The position numbers were made by a program, and so were the translations under genes. Source: a virus. From it: a stretch of DNA of 40,556 bases. Below are positions 1-40,556 of the stretch, in pieces (within the stretch, counting starts at the first letter, position 1; the number at the start of each line of letters is the position of its first letter). The notes under the pieces are model-generated. The model did not search any database. It had not been told where the DNA came from and worked only from the letters and a program-made list of their open reading frames with translations. The stretch covers positions 1 through 40,556 of IMG/VR virus record IMGVR_UViG_3300018080_000307. The stretch is one strand, 5' to 3'.

Positions 1-123
1 ATACCAGTAAAATCTCTAATGTTTCCCAGCCCCTAGTTTTTCCCATTCCTGAGCTATTCCAACCAAAAGACAAACAAATCGCCCCAACACTTGTTATTTC
101 GTTTATTAAATCCCTTTCTTTAG
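1..123. repeat. Terminal direct repeat, left copy
   Basis: These 123 bases are identical to 40434..40556. The methyltransferase frame reads across the join without a break, so the repeat marks circular closure of the assembly. It could be an assembler overlap or a true terminal redundancy; the sequence alone cannot tell these apart. Confidence 0.97.
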
Positions 124-460
124 CCCAGTGTGTTCTTTGGCCGCCCTCAATACCCATATCTAATCCAATCGAGTCATAACATTCCTTTACCTGCCTTGGA
201 GAATATGGCGGATCAAATATAATTAAATCTGGACATATCTTTTTCTTCTTCATCAAAAGCAAAAAATCATATACGTCCAAGTGATATTCTGCTTTTGTGT
301 CAGTGTTCAAATCATTAGTAAATGTTGCCCATTCTTTATTTCTAGCAAATGGATCTATGCTAACACTTGAAACTCGCAGATATCTTTTAACCAGTTTACC
401 AATAGGGGTTATGTCAAATGTATTTTTATTAGGCATTGACCAAACCCTATTTATTATCAT
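1..460 (-). CDS. DNA N6-adenine methyltransferase, N-terminal part (gene crosses the contig join)
   Basis: Transfers a methyl group from S-adenosylmethionine to adenine in DNA, by family. The first 153 or so codons lie here and the rest is at 40351..40433; joined, they give 180 residues (543 nt, in frame). The catalytic motif DPPYSPRQ is visible about residue 81, preceded by the strand LIIF, and followed by a GWNSSGMGKTRG segment typical of the short phage Dam-like family. The start ATG at 458-460 overlaps the stop of the upstream gene as ATGA, implying translational coupling. The likely role is self-methylation against host restriction or regulatory methylation. No cognate restriction nuclease is seen next to it. 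The target site cannot be read from sequence. Confidence 0.85.
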   Translation of the reverse strand, partial: MIINRVWSMPNKNTFDITPIGKLVKRYLRVSSVSIDPFARNKEWATFTNDLNTDTKAEYHLDVYDFLLLMKKKKICPDLIIFDPPYSPRQVKECYDSIGLDMGIEGGQRTHWAKERDLINEITSVGAICLSFGWNSSGMGKTRGWETLEILLV

Positions 461-654
461 TTACTATTCTCCCAGTAATAATATTCCCTACCTGCCCGTT
501 TTCGCTGTAGTTCACCGTCCCTGTATAAATCCCTCAGTATTACTCGTGCTTTCCACAAAGGTTGGTTTGTTTTCGCCGCAAAGTCCCTTGATGTCCACGC
601 ATCATTAGGAACTTTCAACCGATATTTAGCAGCCAATTCTTCAAGGTAGTTCAT
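457..654 (-). CDS. Small winged-helix-like protein (65 aa)
   Basis: Not recognised as a named family. The ATG at 652-654 is chosen over a start at 720 because GGAG stands six bases upstream and the longer version would overlap the phosphoesterase by about 50 bp. The product has a predicted helix, the stretch WTSRDFAAKTNQPLWKARVI, then an Arg-rich strand ending in YYYW, which resembles a winged helix-turn-helix. It ends in ATGA overlap with the methyltransferase start, so it could be a small DNA-binding partner or regulator of that gene; this is inference. Confidence 0.6.
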   Translation of the reverse strand: MNYLEELAAKYRLKVPNDAWTSRDFAAKTNQPLWKARVILRDLYRDGELQRKRAGREYYYWENSK

Positions 655-668
655 ATCAATCTCCGGCC

Positions 669-1460
669 CTACACTGATGTTGGGGCTTTCAGCGGAAATC
701 TGAGTAACTCCGGCTGCCATTTGAACCTTCCCTTTCTGTCGATCTCAATTACCACAAAGCCACAATCCACAGTACCCGATACCTGGCGTGTCCCGTACTT
801 TGTCCCATACGCACAGGCAGCCGGAAGTGTTATACCAACCCAGTCAGCGCTTCCGGTGTGGTAGTAGTAATGGACATGGGCACGAAACAACATGTGGGCT
901 CTTGGATATTCACCACGCTCTGACCATAATATGTTCCACAAATTTTCTTTAGCGATGGCAGTATGTCGTCCATGCGGAACAGAAGAACGACCAATGTAAT
1001 GTTTGTAATTGATCACACAACTATTGACATTTATGTTGTCCTCGCTCCCAATCTTTACTGCTTCTATACCTTTTGCGATGTCTCTTTCCCAGTCCTCCAT
1101 TGTGCCGGTGTGATAGGGCGTACCGTAAGCCATAAAAATATCGCCTAACTTCCAGCGTTTCAGAATGTCCACAGCCATTTCAACCTGATCGTCCCTATCC
1201 ATGTAAAGTTGCTCAGTACCGCCGGAACGCTCGCCCTTGCCATCAATAAGATCACCGTTCAAAATCGTGAAATCGAACGGCTGATATGCCTTTACCCTTG
1301 CATCCAGCCAATCCCAGTTATATCTGCGAACTCCGTATAACTCGCGATGGTGTTCATTTCCCCGCAACGCATCCCAGTTCGGCGGTGTAACTCCAATCTC
1401 ATGCCCTGAATGAAAGTCAGCAATTACCAGCCCCCTTTTGAAGTTCTTGCGTCTACTCAT
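669..1460 (-). CDS. Calcineurin-like metallophosphoesterase
   Basis: Probable metal-dependent phosphohydrolase acting on nucleotides or phosphoester ends; the substrate is unknown. Motifs in order: IADFHSGH near residue 13 (D-x-H metal ligands), LNGDLIDG near 67 (GD motif), YGTPYHTG near 111 where most relatives have GNH(D/E), HGRHTA near 163 and RAHVHYY near 193 (GHxH-like ligand pair). At 263 residues it is a typical single-domain length. GGAG lies five bases before the ATG. It sits in the early operon after an unknown gene that ends two bases upstream. The altered third motif suggests a divergent phage subfamily rather than loss of activity, as the histidine is retained. Confidence 0.8.
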   Translation of the reverse strand: MSRRKNFKRGLVIADFHSGHEIGVTPPNWDALRGNEHHRELYGVRRYNWDWLDARVKAYQPFDFTILNGDLIDGKGERSGGTEQLYMDRDDQVEMAVDILKRWKLGDIFMAYGTPYHTGTMEDWERDIAKGIEAVKIGSEDNINVNSCVINYKHYIGRSSVPHGRHTAIAKENLWNILWSERGEYPRAHMLFRAHVHYYYHTGSADWVGITLPAACAYGTKYGTRQVSGTVDCGFVVIEIDRKGRFKWQPELLRFPLKAPTSV

Positions 1461-1462
1461 AA

Positions 1463-1753
1463 CTACTCCAATTCATAGATTGCATCGATTACCCCCTTAG
1501 GTATGACGAATAAGTTAGCCACGTCGTTATCGCTGCTGTCGCCGTGTGTCATCCCGACGACGATACCGTCGGGCCTGCTGTCAACAAACAAGGCAACAGT
1601 GGTACACTCAATCCCCCAGGCGTAGCCATCCTTGCGGATATCCTTTGCCAGTTTCTCGGAATTGAACCATCCGCTGTAGCCGCAAGGGTCGCGCCACTTC
1701 ACCAGAACAGGCGTGAACTTCTTAAGGCTCGCTATGTTTGGTACTTTTTTCAA
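1463..1753 (-). CDS. Conserved-looking phage protein of unknown function (96 aa)
   Basis: No family recognised. The likely start is TTG at 1751-1753, with GAGGA seven bases upstream and a four-base TTGA overlap with the stop of the lysozyme gene, which argues for coupled translation. The product begins with a basic helix, has a WRDPCGYSGWF segment and alternating hydrophobic strands (TTVALFVDS, GIVVGMTHG, NLFVIPKG), so it looks like a small alpha/beta soluble protein. No membrane segment or catalytic motif is obvious. Confidence 0.6.
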   Translation of the reverse strand: MKKVPNIASLKKFTPVLVKWRDPCGYSGWFNSEKLAKDIRKDGYAWGIECTTVALFVDSRPDGIVVGMTHGDSSDNDVANLFVIPKGVIDAIYELE

Positions 1754-2688
1754 GGTATATTCCTCAGGTAATCCACTACTGCCGCTAATTGCCTTGTGAT
1801 GTCGTAAACCTCGCCCTCTAATCCAGCAACCCGCTCCTCCAGGTCTGACGGTTCGGGATCCGGTTCAGGATCCGGTACCAGTCCTAGCCACTGCTCGAAC
1901 TCAGCCTCTGTGCCATTGAAAAGGTTTAGGTCGATGTTGTAAGGGCAACCTGGCAATCTTGTCAGACTGTCAATTTGAATCACTTTCAACTCCTTTTTAG
2001 TAAATTTTTTAGGAATTAATGTCCGTGTGGCCGTGGAACCATCGTAAAATGTTTCCCAGTTGTTATGTATATGATTCAATAGCTCATGAAATTGTCCCCA
2101 TGAGGTTAACTTATACGTTCCAAATTGATTTAAAACATATTGTCTAGCCATCGTGTAGTTTGCAGCCCATAAATCACACACATTCAGGTCAGCGCTTCGA
2201 GTAGGACAATATCTACTAGTAAACCAATTAGCCGTATAAATAATTGGCTTGTTCAAAACCCCCTGCAATTGTGAATAAAGGTAGAGAAAATTATCCACAA
2301 TCTTGTCCTCTGAAAGAAACGTCTTTACATTCCGCTGGTGGTATTCAGACCAACTAGCCCAGTATTGCTCAACGTCAAACGCCTCGATAACCGGATCACA
2401 GTTAACTAGCTGGTCCAGAAATAGGTTTTTCTGTGTGGCATAGTTTCCTATCGGATCGCACCAGTGGTATAACCCGATTTCCATTCCGGCATCCCGGCAT
2501 ACCCTTACATGGTCCTCGGCAGTCTGGTCGATGCTGAGCTGCATACTTGCCTTGGCGATCGCAAACCTGCAACCGTTCGCCCGCATCTCCTCCAGAGGGA
2601 ACCTTACAAGGTCCGATAATGCCCACTTTGCGTTACCCTGCATGGACCCTTGCGACTGCCAACTTGATACATCAATTCCCCAAATCAT
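1750..2688 (-). CDS. GH25-family lysozyme (endolysin)
   Basis: Muramidase expected to cut the glycan strand of peptidoglycan at host lysis. The N terminus carries the GH25 signature GIDVSSWQ (catalytic-face Asp), followed by FAIAKAS, GLYHWCDP and EAFDVEQYW, whose DxE pair matches the catalytic acids of the family. The catalytic domain spans about residues 3-265. A DPEPDPEP linker and a short coiled coil (LEERVAGLEGEVYDITRQL) follow, perhaps for oligomerisation or wall binding. The ATG at 2686-2688 is preferred because GGAGGG stands eight bases upstream; a start at 2703 would add five Gly-rich residues. No signal peptide is present, so export would depend on a holin. It is unusually placed in the early region, far from the holin at 31.1 kb. 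Confidence 0.88.
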   Translation of the reverse strand: MIWGIDVSSWQSQGSMQGNAKWALSDLVRFPLEEMRANGCRFAIAKASMQLSIDQTAEDHVRVCRDAGMEIGLYHWCDPIGNYATQKNLFLDQLVNCDPVIEAFDVEQYWASWSEYHQRNVKTFLSEDKIVDNFLYLYSQLQGVLNKPIIYTANWFTSRYCPTRSADLNVCDLWAANYTMARQYVLNQFGTYKLTSWGQFHELLNHIHNNWETFYDGSTATRTLIPKKFTKKELKVIQIDSLTRLPGCPYNIDLNLFNGTEAEFEQWLGLVPDPEPDPEPSDLEERVAGLEGEVYDITRQLAAVVDYLRNIP

Positions 2689-3236
2689 ACCGCCGCCCTC
2701 CATGACAGACTGATACGCACATGGTCCGTTGGTGCGTATTCGCCATCAATACGCGGGTAGAACTTGATGCCATCTTTCCCGCTTCCTACATTCTTTGTCC
2801 AGTAAACGTCACCGAGTTGTCGAACGCTTCCAGGTTCCTTGTAAAGCAGGTAGGTTCCTACGGTTTCCAGTGAAACGTCGTTCTCGAAGTCAGGCTTGAT
2901 TTCTTCCAAGAACAAATCCATCCACCATTCATCATTACCGTCGCCCGGGTAAAATCCTTCAAGGAAATAAATCCGGGCATCCATGATGACGCGTCGGCCT
3001 ATCTTCTCGGCGTGAACGTCAATCCAGTAGTTTGTTGGATGGTTGGACGTGCTTGCCCTCTTCAACTGCAACGTGTTATGTGAAAATGTATACTCTTTGT
3101 AGATCTCATAAGGCGGCGTCGGGTCATCGGGTGGCGCCACACTGGGTGACAAGTCAACCGTCTTACCGTACCTGCCCACCGCAATCGGGCGACCATCGTC
3201 ATCGAAAAACATACTTACAACTTGTTCTTTAGCCAT
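2685..3236 (-). CDS. Beta-rich protein of unknown function, next to lysozyme
   Basis: Not recognised. It has 183 residues, with a Pro-rich spacer (SVAPPDDPTPPYE) at about 32-44 and then a run of alternating hydrophobic strands rich in Tyr, Trp and Asp, ending LSWRAAV. Such a composition is common in tail-fibre or adhesin-like beta structures. AGGAG is present seven bases before the ATG, and its stop overlaps the lysozyme ATG region by four bases. The tight coupling to the lysozyme suggests a shared late or wall-related job, but no function can be assigned. Confidence 0.6.
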   Translation of the reverse strand: MAKEQVVSMFFDDDGRPIAVGRYGKTVDLSPSVAPPDDPTPPYEIYKEYTFSHNTLQLKRASTSNHPTNYWIDVHAEKIGRRVIMDARIYFLEGFYPGDGNDEWWMDLFLEEIKPDFENDVSLETVGTYLLYKEPGSVRQLGDVYWTKNVGSGKDGIKFYPRIDGEYAPTDHVRISLSWRAAV

Positions 3237-3786
3237 TACTCTGCTCCTCTAATATTCCCAGAATATCCTTAGCGGTATCCGCAATCGTTACGAACAGCCC
3301 CTTGATATTCCCGTTCGACTTTTCCATTCCCTTTTCCCCCGCCCTCAAACACCGCGAAGCGTACGTTTCCACCGTTATCTCCGGACGCGGCAAATCCCCG
3401 TCCGCGGCAAGCCGCACGTATTTCAATGCCTCAATCTGTAAATCCGTTGTTACCTCCCCACCCGGCTTCCACTTCGTGCGCCTTCGCGCCTCGGATAACT
3501 GCGAAAAGGATATCTGCGGCGGTAATTCATCGCGAATATCCTTGGTATAGAACTCTGCGTTTGATGCCAGATTACTGAGGTATGGTTGCGAAACGCCGAT
3601 GGCTGCCGCTAACCTGCTAACATTCCAGCGTTCGTCTGCCAGTTTGGGGCGCCCTGCTTTCCTGCGAGGGCACGCCCAGTGGACAAGGTCGCCTAGCTCG
3701 AATTTCTTTGTGTCCACCGCATCCCGCAAACTGGATGCAAGGGTTTCGACATCTTCCCAAGAAGTTACTATCTGCTCAAAGTTCAT
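3229..3786 (-). CDS. Helix-turn-helix DNA-binding protein
   Basis: Probable DNA-binding regulator or partition/replication accessory protein. A helix-turn-helix is visible at about residues 54-80 (NVSRLAAAIGVSQPYLSNLA), with a basic stretch PRRKAGRPK just before it. The rest is helical with no catalytic motif. The ATG is preceded by AGGA six bases upstream. The gene lies just after the ParB-like gene and an unknown gene, and a 17-bp inverted repeat (3801..3817) sits directly in front of it, so it may be autoregulated or under the phage repressor. It overlaps the next gene by eight bases. Confidence 0.65.
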   Translation of the reverse strand: MNFEQIVTSWEDVETLASSLRDAVDTKKFELGDLVHWACPRRKAGRPKLADERWNVSRLAAAIGVSQPYLSNLASNAEFYTKDIRDELPPQISFSQLSEARRRTKWKPGGEVTTDLQIEALKYVRLAADGDLPRPEITVETYASRCLRAGEKGMEKSNGNIKGLFVTIADTAKDILGILEEQSNG

Positions 3787-3800
3787 TTACCATCCTAAAT

Positions 3801-3817
3801 ATACGAAACTACCGTAT
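3801..3817. promoter_or_regulatory. Candidate operator: perfect inverted repeat ATACG-N7-CGTAT
   Basis: ATACGAAACTACCGTAT lies 15 bp upstream of the HTH gene start. The same arms and similar spacer recur in the promoters near 5.08 and 10.06 kb. A TATATT -10-like hexamer overlaps it on the minus strand but no good -35 is present. Confidence 0.55.
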
Positions 3818-3824
3818 GTCATAA

Positions 3825-4277
3825 CTAAAATTTTTCTCTTGGTGCAGGTAATTGGGGTACAATCTCGAAACTAGGAAGTTGTAATTGCCAACGCTTCGCC
3901 GCAACGCTAAGATTCTCATTGTAATTTGTAATTCTTGTCTCTAATTCCTTAGCTTCACGCGCCTTGACTTTTTTGTATTTACTCTTATTAACAATATCCC
4001 ATTGTCCAAGAAATGAACCATCTTCCCTTACGTATTCAAGATAAATGTTGTATTTTCTCCTAAGAACATCCCGGATATCTGCAAGGGCATTTACCCAATA
4101 AACTGCCGTAGGTTTCCACTTAGAACCGCTTTCTACAACTTCGGCATAATATTCGCGCATAAAAATTCGTTGGACGAGATTTCCAACATACCATTTATCG
4201 GGAAGCGGAAACTCACTCAATCCAAAGTCTGATATTGCACTAACACCAATTGACACTCTATCTTCTCTAATACTCAT
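3825..4277 (-). CDS. Hypothetical protein (150 aa) coupled to ParB-like gene
   Basis: No family recognised. The start at 4275-4277 has GGGAG five bases upstream and overlaps the stop of the ParB-like gene by four bases (ATGA), so the two are probably translated together. The N-terminal half has Trp/Tyr-rich helices (YWVNALADIRDVLRRKYN), the C-terminal half a basic helix with KVKAREAKELETRI and a Pro-rich tail. It may act with the ParB-like protein. Its composition is more A/T-rich than the genes around it. Confidence 0.55.
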   Translation of the reverse strand: MSIREDRVSIGVSAISDFGLSEFPLPDKWYVGNLVQRIFMREYYAEVVESGSKWKPTAVYWVNALADIRDVLRRKYNIYLEYVREDGSFLGQWDIVNKSKYKKVKAREAKELETRITNYNENLSVAAKRWQLQLPSFEIVPQLPAPREKF

Positions 4278-5053
4278 TTTATCTCCCTCAATTCGTCATC
4301 CAAGGCATCTAACCAGTCTCTTAGTTGTCGATGTTTATTCAACACAAACCTAGCAGCCTCTGGAGAAAACTTGCCGTAATCCGCCACCTTGATTGCCTTT
4401 TGAATTGATTTTGAAAATTGTTTTACCTCCTCCAAATATTCAGCTACTTCACGCGGGTTTTTCTGACGCTCCTTAGCTTCTCTTTCTCTATCTCGTTCCT
4501 CGAAAGCCTCAGCTACTTTCTTCTGGCGTATTTCCGCATCAACAGCACCTACTGTGGTCTTGCCCTTAATAATCTCATCAACCTTTTCGGGTGCTTCCTG
4601 TTTGACACGCTTTGCCCTCTGTACGCTAGGCCCGCTCACCCCGAACACGCGGGCGGCTTGGAAGGATGACCTTGCACGTCCTTGATGATCTATAACTAGC
4701 TGGTCATCTTCTGATGACCTGGTTGCGCCTGCTAGTTTTCTCTCCCTCGCCTCCGCCTCGAATTCGGGGAGCATCTCGGTAGCGAGCATGGCGCGCTGGC
4801 TGGTGTCAAGATGGCGCCTACGAATGTTCAGGGAAATGACATAGCCCAAGGGGTCGCTACCTTCGTATGTATCATACTTAGGTTCAATACCTAATTCTTG
4901 GCAGGCTCGATAACGATTCACGCCATCAAGAATTTCTCCTTGATAACGGATAATAGGTTCCAATTGACCGTTATTTTTTATGTCCTGTTTCAGTAATTCA
5001 AATTCTTCGCCTTCAAGCATTGGAAAGTACTTTGACAATCTATGGAATTTCAT
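4274..5053 (-). CDS. ParB-like (ParB N-terminal domain) DNA-binding protein
   Basis: The N-terminal domain (about 1-95) matches the ParB/Srx nucleotide-binding fold: LKQDIKNNGQLEPIIRYQ, then the signature ILDGVNRYRACQELG and RRRHLDTSQRAMLA. A helix-turn-helix follows at about 130-155 (QAARVFGVSGPSVQRAKRV), then a long charged coiled coil from about 165 to the end. In phages such proteins act as transcription or replication regulators, nucleases or partition factors. No ParA gene is nearby, so plasmid-like partition is not supported. It has its own strong promoter (5070..5099) with an embedded operator, making it the head of a sub-operon. Confidence 0.82.
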   Translation of the reverse strand: MKFHRLSKYFPMLEGEEFELLKQDIKNNGQLEPIIRYQGEILDGVNRYRACQELGIEPKYDTYEGSDPLGYVISLNIRRRHLDTSQRAMLATEMLPEFEAEARERKLAGATRSSEDDQLVIDHQGRARSSFQAARVFGVSGPSVQRAKRVKQEAPEKVDEIIKGKTTVGAVDAEIRQKKVAEAFEERDREREAKERQKNPREVAEYLEEVKQFSKSIQKAIKVADYGKFSPEAARFVLNKHRQLRDWLDALDDELREIK

Positions 5054-5069
5054 TGTACACCTCTAACAA

Positions 5070-5099
5070 ATTATACGATACTACCGGACACTTTGTCAA
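5070..5099 (-). promoter_or_regulatory. Sigma70-type promoter for the ParB-like gene, with operator
   Basis: On the minus strand TTGACA (5094-5099) and TATAAT (5070-5075) are separated by 18 bp. Both hexamers are perfect consensus. The spacer carries an operator-like sequence (5073..5089) that matches ATACG-N7-CGTAT in one arm and deviates in the other. The promoter is embedded in the last codons of the HNH gene. Confidence 0.8.
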
Positions 5100-5442
5100 G
5101 TAGAAAATCCCCGCATAAAGCCTCATATCTCAACTCCGGAACCTCGCTTTTGTAGCACTCCCGTATCTCCTCCAGCGCCCCCTCCACCTCTGCCCGCGGA
5201 CGCTGCCGCAACAGATACCGCCTGCCCCGCTTGGTATCCGCATACCGGCTGACGTTGTGGCCAGCGCAAACCCAGCGGACGAAGATGTGGCGATATTTAT
5301 TTTCAACCAAATATTTTACTTTCCGCTTCGCCGCCTTGTTCTTAGGAAACTTGGAACGGGCGATAACATGATGCCGGTGCAGGTCACCGTAGCAGGAAGG
5401 CCAGCGCCAGTCGTGGGGCACGTCGTAGAAGGCGCAAAACAT
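5071..5442 (-). CDS. HNH-type endonuclease-like protein
   Basis: Likely a small DNA nuclease or recombination-junction protein. The motif CYGDLHRHHVIARSKF near residues 17-32 resembles the HNH beta-alpha-metal core, and WVCAGHNVSRYADTKRGRR near 57-75 supplies the second half with the conserved His-Asn. The start ATG overlaps the preceding stop as TAATG. It has 123 residues, one domain, and lies in the replication block, as in other phages where HNH proteins assist packaging or recombination. Its last codons contain the promoter of the next gene. The exact substrate is unknown. Confidence 0.7.
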   Translation of the reverse strand: MFCAFYDVPHDWRWPSCYGDLHRHHVIARSKFPKNKAAKRKVKYLVENKYRHIFVRWVCAGHNVSRYADTKRGRRYLLRQRPRAEVEGALEEIRECYKSEVPELRYEALCGDFLLDKVSGSIV

Positions 5443-5648
5443 TATCTTGTCGCCTTTCCCAGGTTGTAAGCCGCTTTCATGGCATCCGCAATCATGGCGG
5501 TGAAATCCTGTTCACTCATGTCGTCGTGGTAAAGCTGACCAGCGCACAGCGTCAGGATACGGACAAGGATTTCCTTGTCGTGCTGCGGCATCTCGCCACC
5601 AGACCACTCCAGCCAGGTGCGCTTACACTCTTCCAGTAAATCAGTCAT
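5442..5648 (-). CDS. Hypothetical small acidic protein (68 aa)
   Basis: No family recognised. The ATG at 5646-5648 is preferred over an in-frame TTG at 5672, because it overlaps the stop of the tiny membrane gene upstream by eight bases, in line with the tight packing of this operon. The product is helical and acidic (TDLLEECKRTWLEWSGGE, then a helix around AMIADAMKAAYNLGK). It is coupled by TAATG to the HNH gene. Confidence 0.55.
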   Translation of the reverse strand: MTDLLEECKRTWLEWSGGEMPQHDKEILVRILTLCAGQLYHDDMSEQDFTAMIADAMKAAYNLGKATR

Positions 5649-5724
5649 TCCAGAAAAACCCCAATCCAACAATCGCTATTACTACAATAAGTAACAGTAA
5701 CAAAATCCAGATGCTATCTATCAT
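5641..5724 (-). CDS. Tiny membrane peptide (27 aa)
   Basis: An ORF below usual length limits. It reads MIDSIW followed by an uninterrupted hydrophobic stretch of about 18 residues (ILLLLLIVVIAIVGLGFF) and ends WND, so it is a single transmembrane helix. It overlaps the 50-residue membrane gene before it by 11 bp and the next gene by 8 bp. The Shine-Dalgarno is weak, so translation would depend on coupling. The function is unknown; a holin-like or inhibitor role is possible. Confidence 0.5.
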   Translation of the reverse strand: MIDSIWILLLLLIVVIAIVGLGFFWND

Positions 5725-5866
5725 GACCAGGCCACCAGCCAACCGTAGCAATCGTTTCCGGCGTCATCAGCAGGAAACCGATAACCAGCCAGTCGATATC
5801 CATGCCGCCAAGAAGCCACATTACGGAAATCGTCAGGCCTACGAAAAACATAACCCGCATCAACAT
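5714..5866 (-). CDS. Small membrane protein (50 aa)
   Basis: Found by reading the minus strand between 5.71 and 5.87 kb. The ATG at 5864-5866 has GGAG eight bases upstream, inside the end of the nuclease gene. The product has two hydrophobic stretches (VMFFVGLTISVMWLLGG and WLVIGFLLM) and a C-terminal TVGWWPGHDR, so two membrane passes or one hairpin. It overlaps the next tiny gene by 11 bp. Function unknown. Confidence 0.6.
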   Translation of the reverse strand: MLMRVMFFVGLTISVMWLLGGMDIDWLVIGFLLMTPETIATVGWWPGHDR

Positions 5867-5869
5867 ATT

Positions 5870-6172
5870 TCACGCTCCAAACCACCTGATAAAATCACAC
5901 AGGTTCATACACACAACGTCATTGTCATAACTTGTTCCCTTTTCGTGCCAGATAACAACACCCAGCTTACTGCCCGTCGCTTCGATGCCCACCTTGGTAA
6001 CCGGCCTCGTAAACCATTTTGGTAACTGCTTACGCTGCTTGCTTTCGACAACCAGCCATTCCGTTGGCTGGCTATCGGGGCCGGATTCGCCGCGCCAGGC
6101 GTTCTCACCAGTTCCGCCTAATAAGCGCGCATGTTTGCGTTGTACCTGTTTCCATAACGGATTTGAACCCAT
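5870..6172 (-). CDS. PDDEXK-like nuclease (possible Holliday-junction resolvase)
   Basis: Small 100-residue protein with the layout of short phage resolvase-like nucleases: an early basic part (QVQRKHARLLGG), then WLVVESKQRKQLPKW near residues 39-53 giving the E-x-K metal/catalytic pair, then KLGVVIWHEKGTSYDND near 69-85 and a C-terminal helix. Family knowledge suggests a role in resolving branched replication intermediates before packaging. Position between replication genes supports this. The first acidic ligand (D of PD) is not obvious, so the assignment is by overall pattern. Confidence 0.6.
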   Translation of the reverse strand: MGSNPLWKQVQRKHARLLGGTGENAWRGESGPDSQPTEWLVVESKQRKQLPKWFTRPVTKVGIEATGSKLGVVIWHEKGTSYDNDVVCMNLCDFIRWFGA

Positions 6173-6173
6173 G

Positions 6174-6368
6174 TTATGACTCTATCTCCTTACTCCACTC
6201 CTCAAGTAACTTCTCCAGCTTCCCAGGGTCCACGTGTGCAGGCAACCATACCCTTCCCTCAATTATGCACATCTCATTGAACCCACCGTACTCGATGCGG
6301 TAGAAACGCCAGCCCTCCATACCCTCTGGAGGATTGAATACCATTTCTTCAGTCAGTCCGATATACAT
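6174..6368 (-). CDS. Hypothetical protein (64 aa)
   Basis: No family recognised. The start overlaps the preceding stop as TAATG. The product has short strands (WRFYRIEYGG, MCIIEGRVWL) followed by an acidic C-terminal helix (KLEKLLEEWSKEI). It is one of several coupled small genes between the helicase and the nuclease. Confidence 0.55.
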   Translation of the reverse strand: MYIGLTEEMVFNPPEGMEGWRFYRIEYGGFNEMCIIEGRVWLPAHVDPGKLEKLLEEWSKEIES

Positions 6369-6553
6369 TAGAACTCCACCGTGTCATTCCAGTCTATCGG
6401 CTCTCCTGCTTCCGGCTGCTCGTACTCCAGTTCCCTGTATTCCCTCGGAACCCGTACCCGCTGGTAGTAGCGGATGTTGCCGTACCTATCGTATACCGGA
6501 CGTTCCTCCCAGTCCCATGAAGTAACTTCGATGGGTGTGCCTGTTCTAATCAT
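6368..6553 (-). CDS. Hypothetical Tyr/Arg-rich protein (61 aa)
   Basis: No family recognised. The ATG at 6551-6553 is preferred over an upstream start at 6700, which would lie 150 bp inside the helicase gene. With this start the gene overlaps the helicase stop by eight bases. The product contains WDWEERPVYDRYGNIRYYQR and an acidic C terminus, and has no membrane segment. Confidence 0.55.
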   Translation of the reverse strand: MIRTGTPIEVTSWDWEERPVYDRYGNIRYYQRVRVPREYRELEYEQPEAGEPIDWNDTVEF

Positions 6554-7763
6554 TCTGTACCACCGCAAACCTTGGACCGTCCTCAATGGCAAACCATAGT
6601 TTCTTTGCCCAGTGTCGGCCCTCTCTATTTTTCCTGGTATACAGCTGCGCCTCACCACTTTGCTGGTTCGGGTTATCGCGTTCGGTGTAATAGGCGTCAC
6701 GGTAAAGAAAAACCACGGTATCTAAGTTCTCCTCAATCTGCCCCGAATCCCGTAAGTCCATAAGTTCAGGGTGTTTATCGCTACGCCTTTCAACTAGCCG
6801 ATTAAGTTGTATGCACATAGCCGAACAACAATTCAACTCTTTAGCGATGTCCCTTAAATTCCGCGTGATTACTCCTAGCCTTTGAACTTCGCTGTCCAAC
6901 TTGTCCCGTAATAATCTGATGTGATCGACAATCAGCAAATCCAACCCGCCATGTTTGTCAGCAATCCGGCGACACTGGCTTGCCAGTTCCAGGCTTGTCA
7001 TTGGCTGTTCAAAAACGTACAAATTTTCTAACTCCTCAACCGTCGTAAACGCCACATCAAACCGCTTATCATCGGGCTCTGCATACCGTAAGGATGCTCC
7101 GGCGTAGGCTGATACCATTCTTCCAATCCACCTATCTGCGGCCATTTCGCCACTCCAGACGACGACAACACCTTCTCGGGCAACATGGGAACTTATTTGC
7201 GCCATCAATTGTGACTTACCCATACTCGGCCTCGCCGCTAAACCAAAACCTTCTTTTCGCCGGAGCATCCCTACGGCATCCAGGTTACTGAACCCGCACT
7301 CGATGATTTCATTTTGCTGGTTTCCCAGGTTCTCCTTTAGCGTTTGTACTAAATCTGCCACGACTAAACCGTTTTTACTTAATGACGGTAGTCTGACAGA
7401 TGCTATGGCTTTTTCTACTCCTGCCGCATCCCCGTTGATGGCCTTGCTAGCCATGTCCTTGGCAAGCAGTAAACCTTTGCGGCAGATGTAAGCCTCTTCA
7501 ACACGGTGTACTAACTCCTCGAATAAGTGCGATAAATAAACCGCCGTGCCATTGAAAAACCATTCCATCACCCATTCGTCACCTTCTAACCATTCTCTGC
7601 CTTCTTCCTGGTATTTCAACATTTGTTGAAACGCCTCCCTGCATTGAACATCCAGGAAGTAATCAGGTGTCAGGTGCTGTGCGTACCGCCAGTATTCCGG
7701 GGACACCGCCAGGGTTGCGATGATAGCGGTTTCGGCATCAAGGTTTTGGGGTAGCTTTTCCAT
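6546..7763 (-). CDS. dnaB: Replicative DNA helicase, DnaB family
   Basis: Hexameric 5'-3' helicase that unwinds the phage replication fork. The N-terminal domain begins with the typical NLDAETAIIATLAVSPEYW. The RecA-like domain has Walker A in AARPSMGKSQ (about residue 180), Walker B in LLIVDHIRLL and later DnaB motifs around QLNRLVERRSDKHPELMDLR, DSGQIEENLDTVVFLYRD and YTRKNREGR. Its 405 residues are slightly short for bacterial DnaB (about 450-470) but normal for phage versions. The ATG at 7761-7763 follows GAGGAGG; a GTG at 7778 would overlap that Shine-Dalgarno. It starts inside the zinc-ribbon gene (26-bp overlap). No separate primase domain is seen. Confidence 0.92.
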   Translation of the reverse strand: MEKLPQNLDAETAIIATLAVSPEYWRYAQHLTPDYFLDVQCREAFQQMLKYQEEGREWLEGDEWVMEWFFNGTAVYLSHLFEELVHRVEEAYICRKGLLLAKDMASKAINGDAAGVEKAIASVRLPSLSKNGLVVADLVQTLKENLGNQQNEIIECGFSNLDAVGMLRRKEGFGLAARPSMGKSQLMAQISSHVAREGVVVVWSGEMAADRWIGRMVSAYAGASLRYAEPDDKRFDVAFTTVEELENLYVFEQPMTSLELASQCRRIADKHGGLDLLIVDHIRLLRDKLDSEVQRLGVITRNLRDIAKELNCCSAMCIQLNRLVERRSDKHPELMDLRDSGQIEENLDTVVFLYRDAYYTERDNPNQQSGEAQLYTRKNREGRHWAKKLWFAIEDGPRFAVVQND

Positions 7764-7941
7764 TGGCCTCCTCAGCACACACGTGACATTTCATCTTCTT
7801 CGGTATAGCACTTCCCCAGGACCCGTAACGTATCTGTTTCAACAGGTGCCCGTTGGGGCAGTAAACCTGTTTCCAGAGGCCAGCGCCTTTTTTGACGACG
7901 GGGGTTACCCACTTGTAAGGTAATTTATTTTTACGTTTCAT
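7738..7941 (-). CDS. Small zinc-ribbon protein (67 aa)
   Basis: Cys/His pattern CPNGH near residue 28 and CHVC near 52 suggests a single zinc ribbon. The protein is basic, with KRKNKLPYKW at the N terminus, consistent with nucleic-acid binding. Start and upstream stop overlap as ATGA, and its end overlaps the helicase start by 26 bp, so it is translationally linked to the helicase. A helicase-loading or primase-like accessory function is possible but not shown. Confidence 0.6.
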   Translation of the reverse strand: MKRKNKLPYKWVTPVVKKGAGLWKQVYCPNGHLLKQIRYGSWGSAIPKKMKCHVCAEEANGKATPKP

Positions 7942-8069
7942 CGTTTATCCTTATCAGGGTGTCTATTTCTGCCCAAAATCGCCCTACGAGCTTCTGGAAG
8001 CGTCCTGGAGCGTTTTAGCATACGGTACAGTACCCCAAAACACCCTATATTACCGTACAATCTAGCCAT
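7938..8069 (-). CDS. Small basic protein (43 aa)
   Basis: The ATG at 8067-8069 lies seven bases after the previous stop. The reading begins MARLYGNIGCFGVLYRMLKR and ends RHPDKDKR, with ATGA overlap to the zinc-ribbon gene. The longer frame opening at 8162 is rejected since it lies inside the upstream gene. No clear Shine-Dalgarno is seen, so expression likely relies on coupling. The coding DNA contains GTACGGTA-like palindromes that recur in regulatory regions. Confidence 0.45.
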   Translation of the reverse strand: MARLYGNIGCFGVLYRMLKRSRTLPEARRAILGRNRHPDKDKR

Positions 8070-8076
8070 AATTATA

Positions 8077-8283
8077 CTAATCACGCCTATATAAATCCCG
8101 AATGTTGTACCAGGCCTGCTTCCACCACGGCAGCACGAGCTGCCCGACAACCCAGACGCCATCCGGCATCGCCTTGGCTACCAGTTCTTCGGCTTCCTGC
8201 AGGCTGTCAGCCAGAAGGTTGGGGCCGGTGTAGCGCTTGCCGTTTATTATTCTTTCGGTAGTAAATATTGTTTTCAGTGGCAT
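8077..8283 (-). CDS. Hypothetical protein (68 aa)
   Basis: No family recognised. The ATG at 8281-8283 has GGGAG nine bases upstream and is preferred over a GTG at 8310. The product starts MPLKTIFTTERIINGKRYTG, has an acidic helix (LLADSLQEAEELVAKAM) and a Trp-rich C terminus (WWKQAWYNIRDLYRRD). The general form resembles small phage proteins of the replication block. Confidence 0.55.
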   Translation of the reverse strand: MPLKTIFTTERIINGKRYTGPNLLADSLQEAEELVAKAMPDGVWVVGQLVLPWWKQAWYNIRDLYRRD

Positions 8284-8372
8284 TGAAAACTTCTCCCTAA
8301 TTGTTTTCACTGGGAAAGCAGGTCACCAGGTCATCCACTCTCGCCAATCCTCGTAACTGGTGTGGCCCGCAG

Positions 8373-8451
8373 TGGAGCAGGCGGGAATCGAACCCGCGTA
8401 TCCCGGGAGCCCTTCGGCTTTACCAGGGATCGACACCATGATAACTGCCCC
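8373..8451 (-). tRNA. tRNA-like element (degenerate or pseudo-tRNA)
   Basis: On the minus strand a perfect T arm, GCGGGTTCGATTCCCGC, is followed by CTGCTCC and A, and GGGGCAG 79 bases upstream pairs with CTGCTCC (seven pairs, one G-U). A short D stem ATC/GAT enclosing a loop with GG fits after it. The middle does not fold as a normal anticodon arm: CCCTGG.TAAAG.CC..AGGG is the best hairpin. No CCA is encoded. The 5' 32 bases are also the end of the neighbouring coding gene. It may be a decayed tRNA, a tRNA mimic, or a captured tRNA 3' end; identity and charging cannot be assigned. Confidence 0.4.
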
Positions 8452-8650
8452 AAGGTGTTTCGATGTCCAGCCAATCGAACAAAAAAGCAAACGGATAAAT
8501 AATCGGCCAGCCCAAAGCAGTCAACACCATCGCTAACTTGTTGTTCCTGTCATCCCAGCAACTGGACACCATGTAGCCCAGAAGCGCAGAAGCAACCACC
8601 ACGTACAACCAGGCTGTACCGAAATAATAAAATCTCTTAATCCACTTCAT
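8420..8650 (-). CDS. Small membrane protein (76 aa, two TM segments)
   Basis: Two hydrophobic segments (about 12-28, AWLYVVVASALLGYMV, and 41-60, MVLTALGWPIIYPFAFLF) joined by a charged loop (WDDRNNKL). The N terminus is positively charged (KWIKR). It overlaps the upstream gene by 14 bp. Its last eleven codons run into the tRNA-like element at 8373..8451, which suggests the C terminus was reshaped by that element. Function unknown. Confidence 0.6.
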   Translation of the reverse strand: MKWIKRFYYFGTAWLYVVVASALLGYMVSSCWDDRNNKLAMVLTALGWPIIYPFAFLFDWLDIETPWGSYHGVDPW

Positions 8651-8831
8651 TAATTTTTATGTCTCTTTTCTCAAACCTGATAGTACCTATCTGATCTCCG
8701 ATTTTATTACTGTGAACAATAAGATTTTCACCATATAATATCTCATCGTAAAACCATTTTATTGTTTCAGGATCATCGCCATGCATTATTTCACGCTCAT
8801 ACTCAAATACACCACTTAAAGTTATCTTCAT
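8637..8831 (-). CDS. Hypothetical protein (64 aa)
   Basis: No family recognised. The ATG at 8829-8831 overlaps the stop of the replication-initiator gene by one base (TGATG); a TTG one codon earlier is less likely. The product is alpha/beta with MKITLSGVFEYERE, an acidic middle (HGDDPETIKWFYDEILYG) and a C-terminal strand. It shares A/T-rich base use with the following gene. Confidence 0.55.
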   Translation of the reverse strand: MKITLSGVFEYEREIMHGDDPETIKWFYDEILYGENLIVHSNKIGDQIGTIRFEKRDIKINEVD

Positions 8832-9670
8832 CAATCAAATTCCTTGAACTCTTGTTCTTCGGGGACATCAGTTTTGTATTTATCCAACATCCCACTGACG
8901 TTAATCGGATTCCACCCACGCCCCACCCAATCCTTACAAACTGCGCGCCATCTTCCAACATCGTCGGGATCTCGCCCCACAATATCATCAATGTCTTGAT
9001 ACCAGGATTTCGCCGGATAACGGTGAACGGCACTCCGAAAAGCTTTTATAGCGGGAGGAAGTTTATTGTTCTTCTTCTCTTTCTTTGTCTCTGTCTCTGT
9101 CTCTATGCTACGCAGACATGCAGTGCTGCGTAGCAATCTGCTACGAAGATGCGGAGCGTACTTATTTACCCAGTCTGCGGCCCCCATAGCCCTTTTACGG
9201 CGATTACAGCTTCTACAAAGCAGTTGTAGGTTTTCTTCTATAGATTCTCCACCATGGCTAACCGGTATAATATGATCGTATTCTATATCTTGCTTTGAAC
9301 CACAGGCCTGACAAACGCCACAATCTCTTTTGAAAACCTTGTCTTTTAATTCTTTTGGAATATATCGATTTCCCCAATCTATGTCGTCCGGGGGCGACCA
9401 AGGGACTATAAAGCCTTTTTCCATCAATAGGTCTATTCTTACATCATTTTCGACATGCAGTTGATTTTGGATATATCCCGGATCGTTTGGGATTTTATTA
9501 TCAAGTTTGCTAGCCAGTAGAAATAATAAGCAAAGCTGCAATTTTAGATAATCAGGTAAACTGCAAAACCCATAATCAGATAGCAATGATACGTGAAATT
9601 TTATCCATGGAGGATTACGATCCTTATAATGTTGATATACGTGCCAATTCTTTATGGAGATAAATTCCAT
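8831..9670 (-). CDS. Replication-initiator-like protein with an inserted HNH nuclease domain
   Basis: The N terminus (about 1-95; IKNWHVYQHYKDRNPPWIKF, LLSDYGFCSLPDYLKLQLCL, LLASKLDNKIP) matches the winged-helix domain common in phage replication-initiator/replisome-organiser proteins. Residues about 108-165 form an HNH nuclease: CQACG, DHIIPVSHGGES, ENLQLLCRSCNRRKR. After a low-complexity linker (ETETETKKEKKNNK) the C-terminal part (WYQDIDDIVGRD to GWNPINVSGMLDKY) again looks like the initiator family tail. The whole is 279 residues. By position at the head of the early operon it probably opens the origin or loads the DnaB helicase. The HNH may be a domesticated homing-type insertion. AGGT precedes the ATG. 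Confidence 0.72.
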   Translation of the reverse strand: MEFISIKNWHVYQHYKDRNPPWIKFHVSLLSDYGFCSLPDYLKLQLCLLFLLASKLDNKIPNDPGYIQNQLHVENDVRIDLLMEKGFIVPWSPPDDIDWGNRYIPKELKDKVFKRDCGVCQACGSKQDIEYDHIIPVSHGGESIEENLQLLCRSCNRRKRAMGAADWVNKYAPHLRSRLLRSTACLRSIETETETKKEKKNNKLPPAIKAFRSAVHRYPAKSWYQDIDDIVGRDPDDVGRWRAVCKDWVGRGWNPINVSGMLDKYKTDVPEEQEFKEFD

Positions 9671-9752
9671 TACTATTACCTACTGTATATGTTTGTACCG
9701 TACAAAATGATTAAGGTAATAATACTTATCATAACCAGTGTACGGTTGTACC
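9671..9752. promoter_or_regulatory. Intergenic region with GTAC palindromes
   Basis: Between two early genes. It holds TTGTACCGTACAA (9693..9705, perfect arms around one base) and GTACGGTTGTAC (9740..9751). An 18-codon leader-like ORF (start MISIITLIILYG) can be read on the minus strand just before the initiator gene. No full promoter is visible. The palindromes may be binding sites of a phage regulator. Confidence 0.35.
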
Positions 9753-10025
9753 CTAATTCCCTGGAATATTAATATCAATATCCTTTAATATCATGTCATT
9801 TTGTGTGGTATATTTTATAAGGCGTTCCTCAATAACCTTATCAATATGACATACAACGAAAGTTTGATAACTGTCCAGCCAGTCGTTTAATCGGTCGCGA
9901 TAAAAAATAATGACCTCCTCGTCGTTGGGATTACGGAACTCGGCAGATGCACTGGATAAGTAATTGATTGCATCCTCAACCTTGGTGACAGTATTCAATA
10001 AAAATGTCTCGCACTCATCAATCAT
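9753..10025 (-). CDS. Hypothetical early protein (90 aa), first gene of the leftward operon
   Basis: No family recognised. The ATG at 10023-10025 is chosen for GAGG six bases upstream; an in-frame ATG at 10055 overlaps the -10 hexamer. The product is helical and acidic (MIDECETFLLNTVTKVEDAI, DEEVIIFYRDRLNDWLDSYQ). As the first gene after the strong leftward promoter it is a candidate early regulator or host-takeover protein; that is inference from position only. Confidence 0.6.
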   Translation of the reverse strand: MIDECETFLLNTVTKVEDAINYLSSASAEFRNPNDEEVIIFYRDRLNDWLDSYQTFVVCHIDKVIEERLIKYTTQNDMILKDIDINIPGN

Positions 10026-10053
10026 TTGGCACCTCACATTATGACTTGTGTCC

Positions 10054-10083
10054 ATTATATACGATAACACCGTATTTTGTCAA
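10054..10083 (-). promoter_or_regulatory. Main leftward early promoter with operator
   Basis: TTGACA (10078-10083) and TATAAT (10054-10059), perfect hexamers 18 bp apart on the minus strand. The perfect inverted repeat ATACGATAACACCGTAT (10059..10075) fills the spacer and touches the -10, so a bound repressor would block polymerase. It faces away from the XRE regulator gene, as in a lambda-like switch. Confidence 0.85.
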
Positions 10084-10151
10084 GATATTAACGTACAATT
10101 AATACCGGACTATCCATCCGGTATATGAGTGCAGTTTGATATGTACATATT

Positions 10152-10168
10152 CTACGATATTACTTGAC
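10152..10168. promoter_or_regulatory. Candidate operator half-match at the rightward promoter
   Basis: CTACGATATTACTTGAC shares the ACGATA..AC core with the perfect sites at 3801 and 10059 and overlaps the -35 of the plus-strand promoter. Its second arm is degenerate, so it would be a weaker site and could mediate autoregulation of the regulator gene. Confidence 0.4.
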
Positions 10169-10192
10169 ATTCTAAATTATTTCATGTAAAAT
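10164..10192 (+). promoter_or_regulatory. Rightward promoter for the XRE regulator
   Basis: TTGACA (10164-10169), 17-bp spacer, TAAAAT (10187-10192) on the plus strand, about 46 bp before the regulator ATG. It is divergent from the leftward early promoter, with about 80 bp between the two -35 boxes. Confidence 0.78.
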
Positions 10193-10238
10193 GATTTCAT
10201 TAGGTTGGATGGTAAGAATTAAATAAGGAGAGGGGAAC

Positions 10239-10658
10239 ATGGGACGGAGAAAAAAACCCCCGGAGGTAAAGGAGGTCGAGCAAAAGATCGCGAAATTCAT
10301 GGGTCGCAAGCTACGCCTCTACCGAAATAAAAAACTTTGGTCATTATACGACGTCGAGAAAATGACGGGCATCAGAGCATCGAGCCTTTCTGATTATGAA
10401 CGCGGCATTTATCCTTGTCCGATGGACAGACTCAAGAAACTAGCGGACCTATATAACGCTCCGCTTCAAGAATTCAATTACATTGAGCCAATCCCGCTAA
10501 GTGTTGATGTCAGGCGGATTGCAGAACAAATCATGGAATGGCCCCCTGAAAAGAGGGCTCATATAACTCGGGCGGTTTTGCTCTACCTGGATAACATCAA
10601 AGAAATAGCGCCACCCCTGGAAGGCGAGAAAGATGAAAGAGGAGCAGTACAAGATTGA
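10239..10658 (+). CDS. XRE-family (Cro/CI-like) transcriptional regulator
   Basis: Helix-turn-helix domain of the XRE/HTH_3 type at about residues 22-80: GRKLRLYRNKKLWSLYDVEK, GIRASSLSDYERGIYPCP, LKKLADLYNAPLQEF. The C-terminal part (80-139) is helical with no LexA-like peptidase motif, so SOS autocleavage is not indicated. AAGGAG is placed before the ATG. It is one of three plus-strand genes, with its own promoter, divergent from the leftward early operon. It is the best candidate to bind the ATACG-N7-CGTAT operators. This layout suggests a lytic/lysogenic or timing switch. Confidence 0.85.
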   Translation: MGRRKKPPEVKEVEQKIAKFMGRKLRLYRNKKLWSLYDVEKMTGIRASSLSDYERGIYPCPMDRLKKLADLYNAPLQEFNYIEPIPLSVDVRRIAEQIMEWPPEKRAHITRAVLLYLDNIKEIAPPLEGEKDERGAVQD

Positions 10659-10830
10659 GTGTGAGCTTTGTGAGAAACTGCGAAGGTTACCAATGGAAAA
10701 AAGATACTGTGCAGTTTGTAGAATAAAGATGTATCTTGCAGAACTACGTCACGAAGCATTGGAAAGCCTATTAGCCCAACACCGAGAACGCAATCGCTCC
10801 AATACCCGAAATCAGGGTTCCGATACCTAG
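10633..10830 (+). CDS. Small Cys-rich protein (65 aa), co-transcribed with the regulator
   Basis: Starts 26 bp inside the end of the regulator gene with GGCGAG upstream. It contains CELC (about 9-12) and CAVC (about 28-31), likely one zinc site, then a helix (MYLAELRHEALESLLAQH). The last 60 bp overlap the 3' end of the convergent XhlA-like gene in antisense. It may be a small modulator of the regulator. Function unknown. Confidence 0.5.
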   Translation: MKEEQYKIECELCEKLRRLPMEKRYCAVCRIKMYLAELRHEALESLLAQHRERNRSNTRNQGSDT

Positions 10831-11025
10831 CCACACCAGTTTATGTACTGCTTTTCTAAAACTCTCGTTTACTGATACCTTATAAATAAGCCCGCTTTCA
10901 GGATTACTATTCCCGTATATACACTCATGGATGTCTTTCACATCCTTAGCGGTACTCTCTTGTATCACTTCCATTCTGGTTAAGCGTTCTATGATTTCGT
11001 TTGCGTACTTTGGTGTTGCTCCCAT
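10771..11025 (-). CDS. XhlA-like membrane protein (possible lysis accessory)
   Basis: 84 residues: a helical N-terminal part (ANEIIERLTRMEVIQESTAK) followed by one C-terminal hydrophobic segment (KLVWLGIGTLISGIGAIAFSVLG). This order, amphipathic coil then C-terminal anchor, is that of haemolysin XhlA-type phage proteins which work with holins or at the membrane in lysis. It is the last gene of the leftward virion operon and runs convergently into the regulator unit, with 60-bp overlap. No terminator with a U-run is visible in the overlap. Confidence 0.6.
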   Translation of the reverse strand: MGATPKYANEIIERLTRMEVIQESTAKDVKDIHECIYGNSNPESGLIYKVSVNESFRKAVHKLVWLGIGTLISGIGAIAFSVLG

Positions 11026-11027
11026 GG

Positions 11028-11165
11028 TTACCTTCGCTTCCTTCGCTTCTTCCTATGGCGCTTCACTCTTTTCTTTTTCTTTCTCTTGTCTCTTTCATAA
11101 GTATCTTCATCGAAATATAACTTTGATTTTATAGGAACTACCGGGTGAAAATTATTCTGGGACAT
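11028..11165 (-). CDS. Very basic 45-residue peptide
   Basis: Hand-found ORF whose ATG (11163-11165) lies two bases after the stop of the LamG gene and whose stop lies two bases before the next ATG, so it fits exactly between two genes. The first 24 residues are ordinary (MSQNNFHPVVPIKSKLYF, then acidic DEDTYE); the last 21 are almost all Arg and Lys apart from one Asp, Val and His. There is no good Shine-Dalgarno. It may bind nucleic acid or condense DNA, or be a tail-associated peptide. No homologous family is recognised. Confidence 0.6.
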   Translation of the reverse strand: MSQNNFHPVVPIKSKLYFDEDTYERDKRKKKKRVKRHRKKRRKRR

Positions 11166-11167
11166 CG

Positions 11168-11830
11168 CTAGAACCAGATCACCTGGTTTCCCTTTGGTCC
11201 AAAACCGGCTAACTTCAATCCATTACCGCCGTTGTAAAGCTGCGTTCTCTCATCCGATGACAGGATACGGTTCCAGATGCCGACCTCATCAAGTGCGCCA
11301 CACATTCTACCAGCTACGCCCGTTCCACCAGCTCTTATTACATTTGCATTTGTTGCATAAGAACCGGTGTTCGTGGATGTTGCGCTTCCATCATCCACAA
11401 CATGGTAACCGGTACTTTCGGAATGGTCATACCAAAGCACTACATGGTGCCAGCCACCTGTTTCAACTGTTATTGAACTCCCGGAATCATCGGCGCCCCA
11501 CCAAACATTTCCTGTATTTGCATTAGTAGTAAGAGCAAATCTGAAATTATCTGTCTTATCAATAACGATATATGGCGGGCTGGAATCACCTGCTACTGCA
11601 TCCCAATACATCCAAAGACTGACAGTAAAATCTCCACCATCAAAGGTTACGGCGTCAGATGTGTATAGCCCGTCTGACGAATCCGTGCTGGCTATGGCAT
11701 TGCCAAGCTTCCCTTCCCGATAGCCAGTTGTCCCGTAGTCATCCAGGTCTGCGGTACCGATACTATCCACGCGGGTACCGCTGGCCTCATCCATTTTCCA
11801 GTAATGCTGTAATCCGGTTTTCAGTGACAT
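11168..11830 (-). CDS. LamG / concanavalin-like lectin-domain protein (tail fibre or receptor binding)
   Basis: 220 residues with the layout of a LamG-like jelly roll: HYWKMDEASGTRVDSIG, AVTFDGGDFTVSLWMYW, GGWHHVVLWYD, VAGRMCGALDEVGIWNRILS and DERTQLYNGGNG. The last three segments are the classic LamG_3 signature. It follows the tail-tip and a small tail protein, and starts in overlap with the preceding stop. The likely role is binding host surface carbohydrate as part of the tail tip or fibre. No chaperone domain is seen. Confidence 0.8.
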   Translation of the reverse strand: MSLKTGLQHYWKMDEASGTRVDSIGTADLDDYGTTGYREGKLGNAIASTDSSDGLYTSDAVTFDGGDFTVSLWMYWDAVAGDSSPPYIVIDKTDNFRFALTTNANTGNVWWGADDSGSSITVETGGWHHVVLWYDHSESTGYHVVDDGSATSTNTGSYATNANVIRAGGTGVAGRMCGALDEVGIWNRILSSDERTQLYNGGNGLKLAGFGPKGNQVIWF

Positions 11831-12294
11831 TACGAGCTCCTGGAAGTCTCCACACCAATCGAAACCCGTTCAATTACCAAACAAGCCTCCACATAAAACC
11901 TCAGCATGTCCTGGGCATTCAGGGTTGTTGTCCAGCTTGACAGGGTTGAATCGGCGTCATAGTCATCGCATGAAATCGCTGGGGGCGTGGATGCGGTTAT
12001 GCTATCTGTGTCGCTAGGTTGGTTGGTTCCGAAATCCGAGGATACTCTTTTCCAGATATCAACCGTGATATCTCCAACGGTATCCGCGTAGGTATAAACT
12101 GCATCAATAGAGCATTTATAAGGAATATGAACATCCACAAAGGAAGCGGTATCTATGGGGGCACCACCGCCGTCTATGACAACGGTAAAACCACTCTTCG
12201 CCAATTCGGTGATGTTATCTCGTACCTCTGTGTTGAAATTAGCCGCTGTGGGCGTTTCAGATGCTACCCAAGTCCTTGGGCCGTTATATGCCAT
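11830..12294 (-). CDS. Tail-associated protein (154 aa)
   Basis: Begins with the phage-fibre-like PRTWVASETPTAANFNTEVRDN, found in many small tail-fibre or tip proteins, then Ser/Thr/Asp-rich beta strands with IDAVYTYADTVGDITVDIWK. It sits between the tail-tip gene and the LamG gene, with one-base overlap to the latter. A structural or adhesin role is likely; the exact place in the tail is unknown. Confidence 0.65.
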   Translation of the reverse strand: MAYNGPRTWVASETPTAANFNTEVRDNITELAKSGFTVVIDGGGAPIDTASFVDVHIPYKCSIDAVYTYADTVGDITVDIWKRVSSDFGTNQPSDTDSITASTPPAISCDDYDADSTLSSWTTTLNAQDMLRFYVEACLVIERVSIGVETSRSS

Positions 12295-12303
12295 AACTTA
12301 CTC

Positions 12304-14322
12304 CTAATATGCTATTACTCTGTCAGAATCGTCTATTGCATCGGTTTCAACCCGATAATAAGAATTTGTGTCGGACAATACCGTGAACCAGGTTACGTCT
12401 ATGATTCTTGATGTGTCCTTCCACAACACACCATTGATGTGATAATCTTCTTTTGAAATCCCAGCTACCAACTCCGAAAGCGTTATCCTGTCTCCTGGTT
12501 CTCCCTGGCAGGCGGCTTTCATCAGGGCGTCGTTGCGGTTTGCTGTAAACTTCACTCTCTTTACTCTGGAACGTCTGGCTTTGTGGTCTGCTAATACAGC
12601 ATCTGCAAAGTCCTGGCCTTCGAGGGGGTTGTCCTGGTAAATCAGTTTCAGGTTCAGATTTCTGTCGCCGTAGCTAGCTATGCTGTCGCTGTCGATTGCC
12701 TCTGCGATGGCGGGCTGGTAGACGTATACGGGAGATCCCTTGGCTTCAAGCCTATTTAGAATGTCACCTGTTGGTCCTGTATTTTCTATAACGAATTTAA
12801 CTGAGTTACCTCCAAAAGTCGCACTTGAAAATACAAGGTTGTCATTTTTGCACCCATTAGCACCGAATTCAAATGAGAGGTTGGAATCTTGTATCAGATA
12901 AAAATCATCAAAATATATGATATTACTGTCAAAGTCAGATGATGCGCTTGCCGAATAAGGAATTATGCTTATTGCAGCACAATCAGAGGCGGTTAATAAT
13001 GCGCTGCCTGCTCTTCTGTTCCAACTACCAGATGAGGGCGTAAATGTTTCTATAGTATCATTTTGAATCCAGTCGCCGTTAGAATCCCATTCCACTATCA
13101 AAGTGCTGATATTCGTCGGCCATGCGTCTGGTAGATAATAATAGTATTGCCATCTAACTAAATCATCTTTTCTATAATCACCAACAAAATTTGGATTTCC
13201 GGGGCGGATATAGGGTTGTATTGTTCCTGTATGTGTAGTAAATTTCACTGAATAATTACCGTTGTGTGCCTGATCGGATGATTGAACAATAGCACCCTGT
13301 AATGGAACCCAATAGGCTATCCCATCCTCAAAATCGTAATTCATTAAATCGTTTTGACCTTCGGGTTCTTGAAAACCTGCCCCTGCTATTCTGGTATCGC
13401 GGTTATTCGGATCTGTGTATTTGCCAAATATTGTTTTCTGATCGCTTGCTCCGATAAAACCATCTCCTTGAAGCTCCCAAAGGATAACGGTTTGGTCTGT
13501 ATCCACTGCTCTTGGGTAGGTTGTCGCCCTGACGGTATTGAACACGTCGTTTTCCGTTGCCAGGATTACGATATCTTCATAGTCATCTGAATCCCCATCG
13601 TTATCCATAGTGAGAAGAACATCCGTATCCTGGTTCCAGGCATGGCGTTTCCACCATCTGAGAACCCCGCCGGTATCCGAGTCTCCTATCTGAGCGCATC
13701 TACCGAACTCCGACATGGTGATGTTTTTCAATACCTGCTGGGCTGTTGTGTGCCTATCTCTAATCTCATCAAAACAATATTCAAAGTTTGAAATGCCTGA
13801 ATCGTATTGTGTGGCTGTTGGCTGTTGCGTTACACCTGTCAATAGCGTGGTAACGAGCTGGTCACCTGATTTGCTTTCCTGTACTCCTAAGCCTTCGGGC
13901 TTTATTCGGGTTGCATCATTTATCCAGTCAACGGCGGACACCTTCACGGTACGCGGTCCGCTTTCTCCGTGTTCTGGTACGATTTCGTTTACACGCCCAC
14001 ACCATTTGTAATAGGTGTCACTGTCATACAGGATGGAGTAGCGAATGTTTACGCCTTCCTGCCAGCCTGTCTGCACATCCGAGGAACCTGGCGAGTAGTA
14101 CCCTATCAGCCCTCCGCTGTTACCGGTGGAGTTATCCAGCGTGAACTTGAGATGCCCGCCCTGTGCTGTTCTCTGGTCTGGTCTATCGCTTCGGTTGCCA
14201 TAGAACAACTCAAGGGGCGGGTCAGCCATTACGTCAGGGTAGATGTCTGTCCAGGACGTATCAGCGGAAATCTGGACTTCTAGTTTGATTGCATCCGTGG
14301 CGGGGTATACTGGCTCGCTCAT
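12304..14322 (-). CDS. Tail-tip/baseplate hub-like protein with a carbohydrate-binding-like insertion
   Basis: 672 residues directly downstream of the tape measure, where distal tail and hub proteins lie. The N terminus (IKLEVQISADTSWTDIYPD, RSDRPDQRTAQGG) and the part up to about 310 (RVNEIV, QQVLKNITMSEFGRCAQ) resemble tail hub proteins. Residues about 325-480 look like a beta-sandwich carbohydrate-binding insertion: LMNYDFEDGIAYWVPL, AHNGNYSVKF and FDSNIIYFDDFYLIQD, a pattern seen in CBM4/9-like modules. The C terminus (GEPGDRITLSE, YHINGVLWKD) returns to a hub-like fold. It shares one base with the tape measure stop. Confidence 0.72.
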   Translation of the reverse strand: MSEPVYPATDAIKLEVQISADTSWTDIYPDVMADPPLELFYGNRSDRPDQRTAQGGHLKFTLDNSTGNSGGLIGYYSPGSSDVQTGWQEGVNIRYSILYDSDTYYKWCGRVNEIVPEHGESGPRTVKVSAVDWINDATRIKPEGLGVQESKSGDQLVTTLLTGVTQQPTATQYDSGISNFEYCFDEIRDRHTTAQQVLKNITMSEFGRCAQIGDSDTGGVLRWWKRHAWNQDTDVLLTMDNDGDSDDYEDIVILATENDVFNTVRATTYPRAVDTDQTVILWELQGDGFIGASDQKTIFGKYTDPNNRDTRIAGAGFQEPEGQNDLMNYDFEDGIAYWVPLQGAIVQSSDQAHNGNYSVKFTTHTGTIQPYIRPGNPNFVGDYRKDDLVRWQYYYYLPDAWPTNISTLIVEWDSNGDWIQNDTIETFTPSSGSWNRRAGSALLTASDCAAISIIPYSASASSDFDSNIIYFDDFYLIQDSNLSFEFGANGCKNDNLVFSSATFGGNSVKFVIENTGPTGDILNRLEAKGSPVYVYQPAIAEAIDSDSIASYGDRNLNLKLIYQDNPLEGQDFADAVLADHKARRSRVKRVKFTANRNDALMKAACQGEPGDRITLSELVAGISKEDYHINGVLWKDTSRIIDVTWFTVLSDTNSYYRVETDAIDDSDRVIAY

Positions 14323-16220
14323 TAGAAACCGCTCGTGTCCCTGCTTTCTCTCATTATCTGTTCCATGTCATCGCGGTTAGGTAGATTACCCAGGGTATTT
14401 AATATGCTGTTCAAAATAATATTTGTTTCCCTCACCTGCTTTGTTTGCGTCATCATACCGGCACCCATAACCCGCGTTTGCGCTGACAGGTTGGGGGCAA
14501 TCTGCGTCATGGCTTTTTCCGTGGCAACTTCCGTGGCTTCCTGCGTAATGTCATCTATGACTTCCACAATAGGAGCCGTGGTAATGGTCGGGGCTGTGGT
14601 AATGGTCGGACTTGGCTGTTGTATGCCCACTGGGGGCGGGGCTATGGAACCTCCTGGTATGTAGGGCGACCAGCGTTCGTCATCCCCCAGGTCACCGCCG
14701 GCGTAGAAGCCTTTTCTGGGCTTCAAGCCTAGCTGCATCAGTTTCTTGGATATGCCATGTGGAATTACCACGTTGCCGATTACGAGTTCATAACCCTGTT
14801 CACCTACCAGGTTGAAACCGGAGAGGGGGCCGCCTTTGGCCCTGACATCCATTCTTTCTGTCTGACGTTCCATGAATGACTTGATGCGTTCACTGGTAAT
14901 CTGGGCTTCGTAGCCACCGATACCACCAGTTTCTAGGGCGGCTAATCGTGCCTTTGCAGTGTCGACGGAGATTATCCCTCCTAATACAGCGCTTGTGATT
15001 CGATTTATGGCTTCAATAATTTTTGGGCCATCTGTTAGTAACCAGTCCAAGAATCTTTTTAGCTCATCTATTGCGTCATCCACGTTGATGTTCATTGAGC
15101 TTAGGGAAATTCCCATATCTTGAAACGATCTTACAACGGGTTGCATGGTAGGTCTTACGTGTCTCAATGGGCGGAGGTATTCTTCTGTAGTAGGACCCAG
15201 TTTACTTGTACTCAGATCCACCTTATCCATTTCCGCCGCATACTCATTCATAATTTGTGTCGACAGATCAACTACACGATTGATTTCGTCTTGCGCCTTT
15301 AGCCAATCCCTGAGCTCATCAACATTCTTCGCAATTACTTGTCCTTCATAAACAAAGTCATCTAAGAATAGCTTTTTCCTGATACTGTATTCTTCCTCGG
15401 CTCTCGAAATCATGGTTTGAGTATCGAGATATTCGTTTAGAGTATCAATAACACCAGGTAATTCGCGCGCTAGGCGCTTTTTGAATGTATCAACATAATC
15501 AGTGAGTTTTGCGATTACCTGCTCGTAACTTGTGGCAATATCAGCTACTAACTCCCCGTGTTCATCCAAAAGGGGTTCGGCGGATTTGAAGGCGCTATTC
15601 AAAAGTATTTGTTTCTTCTCGGCATCCGTTAACTGGTCAGTAGTTTTTCCTACGCTTTCGGCATACTCATCGAAAATCTTGCCGCCTCTTGTCATAATGC
15701 CCAGGTTGTCCAAGATAAGTGGCGACATGCGCCCGATACCGGTAACGATGTCAGTCATAGCATCGACGGGGCCGCGTCCCATGGCTTGGCCCAAGGCGAT
15801 GGATGCAGTTGCTAGTCGGTCAAATTGTTCGGGGGTTTGTGCAACTCCAAGTTGCATAGCCTTCGCCGCAAGCCCCATAGCATCGGCTTGGGTTATCGTA
15901 TTGTTGGATGCCTCTTTGATGGACGTTACGATAGAGCTCATAGATTGCCCATAGGACTTAGCAAGCCTATTGCCAGCCTGCTCAAGCCTAAGCAGTTGAG
16001 CACCTTCATAACCAAAGTCAAAGGTTTTCTTGGCAGCCAAAACAGCGGCCCCTATAGCAGCGGCAGCCGCTACAACTTTCCGTGATGTCGTCGTAAATTC
16101 ATCCCTGACACTCTTGGACTTTTTACCCATGCTGTCAAGGTTTTTGCCAACTTCCTTGAAGGTTTTCTTAGTCTTGTCTTTACCGACAAGTATGATTTCT
16201 AGTTCCGAACGTTCAGCCAT
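14322..16220 (-). CDS. Tail tape measure protein
   Basis: 632 residues: an N-terminal helical region (LEIILVGKDKTKKTFKEVGK), a hydrophobic segment (VVAAAAAIGAAVLAAKKTF) near 50-68, then the typical TMP_2 stretch (QADAMGLAAKAMQLGVAQTP, QAMGRGPVDAMTDIVTGI, LDNLGI) and long helices. It sets tail length, and this size implies a tail of roughly 90-100 nm at the usual 1.5 A per residue. It lies straight after the chaperone frameshift gene (8-bp overlap), as in lambda. The C-terminal third is Pro/Thr-rich with a repeated TITTAP motif (PTITTAPTITTAP). Confidence 0.9.
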   Translation of the reverse strand: MAERSELEIILVGKDKTKKTFKEVGKNLDSMGKKSKSVRDEFTTTSRKVVAAAAAIGAAVLAAKKTFDFGYEGAQLLRLEQAGNRLAKSYGQSMSSIVTSIKEASNNTITQADAMGLAAKAMQLGVAQTPEQFDRLATASIALGQAMGRGPVDAMTDIVTGIGRMSPLILDNLGIMTRGGKIFDEYAESVGKTTDQLTDAEKKQILLNSAFKSAEPLLDEHGELVADIATSYEQVIAKLTDYVDTFKKRLARELPGVIDTLNEYLDTQTMISRAEEEYSIRKKLFLDDFVYEGQVIAKNVDELRDWLKAQDEINRVVDLSTQIMNEYAAEMDKVDLSTSKLGPTTEEYLRPLRHVRPTMQPVVRSFQDMGISLSSMNINVDDAIDELKRFLDWLLTDGPKIIEAINRITSAVLGGIISVDTAKARLAALETGGIGGYEAQITSERIKSFMERQTERMDVRAKGGPLSGFNLVGEQGYELVIGNVVIPHGISKKLMQLGLKPRKGFYAGGDLGDDERWSPYIPGGSIAPPPVGIQQPSPTITTAPTITTAPIVEVIDDITQEATEVATEKAMTQIAPNLSAQTRVMGAGMMTQTKQVRETNIILNSILNTLGNLPNRDDMEQIMRESRDTSGF

Positions 16221-16682
16221 CCTTTGCCCTTCGTTCCGCTTCTAATTTGTTAGCGGTTTTCCATATCACGTAGTTTCTGTACCAACGTGCGGTACATTCT
16301 TCCTCCACCTCCCATGGAGGGATGTTCCATTCGTCAGCCATCTGTAAAACAAGAACCCAGTAAGGTGGTTTAGCAGAGGGGGATTTCCCGCTTAGCCATC
16401 TTCTGAGTTCTCCGGTAATTTTGGGTCAGTCTCCAGGTTTACTGACATCTGCTTGAACAGGTTAGCCAGTTCTTTAGCCGTCAGTTCCATAAGCAGGTCG
16501 TAAGCCTCTTCCCTGTCCTCTGGTTCGATAACAAGTGACAAAAGCCAGTCATAGGCTTTATCTATGTCCTTGACTTTAAATTCACTTGGATTTTGTAAGA
16601 CTTCGTTGAATAGGGCGCTATTGCGAATATACTTCAATACGCCCTTCTCGTTTTCTTCGGGGTATTTGATTTTAAGTTTCAT
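16213..16682 (-). CDS. Tail assembly chaperone, long form made by -1 frameshift (G-T type)
   Basis: The short chaperone frame meets the slippery heptamer C CCA AAA (16419..16425) seven codons before its stop. A -1 shift there opens a frame that continues without stop for 68 codons, ending TGA at 16213-16215. The total span of 470 nt equals 157 codons after one backward step. The extension reads ITGELRRWLSGKSPSAKPPY, then WVLVLQMADEWNIPPWEVEE, typical of the T part of lambda gpGT. It overlaps the tape measure start by eight bases, as in other siphoviruses. The long form is expected at low level and binds the tape measure during tail assembly. Confidence 0.82.
16392..16682 (-). CDS. Tail assembly chaperone, short form (G type)
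   Basis: 96 residues, acidic and helical (IDKAYDWLLSLVIEPEDREE, AYDLLMELTAKELANLFKQM), placed between tail tube and tape measure where the lambda G gene lies. AAGGAGGG stands before the ATG. It is translated in excess over the frame-shifted long form described at 16213..16682. Its ending, ETDPKLPENSEDG, contains the slippery site. Confidence 0.85.
   Translation of the reverse strand: MKLKIKYPEENEKGVLKYIRNSALFNEVLQNPSEFKVKDIDKAYDWLLSLVIEPEDREEAYDLLMELTAKELANLFKQMSVNLETDPKLPENSEDG
16419..16425 (-). promoter_or_regulatory. Slippery heptamer CCCAAAA for programmed -1 frameshift
   Basis: On the minus strand the codons GAC CCA AAA TTA give X XXY YYZ (C CCA AAA). Both tRNAs re-pair in the -1 frame (CCC, AAA). 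The frame entered is open and encodes a recognisable T-type extension. Confidence 0.8.
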
Positions 16683-16698
16683 GAAGGGAAAACCCTCC

Positions 16699-17727
16699 TT
16701 ATGTTAGTGATGGAACATGATTAAACAGTGTTACGCCTAACCAATCTGACGTCCCCGACGTTTTTTGGCCGGTTAGTGTGAAGTCTGCGGTCATTACTCC
16801 ATCAACATCCGTGTAAAGGTCAGGAGCATCCACAACCACACCACAAAAATCAATTTGTATGTAATCGCTATCACTCAGGAACTTCATTCGGACATTCTTT
16901 TCAACGCCTTTGTCCGTAGCGGAGATAATTGCGTCCAGGTAAGGCTCGGACACTGATGTTAGCTCCAGAACCAGGTTTAACGTTCCACTAAACGGATTAT
17001 CTTTGTATCCTTTGGGTGCAAAGTCCCCCATGTGCCTGTCGATCTCACGACCGTTGTCAAGGCTTAGATTGAAGCTGAACATAATGTCAGACGTTTTGGT
17101 ATTTCCGATTCCATCTGAGCCAGGATCAATGTAGAGCAGGTTAAGATGTCCACCTAGCACATAGTCGACATCTGTATCGGCTACATTTGCGAAGGTATCC
17201 GTAGAGACCTGTTTCCCAATGTAGTTAGCACGGTAGGTTAGGGGGGATCCTATCTCGCCTGTAAGTTCAAGCCCCTTCATTGTTGCGCCTGCTAAGTTGA
17301 TTACGTTGATCACATCAGAACTAACGCCTACGTCACCATGTACGATGGTTTGTACTCTGGTATCCTTGACATCAGAGGCGTGGGTGGGGGAGTAGTAAAC
17401 GCGGGTTGCGTCACCTGATGCGTCCGTGGTCATTCCAACATCAGAGTCGGTATGCCAGAAAAACGCATCAAAGACGTAGGGGCTTTGCTCGTAACTCATC
17501 CAGCCTTCTACAGTAGCCTCGCCACCAACCTGGCGCACAAGGCTTTCGCGGCTGGGGTTGTAGTCTCCACGCATATCCTTGATTTGTTCCACGGTGACCA
17601 GGGGGGTGATGCTGACATCGGTCACGCCCATCATTTTCTGGGTGGGAGCAACAGCCGTGCCCCAGGCATTGGTAGCCTCTTTGCCTACTTCAATTTTCTT
17701 ATTAATCGTTAAATGTTTAGTTGCCAT
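16699..17727 (-). CDS. Major tail tube protein
   Basis: 342 residues starting MATKHLTINKKIEVGKEATN. The ATG at 17725-17727 is chosen for AAGGAG seven bases upstream. The family pattern of phage tail tube proteins is seen: KMMGVTDVSITPLVTVEQ, EGWMSYEQSPYVFDAFFW, VIHVINLAG-like strand at about 135, GLELTGEIGSPLTYRANYIG, FSGTLNLVLEL and VDGVMTADFTLTGQ. It lies between the connector genes and tail chaperones in classic siphovirus order. It should form the stacked rings of the tail tube. Confidence 0.8.
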   Translation of the reverse strand: MATKHLTINKKIEVGKEATNAWGTAVAPTQKMMGVTDVSITPLVTVEQIKDMRGDYNPSRESLVRQVGGEATVEGWMSYEQSPYVFDAFFWHTDSDVGMTTDASGDATRVYYSPTHASDVKDTRVQTIVHGDVGVSSDVINVINLAGATMKGLELTGEIGSPLTYRANYIGKQVSTDTFANVADTDVDYVLGGHLNLLYIDPGSDGIGNTKTSDIMFSFNLSLDNGREIDRHMGDFAPKGYKDNPFSGTLNLVLELTSVSEPYLDAIISATDKGVEKNVRMKFLSDSDYIQIDFCGVVVDAPDLYTDVDGVMTADFTLTGQKTSGTSDWLGVTLFNHVPSLT

Positions 17728-17737
17728 AAGTATCTCC

Positions 17738-18202
17738 TTAGATATACTCAATTACTGTTATTACAGCTTCCACACCGTAATAAGGATCGCTTTCATCTGT
17801 GGGAAATCTAAATACCCCACGATTCATGTACATTTCTTCTATATAACTTTGACTTGTCGGGGTTTTGTCTGCTTGTATGGCTTCCAGATAATCGACCTGG
17901 TAGTTGATCATTTGGGGCAGAGAGTTACGCATACTTCCACCATGTGCGGTGGGGCGGATTAGCAGCAAATCGCTAATCTTCCACGTAACCTCCATATTCT
18001 CGCCCATTTCAACAAACGTCGCACTTTCAAGCCCTGATTCCGGTGAGATGACAGATAAGACACGCACAGGACATGAGTTAGCTATTTCGCCATCGAACTT
18101 ACCTACATCGTTCAAGTCCCATACTTTAGGTAGGATATCGCTGTCGTAGTAAACCTCACGTGAGGCTATGTTCGAGTAGATGCTAGTTATCTTGGATGCC
18201 AT
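17738..18202 (-). CDS. Tail terminator / head-tail joining-like protein (154 aa)
   Basis: Position between the connector and the tail tube gene fits a tail terminator or tail completion protein. The sequence has KITSIYSNIASREV at the start, a mid-part with ENMEVTWKISDLLLIRPTA and a C-terminal strand AVITVIEYI. No specific family motif is certain. It overlaps the connector gene by one base (TAATG). Confidence 0.6.
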   Translation of the reverse strand: MASKITSIYSNIASREVYYDSDILPKVWDLNDVGKFDGEIANSCPVRVLSVISPESGLESATFVEMGENMEVTWKISDLLLIRPTAHGGSMRNSLPQMINYQVDYLEAIQADKTPTSQSYIEEMYMNRGVFRFPTDESDPYYGVEAVITVIEYI

Positions 18203-18804
18203 TATGCGCTTCCTATGTCACGGCGCCTGTAAACTGCCAGTATCCTGGCCACATCAGCCGGTATCGTTGTCGGCATGATGGTTATTCCTTGGCCAGTAAG
18301 CAAAGGTCGGTCCAGGTCTACGTCTGAATTACGTTGCTTGTACAGCCATAGGGTCAATCGTTCGCAAGCCCATTTGATGTCGCTGGGTGCTGCGGACGAA
18401 TAGCCCCAATGTCCATCAACTACGATGGCATTTTCGGCGTCGGTGTCATAGCTCCAGTCGTCGCTATCTCCGGCAGAATCCAGGATGGTGATGGCATAGT
18501 AGGGTTTGTCGGTGCGTGGACTGGTAACATAACCGTCGCTATCTATCGCCGTTCCTTCGACTTTGATGGAGTTTATGGTGTTCAGTTCTTTGTCCAGCCA
18601 TAGAGTTTCATCTTCAACGTCAAGGTTAGCGTCATACGTGCGCGTGGCTTCGGTTGTACTTGAGCATTCGAAAGTTCTGTTTGTGTAGGTGTCGATCATG
18701 GTTTGTGCCATGGGAATGATTTTCCCAATTAGCACATCATCCGTGGTGTCAGAATCAGTGAACCCACCAAAGGCTTTTACGTCACTTGTTACGGTATAGG
18801 CCAT
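18202..18804 (-). CDS. Head-tail connector (gp6/gp15-like)
   Basis: 200 residues. Begins TVTSDVKAFGGFTDSDTTDD, then IIPMAQTMIDTYTNRTF, WLDKELNTINSIKVEGTAID and WACERLTLWLYKQR, the standard pattern of phage gp6-like connectors that plug below the portal. A strong hairpin (18821..18844) lies between this gene and the gene upstream of it, so its level may be set lower than that of the capsid genes. The Shine-Dalgarno is AGGAG. Confidence 0.75.
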   Translation of the reverse strand: MAYTVTSDVKAFGGFTDSDTTDDVLIGKIIPMAQTMIDTYTNRTFECSSTTEATRTYDANLDVEDETLWLDKELNTINSIKVEGTAIDSDGYVTSPRTDKPYYAITILDSAGDSDDWSYDTDAENAIVVDGHWGYSSAAPSDIKWACERLTLWLYKQRNSDVDLDRPLLTGQGITIMPTTIPADVARILAVYRRRDIGSA

Positions 18805-18820
18805 GTATTACTCCTAAAGT

Positions 18821-18844
18821 GGAGGGGGGTAACGACCCCCCTCC
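18821..18844. other. Perfect 10-bp hairpin between head and connector genes
   Basis: GGAGGGGGGT-AACG-ACCCCCCTCC, ten G/C-rich pairs with a four-base loop, in a 56-bp gap of the leftward late operon. On the minus-strand transcript it is not followed by a U-run, so it is not a standard terminator; a partial terminator, RNA-stability or processing element is more likely. On the plus strand a T-rich stretch follows after about 11 bases. Confidence 0.7.
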
Positions 18845-18860
18845 TATTCAATTGTTGTTT

Positions 18861-19346
18861 TTACGTATCGGGATTACCGTAGGCATAAACCACAGCGTTC
18901 TCGTTCGTAGACGGTAGTTGCATAGTTCCTGGGACAGGAATAGCGCATAGCGCCATGTCGATTGCGTCCGTCAGGACAACCGAGGCGAATAGAGCACTAC
19001 CCGACTCCGTAAGTCCTTTCCGGCCTATATCCAACTCCATCAAGTAGATTTCGTTTACGCCTGCGGATGTAACCGCCACGAAAACGGCATCTGTGGAGTG
19101 CCAGGTTCCTGATGTGGTGTTAGCATTACTGCCCTCAGTGTCACAGGAATAGTTGATTGAGACGGCGACGGAAGAACAGGTGTCAGCGTCTCCTATCTGC
19201 AACAGGAACAGGACAGAACTTAGTCCATCGATAACAACGCTGGCGTCGTTATCGGAGCAATCGATTGTGCCGCTTGTATACGCATCAGGTTCGATAAGCA
19301 TTACGGGCTCGCCAATATGTTCGTAAAGTGGTAGCATCTTAGGCAT
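18861..19346 (-). CDS. Head protein of unknown role (possible decoration protein)
   Basis: 161 residues, Ser/Thr/Ala-rich beta strands with little charge (SVVIDGLSSVLFLLQIGDAD, GVNEIYLMELDIGRKGL), placed directly downstream of the major capsid gene. Small head-decoration or head-stabilising proteins are often found here. No named family is certain. AAGGAGG precedes the ATG. Confidence 0.6.
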   Translation of the reverse strand: MPKMLPLYEHIGEPVMLIEPDAYTSGTIDCSDNDASVVIDGLSSVLFLLQIGDADTCSSVAVSINYSCDTEGSNANTTSGTWHSTDAVFVAVTSAGVNEIYLMELDIGRKGLTESGSALFASVVLTDAIDMALCAIPVPGTMQLPSTNENAVVYAYGNPDT

Positions 19347-19356
19347 GTTTTCCTCC

Positions 19357-20592
19357 TTACGCCTGCACCCCGCCTACCCAAGATTCCTCGACAAGTACTT
19401 TCCCACCCTGTCTAAAGGATGAGAAGAAACCTACTTGCCCGGATGCCTGGTATAGGTACGGGTTGCGTTTAATTGCTAAGCCCTTGCGTTCGACTAACGC
19501 ATAGAAGTACGGATTACCGAACATCAAAGTACATTTACTGGTGGCGATGGCATCAATGTCGTCTTGGACAAAGAACTTCTTGCCATACAGCCAGCCCATA
19601 TGCGCACCGTCGCCCGTATTGAAGCGAAGATTATCAGCCGAGCCAAAGGCCCAGTTATTTGCGTCGTTGAGCGTTGCGATATGATGCCATGTCAGGTTAT
19701 CAGCTAACCAGCAAGATCCAGGCAGGTAGCCGCTTTTGAGTTTAGACATCAACTCATGGGGTTCCTGTCGTTCAATACTATTAGCAGAGTCAAACGTCAG
19801 CGCATCCGTGTCGCCACCGACGAAGATACCTTCGTGCTGGTTTGTGCCAGTACCGATGGCAACGTAGTAAGCCTCAGTCTGCGCCCATGCTCGGGAAACA
19901 GCGTCAGCATACCAGCCCATCAGGTCCGTGGCGTCATCTTCCAAGAGTTCCTCAGAAATCTTGGTTAGCTTCGTCCATTTATGCACGGTTACCAGGTTCT
20001 CGGCAAAGCTGGGGTCATTGGTTGAGTAGGATGCTTCTTCCGCCGTTCGGGAGAACTTGGTTAGTGACGTATCTTCGGCAGGAATTTCGATGCTGTCACG
20101 TGAGGTATTAATCACACGAACAGGCATCTGCCGCACAAAGCTATAGTTATCTCGTTTCGCTACGATCTCAGCAACGAAATCAATAGGAACAAGGTAACCG
20201 CCTTCTGTGGCGTCGCCTTCCTGTAGTGCTTTGCGCTGATCTTCGGTCAGCACCTGGTCGTAGCGTGGCCCCCATGTGGCGTACTTAGCGGGTACCAATG
20301 ACTTGGCCGCACCATAGTCGCCTGTCCGTAACCAGTGATCAAAGTCGTGTCTGAGCGATTCTACGCCCATTCCAGGCTTCGATTTCTCGATGACGGTTGC
20401 AGAGCCTTTGGCTTCCTTCCAGGCTTTCTTTTCTTCTTCGAGCTCAGCCCGAACCTTGGATTCGATTTCCTCGGTTAGTTTTTCGAGCTTCGCTTTTTCT
20501 TCCTCTTCCTTCCTGCGCGCAGTTTCCTGTCTCTCTTCATAGAGAGCAATAGCCTTAGCAACTTGAAGTTCGAGGTCAGTGTTCTCTTCCAT
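19357..20592 (-). CDS. Major capsid protein, HK97 fold, with N-terminal delta/scaffold domain
   Basis: 411 residues. The ATG at 20590-20592 has GGAGG five bases upstream. The first 75 residues are a charged coiled coil (EERQETARRKEEEEKAK, ESKVRAELEEEKKAW), like the delta domain that acts as built-in scaffold and is removed by the prohead protease. The HK97 core follows: GDATEGGYLVPIDFVAEIVA, VRQMPVRVINTSRDSIEIPA, KISEELLEDDATDLMGWYAD, GTGTNQHEGIF and KKFFVQDDIDAIA. It sits right after the protease gene. It should build the icosahedral shell. Confidence 0.92.
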   Translation of the reverse strand: MEENTDLELQVAKAIALYEERQETARRKEEEEKAKLEKLTEEIESKVRAELEEEKKAWKEAKGSATVIEKSKPGMGVESLRHDFDHWLRTGDYGAAKSLVPAKYATWGPRYDQVLTEDQRKALQEGDATEGGYLVPIDFVAEIVAKRDNYSFVRQMPVRVINTSRDSIEIPAEDTSLTKFSRTAEEASYSTNDPSFAENLVTVHKWTKLTKISEELLEDDATDLMGWYADAVSRAWAQTEAYYVAIGTGTNQHEGIFVGGDTDALTFDSANSIERQEPHELMSKLKSGYLPGSCWLADNLTWHHIATLNDANNWAFGSADNLRFNTGDGAHMGWLYGKKFFVQDDIDAIATSKCTLMFGNPYFYALVERKGLAIKRNPYLYQASGQVGFFSSFRQGGKVLVEESWVGGVQA

Positions 20593-20624
20593 TCTTTCCT
20601 CCATGTTGTCCATTACTACCGGAA

Positions 20625-21281
20625 TTACTTGGTAAATTTTTCCAGGTAGTAAAGGAATTTGAATTCATCAAAGGTTCTTTTTGTTTCGCTTTCCTCTTCT
20701 TGCACTACATTCACCTTTAGCTCCTCGCTCTCTATGAATGTCTCTGGCATTTCAAGTTCAGCTTCCACGTAAATTGATTTCAGGGCGACGGTAGCCATGT
20801 CATTGGCCGGTAGTCGACCCTGCCCTTGATCGATTAATGTAAGTTCTCCAATAGGCCAGGTGAGTATTTCCCTGTCAGGAGAACGTCGTACCAAATAGTT
20901 AATACTTCCTGTACTTGCGCGGGCGAGGCCACCAATGGCAGCTTTCCATACTCGCTCGGCAAGTTTCTTTGTCTTGTCTAAAATCACTTCAAACCACAAG
21001 CCCTTTTCGTCCTTCTTGGTAACCTTTGCCCTCCCGATAATCTGGGGGCGATCATCCGGCCCACCATCGGGGCGATCGCCGTGGTAGTAAAGGACTGGGC
21101 GTTCGTCGCCTTCTTTCACCATGAAATCGGTCTTGGGGCTGAAATAGTCACCCTGTCGGTCTTTGTTTTCGGGGGAACCGAATGGCGCCCCCAGGACATC
21201 AAGGATCCATTCGTCGTCGGATTTCCTGGCTTCGAGGTCGTACCATTCACCGCGTATAATTTTCGTTTTATCTTTTGGCAT
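20625..21281 (-). CDS. Prohead protease (HK97 family)
   Basis: 218 residues upstream of the capsid gene, the standard place. It has the expected N-terminal LDVLGAPFGSPENKDRQGD and FSPKTDFMV, then RPVLYYHGDRP in the position of the catalytic-His segment, and GGLARASTGSINYLVRRSP, in which STGS would carry the catalytic Ser, then WPIGELTLIDQGQG. It is expected to cut the capsid N terminus during maturation. GGAGG is eight bases before the ATG. The C-terminal 50 residues are acidic and may be self-removed. Confidence 0.82.
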   Translation of the reverse strand: MPKDKTKIIRGEWYDLEARKSDDEWILDVLGAPFGSPENKDRQGDYFSPKTDFMVKEGDERPVLYYHGDRPDGGPDDRPQIIGRAKVTKKDEKGLWFEVILDKTKKLAERVWKAAIGGLARASTGSINYLVRRSPDREILTWPIGELTLIDQGQGRLPANDMATVALKSIYVEAELEMPETFIESEELKVNVVQEEESETKRTFDEFKFLYYLEKFTK

Positions 21282-21721
21282 TATCTAAGCCTCCGGTTTA
21301 CTGCTCGTTTCAGTTCTTTTTCGATTTCCCTCTTGTAGCTTTTCACTACTTTCGTTAGCTTCTTCCATCCTCTTGCACCGTGGAATTTAGCTTGAACATC
21401 TCCATGAACGTACTTGGCGTAGGAAGCAAGGTTCCCAATTTTGGCTTGAAATTTAGCCAGACTGGTTTTGGCATACCATTGACCAAGCAAGTCCTCTGAA
21501 TCATCATAAGCTTTGGTGCCCTGCATTCGTCCAGTACCGCGCCTGTACCAAGTACCTGTACTGGGTACATTGGCGCTTGTTTCCGCAGGATACTTTCCTG
21601 CTTCGTGCATTATTTCGTCTGTGATGAGGGGGAAAACCTCGTTGAATACCTTTTCTGCTTGGACTTTGGAGAGTTTCTTGCGGAGTTCGTCAATACCTTT
21701 TATTTCTATCTCAGTTTGCAT
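21281..21721 (-). CDS. HK97 gp10-like head-tail / minor structural protein
   Basis: 146 residues: IEIKGIDELRKKLSKVQAEK at the N terminus, then PAETSANVPSTGTWYRRGTG, SLAKFQAKIGNLASYAKYVH and a very basic C terminus. This pattern is typical of the gp10/HK97 tail-component family. It lies upstream of the protease, earlier than usual, so it could instead be a minor head protein. It overlaps its neighbours as TAATG. Confidence 0.62.
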   Translation of the reverse strand: MQTEIEIKGIDELRKKLSKVQAEKVFNEVFPLITDEIMHEAGKYPAETSANVPSTGTWYRRGTGRMQGTKAYDDSEDLLGQWYAKTSLAKFQAKIGNLASYAKYVHGDVQAKFHGARGWKKLTKVVKSYKREIEKELKRAVNRRLR

Positions 21722-22290
21722 TACGAACTAGGGATATCTTCAAACCACCCATGGATACCAGCGCATACCGTGGCGTCGGTATCGTTGCCGGTATACTGAA
21801 TCGTGAACGATTCCGCAGTAGCGGCGCTGTATTTCAATGCGATGGGCGGGTTAAATTGAACAGTGTGAACAATCTCGCTGGGTAAGTCTGAACCATAGGT
21901 ACAGAACTTGTAAGCTGGTGAAAGCGCAGCTGCGGTACCTGTAGCCGCTGCGGATGAACATTTCACCAGTTGGAAAGTGGCGTAATCGGCCACTGTTTCC
22001 ACACCGACAGCAATTTCCGTAATAAATGCAATCTGGTTCGTGGCAGTCATGCCCACGAATACGTCGCTGTCCGCACAGGTAACCGCTACCGAAGTACACG
22101 CCAGCGCAGTTTCCCAGGTGAAGAAGTCGTCACCGCGCCTGAGTGCCGCCCAAACGGGGTCCATGCTGAACAGTCCGCTGAAGCCTTCGTCGTAGATGCG
22201 GAGGGATTTTTGGTTCGATGAACTGCCTCCGAGGGATATCGTAGAATCTGAGTCTGTAAGACTGAGTGCCGAATCTGAATCTAATGCCAT
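21721..22290 (-). CDS. Structural-looking protein (189 aa), Ser/Thr/Ala-rich
   Basis: No family recognised. The first 30 residues are Asp/Ser repeats (DSDSALSLTDSDSTISLGG), followed by hydrophobic strands with an even spread of Thr and Ala (VAVTCADSDVFVGMTATNQI, FQLVKCSSAAATGTAAAL), much like small beta-barrel virion proteins. It ends WFEDIPSS. It lies between the minor head fusion and the gp10-like gene. Decoration or fibre-like role is possible. Confidence 0.6.
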   Translation of the reverse strand: MALDSDSALSLTDSDSTISLGGSSSNQKSLRIYDEGFSGLFSMDPVWAALRRGDDFFTWETALACTSVAVTCADSDVFVGMTATNQIAFITEIAVGVETVADYATFQLVKCSSAAATGTAAALSPAYKFCTYGSDLPSEIVHTVQFNPPIALKYSAATAESFTIQYTGNDTDATVCAGIHGWFEDIPSS

Positions 22291-22299
22291 TTGTTACTC

Positions 22300-22497
22300 C
22301 TAAGTTTGTATTTCTCCTACTACTAAATTGACGCCGATTCTGCCGTCCTGTGTGAGTTGGGGAACGCCTACGAGTTGAAGGCCGTGCTTGTTGCAGAGTG
22401 CAACGTACTCATCTCTAAAGGTGTTCTGCCTGCGTGTTGCCTCGGCGGTCAGGATTTCTTTTGCTTGTTCTTCTGTTATTGCATTTGATTTACTCAT
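22300..22497 (-). CDS. Hypothetical protein (65 aa)
   Basis: No family recognised. Helical N-terminal half (ITEEQAKEILTAEATRRQNT), then strands VGVPQLTQDG and GVNLVVGEIQ. It may be a small co-factor of the fibre-like neighbour, because such small proteins often follow fibre-type genes. It is packed between two head-region genes. Confidence 0.5.
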   Translation of the reverse strand: MSKSNAITEEQAKEILTAEATRRQNTFRDEYVALCNKHGLQLVGVPQLTQDGRIGVNLVVGEIQT

Positions 22498-22505
22498 GGT
22501 AGAGA

Positions 22506-22778
22506 TTACTCCTCATAAATAGATAAATTATTGTCTTGTGCAAGTGTCTGTAATTTTGAACGGATTAAATCTTTTACTGCGTTTACTTCGGCAGGTGTGA
22601 AGTCTAAATCTGATAACGGTAAAGTTAATCTAGCCTCCGTTTCTCCTGGTGCGGTATCATTTAGAACTTGAACGAATACATTACCCCCAATCGAATCATT
22701 TAAGTAATGGTAAGTGAATTTGAATTCTGCGTAAGGTCTTACTGCGTTCTTAGGTAATAATTCGTTTACTTGTGACAT
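22506..22778 (-). CDS. Hypothetical protein (90 aa)
   Basis: No family recognised. It has a beta first half (YAEFKFTYHYLNDSIGGNVF, VQVLNDTAPGETEARLTLPL) and a helical end (AEVNAVKDLIRSKLQTLAQD). AAGGAG precedes the ATG. It follows the minor head/fibre fusion and may be a partner of its C-terminal region. Confidence 0.5.
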   Translation of the reverse strand: MSQVNELLPKNAVRPYAEFKFTYHYLNDSIGGNVFVQVLNDTAPGETEARLTLPLSDLDFTPAEVNAVKDLIRSKLQTLAQDNNLSIYEE

Positions 22779-22787
22779 TTATTCTCC

Positions 22788-25241
22788 TTATGCGCTAGGC
22801 GCAGCATAGAATGGGACATAGTAAACCCCATCGGTAATCGGATTTGTCGCTTGGTCATCCTGAATGTAAACTTGGAACCAGCCCACCAACGCCCCCGGCG
22901 TGGACATATCGGCTACGTCAACTAGTGACCTGTCTGCTTCGCCGTCCTCTGAACTGCCGACAAGTTTTATGAATTCTATGTCAATGTCTGCTTGATCCAA
23001 TAATAATACCGGTTGGGCGCCAGTGGAAGATGATTGATCTGCGTGTATCACTGCGGATGGTGCATGAGAACCACCGAACGCGGCGTCTACTGTAACGTTC
23101 AGGTTTGCTGTAGGTGATAGCGTTAAGTCCCCAGCGGTCGTACTGATGATGGATGCTTGGCGAAAAGCTAGACTGTCGCCAAAGGAAATTGTCCCCGCGC
23201 CTGTATAAATTGCAAAACTTTGATATGTTCCGACACTTTGATCTAATATTCGTAATCCATATAAGGAGGTTATACTACCTGACGTAATTGTTGGACTCTC
23301 AATATAAATTCCATATCCTTCGGCAACAACTAAAGAGGCATTATTTGTTCTTACTTTAGATTGAACCCCCATCAAACTACCAACCGCGCCAGCTCTTTGT
23401 GATGTAGCAGTTGATGCAATTCCTCTTGCGCTACCCGCTCCTTGATTCCGTACCTCAAAGACCAAACCATAGCACGTTGAAGCGGTATTTAAAACACTTG
23501 AATTATTGGCAGAGAACAAATAAGTCCCAAACGCATCATTGGAACCTGCTATTCTAATGGCGCCATTTGAATTCGCCTCAAAATTCTGTGCTATTGAAAT
23601 GCCCTTTGTAAAAGATATAAGATCCTCAGATTCATCCCACCATATTCTTGGTGCTCCTGTTACCCCCACGGTTATAATATCAACATCGCCATCCGAGCCA
23701 GGGTTATAATCAATCCCATTAGTACCCGACACAATGACATTTCCCGCTGAATTGAATGTTAAATTCCCCGCAGTGGTTGAAATTGTTGCTGCCGCCGAAA
23801 ATACTATATTCCCTGATGTTCCGGCTTTTCCAATCCCTAAACCGGCAAATTGCGGAATCGCCCCCGTGTGGATGTTCTGCGGTAAACTAAGCGTTACTGT
23901 AGTCCCAGCCCCGCCATCGGTCACCGTTATCTGGTTAGCAGTCCCCGTCAACACGCGTTCGTTAGCCAGCACGCTGGTAGTCGCCAAGGTAACGTAAGAA
24001 GGCTTTTCGATGTCCGGCCAGTGGCCCCCACCTCCGCCACCGCGCACGGGTTCCGATTGCAGGTATTCCGGCAAGTCGGCCATGGTCAGCGGGCGGATTT
24101 GCTTGCCGATTAAGACGTCCTTTGGCCCCATGTCGTCGGTGTGGTCCAAAAGGGAGTGGTCTTTGAAGGGATGATCGTGAACCGCGGAAGCGTAGCTGGC
24201 GGCTTTCTTTTCTACGATTTCGTAGGCTTTGGCTTCTGCTTCACGCTTTATTTTTGGTAATTGATTGCCGATGATTTTGATTTCGGTGCTGATTTTCCGA
24301 GTTTCCTGGCTTTGCTTTTTTTGTATGGAAGTGAGTTCGTCTTTTGATGCGAGTTGCGATTGAGTTTCTTTTACCTCATTTACTTGTTCTGTAAGGACAT
24401 CGCTTCTCTCATTAAAGTGCTTGGTTGCTTTGGCAAATTGTTTTGTTATTAGCTCTACCGCTGATTTAAATTCCTCTCTTAGACTTTGGGGAAGTTCATT
24501 CACCATAGAACCCAAGGAGCCCAAACCTATCAAAAAATCAGCCAAAGCGTTTTCCTTATATGTTTTCTTTTCTTCTTTTCTTCTTCTGAACACTCTACAC
24601 CTACAATTCGGATGGGCAGGGGGGTAACCCTGCCATGCCGTACCACGAGGCTTCCCGTGTCTATCGCCGCAAACGTTGCACACCAGCCCGTCGTGGCGTG
24701 TTTCCCAGATTTCGTCAAACTCGATACCCATTTCAGCGAACTGCTTCGCCATCGCCTCGGCACCTGCCGAATGTGCCCGGGTTATCTCTGTAACTGCTAT
24801 GGTTTCCGCACGCTTGGGGCTGTAGACGCCACTTTCCATGATGGCCTTCATCACGTCTTTTACTGTGTAGCCTTCGACTGAGTAAAAGTTTTCAATGGCT
24901 TTTTGTACGGCCATTTGTGTTGTGGTGGTGATTTTAGTTACATATTCAAGTGAGTATGCCTTCACCCATTCAATCGCAGCCGAGAGGATGTTGTCGATGT
25001 AACCGGCCTCGGTTTTTTCATCATAAAGCAGGTTTCTGTAGGTATAATCAGCGCCCATGCCGTAGGCTTTTTCTGCAAATGGTTCAATGACAACCCGCAT
25101 TTTCTGGATTTGCTTTTCCCAGAAGTCCTCGCTTAGTCCGTGAAACGGGCTACTCAGCTTTTCATTTATCTCTTTACGCTGTTGTGCCAGAAACTTACTT
25201 AGTTCTTTAGTAAACTTCTTCTCTAGGGAAAATCTATCCAC
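22788..25241 (-). CDS. Minor head protein (Mu gpF / SPP1 gp7-like) fused to a fibre-like C terminus
   Basis: 817 residues, far longer than the usual 250-450. Residues about 1-225 are a phage Mu F-like minor head domain with AVTEITRAHSAGAEAMAKQF, CNVCGDRHG and the diagnostic HPNCRCRV. About 260-350 is a coiled coil (EQVNEVKETQSQLASKDELT). A Gly hinge (RGGGGGGHWPDIEKP) leads at about 405 into 400 residues of repetitive Ser/Thr/Ala/Gly-rich beta structure, as in tail-fibre shafts (SAAATISTTAGNLTFNSAGN and a similar later ISTTAGDLTLSPTANLN), ending in GWFQVYIQDDQATNPITDG. The start is GTG with GAGG seven bases upstream and overlaps the portal stop. It may display a head fibre at or near the portal vertex. 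Confidence 0.8.
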   Translation of the reverse strand: MDRFSLEKKFTKELSKFLAQQRKEINEKLSSPFHGLSEDFWEKQIQKMRVVIEPFAEKAYGMGADYTYRNLLYDEKTEAGYIDNILSAAIEWVKAYSLEYVTKITTTTQMAVQKAIENFYSVEGYTVKDVMKAIMESGVYSPKRAETIAVTEITRAHSAGAEAMAKQFAEMGIEFDEIWETRHDGLVCNVCGDRHGKPRGTAWQGYPPAHPNCRCRVFRRRKEEKKTYKENALADFLIGLGSLGSMVNELPQSLREEFKSAVELITKQFAKATKHFNERSDVLTEQVNEVKETQSQLASKDELTSIQKKQSQETRKISTEIKIIGNQLPKIKREAEAKAYEIVEKKAASYASAVHDHPFKDHSLLDHTDDMGPKDVLIGKQIRPLTMADLPEYLQSEPVRGGGGGGHWPDIEKPSYVTLATTSVLANERVLTGTANQITVTDGGAGTTVTLSLPQNIHTGAIPQFAGLGIGKAGTSGNIVFSAAATISTTAGNLTFNSAGNVIVSGTNGIDYNPGSDGDVDIITVGVTGAPRIWWDESEDLISFTKGISIAQNFEANSNGAIRIAGSNDAFGTYLFSANNSSVLNTASTCYGLVFEVRNQGAGSARGIASTATSQRAGAVGSLMGVQSKVRTNNASLVVAEGYGIYIESPTITSGSITSLYGLRILDQSVGTYQSFAIYTGAGTISFGDSLAFRQASIISTTAGDLTLSPTANLNVTVDAAFGGSHAPSAVIHADQSSSTGAQPVLLLDQADIDIEFIKLVGSSEDGEADRSLVDVADMSTPGALVGWFQVYIQDDQATNPITDGVYYVPFYAAPSA

Positions 25242-26818
25242 AATTCAGCCTCATCAAAAATCATATCTACGTCGTCCTCGCCCTCGGCGTTTTCCAATTG
25301 CCCACCAATTGATGCGATAGTAAGGCTTGGAATAAACTCGCTTTTGAACTCACAAGCTGCGGGCCTTCCAGCCTTTACTCTTTTTATACTTTTCTTCCGC
25401 CACAATCTAAGCTCGTTAGTATAATCATCATTATTATCAATCGTCTTTGTGGGCATTTCCTTCGGCGGGAACGAAGGTACTGCTTGCTTTCCGATACCCG
25501 CATCGTCTACCTTGAAGCCCACAGCTACGGCACCTACTTCGGGTTTTATCACCCCAGCTTCCACCAGCCGTGCCACGCTTTCAGCGGAGCGGTCCTTATC
25601 CTCCTGCATGACATCCAGTTTTTCGGGAAGGAAACGGAATTCCAGTCCACCTTTAAATTCGTTCATCAATTCCGCATTAATCACGCCCTGGATGTATTCG
25701 GAGCGGGGGATAATGGTTTCTGTATACAATGAGCGCCGGTGCGTTTTCAGGGTCCCGTAGTTCACGGCCTCAGCCCCACTAATCAGGGCAATCGGCACTC
25801 CAAAGGCACAGGTGATGTCCCGCCGGATTTCCTGCCGGATTTCCGAGAGTGCCAGTTGGCTGGGGGCGTAGCCCATTTCTTTGGGCTCGAAGCCGTGGGA
25901 GATGAAGCCGGTTTTATGTTGCTTTTCGCTACCCCCAAATTCCCGTTTCCACTGGAGCATTAGTTTCTTTAGTTCGGTATTAGGGATAACTTCTTTAGAG
26001 GTCATTACGACATCCGGCATAGCCTTATTCTCAAAGAAGGCTGTAAGACACTTGTTAGCCTCGATTTCGATTTTCACCGCCGTTTTGCAGGTTTCCAGGG
26101 GGCTGATGGTACCGAAGTCGTTTACAGGGTCGTAGTTCCTAAATAAAATGATGTTTTCCCGGGCGAATTTTCTCGGGGTGCCGGATTCGATGCTTTGTTC
26201 AAAATGGGAAATCCCGTCCTTGCTGGCCTTGATTTCCATGGACGCGGGGTTCAGACGCTTGATGAATCGTATTGTTCCGCTTGTATTCGTTGCGGGATCC
26301 CCGCCGCCGCGTACCTTCCACCAGTAAGCCAGGCCATAGATGCATAAATCCTTTTCGGTGCTGGCGATCAGGTCCTTCCAGTTTGCCTCTGGGTTGACTT
26401 CCCGCAGTAATCTGGCGATATCGGTGTTTTTCTGCTCCGTTTCGCCCTTCATGATTACCCATGGCATGGTTGCGAGGGCCATAGCGCGCACATCCACGCA
26501 TTTGTAAACCCAGGGGGATTTTTTATAAAGTTTTTCTAAATTTACGCCATACTCTTCCTGTAAAACTAAGAATCTCTGATAAGTAATCGCCTTCTTAGGA
26601 TCGTCCGCAAATTCGACTAATACTTTCTCGTAGTCTCTTGGTTCTAAGTAAATCTCGTCACCAGCCTCCGCTAGGATCCTGGCTTCGGTTTCTGTAATCG
26701 TTTTGAAGATTGCTTTTTTAGGACCCGTTTTTAGAAATTTCTGCGCCGCATTTCCCGTATACTCCCAATGGTCAAAATAGGGGGAAGTTTCCTTTTCCGC
26801 GTCTGTTCTATTGTCCAT
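25223..26818 (-). CDS. Portal protein
   Basis: 531 residues, with portal-family features: KSPWVYKCVDVRAMALATMP, KDLCIYGLAYWWKVRGG, FARENIILFRNYDP, GTISPLETCKTAVKIEIEAN, CAFGVPIALISGAEAVNYG and a C-terminal wing. The dodecameric ring forms the DNA entry channel and the docking point for terminase. It lies between the large terminase and the minor head gene, the standard order. The Shine-Dalgarno is AAGGAG. A start at an upstream codon is not possible without overlapping terminase. Confidence 0.9.
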   Translation of the reverse strand: MDNRTDAEKETSPYFDHWEYTGNAAQKFLKTGPKKAIFKTITETEARILAEAGDEIYLEPRDYEKVLVEFADDPKKAITYQRFLVLQEEYGVNLEKLYKKSPWVYKCVDVRAMALATMPWVIMKGETEQKNTDIARLLREVNPEANWKDLIASTEKDLCIYGLAYWWKVRGGGDPATNTSGTIRFIKRLNPASMEIKASKDGISHFEQSIESGTPRKFARENIILFRNYDPVNDFGTISPLETCKTAVKIEIEANKCLTAFFENKAMPDVVMTSKEVIPNTELKKLMLQWKREFGGSEKQHKTGFISHGFEPKEMGYAPSQLALSEIRQEIRRDITCAFGVPIALISGAEAVNYGTLKTHRRSLYTETIIPRSEYIQGVINAELMNEFKGGLEFRFLPEKLDVMQEDKDRSAESVARLVEAGVIKPEVGAVAVGFKVDDAGIGKQAVPSFPPKEMPTKTIDNNDDYTNELRLWRKKSIKRVKAGRPAACEFKSEFIPSLTIASIGGQLENAEGEDDVDMIFDEAELWIDFP

Positions 26819-26828
26819 TCATTACTCC

Positions 26829-28043
26829 TTACACAAAACCCAAAGACACGGAGCCCCACACAGCACCGTAAACCATCAGGGCACGTGTGATAACCGTATC
26901 GTCATGCTTTCCTTTTGGGGCATTGAAGGTCAGATTTCCCATTCGAGTCTCTTTCATCTCGTAAGACATTAGCTCACCGGTTGCTATAGGGTTATCCAGC
27001 CATTTCCATTGTTCTTTTTCCAATGCAAGCGATAATTGACGAATAATCTTGCTTTTTGACTGGTGGGTACTCCAGAAAGCCGATATTGGTACCCCGTCCT
27101 CGTTTAGCTGCTCCAAGTTGGGTTCTCCCATCGCATTGGCTTCGCCTAACACGATTTCAGGCTTCCAGTCGTCGTAGATTTTCTTTATTCTGTCTCTCTG
27201 GATGGTGTAATCGACGGTATTGAAGCGATCCATGAATAACTCACACTGACAATCTACACATCCTAAATCAGCAATCGTGAAGTCGTTTCTCTTACCCCAG
27301 TCAATCGTTAAAATCAGTTTATGGTTTTTATGCTCTTCTAAATCCTCCGCCGTGGGGTTCCACAAGTTCGCCGGAATATTACGGAATACAGCCCCTTCAC
27401 CTTCCAAAAACTCCGCCAAAATCTCCTGACGATAGGCTTCGTCATCCATATCGGCTATCAACTCTTTCAGAGCTGCTTTCGACAAAAACGGGTTAGATTC
27501 GCTCGTAAAATGGAAGGATGCCCACCTGTCCCCATCTTCATGACATTTCATGTACAAATCGTGAAAATGGTTCATTCTCAGGGGCGTTGACGGAAACCAG
27601 GCGTCCCCGTCGTTATCCAGCAGCATCGGCTGGCCTACGGATTCCCAGGTGTCCGGGTTCATGAAAGCGTACTCGTCCAGTATCAGGAAGTCTGCATAGT
27701 CGCCACGCAAGCTGTCAGCGTCCCAGGCAGTCTTGGCTTTGATGCGGCCACCGTTGGGGAACTCGATGGTTTTCTTCTTTTCCAGCTTGCGAACCAGGCC
27801 GCCTTTTATCAGGGGATCCAGCCATTCTTTCACGTACGACCAGTACATCTCCGTCTGATCGTCCGTAGGAGCGGCGTAGAGCGCCCTGGAGCCATGTAAC
27901 GCCCTTTCAACGGATGTTTTAGCCGATAGTAACGTTTTTCCGGCTCTACGGCCGTTACAGATGACTTTGCGCTTTGCGGGGTGTCTGACTACCTGATATT
28001 GAGAATGTGTGTATTCTGGGAGGGAAATATTAATAGTGTTCAT
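26829..28043 (-). CDS. terL: Terminase large subunit (ATPase and nuclease)
   Basis: 404 residues. Walker A is CNGRRAGKT at about 29-37, Walker B FLILDEYAFM near 117-126, and the nuclease domain has LTIDWGKRNDFT (first Asp) and a C-terminal GKHDDTVITRAL with further metal ligands. It pumps DNA into proheads and cuts it. The ATG is at 28041-28043 with no good Shine-Dalgarno on the minus strand, probably because the plus-strand promoter of the small moron-like gene (28050..28077) occupies the leader. It is slightly short for the family but holds both domains. Confidence 0.9.
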   Translation of the reverse strand: MNTINISLPEYTHSQYQVVRHPAKRKVICNGRRAGKTLLSAKTSVERALHGSRALYAAPTDDQTEMYWSYVKEWLDPLIKGGLVRKLEKKKTIEFPNGGRIKAKTAWDADSLRGDYADFLILDEYAFMNPDTWESVGQPMLLDNDGDAWFPSTPLRMNHFHDLYMKCHEDGDRWASFHFTSESNPFLSKAALKELIADMDDEAYRQEILAEFLEGEGAVFRNIPANLWNPTAEDLEEHKNHKLILTIDWGKRNDFTIADLGCVDCQCELFMDRFNTVDYTIQRDRIKKIYDDWKPEIVLGEANAMGEPNLEQLNEDGVPISAFWSTHQSKSKIIRQLSLALEKEQWKWLDNPIATGELMSYEMKETRMGNLTFNAPKGKHDDTVITRALMVYGAVWGSVSLGFV

Positions 28044-28049
28044 TAGTAC

Positions 28050-28077
28050 TTGACAAACTGTAAAACGATAATATAAT
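28050..28077 (+). promoter_or_regulatory. Plus-strand promoter between the terminase genes
   Basis: TTGACA (28050-28055), 16-bp spacer, TATAAT (28072-28077), on the plus strand, against the direction of the surrounding late genes. The spacer has ACGATA next to the -10, as in the other operator sites. It drives the 37-codon membrane peptide at 28097. Confidence 0.75.
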
Positions 28078-28096
28078 GATTTAAAGGGAGGAAACT

Positions 28097-28210
28097 ATGT
28101 TATTCACAATAAATGAAATCGGGTTATTATTGCTGATACTGTGCGGGGTGGTATTACTCTGTGCGGTTCTTCTGGCAGCTAATTTTCTCAGGAAACGTCG
28201 AGATCGCTAG
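28097..28210 (+). CDS. Moron-like membrane peptide (37 aa) on the plus strand
   Basis: GGGAGG is placed six bases before the ATG and a consensus promoter lies upstream, so this short gene has all its own expression signals. The product starts MLFTINEIG, has a hydrophobic helix of about 20 residues (LLLLILCGVVLLCAVLLAAN) and a basic end (FLRKRRDR), giving a single-pass N-out membrane peptide by the positive-inside rule. Its last 23 bases overlap the end of the small terminase in antisense. It might act on the host envelope (exclusion or lysogenic conversion) but this is inference. No terminator follows. Confidence 0.65.
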   Translation: MLFTINEIGLLLLILCGVVLLCAVLLAANFLRKRRDR

Positions 28211-28643
28211 GTTTCACGTAACCCCGTTCATCAGCCCAGATCTCAAACTGCCTTTCCAGGATATCCGTTTCCCATTGGGAAGGCTCCACGTTAATCGTCA
28301 CGTCACCTTTCCCCAGCATACTATGACGCCTGTCTAAAGCTCTATCCAATGCATTGATCGCCGTAGTAAGCGCCTTATCTGCTTCAATCCCCTTATGCGA
28401 ATTCAACCTGTCAATGACTTCCTGCAACATCTCCAAAACAAACTGGTCCATGTCATCAGGCTTCTTAACCGGAGCCCGTTTGCGCTTCGCCTGCTGCGTA
28501 GCCCTGCCCAGCATCCTGTCTTTTGCCCGCTGGGCTTCTAACGCCGGATCATGCATGTAACAGTAACGACTATCAGGGTCGTACTTGTGACCAGCGTTGT
28601 TAGGACACGGTTTTCCGGATTTCGTAGTCGCTATGCATTTCAT
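28188..28643 (-). CDS. Terminase small subunit-like protein with N-terminal zinc finger
   Basis: 151 residues from the ATG at 28641-28643. A zinc-finger-like array is at the start: KCIATTKSGKPC, then CYMHDP, giving Cys/Cys/Cys/His. The middle is a helix-rich basic region (RMLGRATQQAKRKRAPVKKP) and a helical region (DQFVLEMLQEVIDRLN). Its place directly upstream of the large terminase is the main argument; such zinc-finger proteins are found in this position in many phages. The DNA-recognition subunit binds near the packaging site. Starts upstream of 28643 lie in GC-rich DNA with no codon bias. No strong Shine-Dalgarno is visible. Confidence 0.6.
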   Translation of the reverse strand: MKCIATTKSGKPCPNNAGHKYDPDSRYCYMHDPALEAQRAKDRMLGRATQQAKRKRAPVKKPDDMDQFVLEMLQEVIDRLNSHKGIEADKALTTAINALDRALDRRHSMLGKGDVTINVEPSQWETDILERQFEIWADERGYVKPSDLDVS

Positions 28644-28946
28644 AAAGGGGGATAACCTTGTGTAAGGGGGTCCTGTGCTACCAGGGCTCCTATGCCTACC
28701 CATGGGGGCTAGGGGGGTCTGGTGCCTGATTTCGGGTGGAGGGAGTAACTCGCAACCCATAGCCGGCGCCACAAAGAATTCTTTTCCTGTACACCTGTTG
28801 TCCAGGTTTCCGGGGTGCTGGTTGCCTAGTTACCCCTAGTGGTTGAGATAATTGTTGTTATCATAACCATGGTTGTCCAGGTATTGTCACTGTATACGGT
28901 ATACGGTATCGGGGGGCTTGGTAAGCAGTCCTCCCGCGGCCTTCGG
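28644..28946. other. GC-rich gap upstream of terminase small subunit; candidate packaging-site region
   Basis: About 300 bp with no convincing gene. It holds G- and C-runs (28646-28720), a tandem run TATACGG-TATACGG-TATCGG (28892..28910), and a GC-rich hairpin-like GCCGAAGGC (28937-28945 region). A cos or pac site close to terS would be expected here, but no signature is identifiable by eye. Short minus-strand frames in it are without codon support. Confidence 0.4.
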
Positions 28947-29144
28947 CTACCAGGAGCGCCAGTTGCACTCGCTCTCTGCTGCCAGCAGGCCCCGGTGGTG
29001 GGTATCCTGCCAGCGCCTACGTGCCTTGGATAGCCTGCGTTTCCAGTATCTACCGCCACTAGGCCACCGGGTATACCATCTGGCATACGGTGATATACGC
29101 TTACCGTGTTCTTTCCATGTGATACGGTGATTAGTATTGTGCAT
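28947..29144 (-). CDS. Small basic protein (65 aa) upstream of terminase
   Basis: A plausible gene: basic and Trp/Arg-rich, RISPYARWYTRWPSGGRYWK, RRLSKARRRWQDTHHRG and an ending ESECNWRSW. Proteins of this composition with a Cys-Asn-Trp tail are common just before terminase in tailed phages. There is no clear Shine-Dalgarno. An alternative frame (28826..29086) overlaps it but lacks such features. Confidence 0.5.
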   Translation of the reverse strand: MHNTNHRITWKEHGKRISPYARWYTRWPSGGRYWKRRLSKARRRWQDTHHRGLLAAESECNWRSW

Positions 29145-29187
29145 ATAAGTGACTATTATTGTGAGCGCAACTCTAGCGAAGATTGTC

Positions 29188-29221
29188 TGTTATAATTTAT
29201 TATGATTGTTATAATTTATTA
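29188..29221. repeat. Tandem 15-bp AT-rich repeat
   Basis: TGTTATAATTTATTA occurs at 29188..29202 and 29207..29221, 19 bp apart, spanning the stop codon of the metalloprotease gene. It may be a transcription or replication signal or a slippage product. Confidence 0.6.
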
Positions 29222-30310
29222 CGGTACCTGTGGCCCATAAGGTAACGCACAGGTAATCTCTCTCACCCACCAGGGAAACATGCTTGCTGTGTCGTCAAAC
29301 AGCATACCGATTATCTCGAAGATTACATCACCTTTTGATGTAACCTCTACGAACTTGGCCTGCCCTGTATCCATTGGTTGTCCGCAGATACCCGGTATTA
29401 CGTGTACTTCCCAGGGATACTTTTCGTAGTTGTATATAATGTCCCAAAGGTAATGCTCTGCTTCTTCATCTTCGAACCAGTGGCGCAAACTTTTATCTGC
29501 TGCGGCTTCCTGGTCAGCATCTCTCCATAATAGGTTAGCTAATGGCTGGTATAAATCATCCAGTCCTATCATGCGCAGTCTTACCCATAAGGAACCGCGT
29601 GCCCAGGATTCTACTTCGTACCAGAACGCTTTACAGGCAACGTCATCACCATAATTACACATAGCAGCTAATACTTCCAATGTAGCGCTTTGTGTTTTGG
29701 GCTCGATAATATTCGGTCTATCGTTAGAAAATCCGCCTCGTTGCGTATGTACTAATTCGTGAATGATGGTGGAATAAATTTGTCTGAGATCCGCATTAGG
29801 TTTCAATAACATGCGCTCATTCAGGTTTACCACGCTGTACCATGTAGCAGCACTTCCTAGAAGGTGAAATGAATTGTCACCCGTGAGAGGGAAAAACGCG
29901 ATCTGGATAGGATAGACAGATTGATTAGGTGGTGCAATCCCTTCGTATTCGTAAAACGGCACCACGTATCTGACAAACTCTGCTAGCCATTCCGAATTTG
30001 TGCGGATCCCCCAAGAACAATAAGGGCAAATTAAATTACCTTTTACATAATCAATACGATAAGGTGCTCTACCAAATCCACCATCATATTCTTTGATAAG
30101 CTCGAAAGGAATAGGATCTCCGGCCCTATTGTGGGCCATGGATGCGATGTACAGATCTCGAAAAACAAGGCTAATGGGAGAACGATCTAGCTTTCCGATA
30201 AATGTCTCATGTTCTATGTAACGCGAAATATCTTTATTGTACGCCAACCCTAAAGAACCAACCGCAATCAGCGCCAAACCAATAACAATACTAAATACCT
30301 TTCTCCTCAT
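29219..30310 (-). CDS. Membrane-anchored or secreted zinc metalloprotease (gluzincin-like)
   Basis: 363 residues. An N-terminal signal-anchor is clear (RRKVFSIVIGLALIAVGSLG). The zinc motif HELVH is at residues 184-188, and a third ligand Glu is likely at 212 in ATLEVLAAM, which fits the gluzincin arrangement. CPYC at 95-98 may be a structural disulfide or metal site. The start overlaps the stop of the trypsin-like protease as TAATG, so the two are made together. Family and topology suggest it acts outside the cytoplasmic membrane, on host surface or virion proteins. Target and regulation are unknown. Such enzymes are rare in phages. Confidence 0.72.
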   Translation of the reverse strand: MRRKVFSIVIGLALIAVGSLGLAYNKDISRYIEHETFIGKLDRSPISLVFRDLYIASMAHNRAGDPIPFELIKEYDGGFGRAPYRIDYVKGNLICPYCSWGIRTNSEWLAEFVRYVVPFYEYEGIAPPNQSVYPIQIAFFPLTGDNSFHLLGSAATWYSVVNLNERMLLKPNADLRQIYSTIIHELVHTQRGGFSNDRPNIIEPKTQSATLEVLAAMCNYGDDVACKAFWYEVESWARGSLWVRLRMIGLDDLYQPLANLLWRDADQEAAADKSLRHWFEDEEAEHYLWDIIYNYEKYPWEVHVIPGICGQPMDTGQAKFVEVTSKGDVIFEIIGMLFDDTASMFPWWVREITCALPYGPQVP

Positions 30311-31101
30311 TAGTTTTCTCCTGTTTCTGCCTGTCGCTTCTCCTCCCTTTCCCTTATCTCCTTACGAAGTTCGAACTCACTCTCTTCGGTAAAGTTGTCG
30401 TCATAGATGAATCGGAATTTCTGGCCTTCAAGAAAGTTATAGATCCGTGTAATGGGAATGGCGTAACTAAGATGTGTGATAGCGTCCGCAGAGAGCCCCA
30501 TGTTGGCAACCGCAATCCTAGCGGGCACACCCAGTAATTCAAAGGTATCTTTCAAAAACATCGCTCCACCAGAGTTACCAAAAATCGAAGGTGCAGTATT
30601 CAGCCAATATTCCCTACGATCAATTTCCTGGCCGAATTGCGATAAAATGCCCTCTGTCTGCACAGGAGCCGCTCCCAGGCCCGCTCCCACGGTGATTACG
30701 CCCATTCCGATGCGTAAATCGCTCTCCCTTTCCCTCGGATAGAGCTTGGCTACAGAAGCCGCAGGCGTAGCAGATCTCAATTTCAATAATGCGAGATCCT
30801 CTTCGGGGTCATATGCTAGGATGTCCGACTGGATTGTCAGACCACCGATTGCCCGGCTTTCGTACTTGTAATCAAAAAGATGTACGTCCACGATCTCGAA
30901 AACGTCCATTTTGCGCTCTTTCTTTAGCAAGGTGGACCATTTCTTTTCAATCTTGATACAGCTACCCACGACGTGATGATTTGTGAGAATGTAAGTCCCA
31001 CCGTCCTTGGAATAAATAACCGTACCGCTACCCCTTGCTGTCCTTGCCTGTACTCTCACACATGGCAAGGCTATTTCTCTGTGACGCTTTTCGAGATCCA
31101 T
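30310..31101 (-). CDS. Trypsin-like serine protease (HtrA/DegP-type catalytic domain)
   Basis: 263 residues, chymotrypsin fold: TNHHVV with catalytic His at about 43, EEDLALLKL with Asp at about 102 and FGNSGGAMF with nucleophile Ser at about 177. It has no PDZ domain and no signal peptide, so it probably acts in the cytoplasm unless exported by another route. The C terminus is a charged helix (EFELRKEIREREEKRQAE). It is translated with the next gene, the metalloprotease (TAATG). Roles could be processing of virion proteins, activation of the partner protease or degradation of host proteins. A separate prohead protease is present, so capsid maturation is not needed from this one. Confidence 0.85.
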   Translation of the reverse strand: MDLEKRHREIALPCVRVQARTARGSGTVIYSKDGGTYILTNHHVVGSCIKIEKKWSTLLKKERKMDVFEIVDVHLFDYKYESRAIGGLTIQSDILAYDPEEDLALLKLRSATPAASVAKLYPRERESDLRIGMGVITVGAGLGAAPVQTEGILSQFGQEIDRREYWLNTAPSIFGNSGGAMFLKDTFELLGVPARIAVANMGLSADAITHLSYAIPITRIYNFLEGQKFRFIYDDNFTEESEFELRKEIREREEKRQAETGEN

Positions 31102-31130
31102 GACAACCTCCTGTAACCAAGCCCAAATAC

Positions 31131-31322
31131 TTATCCAATACCTGTGTTTGTTATCTTGCGTAGAATCAGGTTAATGGCCGCAATAGCCGCAGGTACAAAT
31201 ACCGCTAATTCCGTTGGAACGTCGCCGGTATAGCCGTACTGCGACAGGATGGGTCCAATAACCGCAACGAGAAAGGCCAACACATTGAACCAAACCGTTT
31301 TTGACTCATACCAATTCTTCAT
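31131..31322 (-). CDS. Holin-like membrane protein (63 aa)
   Basis: Typical small holin: KNWYESKTVWFNVLAFLVAV at the start, then two hydrophobic segments (about 10-28 and 38-55) with a short loop (YGYTGDVP) and a basic end (LRKITNTGIG). AAGGAGG precedes the ATG. Holins of this pattern time lysis by letting endolysin reach the wall; here the GH25 lysozyme is far away at 1.75 kb but in the same transcriptional direction. The tiny membrane gene directly upstream could be an antiholin. Confidence 0.75.
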   Translation of the reverse strand: MKNWYESKTVWFNVLAFLVAVIGPILSQYGYTGDVPTELAVFVPAAIAAINLILRKITNTGIG

Positions 31323-31332
31323 GCTTTCCTCC

Positions 31333-31413
31333 TTATAGGATGCTTCCCAAAATAGCGAATATACAAAGTCCTAAAAACATAACTACGTAGTACATAACGA
31401 CAAGATCAGTCAT
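31333..31413 (-). CDS. Tiny membrane peptide (26 aa) upstream of holin
   Basis: Hand-found ORF: MTDLVVMYYVVMFLGLCIFA then ILGSIL, a single hydrophobic helix. The ATG overlaps the stop of the upstream gene by eight bases and it ends ten bases before the holin start, with the holin Shine-Dalgarno just after. Its size and position suggest an antiholin or holin partner; this is inference. Confidence 0.5.
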   Translation of the reverse strand: MTDLVVMYYVVMFLGLCIFAILGSIL

Positions 31414-31615
31414 CAAGTCTCTTTCTTCTATCGGGCTCCTCTCTTTGTCCTTCATTTTCTTTCTCTTTTACGATTTCCCGGGCGAACTCAAGAGCTTTTG
31501 TGGCGGTTTTGAAATAATGTCCCCAGACAATCTGGCCGTTTATCGTGGGCTGGTAAATCTTCTTTCCCCTCGCCCTGTCCTTGTATAAAACATATCCAGG
31601 TACATGTTTACTCAT
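31406..31615 (-). CDS. Hypothetical small protein (69 aa), paralogue of 32456..32671
   Basis: Function not known. It shares with the 32456 gene the layout YQ-x(2)-I-x-G-x-I-x(2)-G, then a helix (ATKALEFAREIVKEKENE) and a charged end. The product is basic (RARGKKIYQPTINGQ). GGAGGG is ten bases before the ATG. It follows a 107-bp intergenic region with regulatory-looking motifs, so it may start a transcription unit including holin and proteases. Confidence 0.55.
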   Translation of the reverse strand: MSKHVPGYVLYKDRARGKKIYQPTINGQIVWGHYFKTATKALEFAREIVKEKENEGQREEPDRRKRLDD

Positions 31616-31722
31616 ACCGTAGCAACCCTCCCGCCCTGCTTATGATGAACGGTATTGTTTCCCTTTTTATACGGTTCTTCCATATATAATATATAAAATG
31701 TACGGCGAAATACAAAGGGGGT
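31616..31722. promoter_or_regulatory. Intergenic region with operator-like motifs, upstream of the lysis/protease unit
   Basis: AT-rich TATATATTATATAT (about 31681-31694), flanked by ACCGTATA, TACCGTTC, TACGGTAT and CCGTACAT, all variants of the (T)ACGGTA motif seen near other promoters. A weak -35 (TTGTAT) and -10 (TATATT) with 16 bp between can be drawn on the minus strand. This suggests regulated expression of genes 31615 to 29219. Confidence 0.4.
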
Positions 31723-31977
31723 TTAATTATTCTTGGGGTAATAATTTATATCGTTCTTGTGGTCTTTTTCGTAGCGGAGTTCTTTTTGGTAATTATTCAC
31801 TAAATAACGAACCCACTTAGGCCAATCTTTAGATGTACCAAAGTCATTCTGACAAGCATTACACAAGAGGAATTTTGTAGCTTTCGGCATACCACAGACA
31901 GCACACCGCTTGACAAGCGGAAAGCCTGGATTCCTCTCATGTATTCTTCTAGCTTGCTCAATTCGATCCTCTAACAT
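31723..31977 (-). CDS. Small zinc-finger protein (84 aa)
   Basis: Starts at the ATG 31975-31977, overlapping the stop of the sigma-like gene by seven bases; a longer frame to 32148 is an antisense-free shadow of that gene in another frame. It contains CAVCG (about 25-29) and CNAC (about 39-42), a likely four-Cys zinc ribbon, in a basic setting (RIHERNPGFPLVKR). The C terminus is Tyr/Lys/Asn-rich. It may be a transcription accessory protein to the sigma-like neighbour. Confidence 0.6.
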   Translation of the reverse strand: MLEDRIEQARRIHERNPGFPLVKRCAVCGMPKATKFLLCNACQNDFGTSKDWPKWVRYLVNNYQKELRYEKDHKNDINYYPKNN

Positions 31978-32192
31978 ACCCCGTTTTTTAGCTGCTTTAA
32001 TGCTCGCTGTATTCTGTACGATATGGCTTGCTGGGTAACTTGATAGTGCAGCGCAATCTCCCATTGCTTGCGCCCCAGTAACCACAGCGCCAATATCTGG
32101 CGATCCTCCTCGGCCAGCCTCTCCATTTCCGTGGCGATATCCAGCCACATTTCCGTTTCAGAAATATCTGTATCCACTATCTCACCAAACAT
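31971..32192 (-). CDS. Sigma-70 region-4-like helix-turn-helix protein
   Basis: 73 residues. From about 25 on it reads MERLAEEDRQILALWLLGRK, then QWEIALHYQVTQQAISYRIQ and RALKQLKN, which matches the region 4 / ECF-type HTH with the recognition helix TQQAISYRIQRAL. It lacks region 2, so it is not a full sigma factor; it may be an activator or a sigma-like late regulator. It lies between the glycan block and the lysis/virion genes, a position where late transcription regulators are found. Confidence 0.7.
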   Translation of the reverse strand: MFGEIVDTDISETEMWLDIATEMERLAEEDRQILALWLLGRKQWEIALHYQVTQQAISYRIQRALKQLKNGVC

Positions 32193-32487
32193 CCTCAGGA
32201 TTGTCAGGTAGATTGTTTGCTATGGCGTCTAAATACCAACCAGCTTTCATATAATCCCAGTCATCTGGCTGACTACTAAACACACGGATCCACCAATCCA
32301 ATACATCAGGCCAAGAATCCCCGTACTTAGTTATATTCCCGCAGGGCTCGACAAATATGACAACGCCAAAACCATTCTCATCTTCTATTAACGAATCGAC
32401 ATAGTCGTAACAGGTATTACGCCCATAATCCCTACGATCTAAGTCACATATTCTGCTAATCGTTTCGTAATCTACTGTTGTTTTCAT
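32182..32487 (-). CDS. Hypothetical protein (101 aa)
   Basis: No family recognised. Acidic and Trp/Tyr/Asp-rich (DRRDYGRNTCYDYVDSLIED, WPDVLDWWIRVFSSQPDDWD). It overlaps the upstream and downstream genes by 32 and 11 bp. No motif for catalysis, membrane or DNA binding is visible. Confidence 0.55.
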   Translation of the reverse strand: MKTTVDYETISRICDLDRRDYGRNTCYDYVDSLIEDENGFGVVIFVEPCGNITKYGDSWPDVLDWWIRVFSSQPDDWDYMKAGWYLDAIANNLPDNPEDVW

Positions 32488-32671
32488 CAGCGTCCTTCTG
32501 TGCCTTCACGTAATCTCTACCGTACTGAATAGCCATCTGTACCGTAGGAAATCCAGAACCGTGAATGATTACCCCATCAATGATAGTCTGGTAGACATAC
32601 TGCCCGCTTGGTGCCCTGAGTGACCGATAGCTGATTACGTAATCATCCCTATCAGTGTTTAGCTTAGTCAT
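32456..32671 (-). CDS. Hypothetical small protein (71 aa), paralogue of 31406..31615
   Basis: The start could be the ATG at 32669-32671, which overlaps the preceding stop by eight bases, or that at 32680. The product has SLRAPSGQYVYQTIIDGVII and a helix (TVQMAIQYGRDYVKAQKDAD). Alignment with the 31406 gene by eye gives shared Tyr-Gln, Ile-x-Gly, Phe-x-Thr and Arg-x-x-Val-Lys, so the two look duplicated. Function unknown. Confidence 0.5.
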   Translation of the reverse strand: MTKLNTDRDDYVISYRSLRAPSGQYVYQTIIDGVIIHGSGFPTVQMAIQYGRDYVKAQKDADENNSRLRND

Positions 32672-32945
32672 ACCGACCATCTTCTAGCCCAATATGATAT
32701 ACGGCATTAAATAAACCGACTAAAATACTAGCATTTTGTACTGGGGTGATCGCTTCTTTTGTAGCGCATATCACCATAGTAGCCGCAATAGTAGCCAACT
32801 TGCCAAATAGCACCTGCTTTTCTGCACCCACTTCCCCCACCCATTCACTGGCCAAATAATCCCATGCTGGCAGCAAATGATCCGCAAACCAACCAGGATA
32901 TTCTTCGGCATTAGCCGGTATTGGTGGAACACTAAAGATATCCAT
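32664..32945 (-). CDS. Hypothetical protein (93 aa)
   Basis: No family recognised. N-terminal VPPIPANAEEYPGWFADHLL, a helical middle (GAEKQVLFGKLATIAATMVI) that is moderately hydrophobic and an end NAVYHIGLEDGRYD. Lies after the sulfotransferase, probably the first of the small-regulator group. Confidence 0.5.
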   Translation of the reverse strand: MDIFSVPPIPANAEEYPGWFADHLLPAWDYLASEWVGEVGAEKQVLFGKLATIAATMVICATKEAITPVQNASILVGLFNAVYHIGLEDGRYD

Positions 32946-32953
32946 TTTTTCTC

Positions 32954-33478
32954 CTAATACCCAAACTCCTTCGGGTCCAACTCCGATAACCAGGTGTTAT
33001 AAAATTTCGCATAGTTTAGCGTATTCGCATCTGGTTCTAATAACCACTTTAGTGGTTCATCGTATCCTATGGCATCCATGAACTCATCCCAGCGATCCAT
33101 GATCTCCTCTACCTTGAAGGTGCAATCTGCTTTTTCCGCCAGAATATTATTCCAGCACCTATAAATATTATCGAAATCATAATACCCGGTATACTCCTTC
33201 AACACCTGCCTTACTCCCATTTCTAAACACGGCCACGATTTCACTACATTATGCGGATGCCTGATAAGGTGTACCATTGGCCCCTGGTTATGCCGGAACC
33301 ATTTATCCCAGTCATAAGGACACCAGGAAACAAGGTTCAGCGTAGCCGGTGCCGGTTCCCTGTTGCTGATGGGGTTTTCGTATTCATGGGTGCAGGGTAT
33401 TCCATTGGTACACAGTAAGCGTGCCGTAAACAGGGTCCCTGAACGCGGGAAGGCAATGATGGTAAAGAATTTATCCAC
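32954..33478 (-). CDS. PAPS-dependent sulfotransferase-like protein
   Basis: Likely moves a sulfate group from PAPS to a hydroxyl or amino group, probably on a glycan. The N terminus has the 5'-phosphosulfate loop signature FFTIIAFPRSGTLFTARLL, and VHLIRHPHNVVKSW at about 68-81 supplies the 3'-phosphate-binding Arg with the typical RxP. The 174 residues are short for the family (usually 250-300), so it may be a minimal form. The start codon is GTG. It is the last gene of the glycan block, after two methyltransferases and an acyltransferase, which suggests it puts a late decoration on the same product. Confidence 0.78.
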   Translation of the reverse strand: MDKFFTIIAFPRSGTLFTARLLCTNGIPCTHEYENPISNREPAPATLNLVSWCPYDWDKWFRHNQGPMVHLIRHPHNVVKSWPCLEMGVRQVLKEYTGYYDFDNIYRCWNNILAEKADCTFKVEEIMDRWDEFMDAIGYDEPLKWLLEPDANTLNYAKFYNTWLSELDPKEFGY

Positions 33479-34046
33479 TAACCCGCTCCAATACTCCCAC
33501 CTTCCCTATCATGAAAAGCCCCGTCCAGTCAGGGTCATCGCAAGCCTCATAGAAAACCCGCCGACACCCAAATTTCGTATGCTGTACGTCATGAAAGATA
33601 ATGTACTGAGCTACTCTATCCTTTAAATTCATCCAATCGGCCATAGCAGGCTCGTAACCATGCGCCCCATCAATGAACGCAGAACCAAACGTAATATTCT
33701 CTAATTCATCAGGTAACGGCGGGTGTTCCTGCTCGTAAATCATCACTGTATCATTCAATCCAAGTAATTCTATATTCCTGAGCGTGTTTTTCCTCAGTTT
33801 TTTATCCACCCCATAAACTATTTCACCTTTTTTTCGTAATGACTTGGCAATTCCGGCCACTATAGCGCTCCCGCCATCCAATACCCCGATCTCAATATGC
33901 GGACCAGGGGTATAATAACAAACACTATAAATAACATTGGCATCAATCTCAGGCATGGTATAAACCGATTCCGGTAACATTCTATCTAATACAAATTCTT
34001 TTATTGGTTTACCATCTTGCATTTGTGTTTCTATAATACGCAGCAT
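33471..34046 (-). CDS. Class I SAM-dependent methyltransferase (paralogue 2)
   Basis: 191 residues. Motif I is HIEIGVLDGGSAIVAGIAKS, with VYGVDKK giving the acidic residue after beta 2, then HPPLPDE and FIDGAHGYEPAMADW and YIIFHDV. It is the Methyltransf_24-like family often found in sugar and lipid modification. It is clearly related to 34569..35144: shared IEIGV..GS..VAG, HPP.P, F...IDG.H.Y...ADW, FHD and AC. TAATG overlap with the acyltransferase. The substrate is unknown; by context a glycan. Confidence 0.75.
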   Translation of the reverse strand: MLRIIETQMQDGKPIKEFVLDRMLPESVYTMPEIDANVIYSVCYYTPGPHIEIGVLDGGSAIVAGIAKSLRKKGEIVYGVDKKLRKNTLRNIELLGLNDTVMIYEQEHPPLPDELENITFGSAFIDGAHGYEPAMADWMNLKDRVAQYIIFHDVQHTKFGCRRVFYEACDDPDWTGLFMIGKVGVLERVSG

Positions 34047-34576
34047 TAAACTCGCTCCAGCGGCTCAGGCTCACTCAGGCGCACATAGCGGTTGGCATCC
34101 TTATCCTTGTCAAGTCTGGCTATAACCATTGCCGGGTTGCCTTCCACCATGGTATAAGATGGTACTACCCTTCCGTTGACCACGGCACCGGCACCGACTA
34201 CGGCATGATGCATTATCCAGCAGTTGTACAAAACCGCATTAGCTCCAATAAAAGCACAGCGTTCAATCATTACCTCTTTAGGAACCCATTTTTTCTCGTA
34301 GCCGTGCTTGTCAAATTTATGACCACTGCTCCATATCGCCACTCCATAAGAAAAGTTCACGGTTTTATGTATTTTTAGATCGCCACGACAATCAAGCGTT
34401 ATGCCCAGCTCTATCAATCGCGAAATACTCCTGCCGCCGTGTATCTCAGGATCATAACGCTCCACGCCCAGAATCAAGCACCGCCCGCAGGAATAATCCC
34501 ACCTTCCCCTAGCGCACTCCTTGTAAATCTCGCCCTCTTTATTCGGAGGATTTGTAATATAATACGGATCACTCAC
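34046..34576 (-). CDS. Hexapeptide-repeat (left-handed beta-helix) acyltransferase
   Basis: 176 residues. Repeats such as VMIERCAFIGANAVLYNCWI and VVGAGAVVNGRVV and the end VEGNPAMVIAR are the LbH coil and the typical (N)PAk(v)I(a)R tail of O-acetyltransferases of the maltose/NodL/WbbJ group. The candidate catalytic His is in WSSGHKFD near 95. The start codon is GTG and overlaps the upstream gene by eight bases. It probably O-acetylates or similarly modifies a sugar of the glycan block; sialic-acid O-acetyltransferases are among its relatives. Confidence 0.8.
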   Translation of the reverse strand: MSDPYYITNPPNKEGEIYKECARGRWDYSCGRCLILGVERYDPEIHGGRSISRLIELGITLDCRGDLKIHKTVNFSYGVAIWSSGHKFDKHGYEKKWVPKEVMIERCAFIGANAVLYNCWIMHHAVVGAGAVVNGRVVPSYTMVEGNPAMVIARLDKDKDANRYVRLSEPEPLERV

Positions 34577-35144
34577 GACTCAATACCACCATATCATCTG
34601 CTTGATCAATTAGATTCCAGGATTCGCAAGCAATTGTAACAACCTGCCTTACAGTACCGTGTCTGCCATAATCATGAAATAATATGTATTTGGTAACGTG
34701 CTCTTTCATAGCTTGCCAGTCTGCCAAACACGCATCATAAGTATGCAGGCCATCTATTAATCCAACGTCAAATTTCTTGTCTTTAATTGCTTCGGGCCAT
34801 GGGGGATGTCTCTGGACATGTAAATGAACTCTGTCTCTGTCAATTCCAAAACGATCTATGTTAGTGATAACGTGATCAACGCTGGGGATCAGTCCAGTAA
34901 CGTCATCTGGTCTACCTGGCTTATTCATCCCGTCAAAGGGATCTATCCCATGTAATTCGCCATCGCAAGCCAGCCCAGCAATTACCAAAGATGACCCGAA
35001 GAAAACACCGATTTCAATGTAGGAATTGCCAAATGAAGCATACTTGTACAATAAATCTACGTCATCCTGTGATGATATTCCCCCATTACGTCCTGCCAAT
35101 TTAATTCCATTGATATGAAATGGGTATTTGATTACAGCCGACAT
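34569..35144 (-). CDS. Class I SAM-dependent methyltransferase (paralogue 1)
   Basis: 191 residues, motif I SYIEIGVFFGSSLVIAGLA, GIDPFDG after beta 2, LIDGLHTYDACLADWQAMK and YILFHDYGRHG. It is related to the 33471..34046 protein over the full length, and the pair flanks the acyltransferase, suggesting tandem duplication with divergence of substrate. AGGA is before the ATG. By context it methylates a sugar or a protein-linked glycan; a role in DNA methylation is not supported (no DPPY/NPPY). Confidence 0.75.
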   Translation of the reverse strand: MSAVIKYPFHINGIKLAGRNGGISSQDDVDLLYKYASFGNSYIEIGVFFGSSLVIAGLACDGELHGIDPFDGMNKPGRPDDVTGLIPSVDHVITNIDRFGIDRDRVHLHVQRHPPWPEAIKDKKFDVGLIDGLHTYDACLADWQAMKEHVTKYILFHDYGRHGTVRQVVTIACESWNLIDQADDMVVLSRE

Positions 35145-35155
35145 TTATCCTCCAA

Positions 35156-35875
35156 TTACAACCAGTTCTCCAAATCGTCTACTTCGAACATCCAGGCCGC
35201 ACTATCAGGTGTCAGGTTTAGAATTTCCCTGTCCGTGTATTTGAAAACCTTTGAAACCTCCTCAAAAACCGGATCTACTTTCTTACGGAAATTCTCATAT
35301 TCGTTATACGGCATGGATACGAACTCTGGTGCTTCTGCGTCTTTGTAGAAATGCCATTGACCTTCTACAAAGCGGTGATCCATTCCAATAATCAATAGCG
35401 GGTTAAACCCAAAATAATGAGCAAATTGGAACATCGCATAGGTTACACACCATCCAGTACCGTGGTTTACAAAGGGCTCGAATTGAAAAACTGTCTCTGC
35501 ACGATTATTGTGGTTTATGTAGTCAATCGTGTACACATTAGGTATGAAATCGAAGAACTGAATAAACCGCCTATTTACGAAATTGTAACCCCCCTGCCCT
35601 GCAACCTCCATCATATATGGAATTCTTGCTAATCTTTCCTGTGGCATCATTAGATGCCCCCTGCCCTCGATGAAATAATAATCTACAATAATCCCATCTT
35701 TCGTATAGATGCTATTACTGCCCATTGTTGGATATTTGTTCAGGAATTCGTCAGGCACATCATCCAAAGATGGCCCGTTACAAATTAGTACACCTGGTTC
35801 GTTTTTATGACTGTCCAGATGTTCCCAGAAAGGAGGCTTTATGAACTCTGTTGCATACTTTTTTAATCGTTCCAT
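35156..35875 (-). CDS. Maf/DUF115- or GT42-like glycosyltransferase (paralogue 2)
   Basis: 239 residues. The N-terminal signature GVLICNGPSLDDVPDEFLNK corresponds to the nucleotide-sugar loop of Maf/MptE-like and GT42 sialyltransferase proteins. A second block GTGWCVTYAMFQFAHYFGFN and LLIIGMDHRF corresponds to the region after the first. It is related to 35863..36639: CNGPSL/ANGPSL, PTMGSNSIY/PSMGMNNIY, FGFN.LLIIGMD/LGFDTVYVVGCD. It overlaps that gene by 13 bp. The likely role is transfer of the CMP-activated sugar made by the nearby NeuB/NeuA-like enzymes. Confidence 0.65.
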   Translation of the reverse strand: MERLKKYATEFIKPPFWEHLDSHKNEPGVLICNGPSLDDVPDEFLNKYPTMGSNSIYTKDGIIVDYYFIEGRGHLMMPQERLARIPYMMEVAGQGGYNFVNRRFIQFFDFIPNVYTIDYINHNNRAETVFQFEPFVNHGTGWCVTYAMFQFAHYFGFNPLLIIGMDHRFVEGQWHFYKDAEAPEFVSMPYNEYENFRKKVDPVFEEVSKVFKYTDREILNLTPDSAAWMFEVDDLENWL

Positions 35876-36639
35876 TCCAACTCCTCAGGTTTGATACAAT
35901 CCAACGGCGTGTTATTGACATCATTCACGTTTATCAGTTGCCTGCCAGCATACTCATAAGCCTCTTTCGCCAGCCCAAGCACGTACCTGGAACCCTGTTC
36001 CGTTACCCGCCGACCGTCCAAGGGTTCGCAACAGAACCGCGGATCGTTGGGATAAAAGTGCATCTTTTCAGGATCTCTGGCGTAATCGTTATCGCAGCCC
36101 ACGACGTAAACAGTATCAAATCCTAAATAGAACATCAATTGGCAGGCAACATAGGTATTCGTGAACCCGATACCAATGCGATCCAGTGGATCAAAGCTAA
36201 ACAACCTCGAATTTACTGCCTTGGCTTTTTTCTTTAGGCTGATGGTGTGGAAAAAGTAGCATTTATCATAATTCATGTAAGGACCCAGAAGCCTATTAAT
36301 AAACATTACCTCCAAATGTGGGAGCATTGGTTTGATGTAAGATAGTTTTTCATCGCTGTTTAGCTGGTCCAGCCCCAAGATACAGTAAAACGTAGGGCAG
36401 AACTTCAACGGTGTATCTGGATACCGAGCAACCTCTTCGTCCGTCATCCCGTAAAGGTAAATGTTATTCATCCCCATAGATGGGTACGCTGTCAAGAAGT
36501 CGAGCGGGATGTCGTTCAAACTGGGACCGTTCGCTATAATGATGCCAGTTTCCCCGGCGTACCTGTCCCGTAAATCAGGTTTACCGACATTGAAGTCTAT
36601 CAGGGCGTTTTTCAATAGTGCGTTAGTCTCGTAGTGCAT
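35863..36639 (-). CDS. Maf/DUF115- or GT42-like glycosyltransferase (paralogue 1)
   Basis: 258 residues from the ATG at 36637-36639, which shares one base with the NeuB-like stop (TAATG); an earlier TTG is less likely. GIIIANGPSLNDIPLDFLTA is the NGPSL loop, GIGFTNTYVACQLMFYLGFD with VYVVGCDNDYARD the second motif. These patterns match GT42 sialyltransferases and the Maf flagellar glycosyltransferases, which use CMP-nonulosonic acids. The tight coupling to the NeuB-like gene supports this. No membrane helix, so a cytoplasmic enzyme. Confidence 0.68.
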   Translation of the reverse strand: MHYETNALLKNALIDFNVGKPDLRDRYAGETGIIIANGPSLNDIPLDFLTAYPSMGMNNIYLYGMTDEEVARYPDTPLKFCPTFYCILGLDQLNSDEKLSYIKPMLPHLEVMFINRLLGPYMNYDKCYFFHTISLKKKAKAVNSRLFSFDPLDRIGIGFTNTYVACQLMFYLGFDTVYVVGCDNDYARDPEKMHFYPNDPRFCCEPLDGRRVTEQGSRYVLGLAKEAYEYAGRQLINVNDVNNTPLDCIKPEELEWND

Positions 36640-37526
36640 TACCAATACCTCATCGACGCTATCTTCTGCGCCTCTTCCGCTGACACGTTCTTGACCCCGT
36701 CCCCATAAGCAGCTTCAACCGCCCGCACATCGCGTACCAGCCTACGTATTCCTTCCGGCTCCAGACTGGCAGCCTGGTCACTGCCCCACATGGTCCTATC
36801 CAATGTGATGTGCCTTTCAAGGTAGTCTGCCCCCAACACCACCGCGGCTACACTTGTCGCTATCCCCCTCTCGTGTCCTGAGTAACCGATAGGCATACCG
36901 TTCATCCAGAAAGCCAGGCTTCTAAGGAACCGCAGGTTCAAGAACTCATCATTGCAGGGATAAACCGCCACACAATGTGTCCAGATAACCGGGTAGAACT
37001 TCGGAAACCATGCTCTGATTTCCCTGAACTCCTCGGCAGTAATCCCGCCGAGACTGTAGATGATAGGCTTGCCTGTGTGTATCATCCTGCCCACCAGTTC
37101 CTTATGCGTAGCCAGTGCACTCGCTACCTTGTGGCAGGGAACACCGAAGTCCTCCAGGAAATGGAAGGATGGAATGTCCCAAGCACTCGCAAACCATGTA
37201 ATTCCCTTGTCACGGCAGTACCAGTCAAGATGCTCATAATCATCACGGTAGAATTCAAGGCGTCGCTTGTAATCCATGTAGGACATCCGCCCCCAGGGTG
37301 TATCCTTCTTGCGCTCCCGCATCCATTCGGGGATGCAGGTATCCAGGTGCCGCTTCTGGAACTTCACCGCGTCACATCCAACATCTACCGCAACGTCAAT
37401 CAGCTTTTCGGCGGTTTCGATATCCCCGTTAGCATTAATACCTATCTCCGCTGTTATGTAACAAGGATAACCGGTACCGATTTCCTTACCTGCTATCTCT
37501 ACCACTACCCCTCCAATGCCATCCAT
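36639..37526 (-). CDS. neuB: NeuB-family nonulosonic acid (sialic acid-like) synthase, no SAF domain
   Basis: Condenses phosphoenolpyruvate with an aldose to form a 2-keto-3-deoxy acid sugar, by family. The TIM-barrel motifs are present: CYITAEIGINANGDIETAEK, CDAVKFQKRHLDT, VPCHKVASALATHKELV, KPIIYSLGG, THCVAVYPCNDEFLNL, MPIGYSGHERG and LERHITLDRTMWGSDQAASL. It has 295 residues and stops after SMRYW, so the C-terminal antifreeze-like SAF domain (about 60 residues in NeuB of 340-350) is missing. The product could be neuraminic, legionaminic, pseudaminic or KDN-like acid. It overlaps the SIS gene by 22 bp; the start could also be the GTG six codons later. Confidence 0.85.
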   Translation of the reverse strand: MDGIGGVVVEIAGKEIGTGYPCYITAEIGINANGDIETAEKLIDVAVDVGCDAVKFQKRHLDTCIPEWMRERKKDTPWGRMSYMDYKRRLEFYRDDYEHLDWYCRDKGITWFASAWDIPSFHFLEDFGVPCHKVASALATHKELVGRMIHTGKPIIYSLGGITAEEFREIRAWFPKFYPVIWTHCVAVYPCNDEFLNLRFLRSLAFWMNGMPIGYSGHERGIATSVAAVVLGADYLERHITLDRTMWGSDQAASLEPEGIRRLVRDVRAVEAAYGDGVKNVSAEEAQKIASMRYW

Positions 37527-37960
37527 AAAGTGTGTAACCAGATAAGTGTTAGTTCCTGAACGGCTTGTGTGTTCGCTTCTATCTTGTGCTGAATTTCACA
37601 ATCTTTCAAATCCTTACCACCAGTAAACCCGATTGTCAGCATGTCCCTATTCTTTGCTGCCTTCAATGCCTCTTTGATGTTCTTGGATTCGCAACTGGTA
37701 GAAAGGACTATCAGCATGTCACCGGCTTTTCCCAGGGTCTGAATTTGGGCAGAGTAAACCTCATCATATGCGTAATCGTTAGCGATCGCCGTAATCGTTG
37801 CAAGGTTATTCAGGCTCACGCATCGGAAACCGCTGCATACCAGCTCACCGGCGAAGTGGTCCGCTTGGGCTGCCGAGCCTCCGTTACCGCAAATGTAAAT
37901 CGTAGCCCCGTTGTCTAAACGAGCCCTGATTTCGTCAACCAGGGAAGCAAAATCCTGCAT
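37505..37960 (-). CDS. SIS-domain sugar isomerase (GmhA-like)
   Basis: 151 residues, one SIS fold. TIYICGNGGSAAQADHFAGE at about 19-38 is the phosphosugar-binding loop of the GmhA (sedoheptulose-7-phosphate isomerase) branch. Later parts MLIVLSTSCESKNIKEALKA and TIGFTGG fit, and LIWLHTLWMALEG ends it. It is short for GmhA (about 190), with the N-terminal helices missing. It probably converts a ketose phosphate to the aldose that the NeuB-like enzyme uses. It overlaps the NeuA-like gene by 46 bp. Confidence 0.8.
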   Translation of the reverse strand: MQDFASLVDEIRARLDNGATIYICGNGGSAAQADHFAGELVCSGFRCVSLNNLATITAIANDYAYDEVYSAQIQTLGKAGDMLIVLSTSCESKNIKEALKAAKNRDMLTIGFTGGKDLKDCEIQHKIEANTQAVQELTLIWLHTLWMALEG

Positions 37961-38607
37961 AATTCCAAATCCTCCATCGTATCTATTTCAATACCGCACC
38001 AATTCGGTTGCCCGAACTTGCCAACTTTGTCTAATAACCGGTTATGGAAATTCTTGTATACAAATGTTTTGGTAATCCAGAAACTCCCGTTCTCAATCAG
38101 CACAGAACTCTTGTCCTGTCGCATTGGGCGCACTCGCATATCATCACCAATGCGAATAAGCTGGCTCAAAGCGTTCTTCCGCCATAAGAATTGTTTAATT
38201 TCGCAAGCGCTGAACAAACTATTGAACGCCTGCTCCTTGAATAGTTTTATGGCATTGTCCAAATCGTTAGGACGCCTGAAAGGTGACGTGCACTGTAGCA
38301 ACGCTACAATGTCAAAGGATTTCCCCTGTGACTCCAAGACATATAAGGCATGTTCTATTGCCTCCTCAGCTCTCGAATGCGGTTCACACAACCAGCGGGG
38401 CCTAAAGATGACCTCGGCACCCGCTTCCTTGGAAACGTCCCCGATTTCTGCATCCTCGGTTGATACCACTACTTTGTCGATTAGCTCAGAATTCAAGGCA
38501 TCCTCGATGGTGTGAACGATAAGCGGCTTGTCACCCAGGATTGCCAGGTTCTTGCGGGGCAATTCGTCAGACATTCCTTTTGCCGGAATAATGGCTATTG
38601 TGCTCAT
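37915..38607 (-). CDS. neuA: NeuA-like CMP-sugar cytidylyltransferase
   Basis: 230 residues. Activates an acid sugar with CTP to CMP-sugar, by family. The N-terminal nucleotide-binding motif is IAIIPAKGMSDELPRKNLAI (usually IPARxGSKxxxxKN), then VVVSTEDAEIGDVSKEAGAE, LLQCTSPFRRPNDLDNAI (normally LLQPTSPLR) and VLIENGSFWIT. GIEIDTMEDL gives the metal-binding Asp. The first motif is divergent (SDEL for SKGI). The start overlaps the stop of the preceding gene as ATGA. With the SIS and NeuB-like genes it makes a three-step pathway. Confidence 0.85.
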   Translation of the reverse strand: MSTIAIIPAKGMSDELPRKNLAILGDKPLIVHTIEDALNSELIDKVVVSTEDAEIGDVSKEAGAEVIFRPRWLCEPHSRAEEAIEHALYVLESQGKSFDIVALLQCTSPFRRPNDLDNAIKLFKEQAFNSLFSACEIKQFLWRKNALSQLIRIGDDMRVRPMRQDKSSVLIENGSFWITKTFVYKNFHNRLLDKVGKFGQPNWCGIEIDTMEDLELCRILLPWLTKSGLV

Positions 38608-39683
38608 TCCACACCTCGCAAACTATCCGGTAGAATTGTCACGCCAATCTTATCCTCTGATTTCTGTGCCATCAGTTCCTTACGTATCCTGTCCACCTCG
38701 TAAACCCCGCCGTGTAAACTGTTCACCTTGGCTATCTGTTGGATTTCCTTCTCGGTAACTTTTATGATGGACTGTCTCAGGTTCTTGGCGCGCTCCTCAT
38801 CTCCGATTTTCTCAGCCTCCTGATACGCAGCCATAAGATTCGCCTTCTGCCCATGGATAGCGTTCAAGTTTGCCGTTGACCGTTCTCTGTGCACTCGTAA
38901 CTCGTTCAACCTGATTTCAGCGTGCATCTGGGTAAACCCTGGTGTCTTTTCATAGCCGTAGATTTTCTCCGATGCACCCAATAAAGCGCAGCCTTTAGGT
39001 AAGTAGATTTCTACCCCCCTACCCAACGCAACACCCATCCAGAACTCTGTCGCTGGTTTCTGGTACGCGTATTCCTCCTGAGATGACATCTCAAATCCGA
39101 ATAACTCAATCCTTTCGAAACCCTCATACATAGCAAGCGCAAACATCATATTTACCGTGGATGTGAAGTATTCAAATACGAAATGCCCCTCCTTGAAACG
39201 GTTTATTTCATATTCCGCAGCGAACCAATCCAGGATTTCATGTAGCGGAAACGTCACCGCACCCGGCACATCGCGGAAATCCTTAGCATCTAGGACGTAA
39301 ATCGGGAAGTCCTCAGTACGCCTTGGTGCGCCCACTTCAATCGGCAACTTGGTCCCTTCGGGTCCGTAATAAACATCCTTATAGGTAGATGTCTGCTCCA
39401 AGTACTTGATATCCTTTTCATCCCATGGGTCATTACGCAGCCATTTGTCATGCATCGGGTCATTGAAGTTCGTGTAATCCCCGCGCATAGCATCCCATCG
39501 GGGGTGCAATTGGAACAGGCGATTGAATCGCTTTTGATAATTGTGTACCGGCGATTCATTCAACACCCAGATTTCCTTGGATTTATCCTTCCAGGGTGCC
39601 AGATGGCGGGATGTCTTAGCCATGCCTACAAAGGCGACGGTTTTCTTTTGCTGCGGTTTAGGTTTTCTCCTCTTTCGTGCCAT
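38604..39683 (-). CDS. Maf/GT42-related putative glycosyltransferase (359 aa)
   Basis: The first gene of the glycan block. VAFVGMAKTSRHLAPWKDKS is a nucleotide-binding-type start, with WVLNESP next; the part YFTSTVNMMFALAMYEGFER and IELFGFEMSSQEEYAYQ is laid out like the second motif of the two NGPSL proteins downstream. The basic N-terminal tail (RKRRKPKPQQKK) may bind acidic surface. The C-terminal third is a charged coiled coil (AEIRLNELRVHRERSTANLN to KVTEKEIQQIAKV). It is a candidate transferase or adaptor for the glycan; the exact reaction is unknown. Confidence 0.55.
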   Translation of the reverse strand: MARKRRKPKPQQKKTVAFVGMAKTSRHLAPWKDKSKEIWVLNESPVHNYQKRFNRLFQLHPRWDAMRGDYTNFNDPMHDKWLRNDPWDEKDIKYLEQTSTYKDVYYGPEGTKLPIEVGAPRRTEDFPIYVLDAKDFRDVPGAVTFPLHEILDWFAAEYEINRFKEGHFVFEYFTSTVNMMFALAMYEGFERIELFGFEMSSQEEYAYQKPATEFWMGVALGRGVEIYLPKGCALLGASEKIYGYEKTPGFTQMHAEIRLNELRVHRERSTANLNAIHGQKANLMAAYQEAEKIGDEERAKNLRQSIIKVTEKEIQQIAKVNSLHGGVYEVDRIRKELMAQKSEDKIGVTILPDSLRGVE

Positions 39684-39692
39684 TTATACCCC

Positions 39693-39869
39693 CTAAAAAC
39701 TACTTGTTAGAAAATACCCGCCAAGAACAACCCAAATAATTCCAAGCAAAAGTCCCGCCCCAGCCCAAAAATTGTATTCTGCCAAGAACACACAAGCTCC
39801 TATAAGGGCAATCACAAATGGGGTTATTATCATTACAAATCCGATTTTGCCTTTTGTTTTTTTATCCAT
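39693..39869 (-). CDS. Small membrane protein (58 aa)
   Basis: The ATG at 39867-39869 has GAGG nine bases upstream and is preferred over a GTG at 39884. After MDKKTKGK come two hydrophobic segments: IGFVMIITPFVIALIGACVF and FWAGAGLLLGIIWVVLGGYF, giving a helical hairpin with the N terminus inside. It precedes the glycan block and could anchor a complex, but this is inference. Confidence 0.6.
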   Translation of the reverse strand: MDKKTKGKIGFVMIITPFVIALIGACVFLAEYNFWAGAGLLLGIIWVVLGGYFLTSSF

Positions 39870-39880
39870 TCTGTATACCC

Positions 39881-40354
39881 TCACTGAAACCTTATAACCT
39901 TATCCGGTACCATGCGCCCGTCCTTATCCTTCATGGCAACAACCGCATCCATAGGCAAACTGTAAACCTGTCCGGTTTCCCAGTTCTCCCAGCCCTCGAA
40001 GGGGACCACCTCAGGCCACGCCGTAACCCCATACTTCGTCCACCGTCCACCCCGCACCTTGAGGTAACGGATACCTGATGTGGAAAACTGGACCTCAGCG
40101 GTAGGCCTTTCCAGGATGTCGATTTCGCCCGCTTCCTCCGCCAGTTCCTCCACAACCCTTGCAACATCCTGGCCCACCTCTTCCCAGGTTTCCGGCGTAG
40201 ACTGGACACCGAGTTCCTTCATGAGCGCCCGAGCCCTGGCTACGACATCGTTTTCGTTTTCGCCACGCAAGGTAATCTGTATGTTCTTGACTTGTTTAGT
40301 TTGTAAATCAAAAATGAAATTCAAACTTGCTGGTGCTTCTGGTAAATTACTCAT
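39881..40354 (-). CDS. Hypothetical protein (157 aa) after the methyltransferase
   Basis: No family recognised. The start overlaps the methyltransferase stop (ATGA). The N-terminal half is alpha/beta (LNFIFDLQTKQVKNIQITLR), then an acidic helix (ETWEEVGQDVARVVEELAEE) and a C-terminal part rich in Trp/Gly (KVRGGRWTKYGVTAWPEVVP). It is probably soluble. It is placed in the early operon before the glycan block. Confidence 0.55.
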   Translation of the reverse strand: MSNLPEAPASLNFIFDLQTKQVKNIQITLRGENENDVVARARALMKELGVQSTPETWEEVGQDVARVVEELAEEAGEIDILERPTAEVQFSTSGIRYLKVRGGRWTKYGVTAWPEVVPFEGWENWETGQVYSLPMDAVVAMKDKDGRMVPDKVIRFQ

Positions 40355-40556
40355 TCATGCCTCCATAATTTCGATTGATGGGCAATTTTCTTTTCTACCT
40401 TACAAATAGTATCGTTATGCCCCGCCCCATGACATACCAGTAAAATCTCTAATGTTTCCCAGCCCCTAGTTTTTCCCATTCCTGAGCTATTCCAACCAAA
40501 AGACAAACAAATCGCCCCAACACTTGTTATTTCGTTTATTAAATCCCTTTCTTTAG
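40351..40556 (-). CDS. DNA N6-adenine methyltransferase, C-terminal part (joins 1..460)
   Basis: Bases 40351..40433 encode the final 27 codons, and 40434..40556 repeats 1..123. Reading across gives the end VCHGAGHNDTICKVEKKIAH to the TGA at 40351-40353. This is the expected end of the short phage Dam-like family. It overlaps the next ATG by four bases. The partial state is only due to where the circle was opened. Confidence 0.85.
   Translation of the reverse strand, partial: KERDLINEITSVGAICLSFGWNSSGMGKTRGWETLEILLVCHGAGHNDTICKVEKKIAHQSKLWRHE
40434..40556. repeat. Terminal direct repeat, right copy
   Basis: Exact copy of bases 1..123. See the left copy; removing one of them gives the 40433-bp circular unit. 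Confidence 0.97.

Follow-up and report, generated by a model that had tools for sequence, protein, structure and literature searches.

The window analyzed here, a 40,556-nucleotide stretch of viral DNA, contains two adjacent genes (P1 and P2) that had been predicted to encode a trypsin-like protease coupled to a membrane-anchored HExxH protease. The question raised by this locus is whether the two proteins form one conserved two-protease cassette, acting as a cascade, or are separate genes that work independently. Both open reading frames were confirmed on the minus strand, P2 (363 amino acids) at 29219–30310 and P1 (263 amino acids) at 30310–31101, joined by the expected TAATG overlap of the P1 stop codon and the P2 start codon (30308–30312). 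Directly upstream of P1, after a gap of 29 bases, lies a gene for a 63-amino-acid small membrane protein (31131–31322, minus strand). This gene had been called a holin: a small transmembrane gene is indeed present, but the holin label is weak (PHROG holin, E = 0.013), and the MKNWYESKT family of small transmembrane proteins to which it belongs recurs. Good Shine–Dalgarno-like sequences precede the 63-amino-acid gene, P1 and P2. As originally predicted, the phage has a separate candidate prohead protease (20625–21281, minus strand; phrog_80, E = 1.5e-4). Relatives of its terminase were recovered from the same virus only, and host inference via portal and terminase gave distant matches only, to phages with unrelated hosts.

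P1 matched the Pfam family Trypsin_2 (PF13365; E = 4.5e-15) with 57.1 bits against a curated cut-off of 27.6. The complete triad proposed for it, His43, Asp102 and Ser177 (codons at 30973–30975, 30796–30798 and 30571–30573), was invariant in 68/68 aligned family members, across which the GNSGG serine motif was near-invariant. An AlphaFold (AF2) model based on a 50-row alignment had a mean pLDDT of 93.2 and a pTM of 0.91, and structure comparison showed that the closest solved folds were DegP, DegQ and DegS (TM about 0.78–0.80 of target length for DegS delta-PDZ chains and protease domain), supporting the catalytic geometry at fold level. Sequence searches of PDB and NCBIfam also led to HtrA/Deg proteases, including a match to the NCBIfam DegP/HtrA profile (E = 7.7e-16). 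With the HtrA/Deg proteases (DegS, DegP and DegQ; MEROPS S1C), P1 shares the protease-domain fold, the H/D/S order and the GNSGG motif, whereas identity is only about 20–24%, no PDZ domain was detected in its 263 amino acids using Pfam, and no signal peptide was found in the window copy. It likewise differs from the canonical HtrA (Do) family in missing the C-terminal PDZ and in scoring 58 bits against the curated cut-off of 416 for NCBIfam degP_htrA_DO. Since Deg folds are the closest and both PDZ domain and signal peptide are absent, we conclude from sequence and model that P1 is a stand-alone HtrA-type protease domain rather than a trypsin sensu stricto; "trypsin-like" describes its fold correctly, with HtrA as the closest family. 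P1 is predicted to be located in the cytoplasm and to be proteolytically active. Viral HtrA/trypsin-like proteins, such as the HtrA of Rhizobium phage AF3 and the periplasmic serine protease of Podoviridae sp. ct9P15, have the protease fold in common with P1, at 22–24% identity.

P2 contains HELVH at residues 184–188 (29747–29761), which matches PROSITE PS00142 from residue 181 onward; no other HExxH occurs in any open frame of 60 amino acids or more in the window. The original prediction also included a signal anchor and a downstream Glu212. All of these elements were present. For the third zinc ligand, which in gluzincins is a downstream Glu on a second helix, E203 (29702–29704) and E212 (29675–29677) are equal candidates; both are conserved in the two available sequences, P2 and its homolog in the IMG/VR locus L007. 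The N-terminal hydrophobic segment (residues 5–23; 30242–30298) has a hydropathy of 2.46 (2.79 in L007) and is preceded by Arg and Lys, with the N-terminus predicted inside. L007 has GSLWLIYN in place of the candidate signal-peptidase site GLA-Y, so the anchor is more likely uncleaved with the body outside the membrane, as had been proposed. The six cysteines of P2 (95, 98, 218, 226, 309 and 354) would suit an extracytoplasmic domain.

No family or fold was recognized for P2: searches of Pfam, PHROG, NCBIfam and PDB gave zero matches, so that the suggested comparison with known peptidase families returned nothing, and AlphaFold on two sequences did not predict a fold (pLDDT 33). Searches of viral contigs (with full-protein, alignment and catalytic-core queries), genome contigs, and phage and plasmid records by tblastn recovered only the same virus and L007. 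This sole independent relative is 91% identical in protein and 79% in nucleotide sequence. Differences between the two fall 45/16/166 over the three codon positions (dN 0.075, dS 2.1), giving a dN/dS of about 0.04 overall and 0.012 in residues 141–260, and P2 is therefore a real gene under strong purifying selection relative to L007. Only 2 of the 120 residues in 141–260 have changed, compared with 14 of the first 41, indicating that selection acts to preserve the region with the motif. This constraint bears directly on the view that HELVH is fortuitous and that P2, instead of being a protease, has a structural or regulatory role at the membrane to which it is anchored. Such a view would explain why family, PDB and model support is lacking, and any HExxH arises in 1% of shuffles of P2; however, PS00142 arises in just 0.06%, and the near-identity of residues 141–260 speaks against a chance motif, so that we regard a non-protease P2 as a real but unlikely alternative. 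A metzincin assignment was rejected, as HELVHTQRGGF has neither the Gly nor the third His of HExxHxxGxxH. P2 shares HExxH and patchy occurrence in phages with the phage zincins (SprT-like, ArdC-like and DUF6647; PMC7824862), but it differs from them in its signal anchor, and no relationship to any of them could be detected by sequence. We thus describe P2 as a putative orphan zincin-like protein, representing a family under strong selection, for which the term metalloprotease is motif-based.

The distribution of P1 is quite different in scale. Relatives were confirmed by pattern scan in at least 196 IMG/VR loci, the best 80 of the 196 being retained. Used as a tblastn query (E 1e-5), the diverged member L003 had no match among 50,697 phage records, while window P1 gave five weak HtrA-like hits in phage records. 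In genomes, relatives were confined to 7 bins among 84,980, scattered over unrelated phyla. Literature searches found no account of the family. We conclude that P1 belongs to a new phage family of HtrA-type proteases, itself a known kind of enzyme; the family is common in uncultivated phages, and for a diverged member as query it has no match in deposited phage records.

Clear signal peptides were found in about 11/67 P1 relatives, spread over several separate branches of the tree, where long branches make the exact number of changes unsure. As these members occur in several separate places, the enzyme apparently serves both inside and outside the membrane. The neighbors of P1 relatives vary by phage and include terminase, ribonucleotide reductase, DnaB, lysozyme, amidase, endolysin and methylase, as well as M15 and NlpC/P60 enzymes, ClpP, Hsp20 and a weak Cpn10 match. 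This variety fits a stand-alone accessory gene. Small transmembrane (holin-like) neighbors were not significantly enriched (11/151 near vs 17/378 far; p = 0.14). A family with and without signal peptides, lying beside proteostasis, lysis or packaging genes, provides a phage-owned HtrA-type protease that can be put to the test.

These data also bear on the idea that the two proteins are weapons against host defense or superinfection, P1 degrading cytoplasmic defense proteins and P2 shaving surface receptors. For other patchy phage proteases (ClpP, SprT-like and ArdC-like), targeting of host proteins has been proposed (PMC7824862); the P1 family is patchy too, and P2 is predicted to face outward. 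However, late expression is what the position in the late holin–terminase region would suggest, neither a receptor nor a defense partner was identified, and with both exported and cytoplasmic members in the P1 family no single cytoplasmic target fits. We consider this explanation quite unlikely.

Several P1 relatives deserve separate mention. Exported members (e.g. L071, L076, L081, L084 and L087) include several that lie directly before small transmembrane or NlpC/P60 genes, which suggests a lysis link in those lineages. A ClpP gene (L060:1994–2581) and an Hsp20 gene (L041:3037–3498) adjoin P1 relatives, and such loci are possible phage proteostasis islands. In L024, a 359-amino-acid LAGLIDADG intein (6541–7617, plus strand; Intein_splicing, E = 2.7e-17; LAGLIDADG_3, 3.1e-7) lies within the P1-family protease. 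The insertion splits GNSGG between N and S; the catalytic serine thereby becomes the +1 extein residue, and only splicing can make the protease complete. Inteins tend to occupy essential active sites, and this placement fits that tendency; it indirectly supports the view that P1 needs its catalytic serine.

Whether P1 and P2 are linked was judged from their occurrence in other phages. A P2 profile found no P2 in 50 other records with a P1 relative, a search run without a positive control on records of which many are fragments; a single-protein P2 search did recover P2 in its three known records. Among all loci fetched for comparison, P2 was confined to the window virus and L007, and the nearest P1 relatives, L024 and L017, lie in records without P2. 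Conversely, the 26-kb L007 record contains no P1 relative. When the window was compared with L007 by blastn, the match in this region covered 29215–30310 only, that is, the P2 gene plus 4 bases. The gene order in L007 is a GH25-like endolysin, small transmembrane genes and then P2, so a holin-like gene lies near P2 in both known phages. Linkage statistics for P2 are weak, with one independent relative and mostly fragmentary records. Within what can be sampled, P1 and P2 did not co-occur in related phages and each was found without the other, which is the pattern set out beforehand as speaking against a coupled cassette. P1 and P2 do not make up a conserved cassette, and since each occurs alone elsewhere the two genes are probably neighbors by chance rather than parts of one conserved machine.

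The proposed cascade fares no better: P1 lacks an export signal, and the membrane anchor of P2 leaves it facing out. From their sequences, the two proteins are thus predicted to be separated by the membrane, P1 inside and P2 outside, which makes a direct cascade before lysis unlikely. Knowing that the cassette is not conserved prevents a misleading two-step cascade from entering the annotation. As a counterpoint, the stop–start coupling and the adjacency could mean a joint function in the lineage of the window virus. One form of this would be a functional pair: with the membrane permeabilized by the holin, P1 would reach P2 and activate it (or P2 would release P1), and both would break down an envelope or S-layer for release. 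Adjacency, TAATG coupling and the holin-like gene upstream of P1 favor such a pair, as does a second case of coupling: in L027 (1844–3123), a P1 relative is TAATG-coupled to a 128-amino-acid DUF6647 HExxH protein that has no sequence relation to P2. L033, a near copy of L027, also has TAATG after its P1 relative, where the record ends. However, HExxH was found in just 2 of 314 neighboring open reading frames of P1 relatives (plus-strand), one being the L027 protein and the other probably a peptide deformylase, and chance would suffice for the L027 coupling. Given also the separate occurrence of P1 and P2 and their opposite predicted compartments, a functional pair is in our judgment very unlikely. 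A split-compartment lysis device, in which a cytoplasmic HtrA-type P1 and an outside-facing, membrane-anchored metalloprotease P2 meet only upon opening of the membrane by the holin and then digest envelope proteins, with the L027 lineage as a convergent version, appears highly improbable; if true, the host coat would be one that endolysin alone cannot dissolve.

The reading that we favor, and hold to be reasonably probable, is that P1 and P2 are separately mobile accessory genes, joined in a late holin–P1–P2 unit of an orphan tailed phage and acting independently. The three genes would form one late transcription unit. P1 would cleave or clear proteins within the infected cell late in infection; its targets may be unfolded or host proteins, the purpose being either protein quality control or the destruction of host proteins. 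After the holin opens the membrane, P1 could spill out. The anchor of P2 would fix it in the cytoplasmic membrane, leaving its domain on the outer side to bind zinc and cleave envelope or surface proteins around lysis. Neither protein would depend on the other for its action.

P1 also resembles the immune peptidases LmuA and LypA/LypC in having a trypsin-fold domain comparable to DegS, as trypsin-like peptidases of CARD-NLR systems have been aligned with DegS (PMC13236601), whereas P1 has no CARD, ATPase or endonuclease domains and no partner genes. The notion that P1 is a phage-borne effector of this Lamassu or CARD-NLR kind, directed at rival phages, is scarcely credible: a PADLOC LmuA match exists (E = 6.1e-7, 27 bits), but it is limited to the generic protease region (P1 residues 9–111) instead of spanning the full length, and no sensor, ATPase or SMC partner was seen among the window neighbors, as judged by reading rather than by profiles.

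Several further features of the window were noted. Between P2 and a TerS-like open reading frame, about 578 bases (28641–29218) contain no convincing gene and include, just past P2, a short tandem AATAAATTATAAC repeat; this region is possibly a packaging or regulatory site. Rfam gave zero matches on the window. A perfect TTGACA-16-TATAAT promoter-like site (28050–28077, plus strand) falls in the gap between the terminase large subunit and the TerS-like open reading frame; the genes lie on the other strand. Finally, genes of the NeuB family, GmhA-like (called by eye) and cytidylyltransferase types were found at 36639–38607, representing nonulosonate-type sugar genes in a phage.
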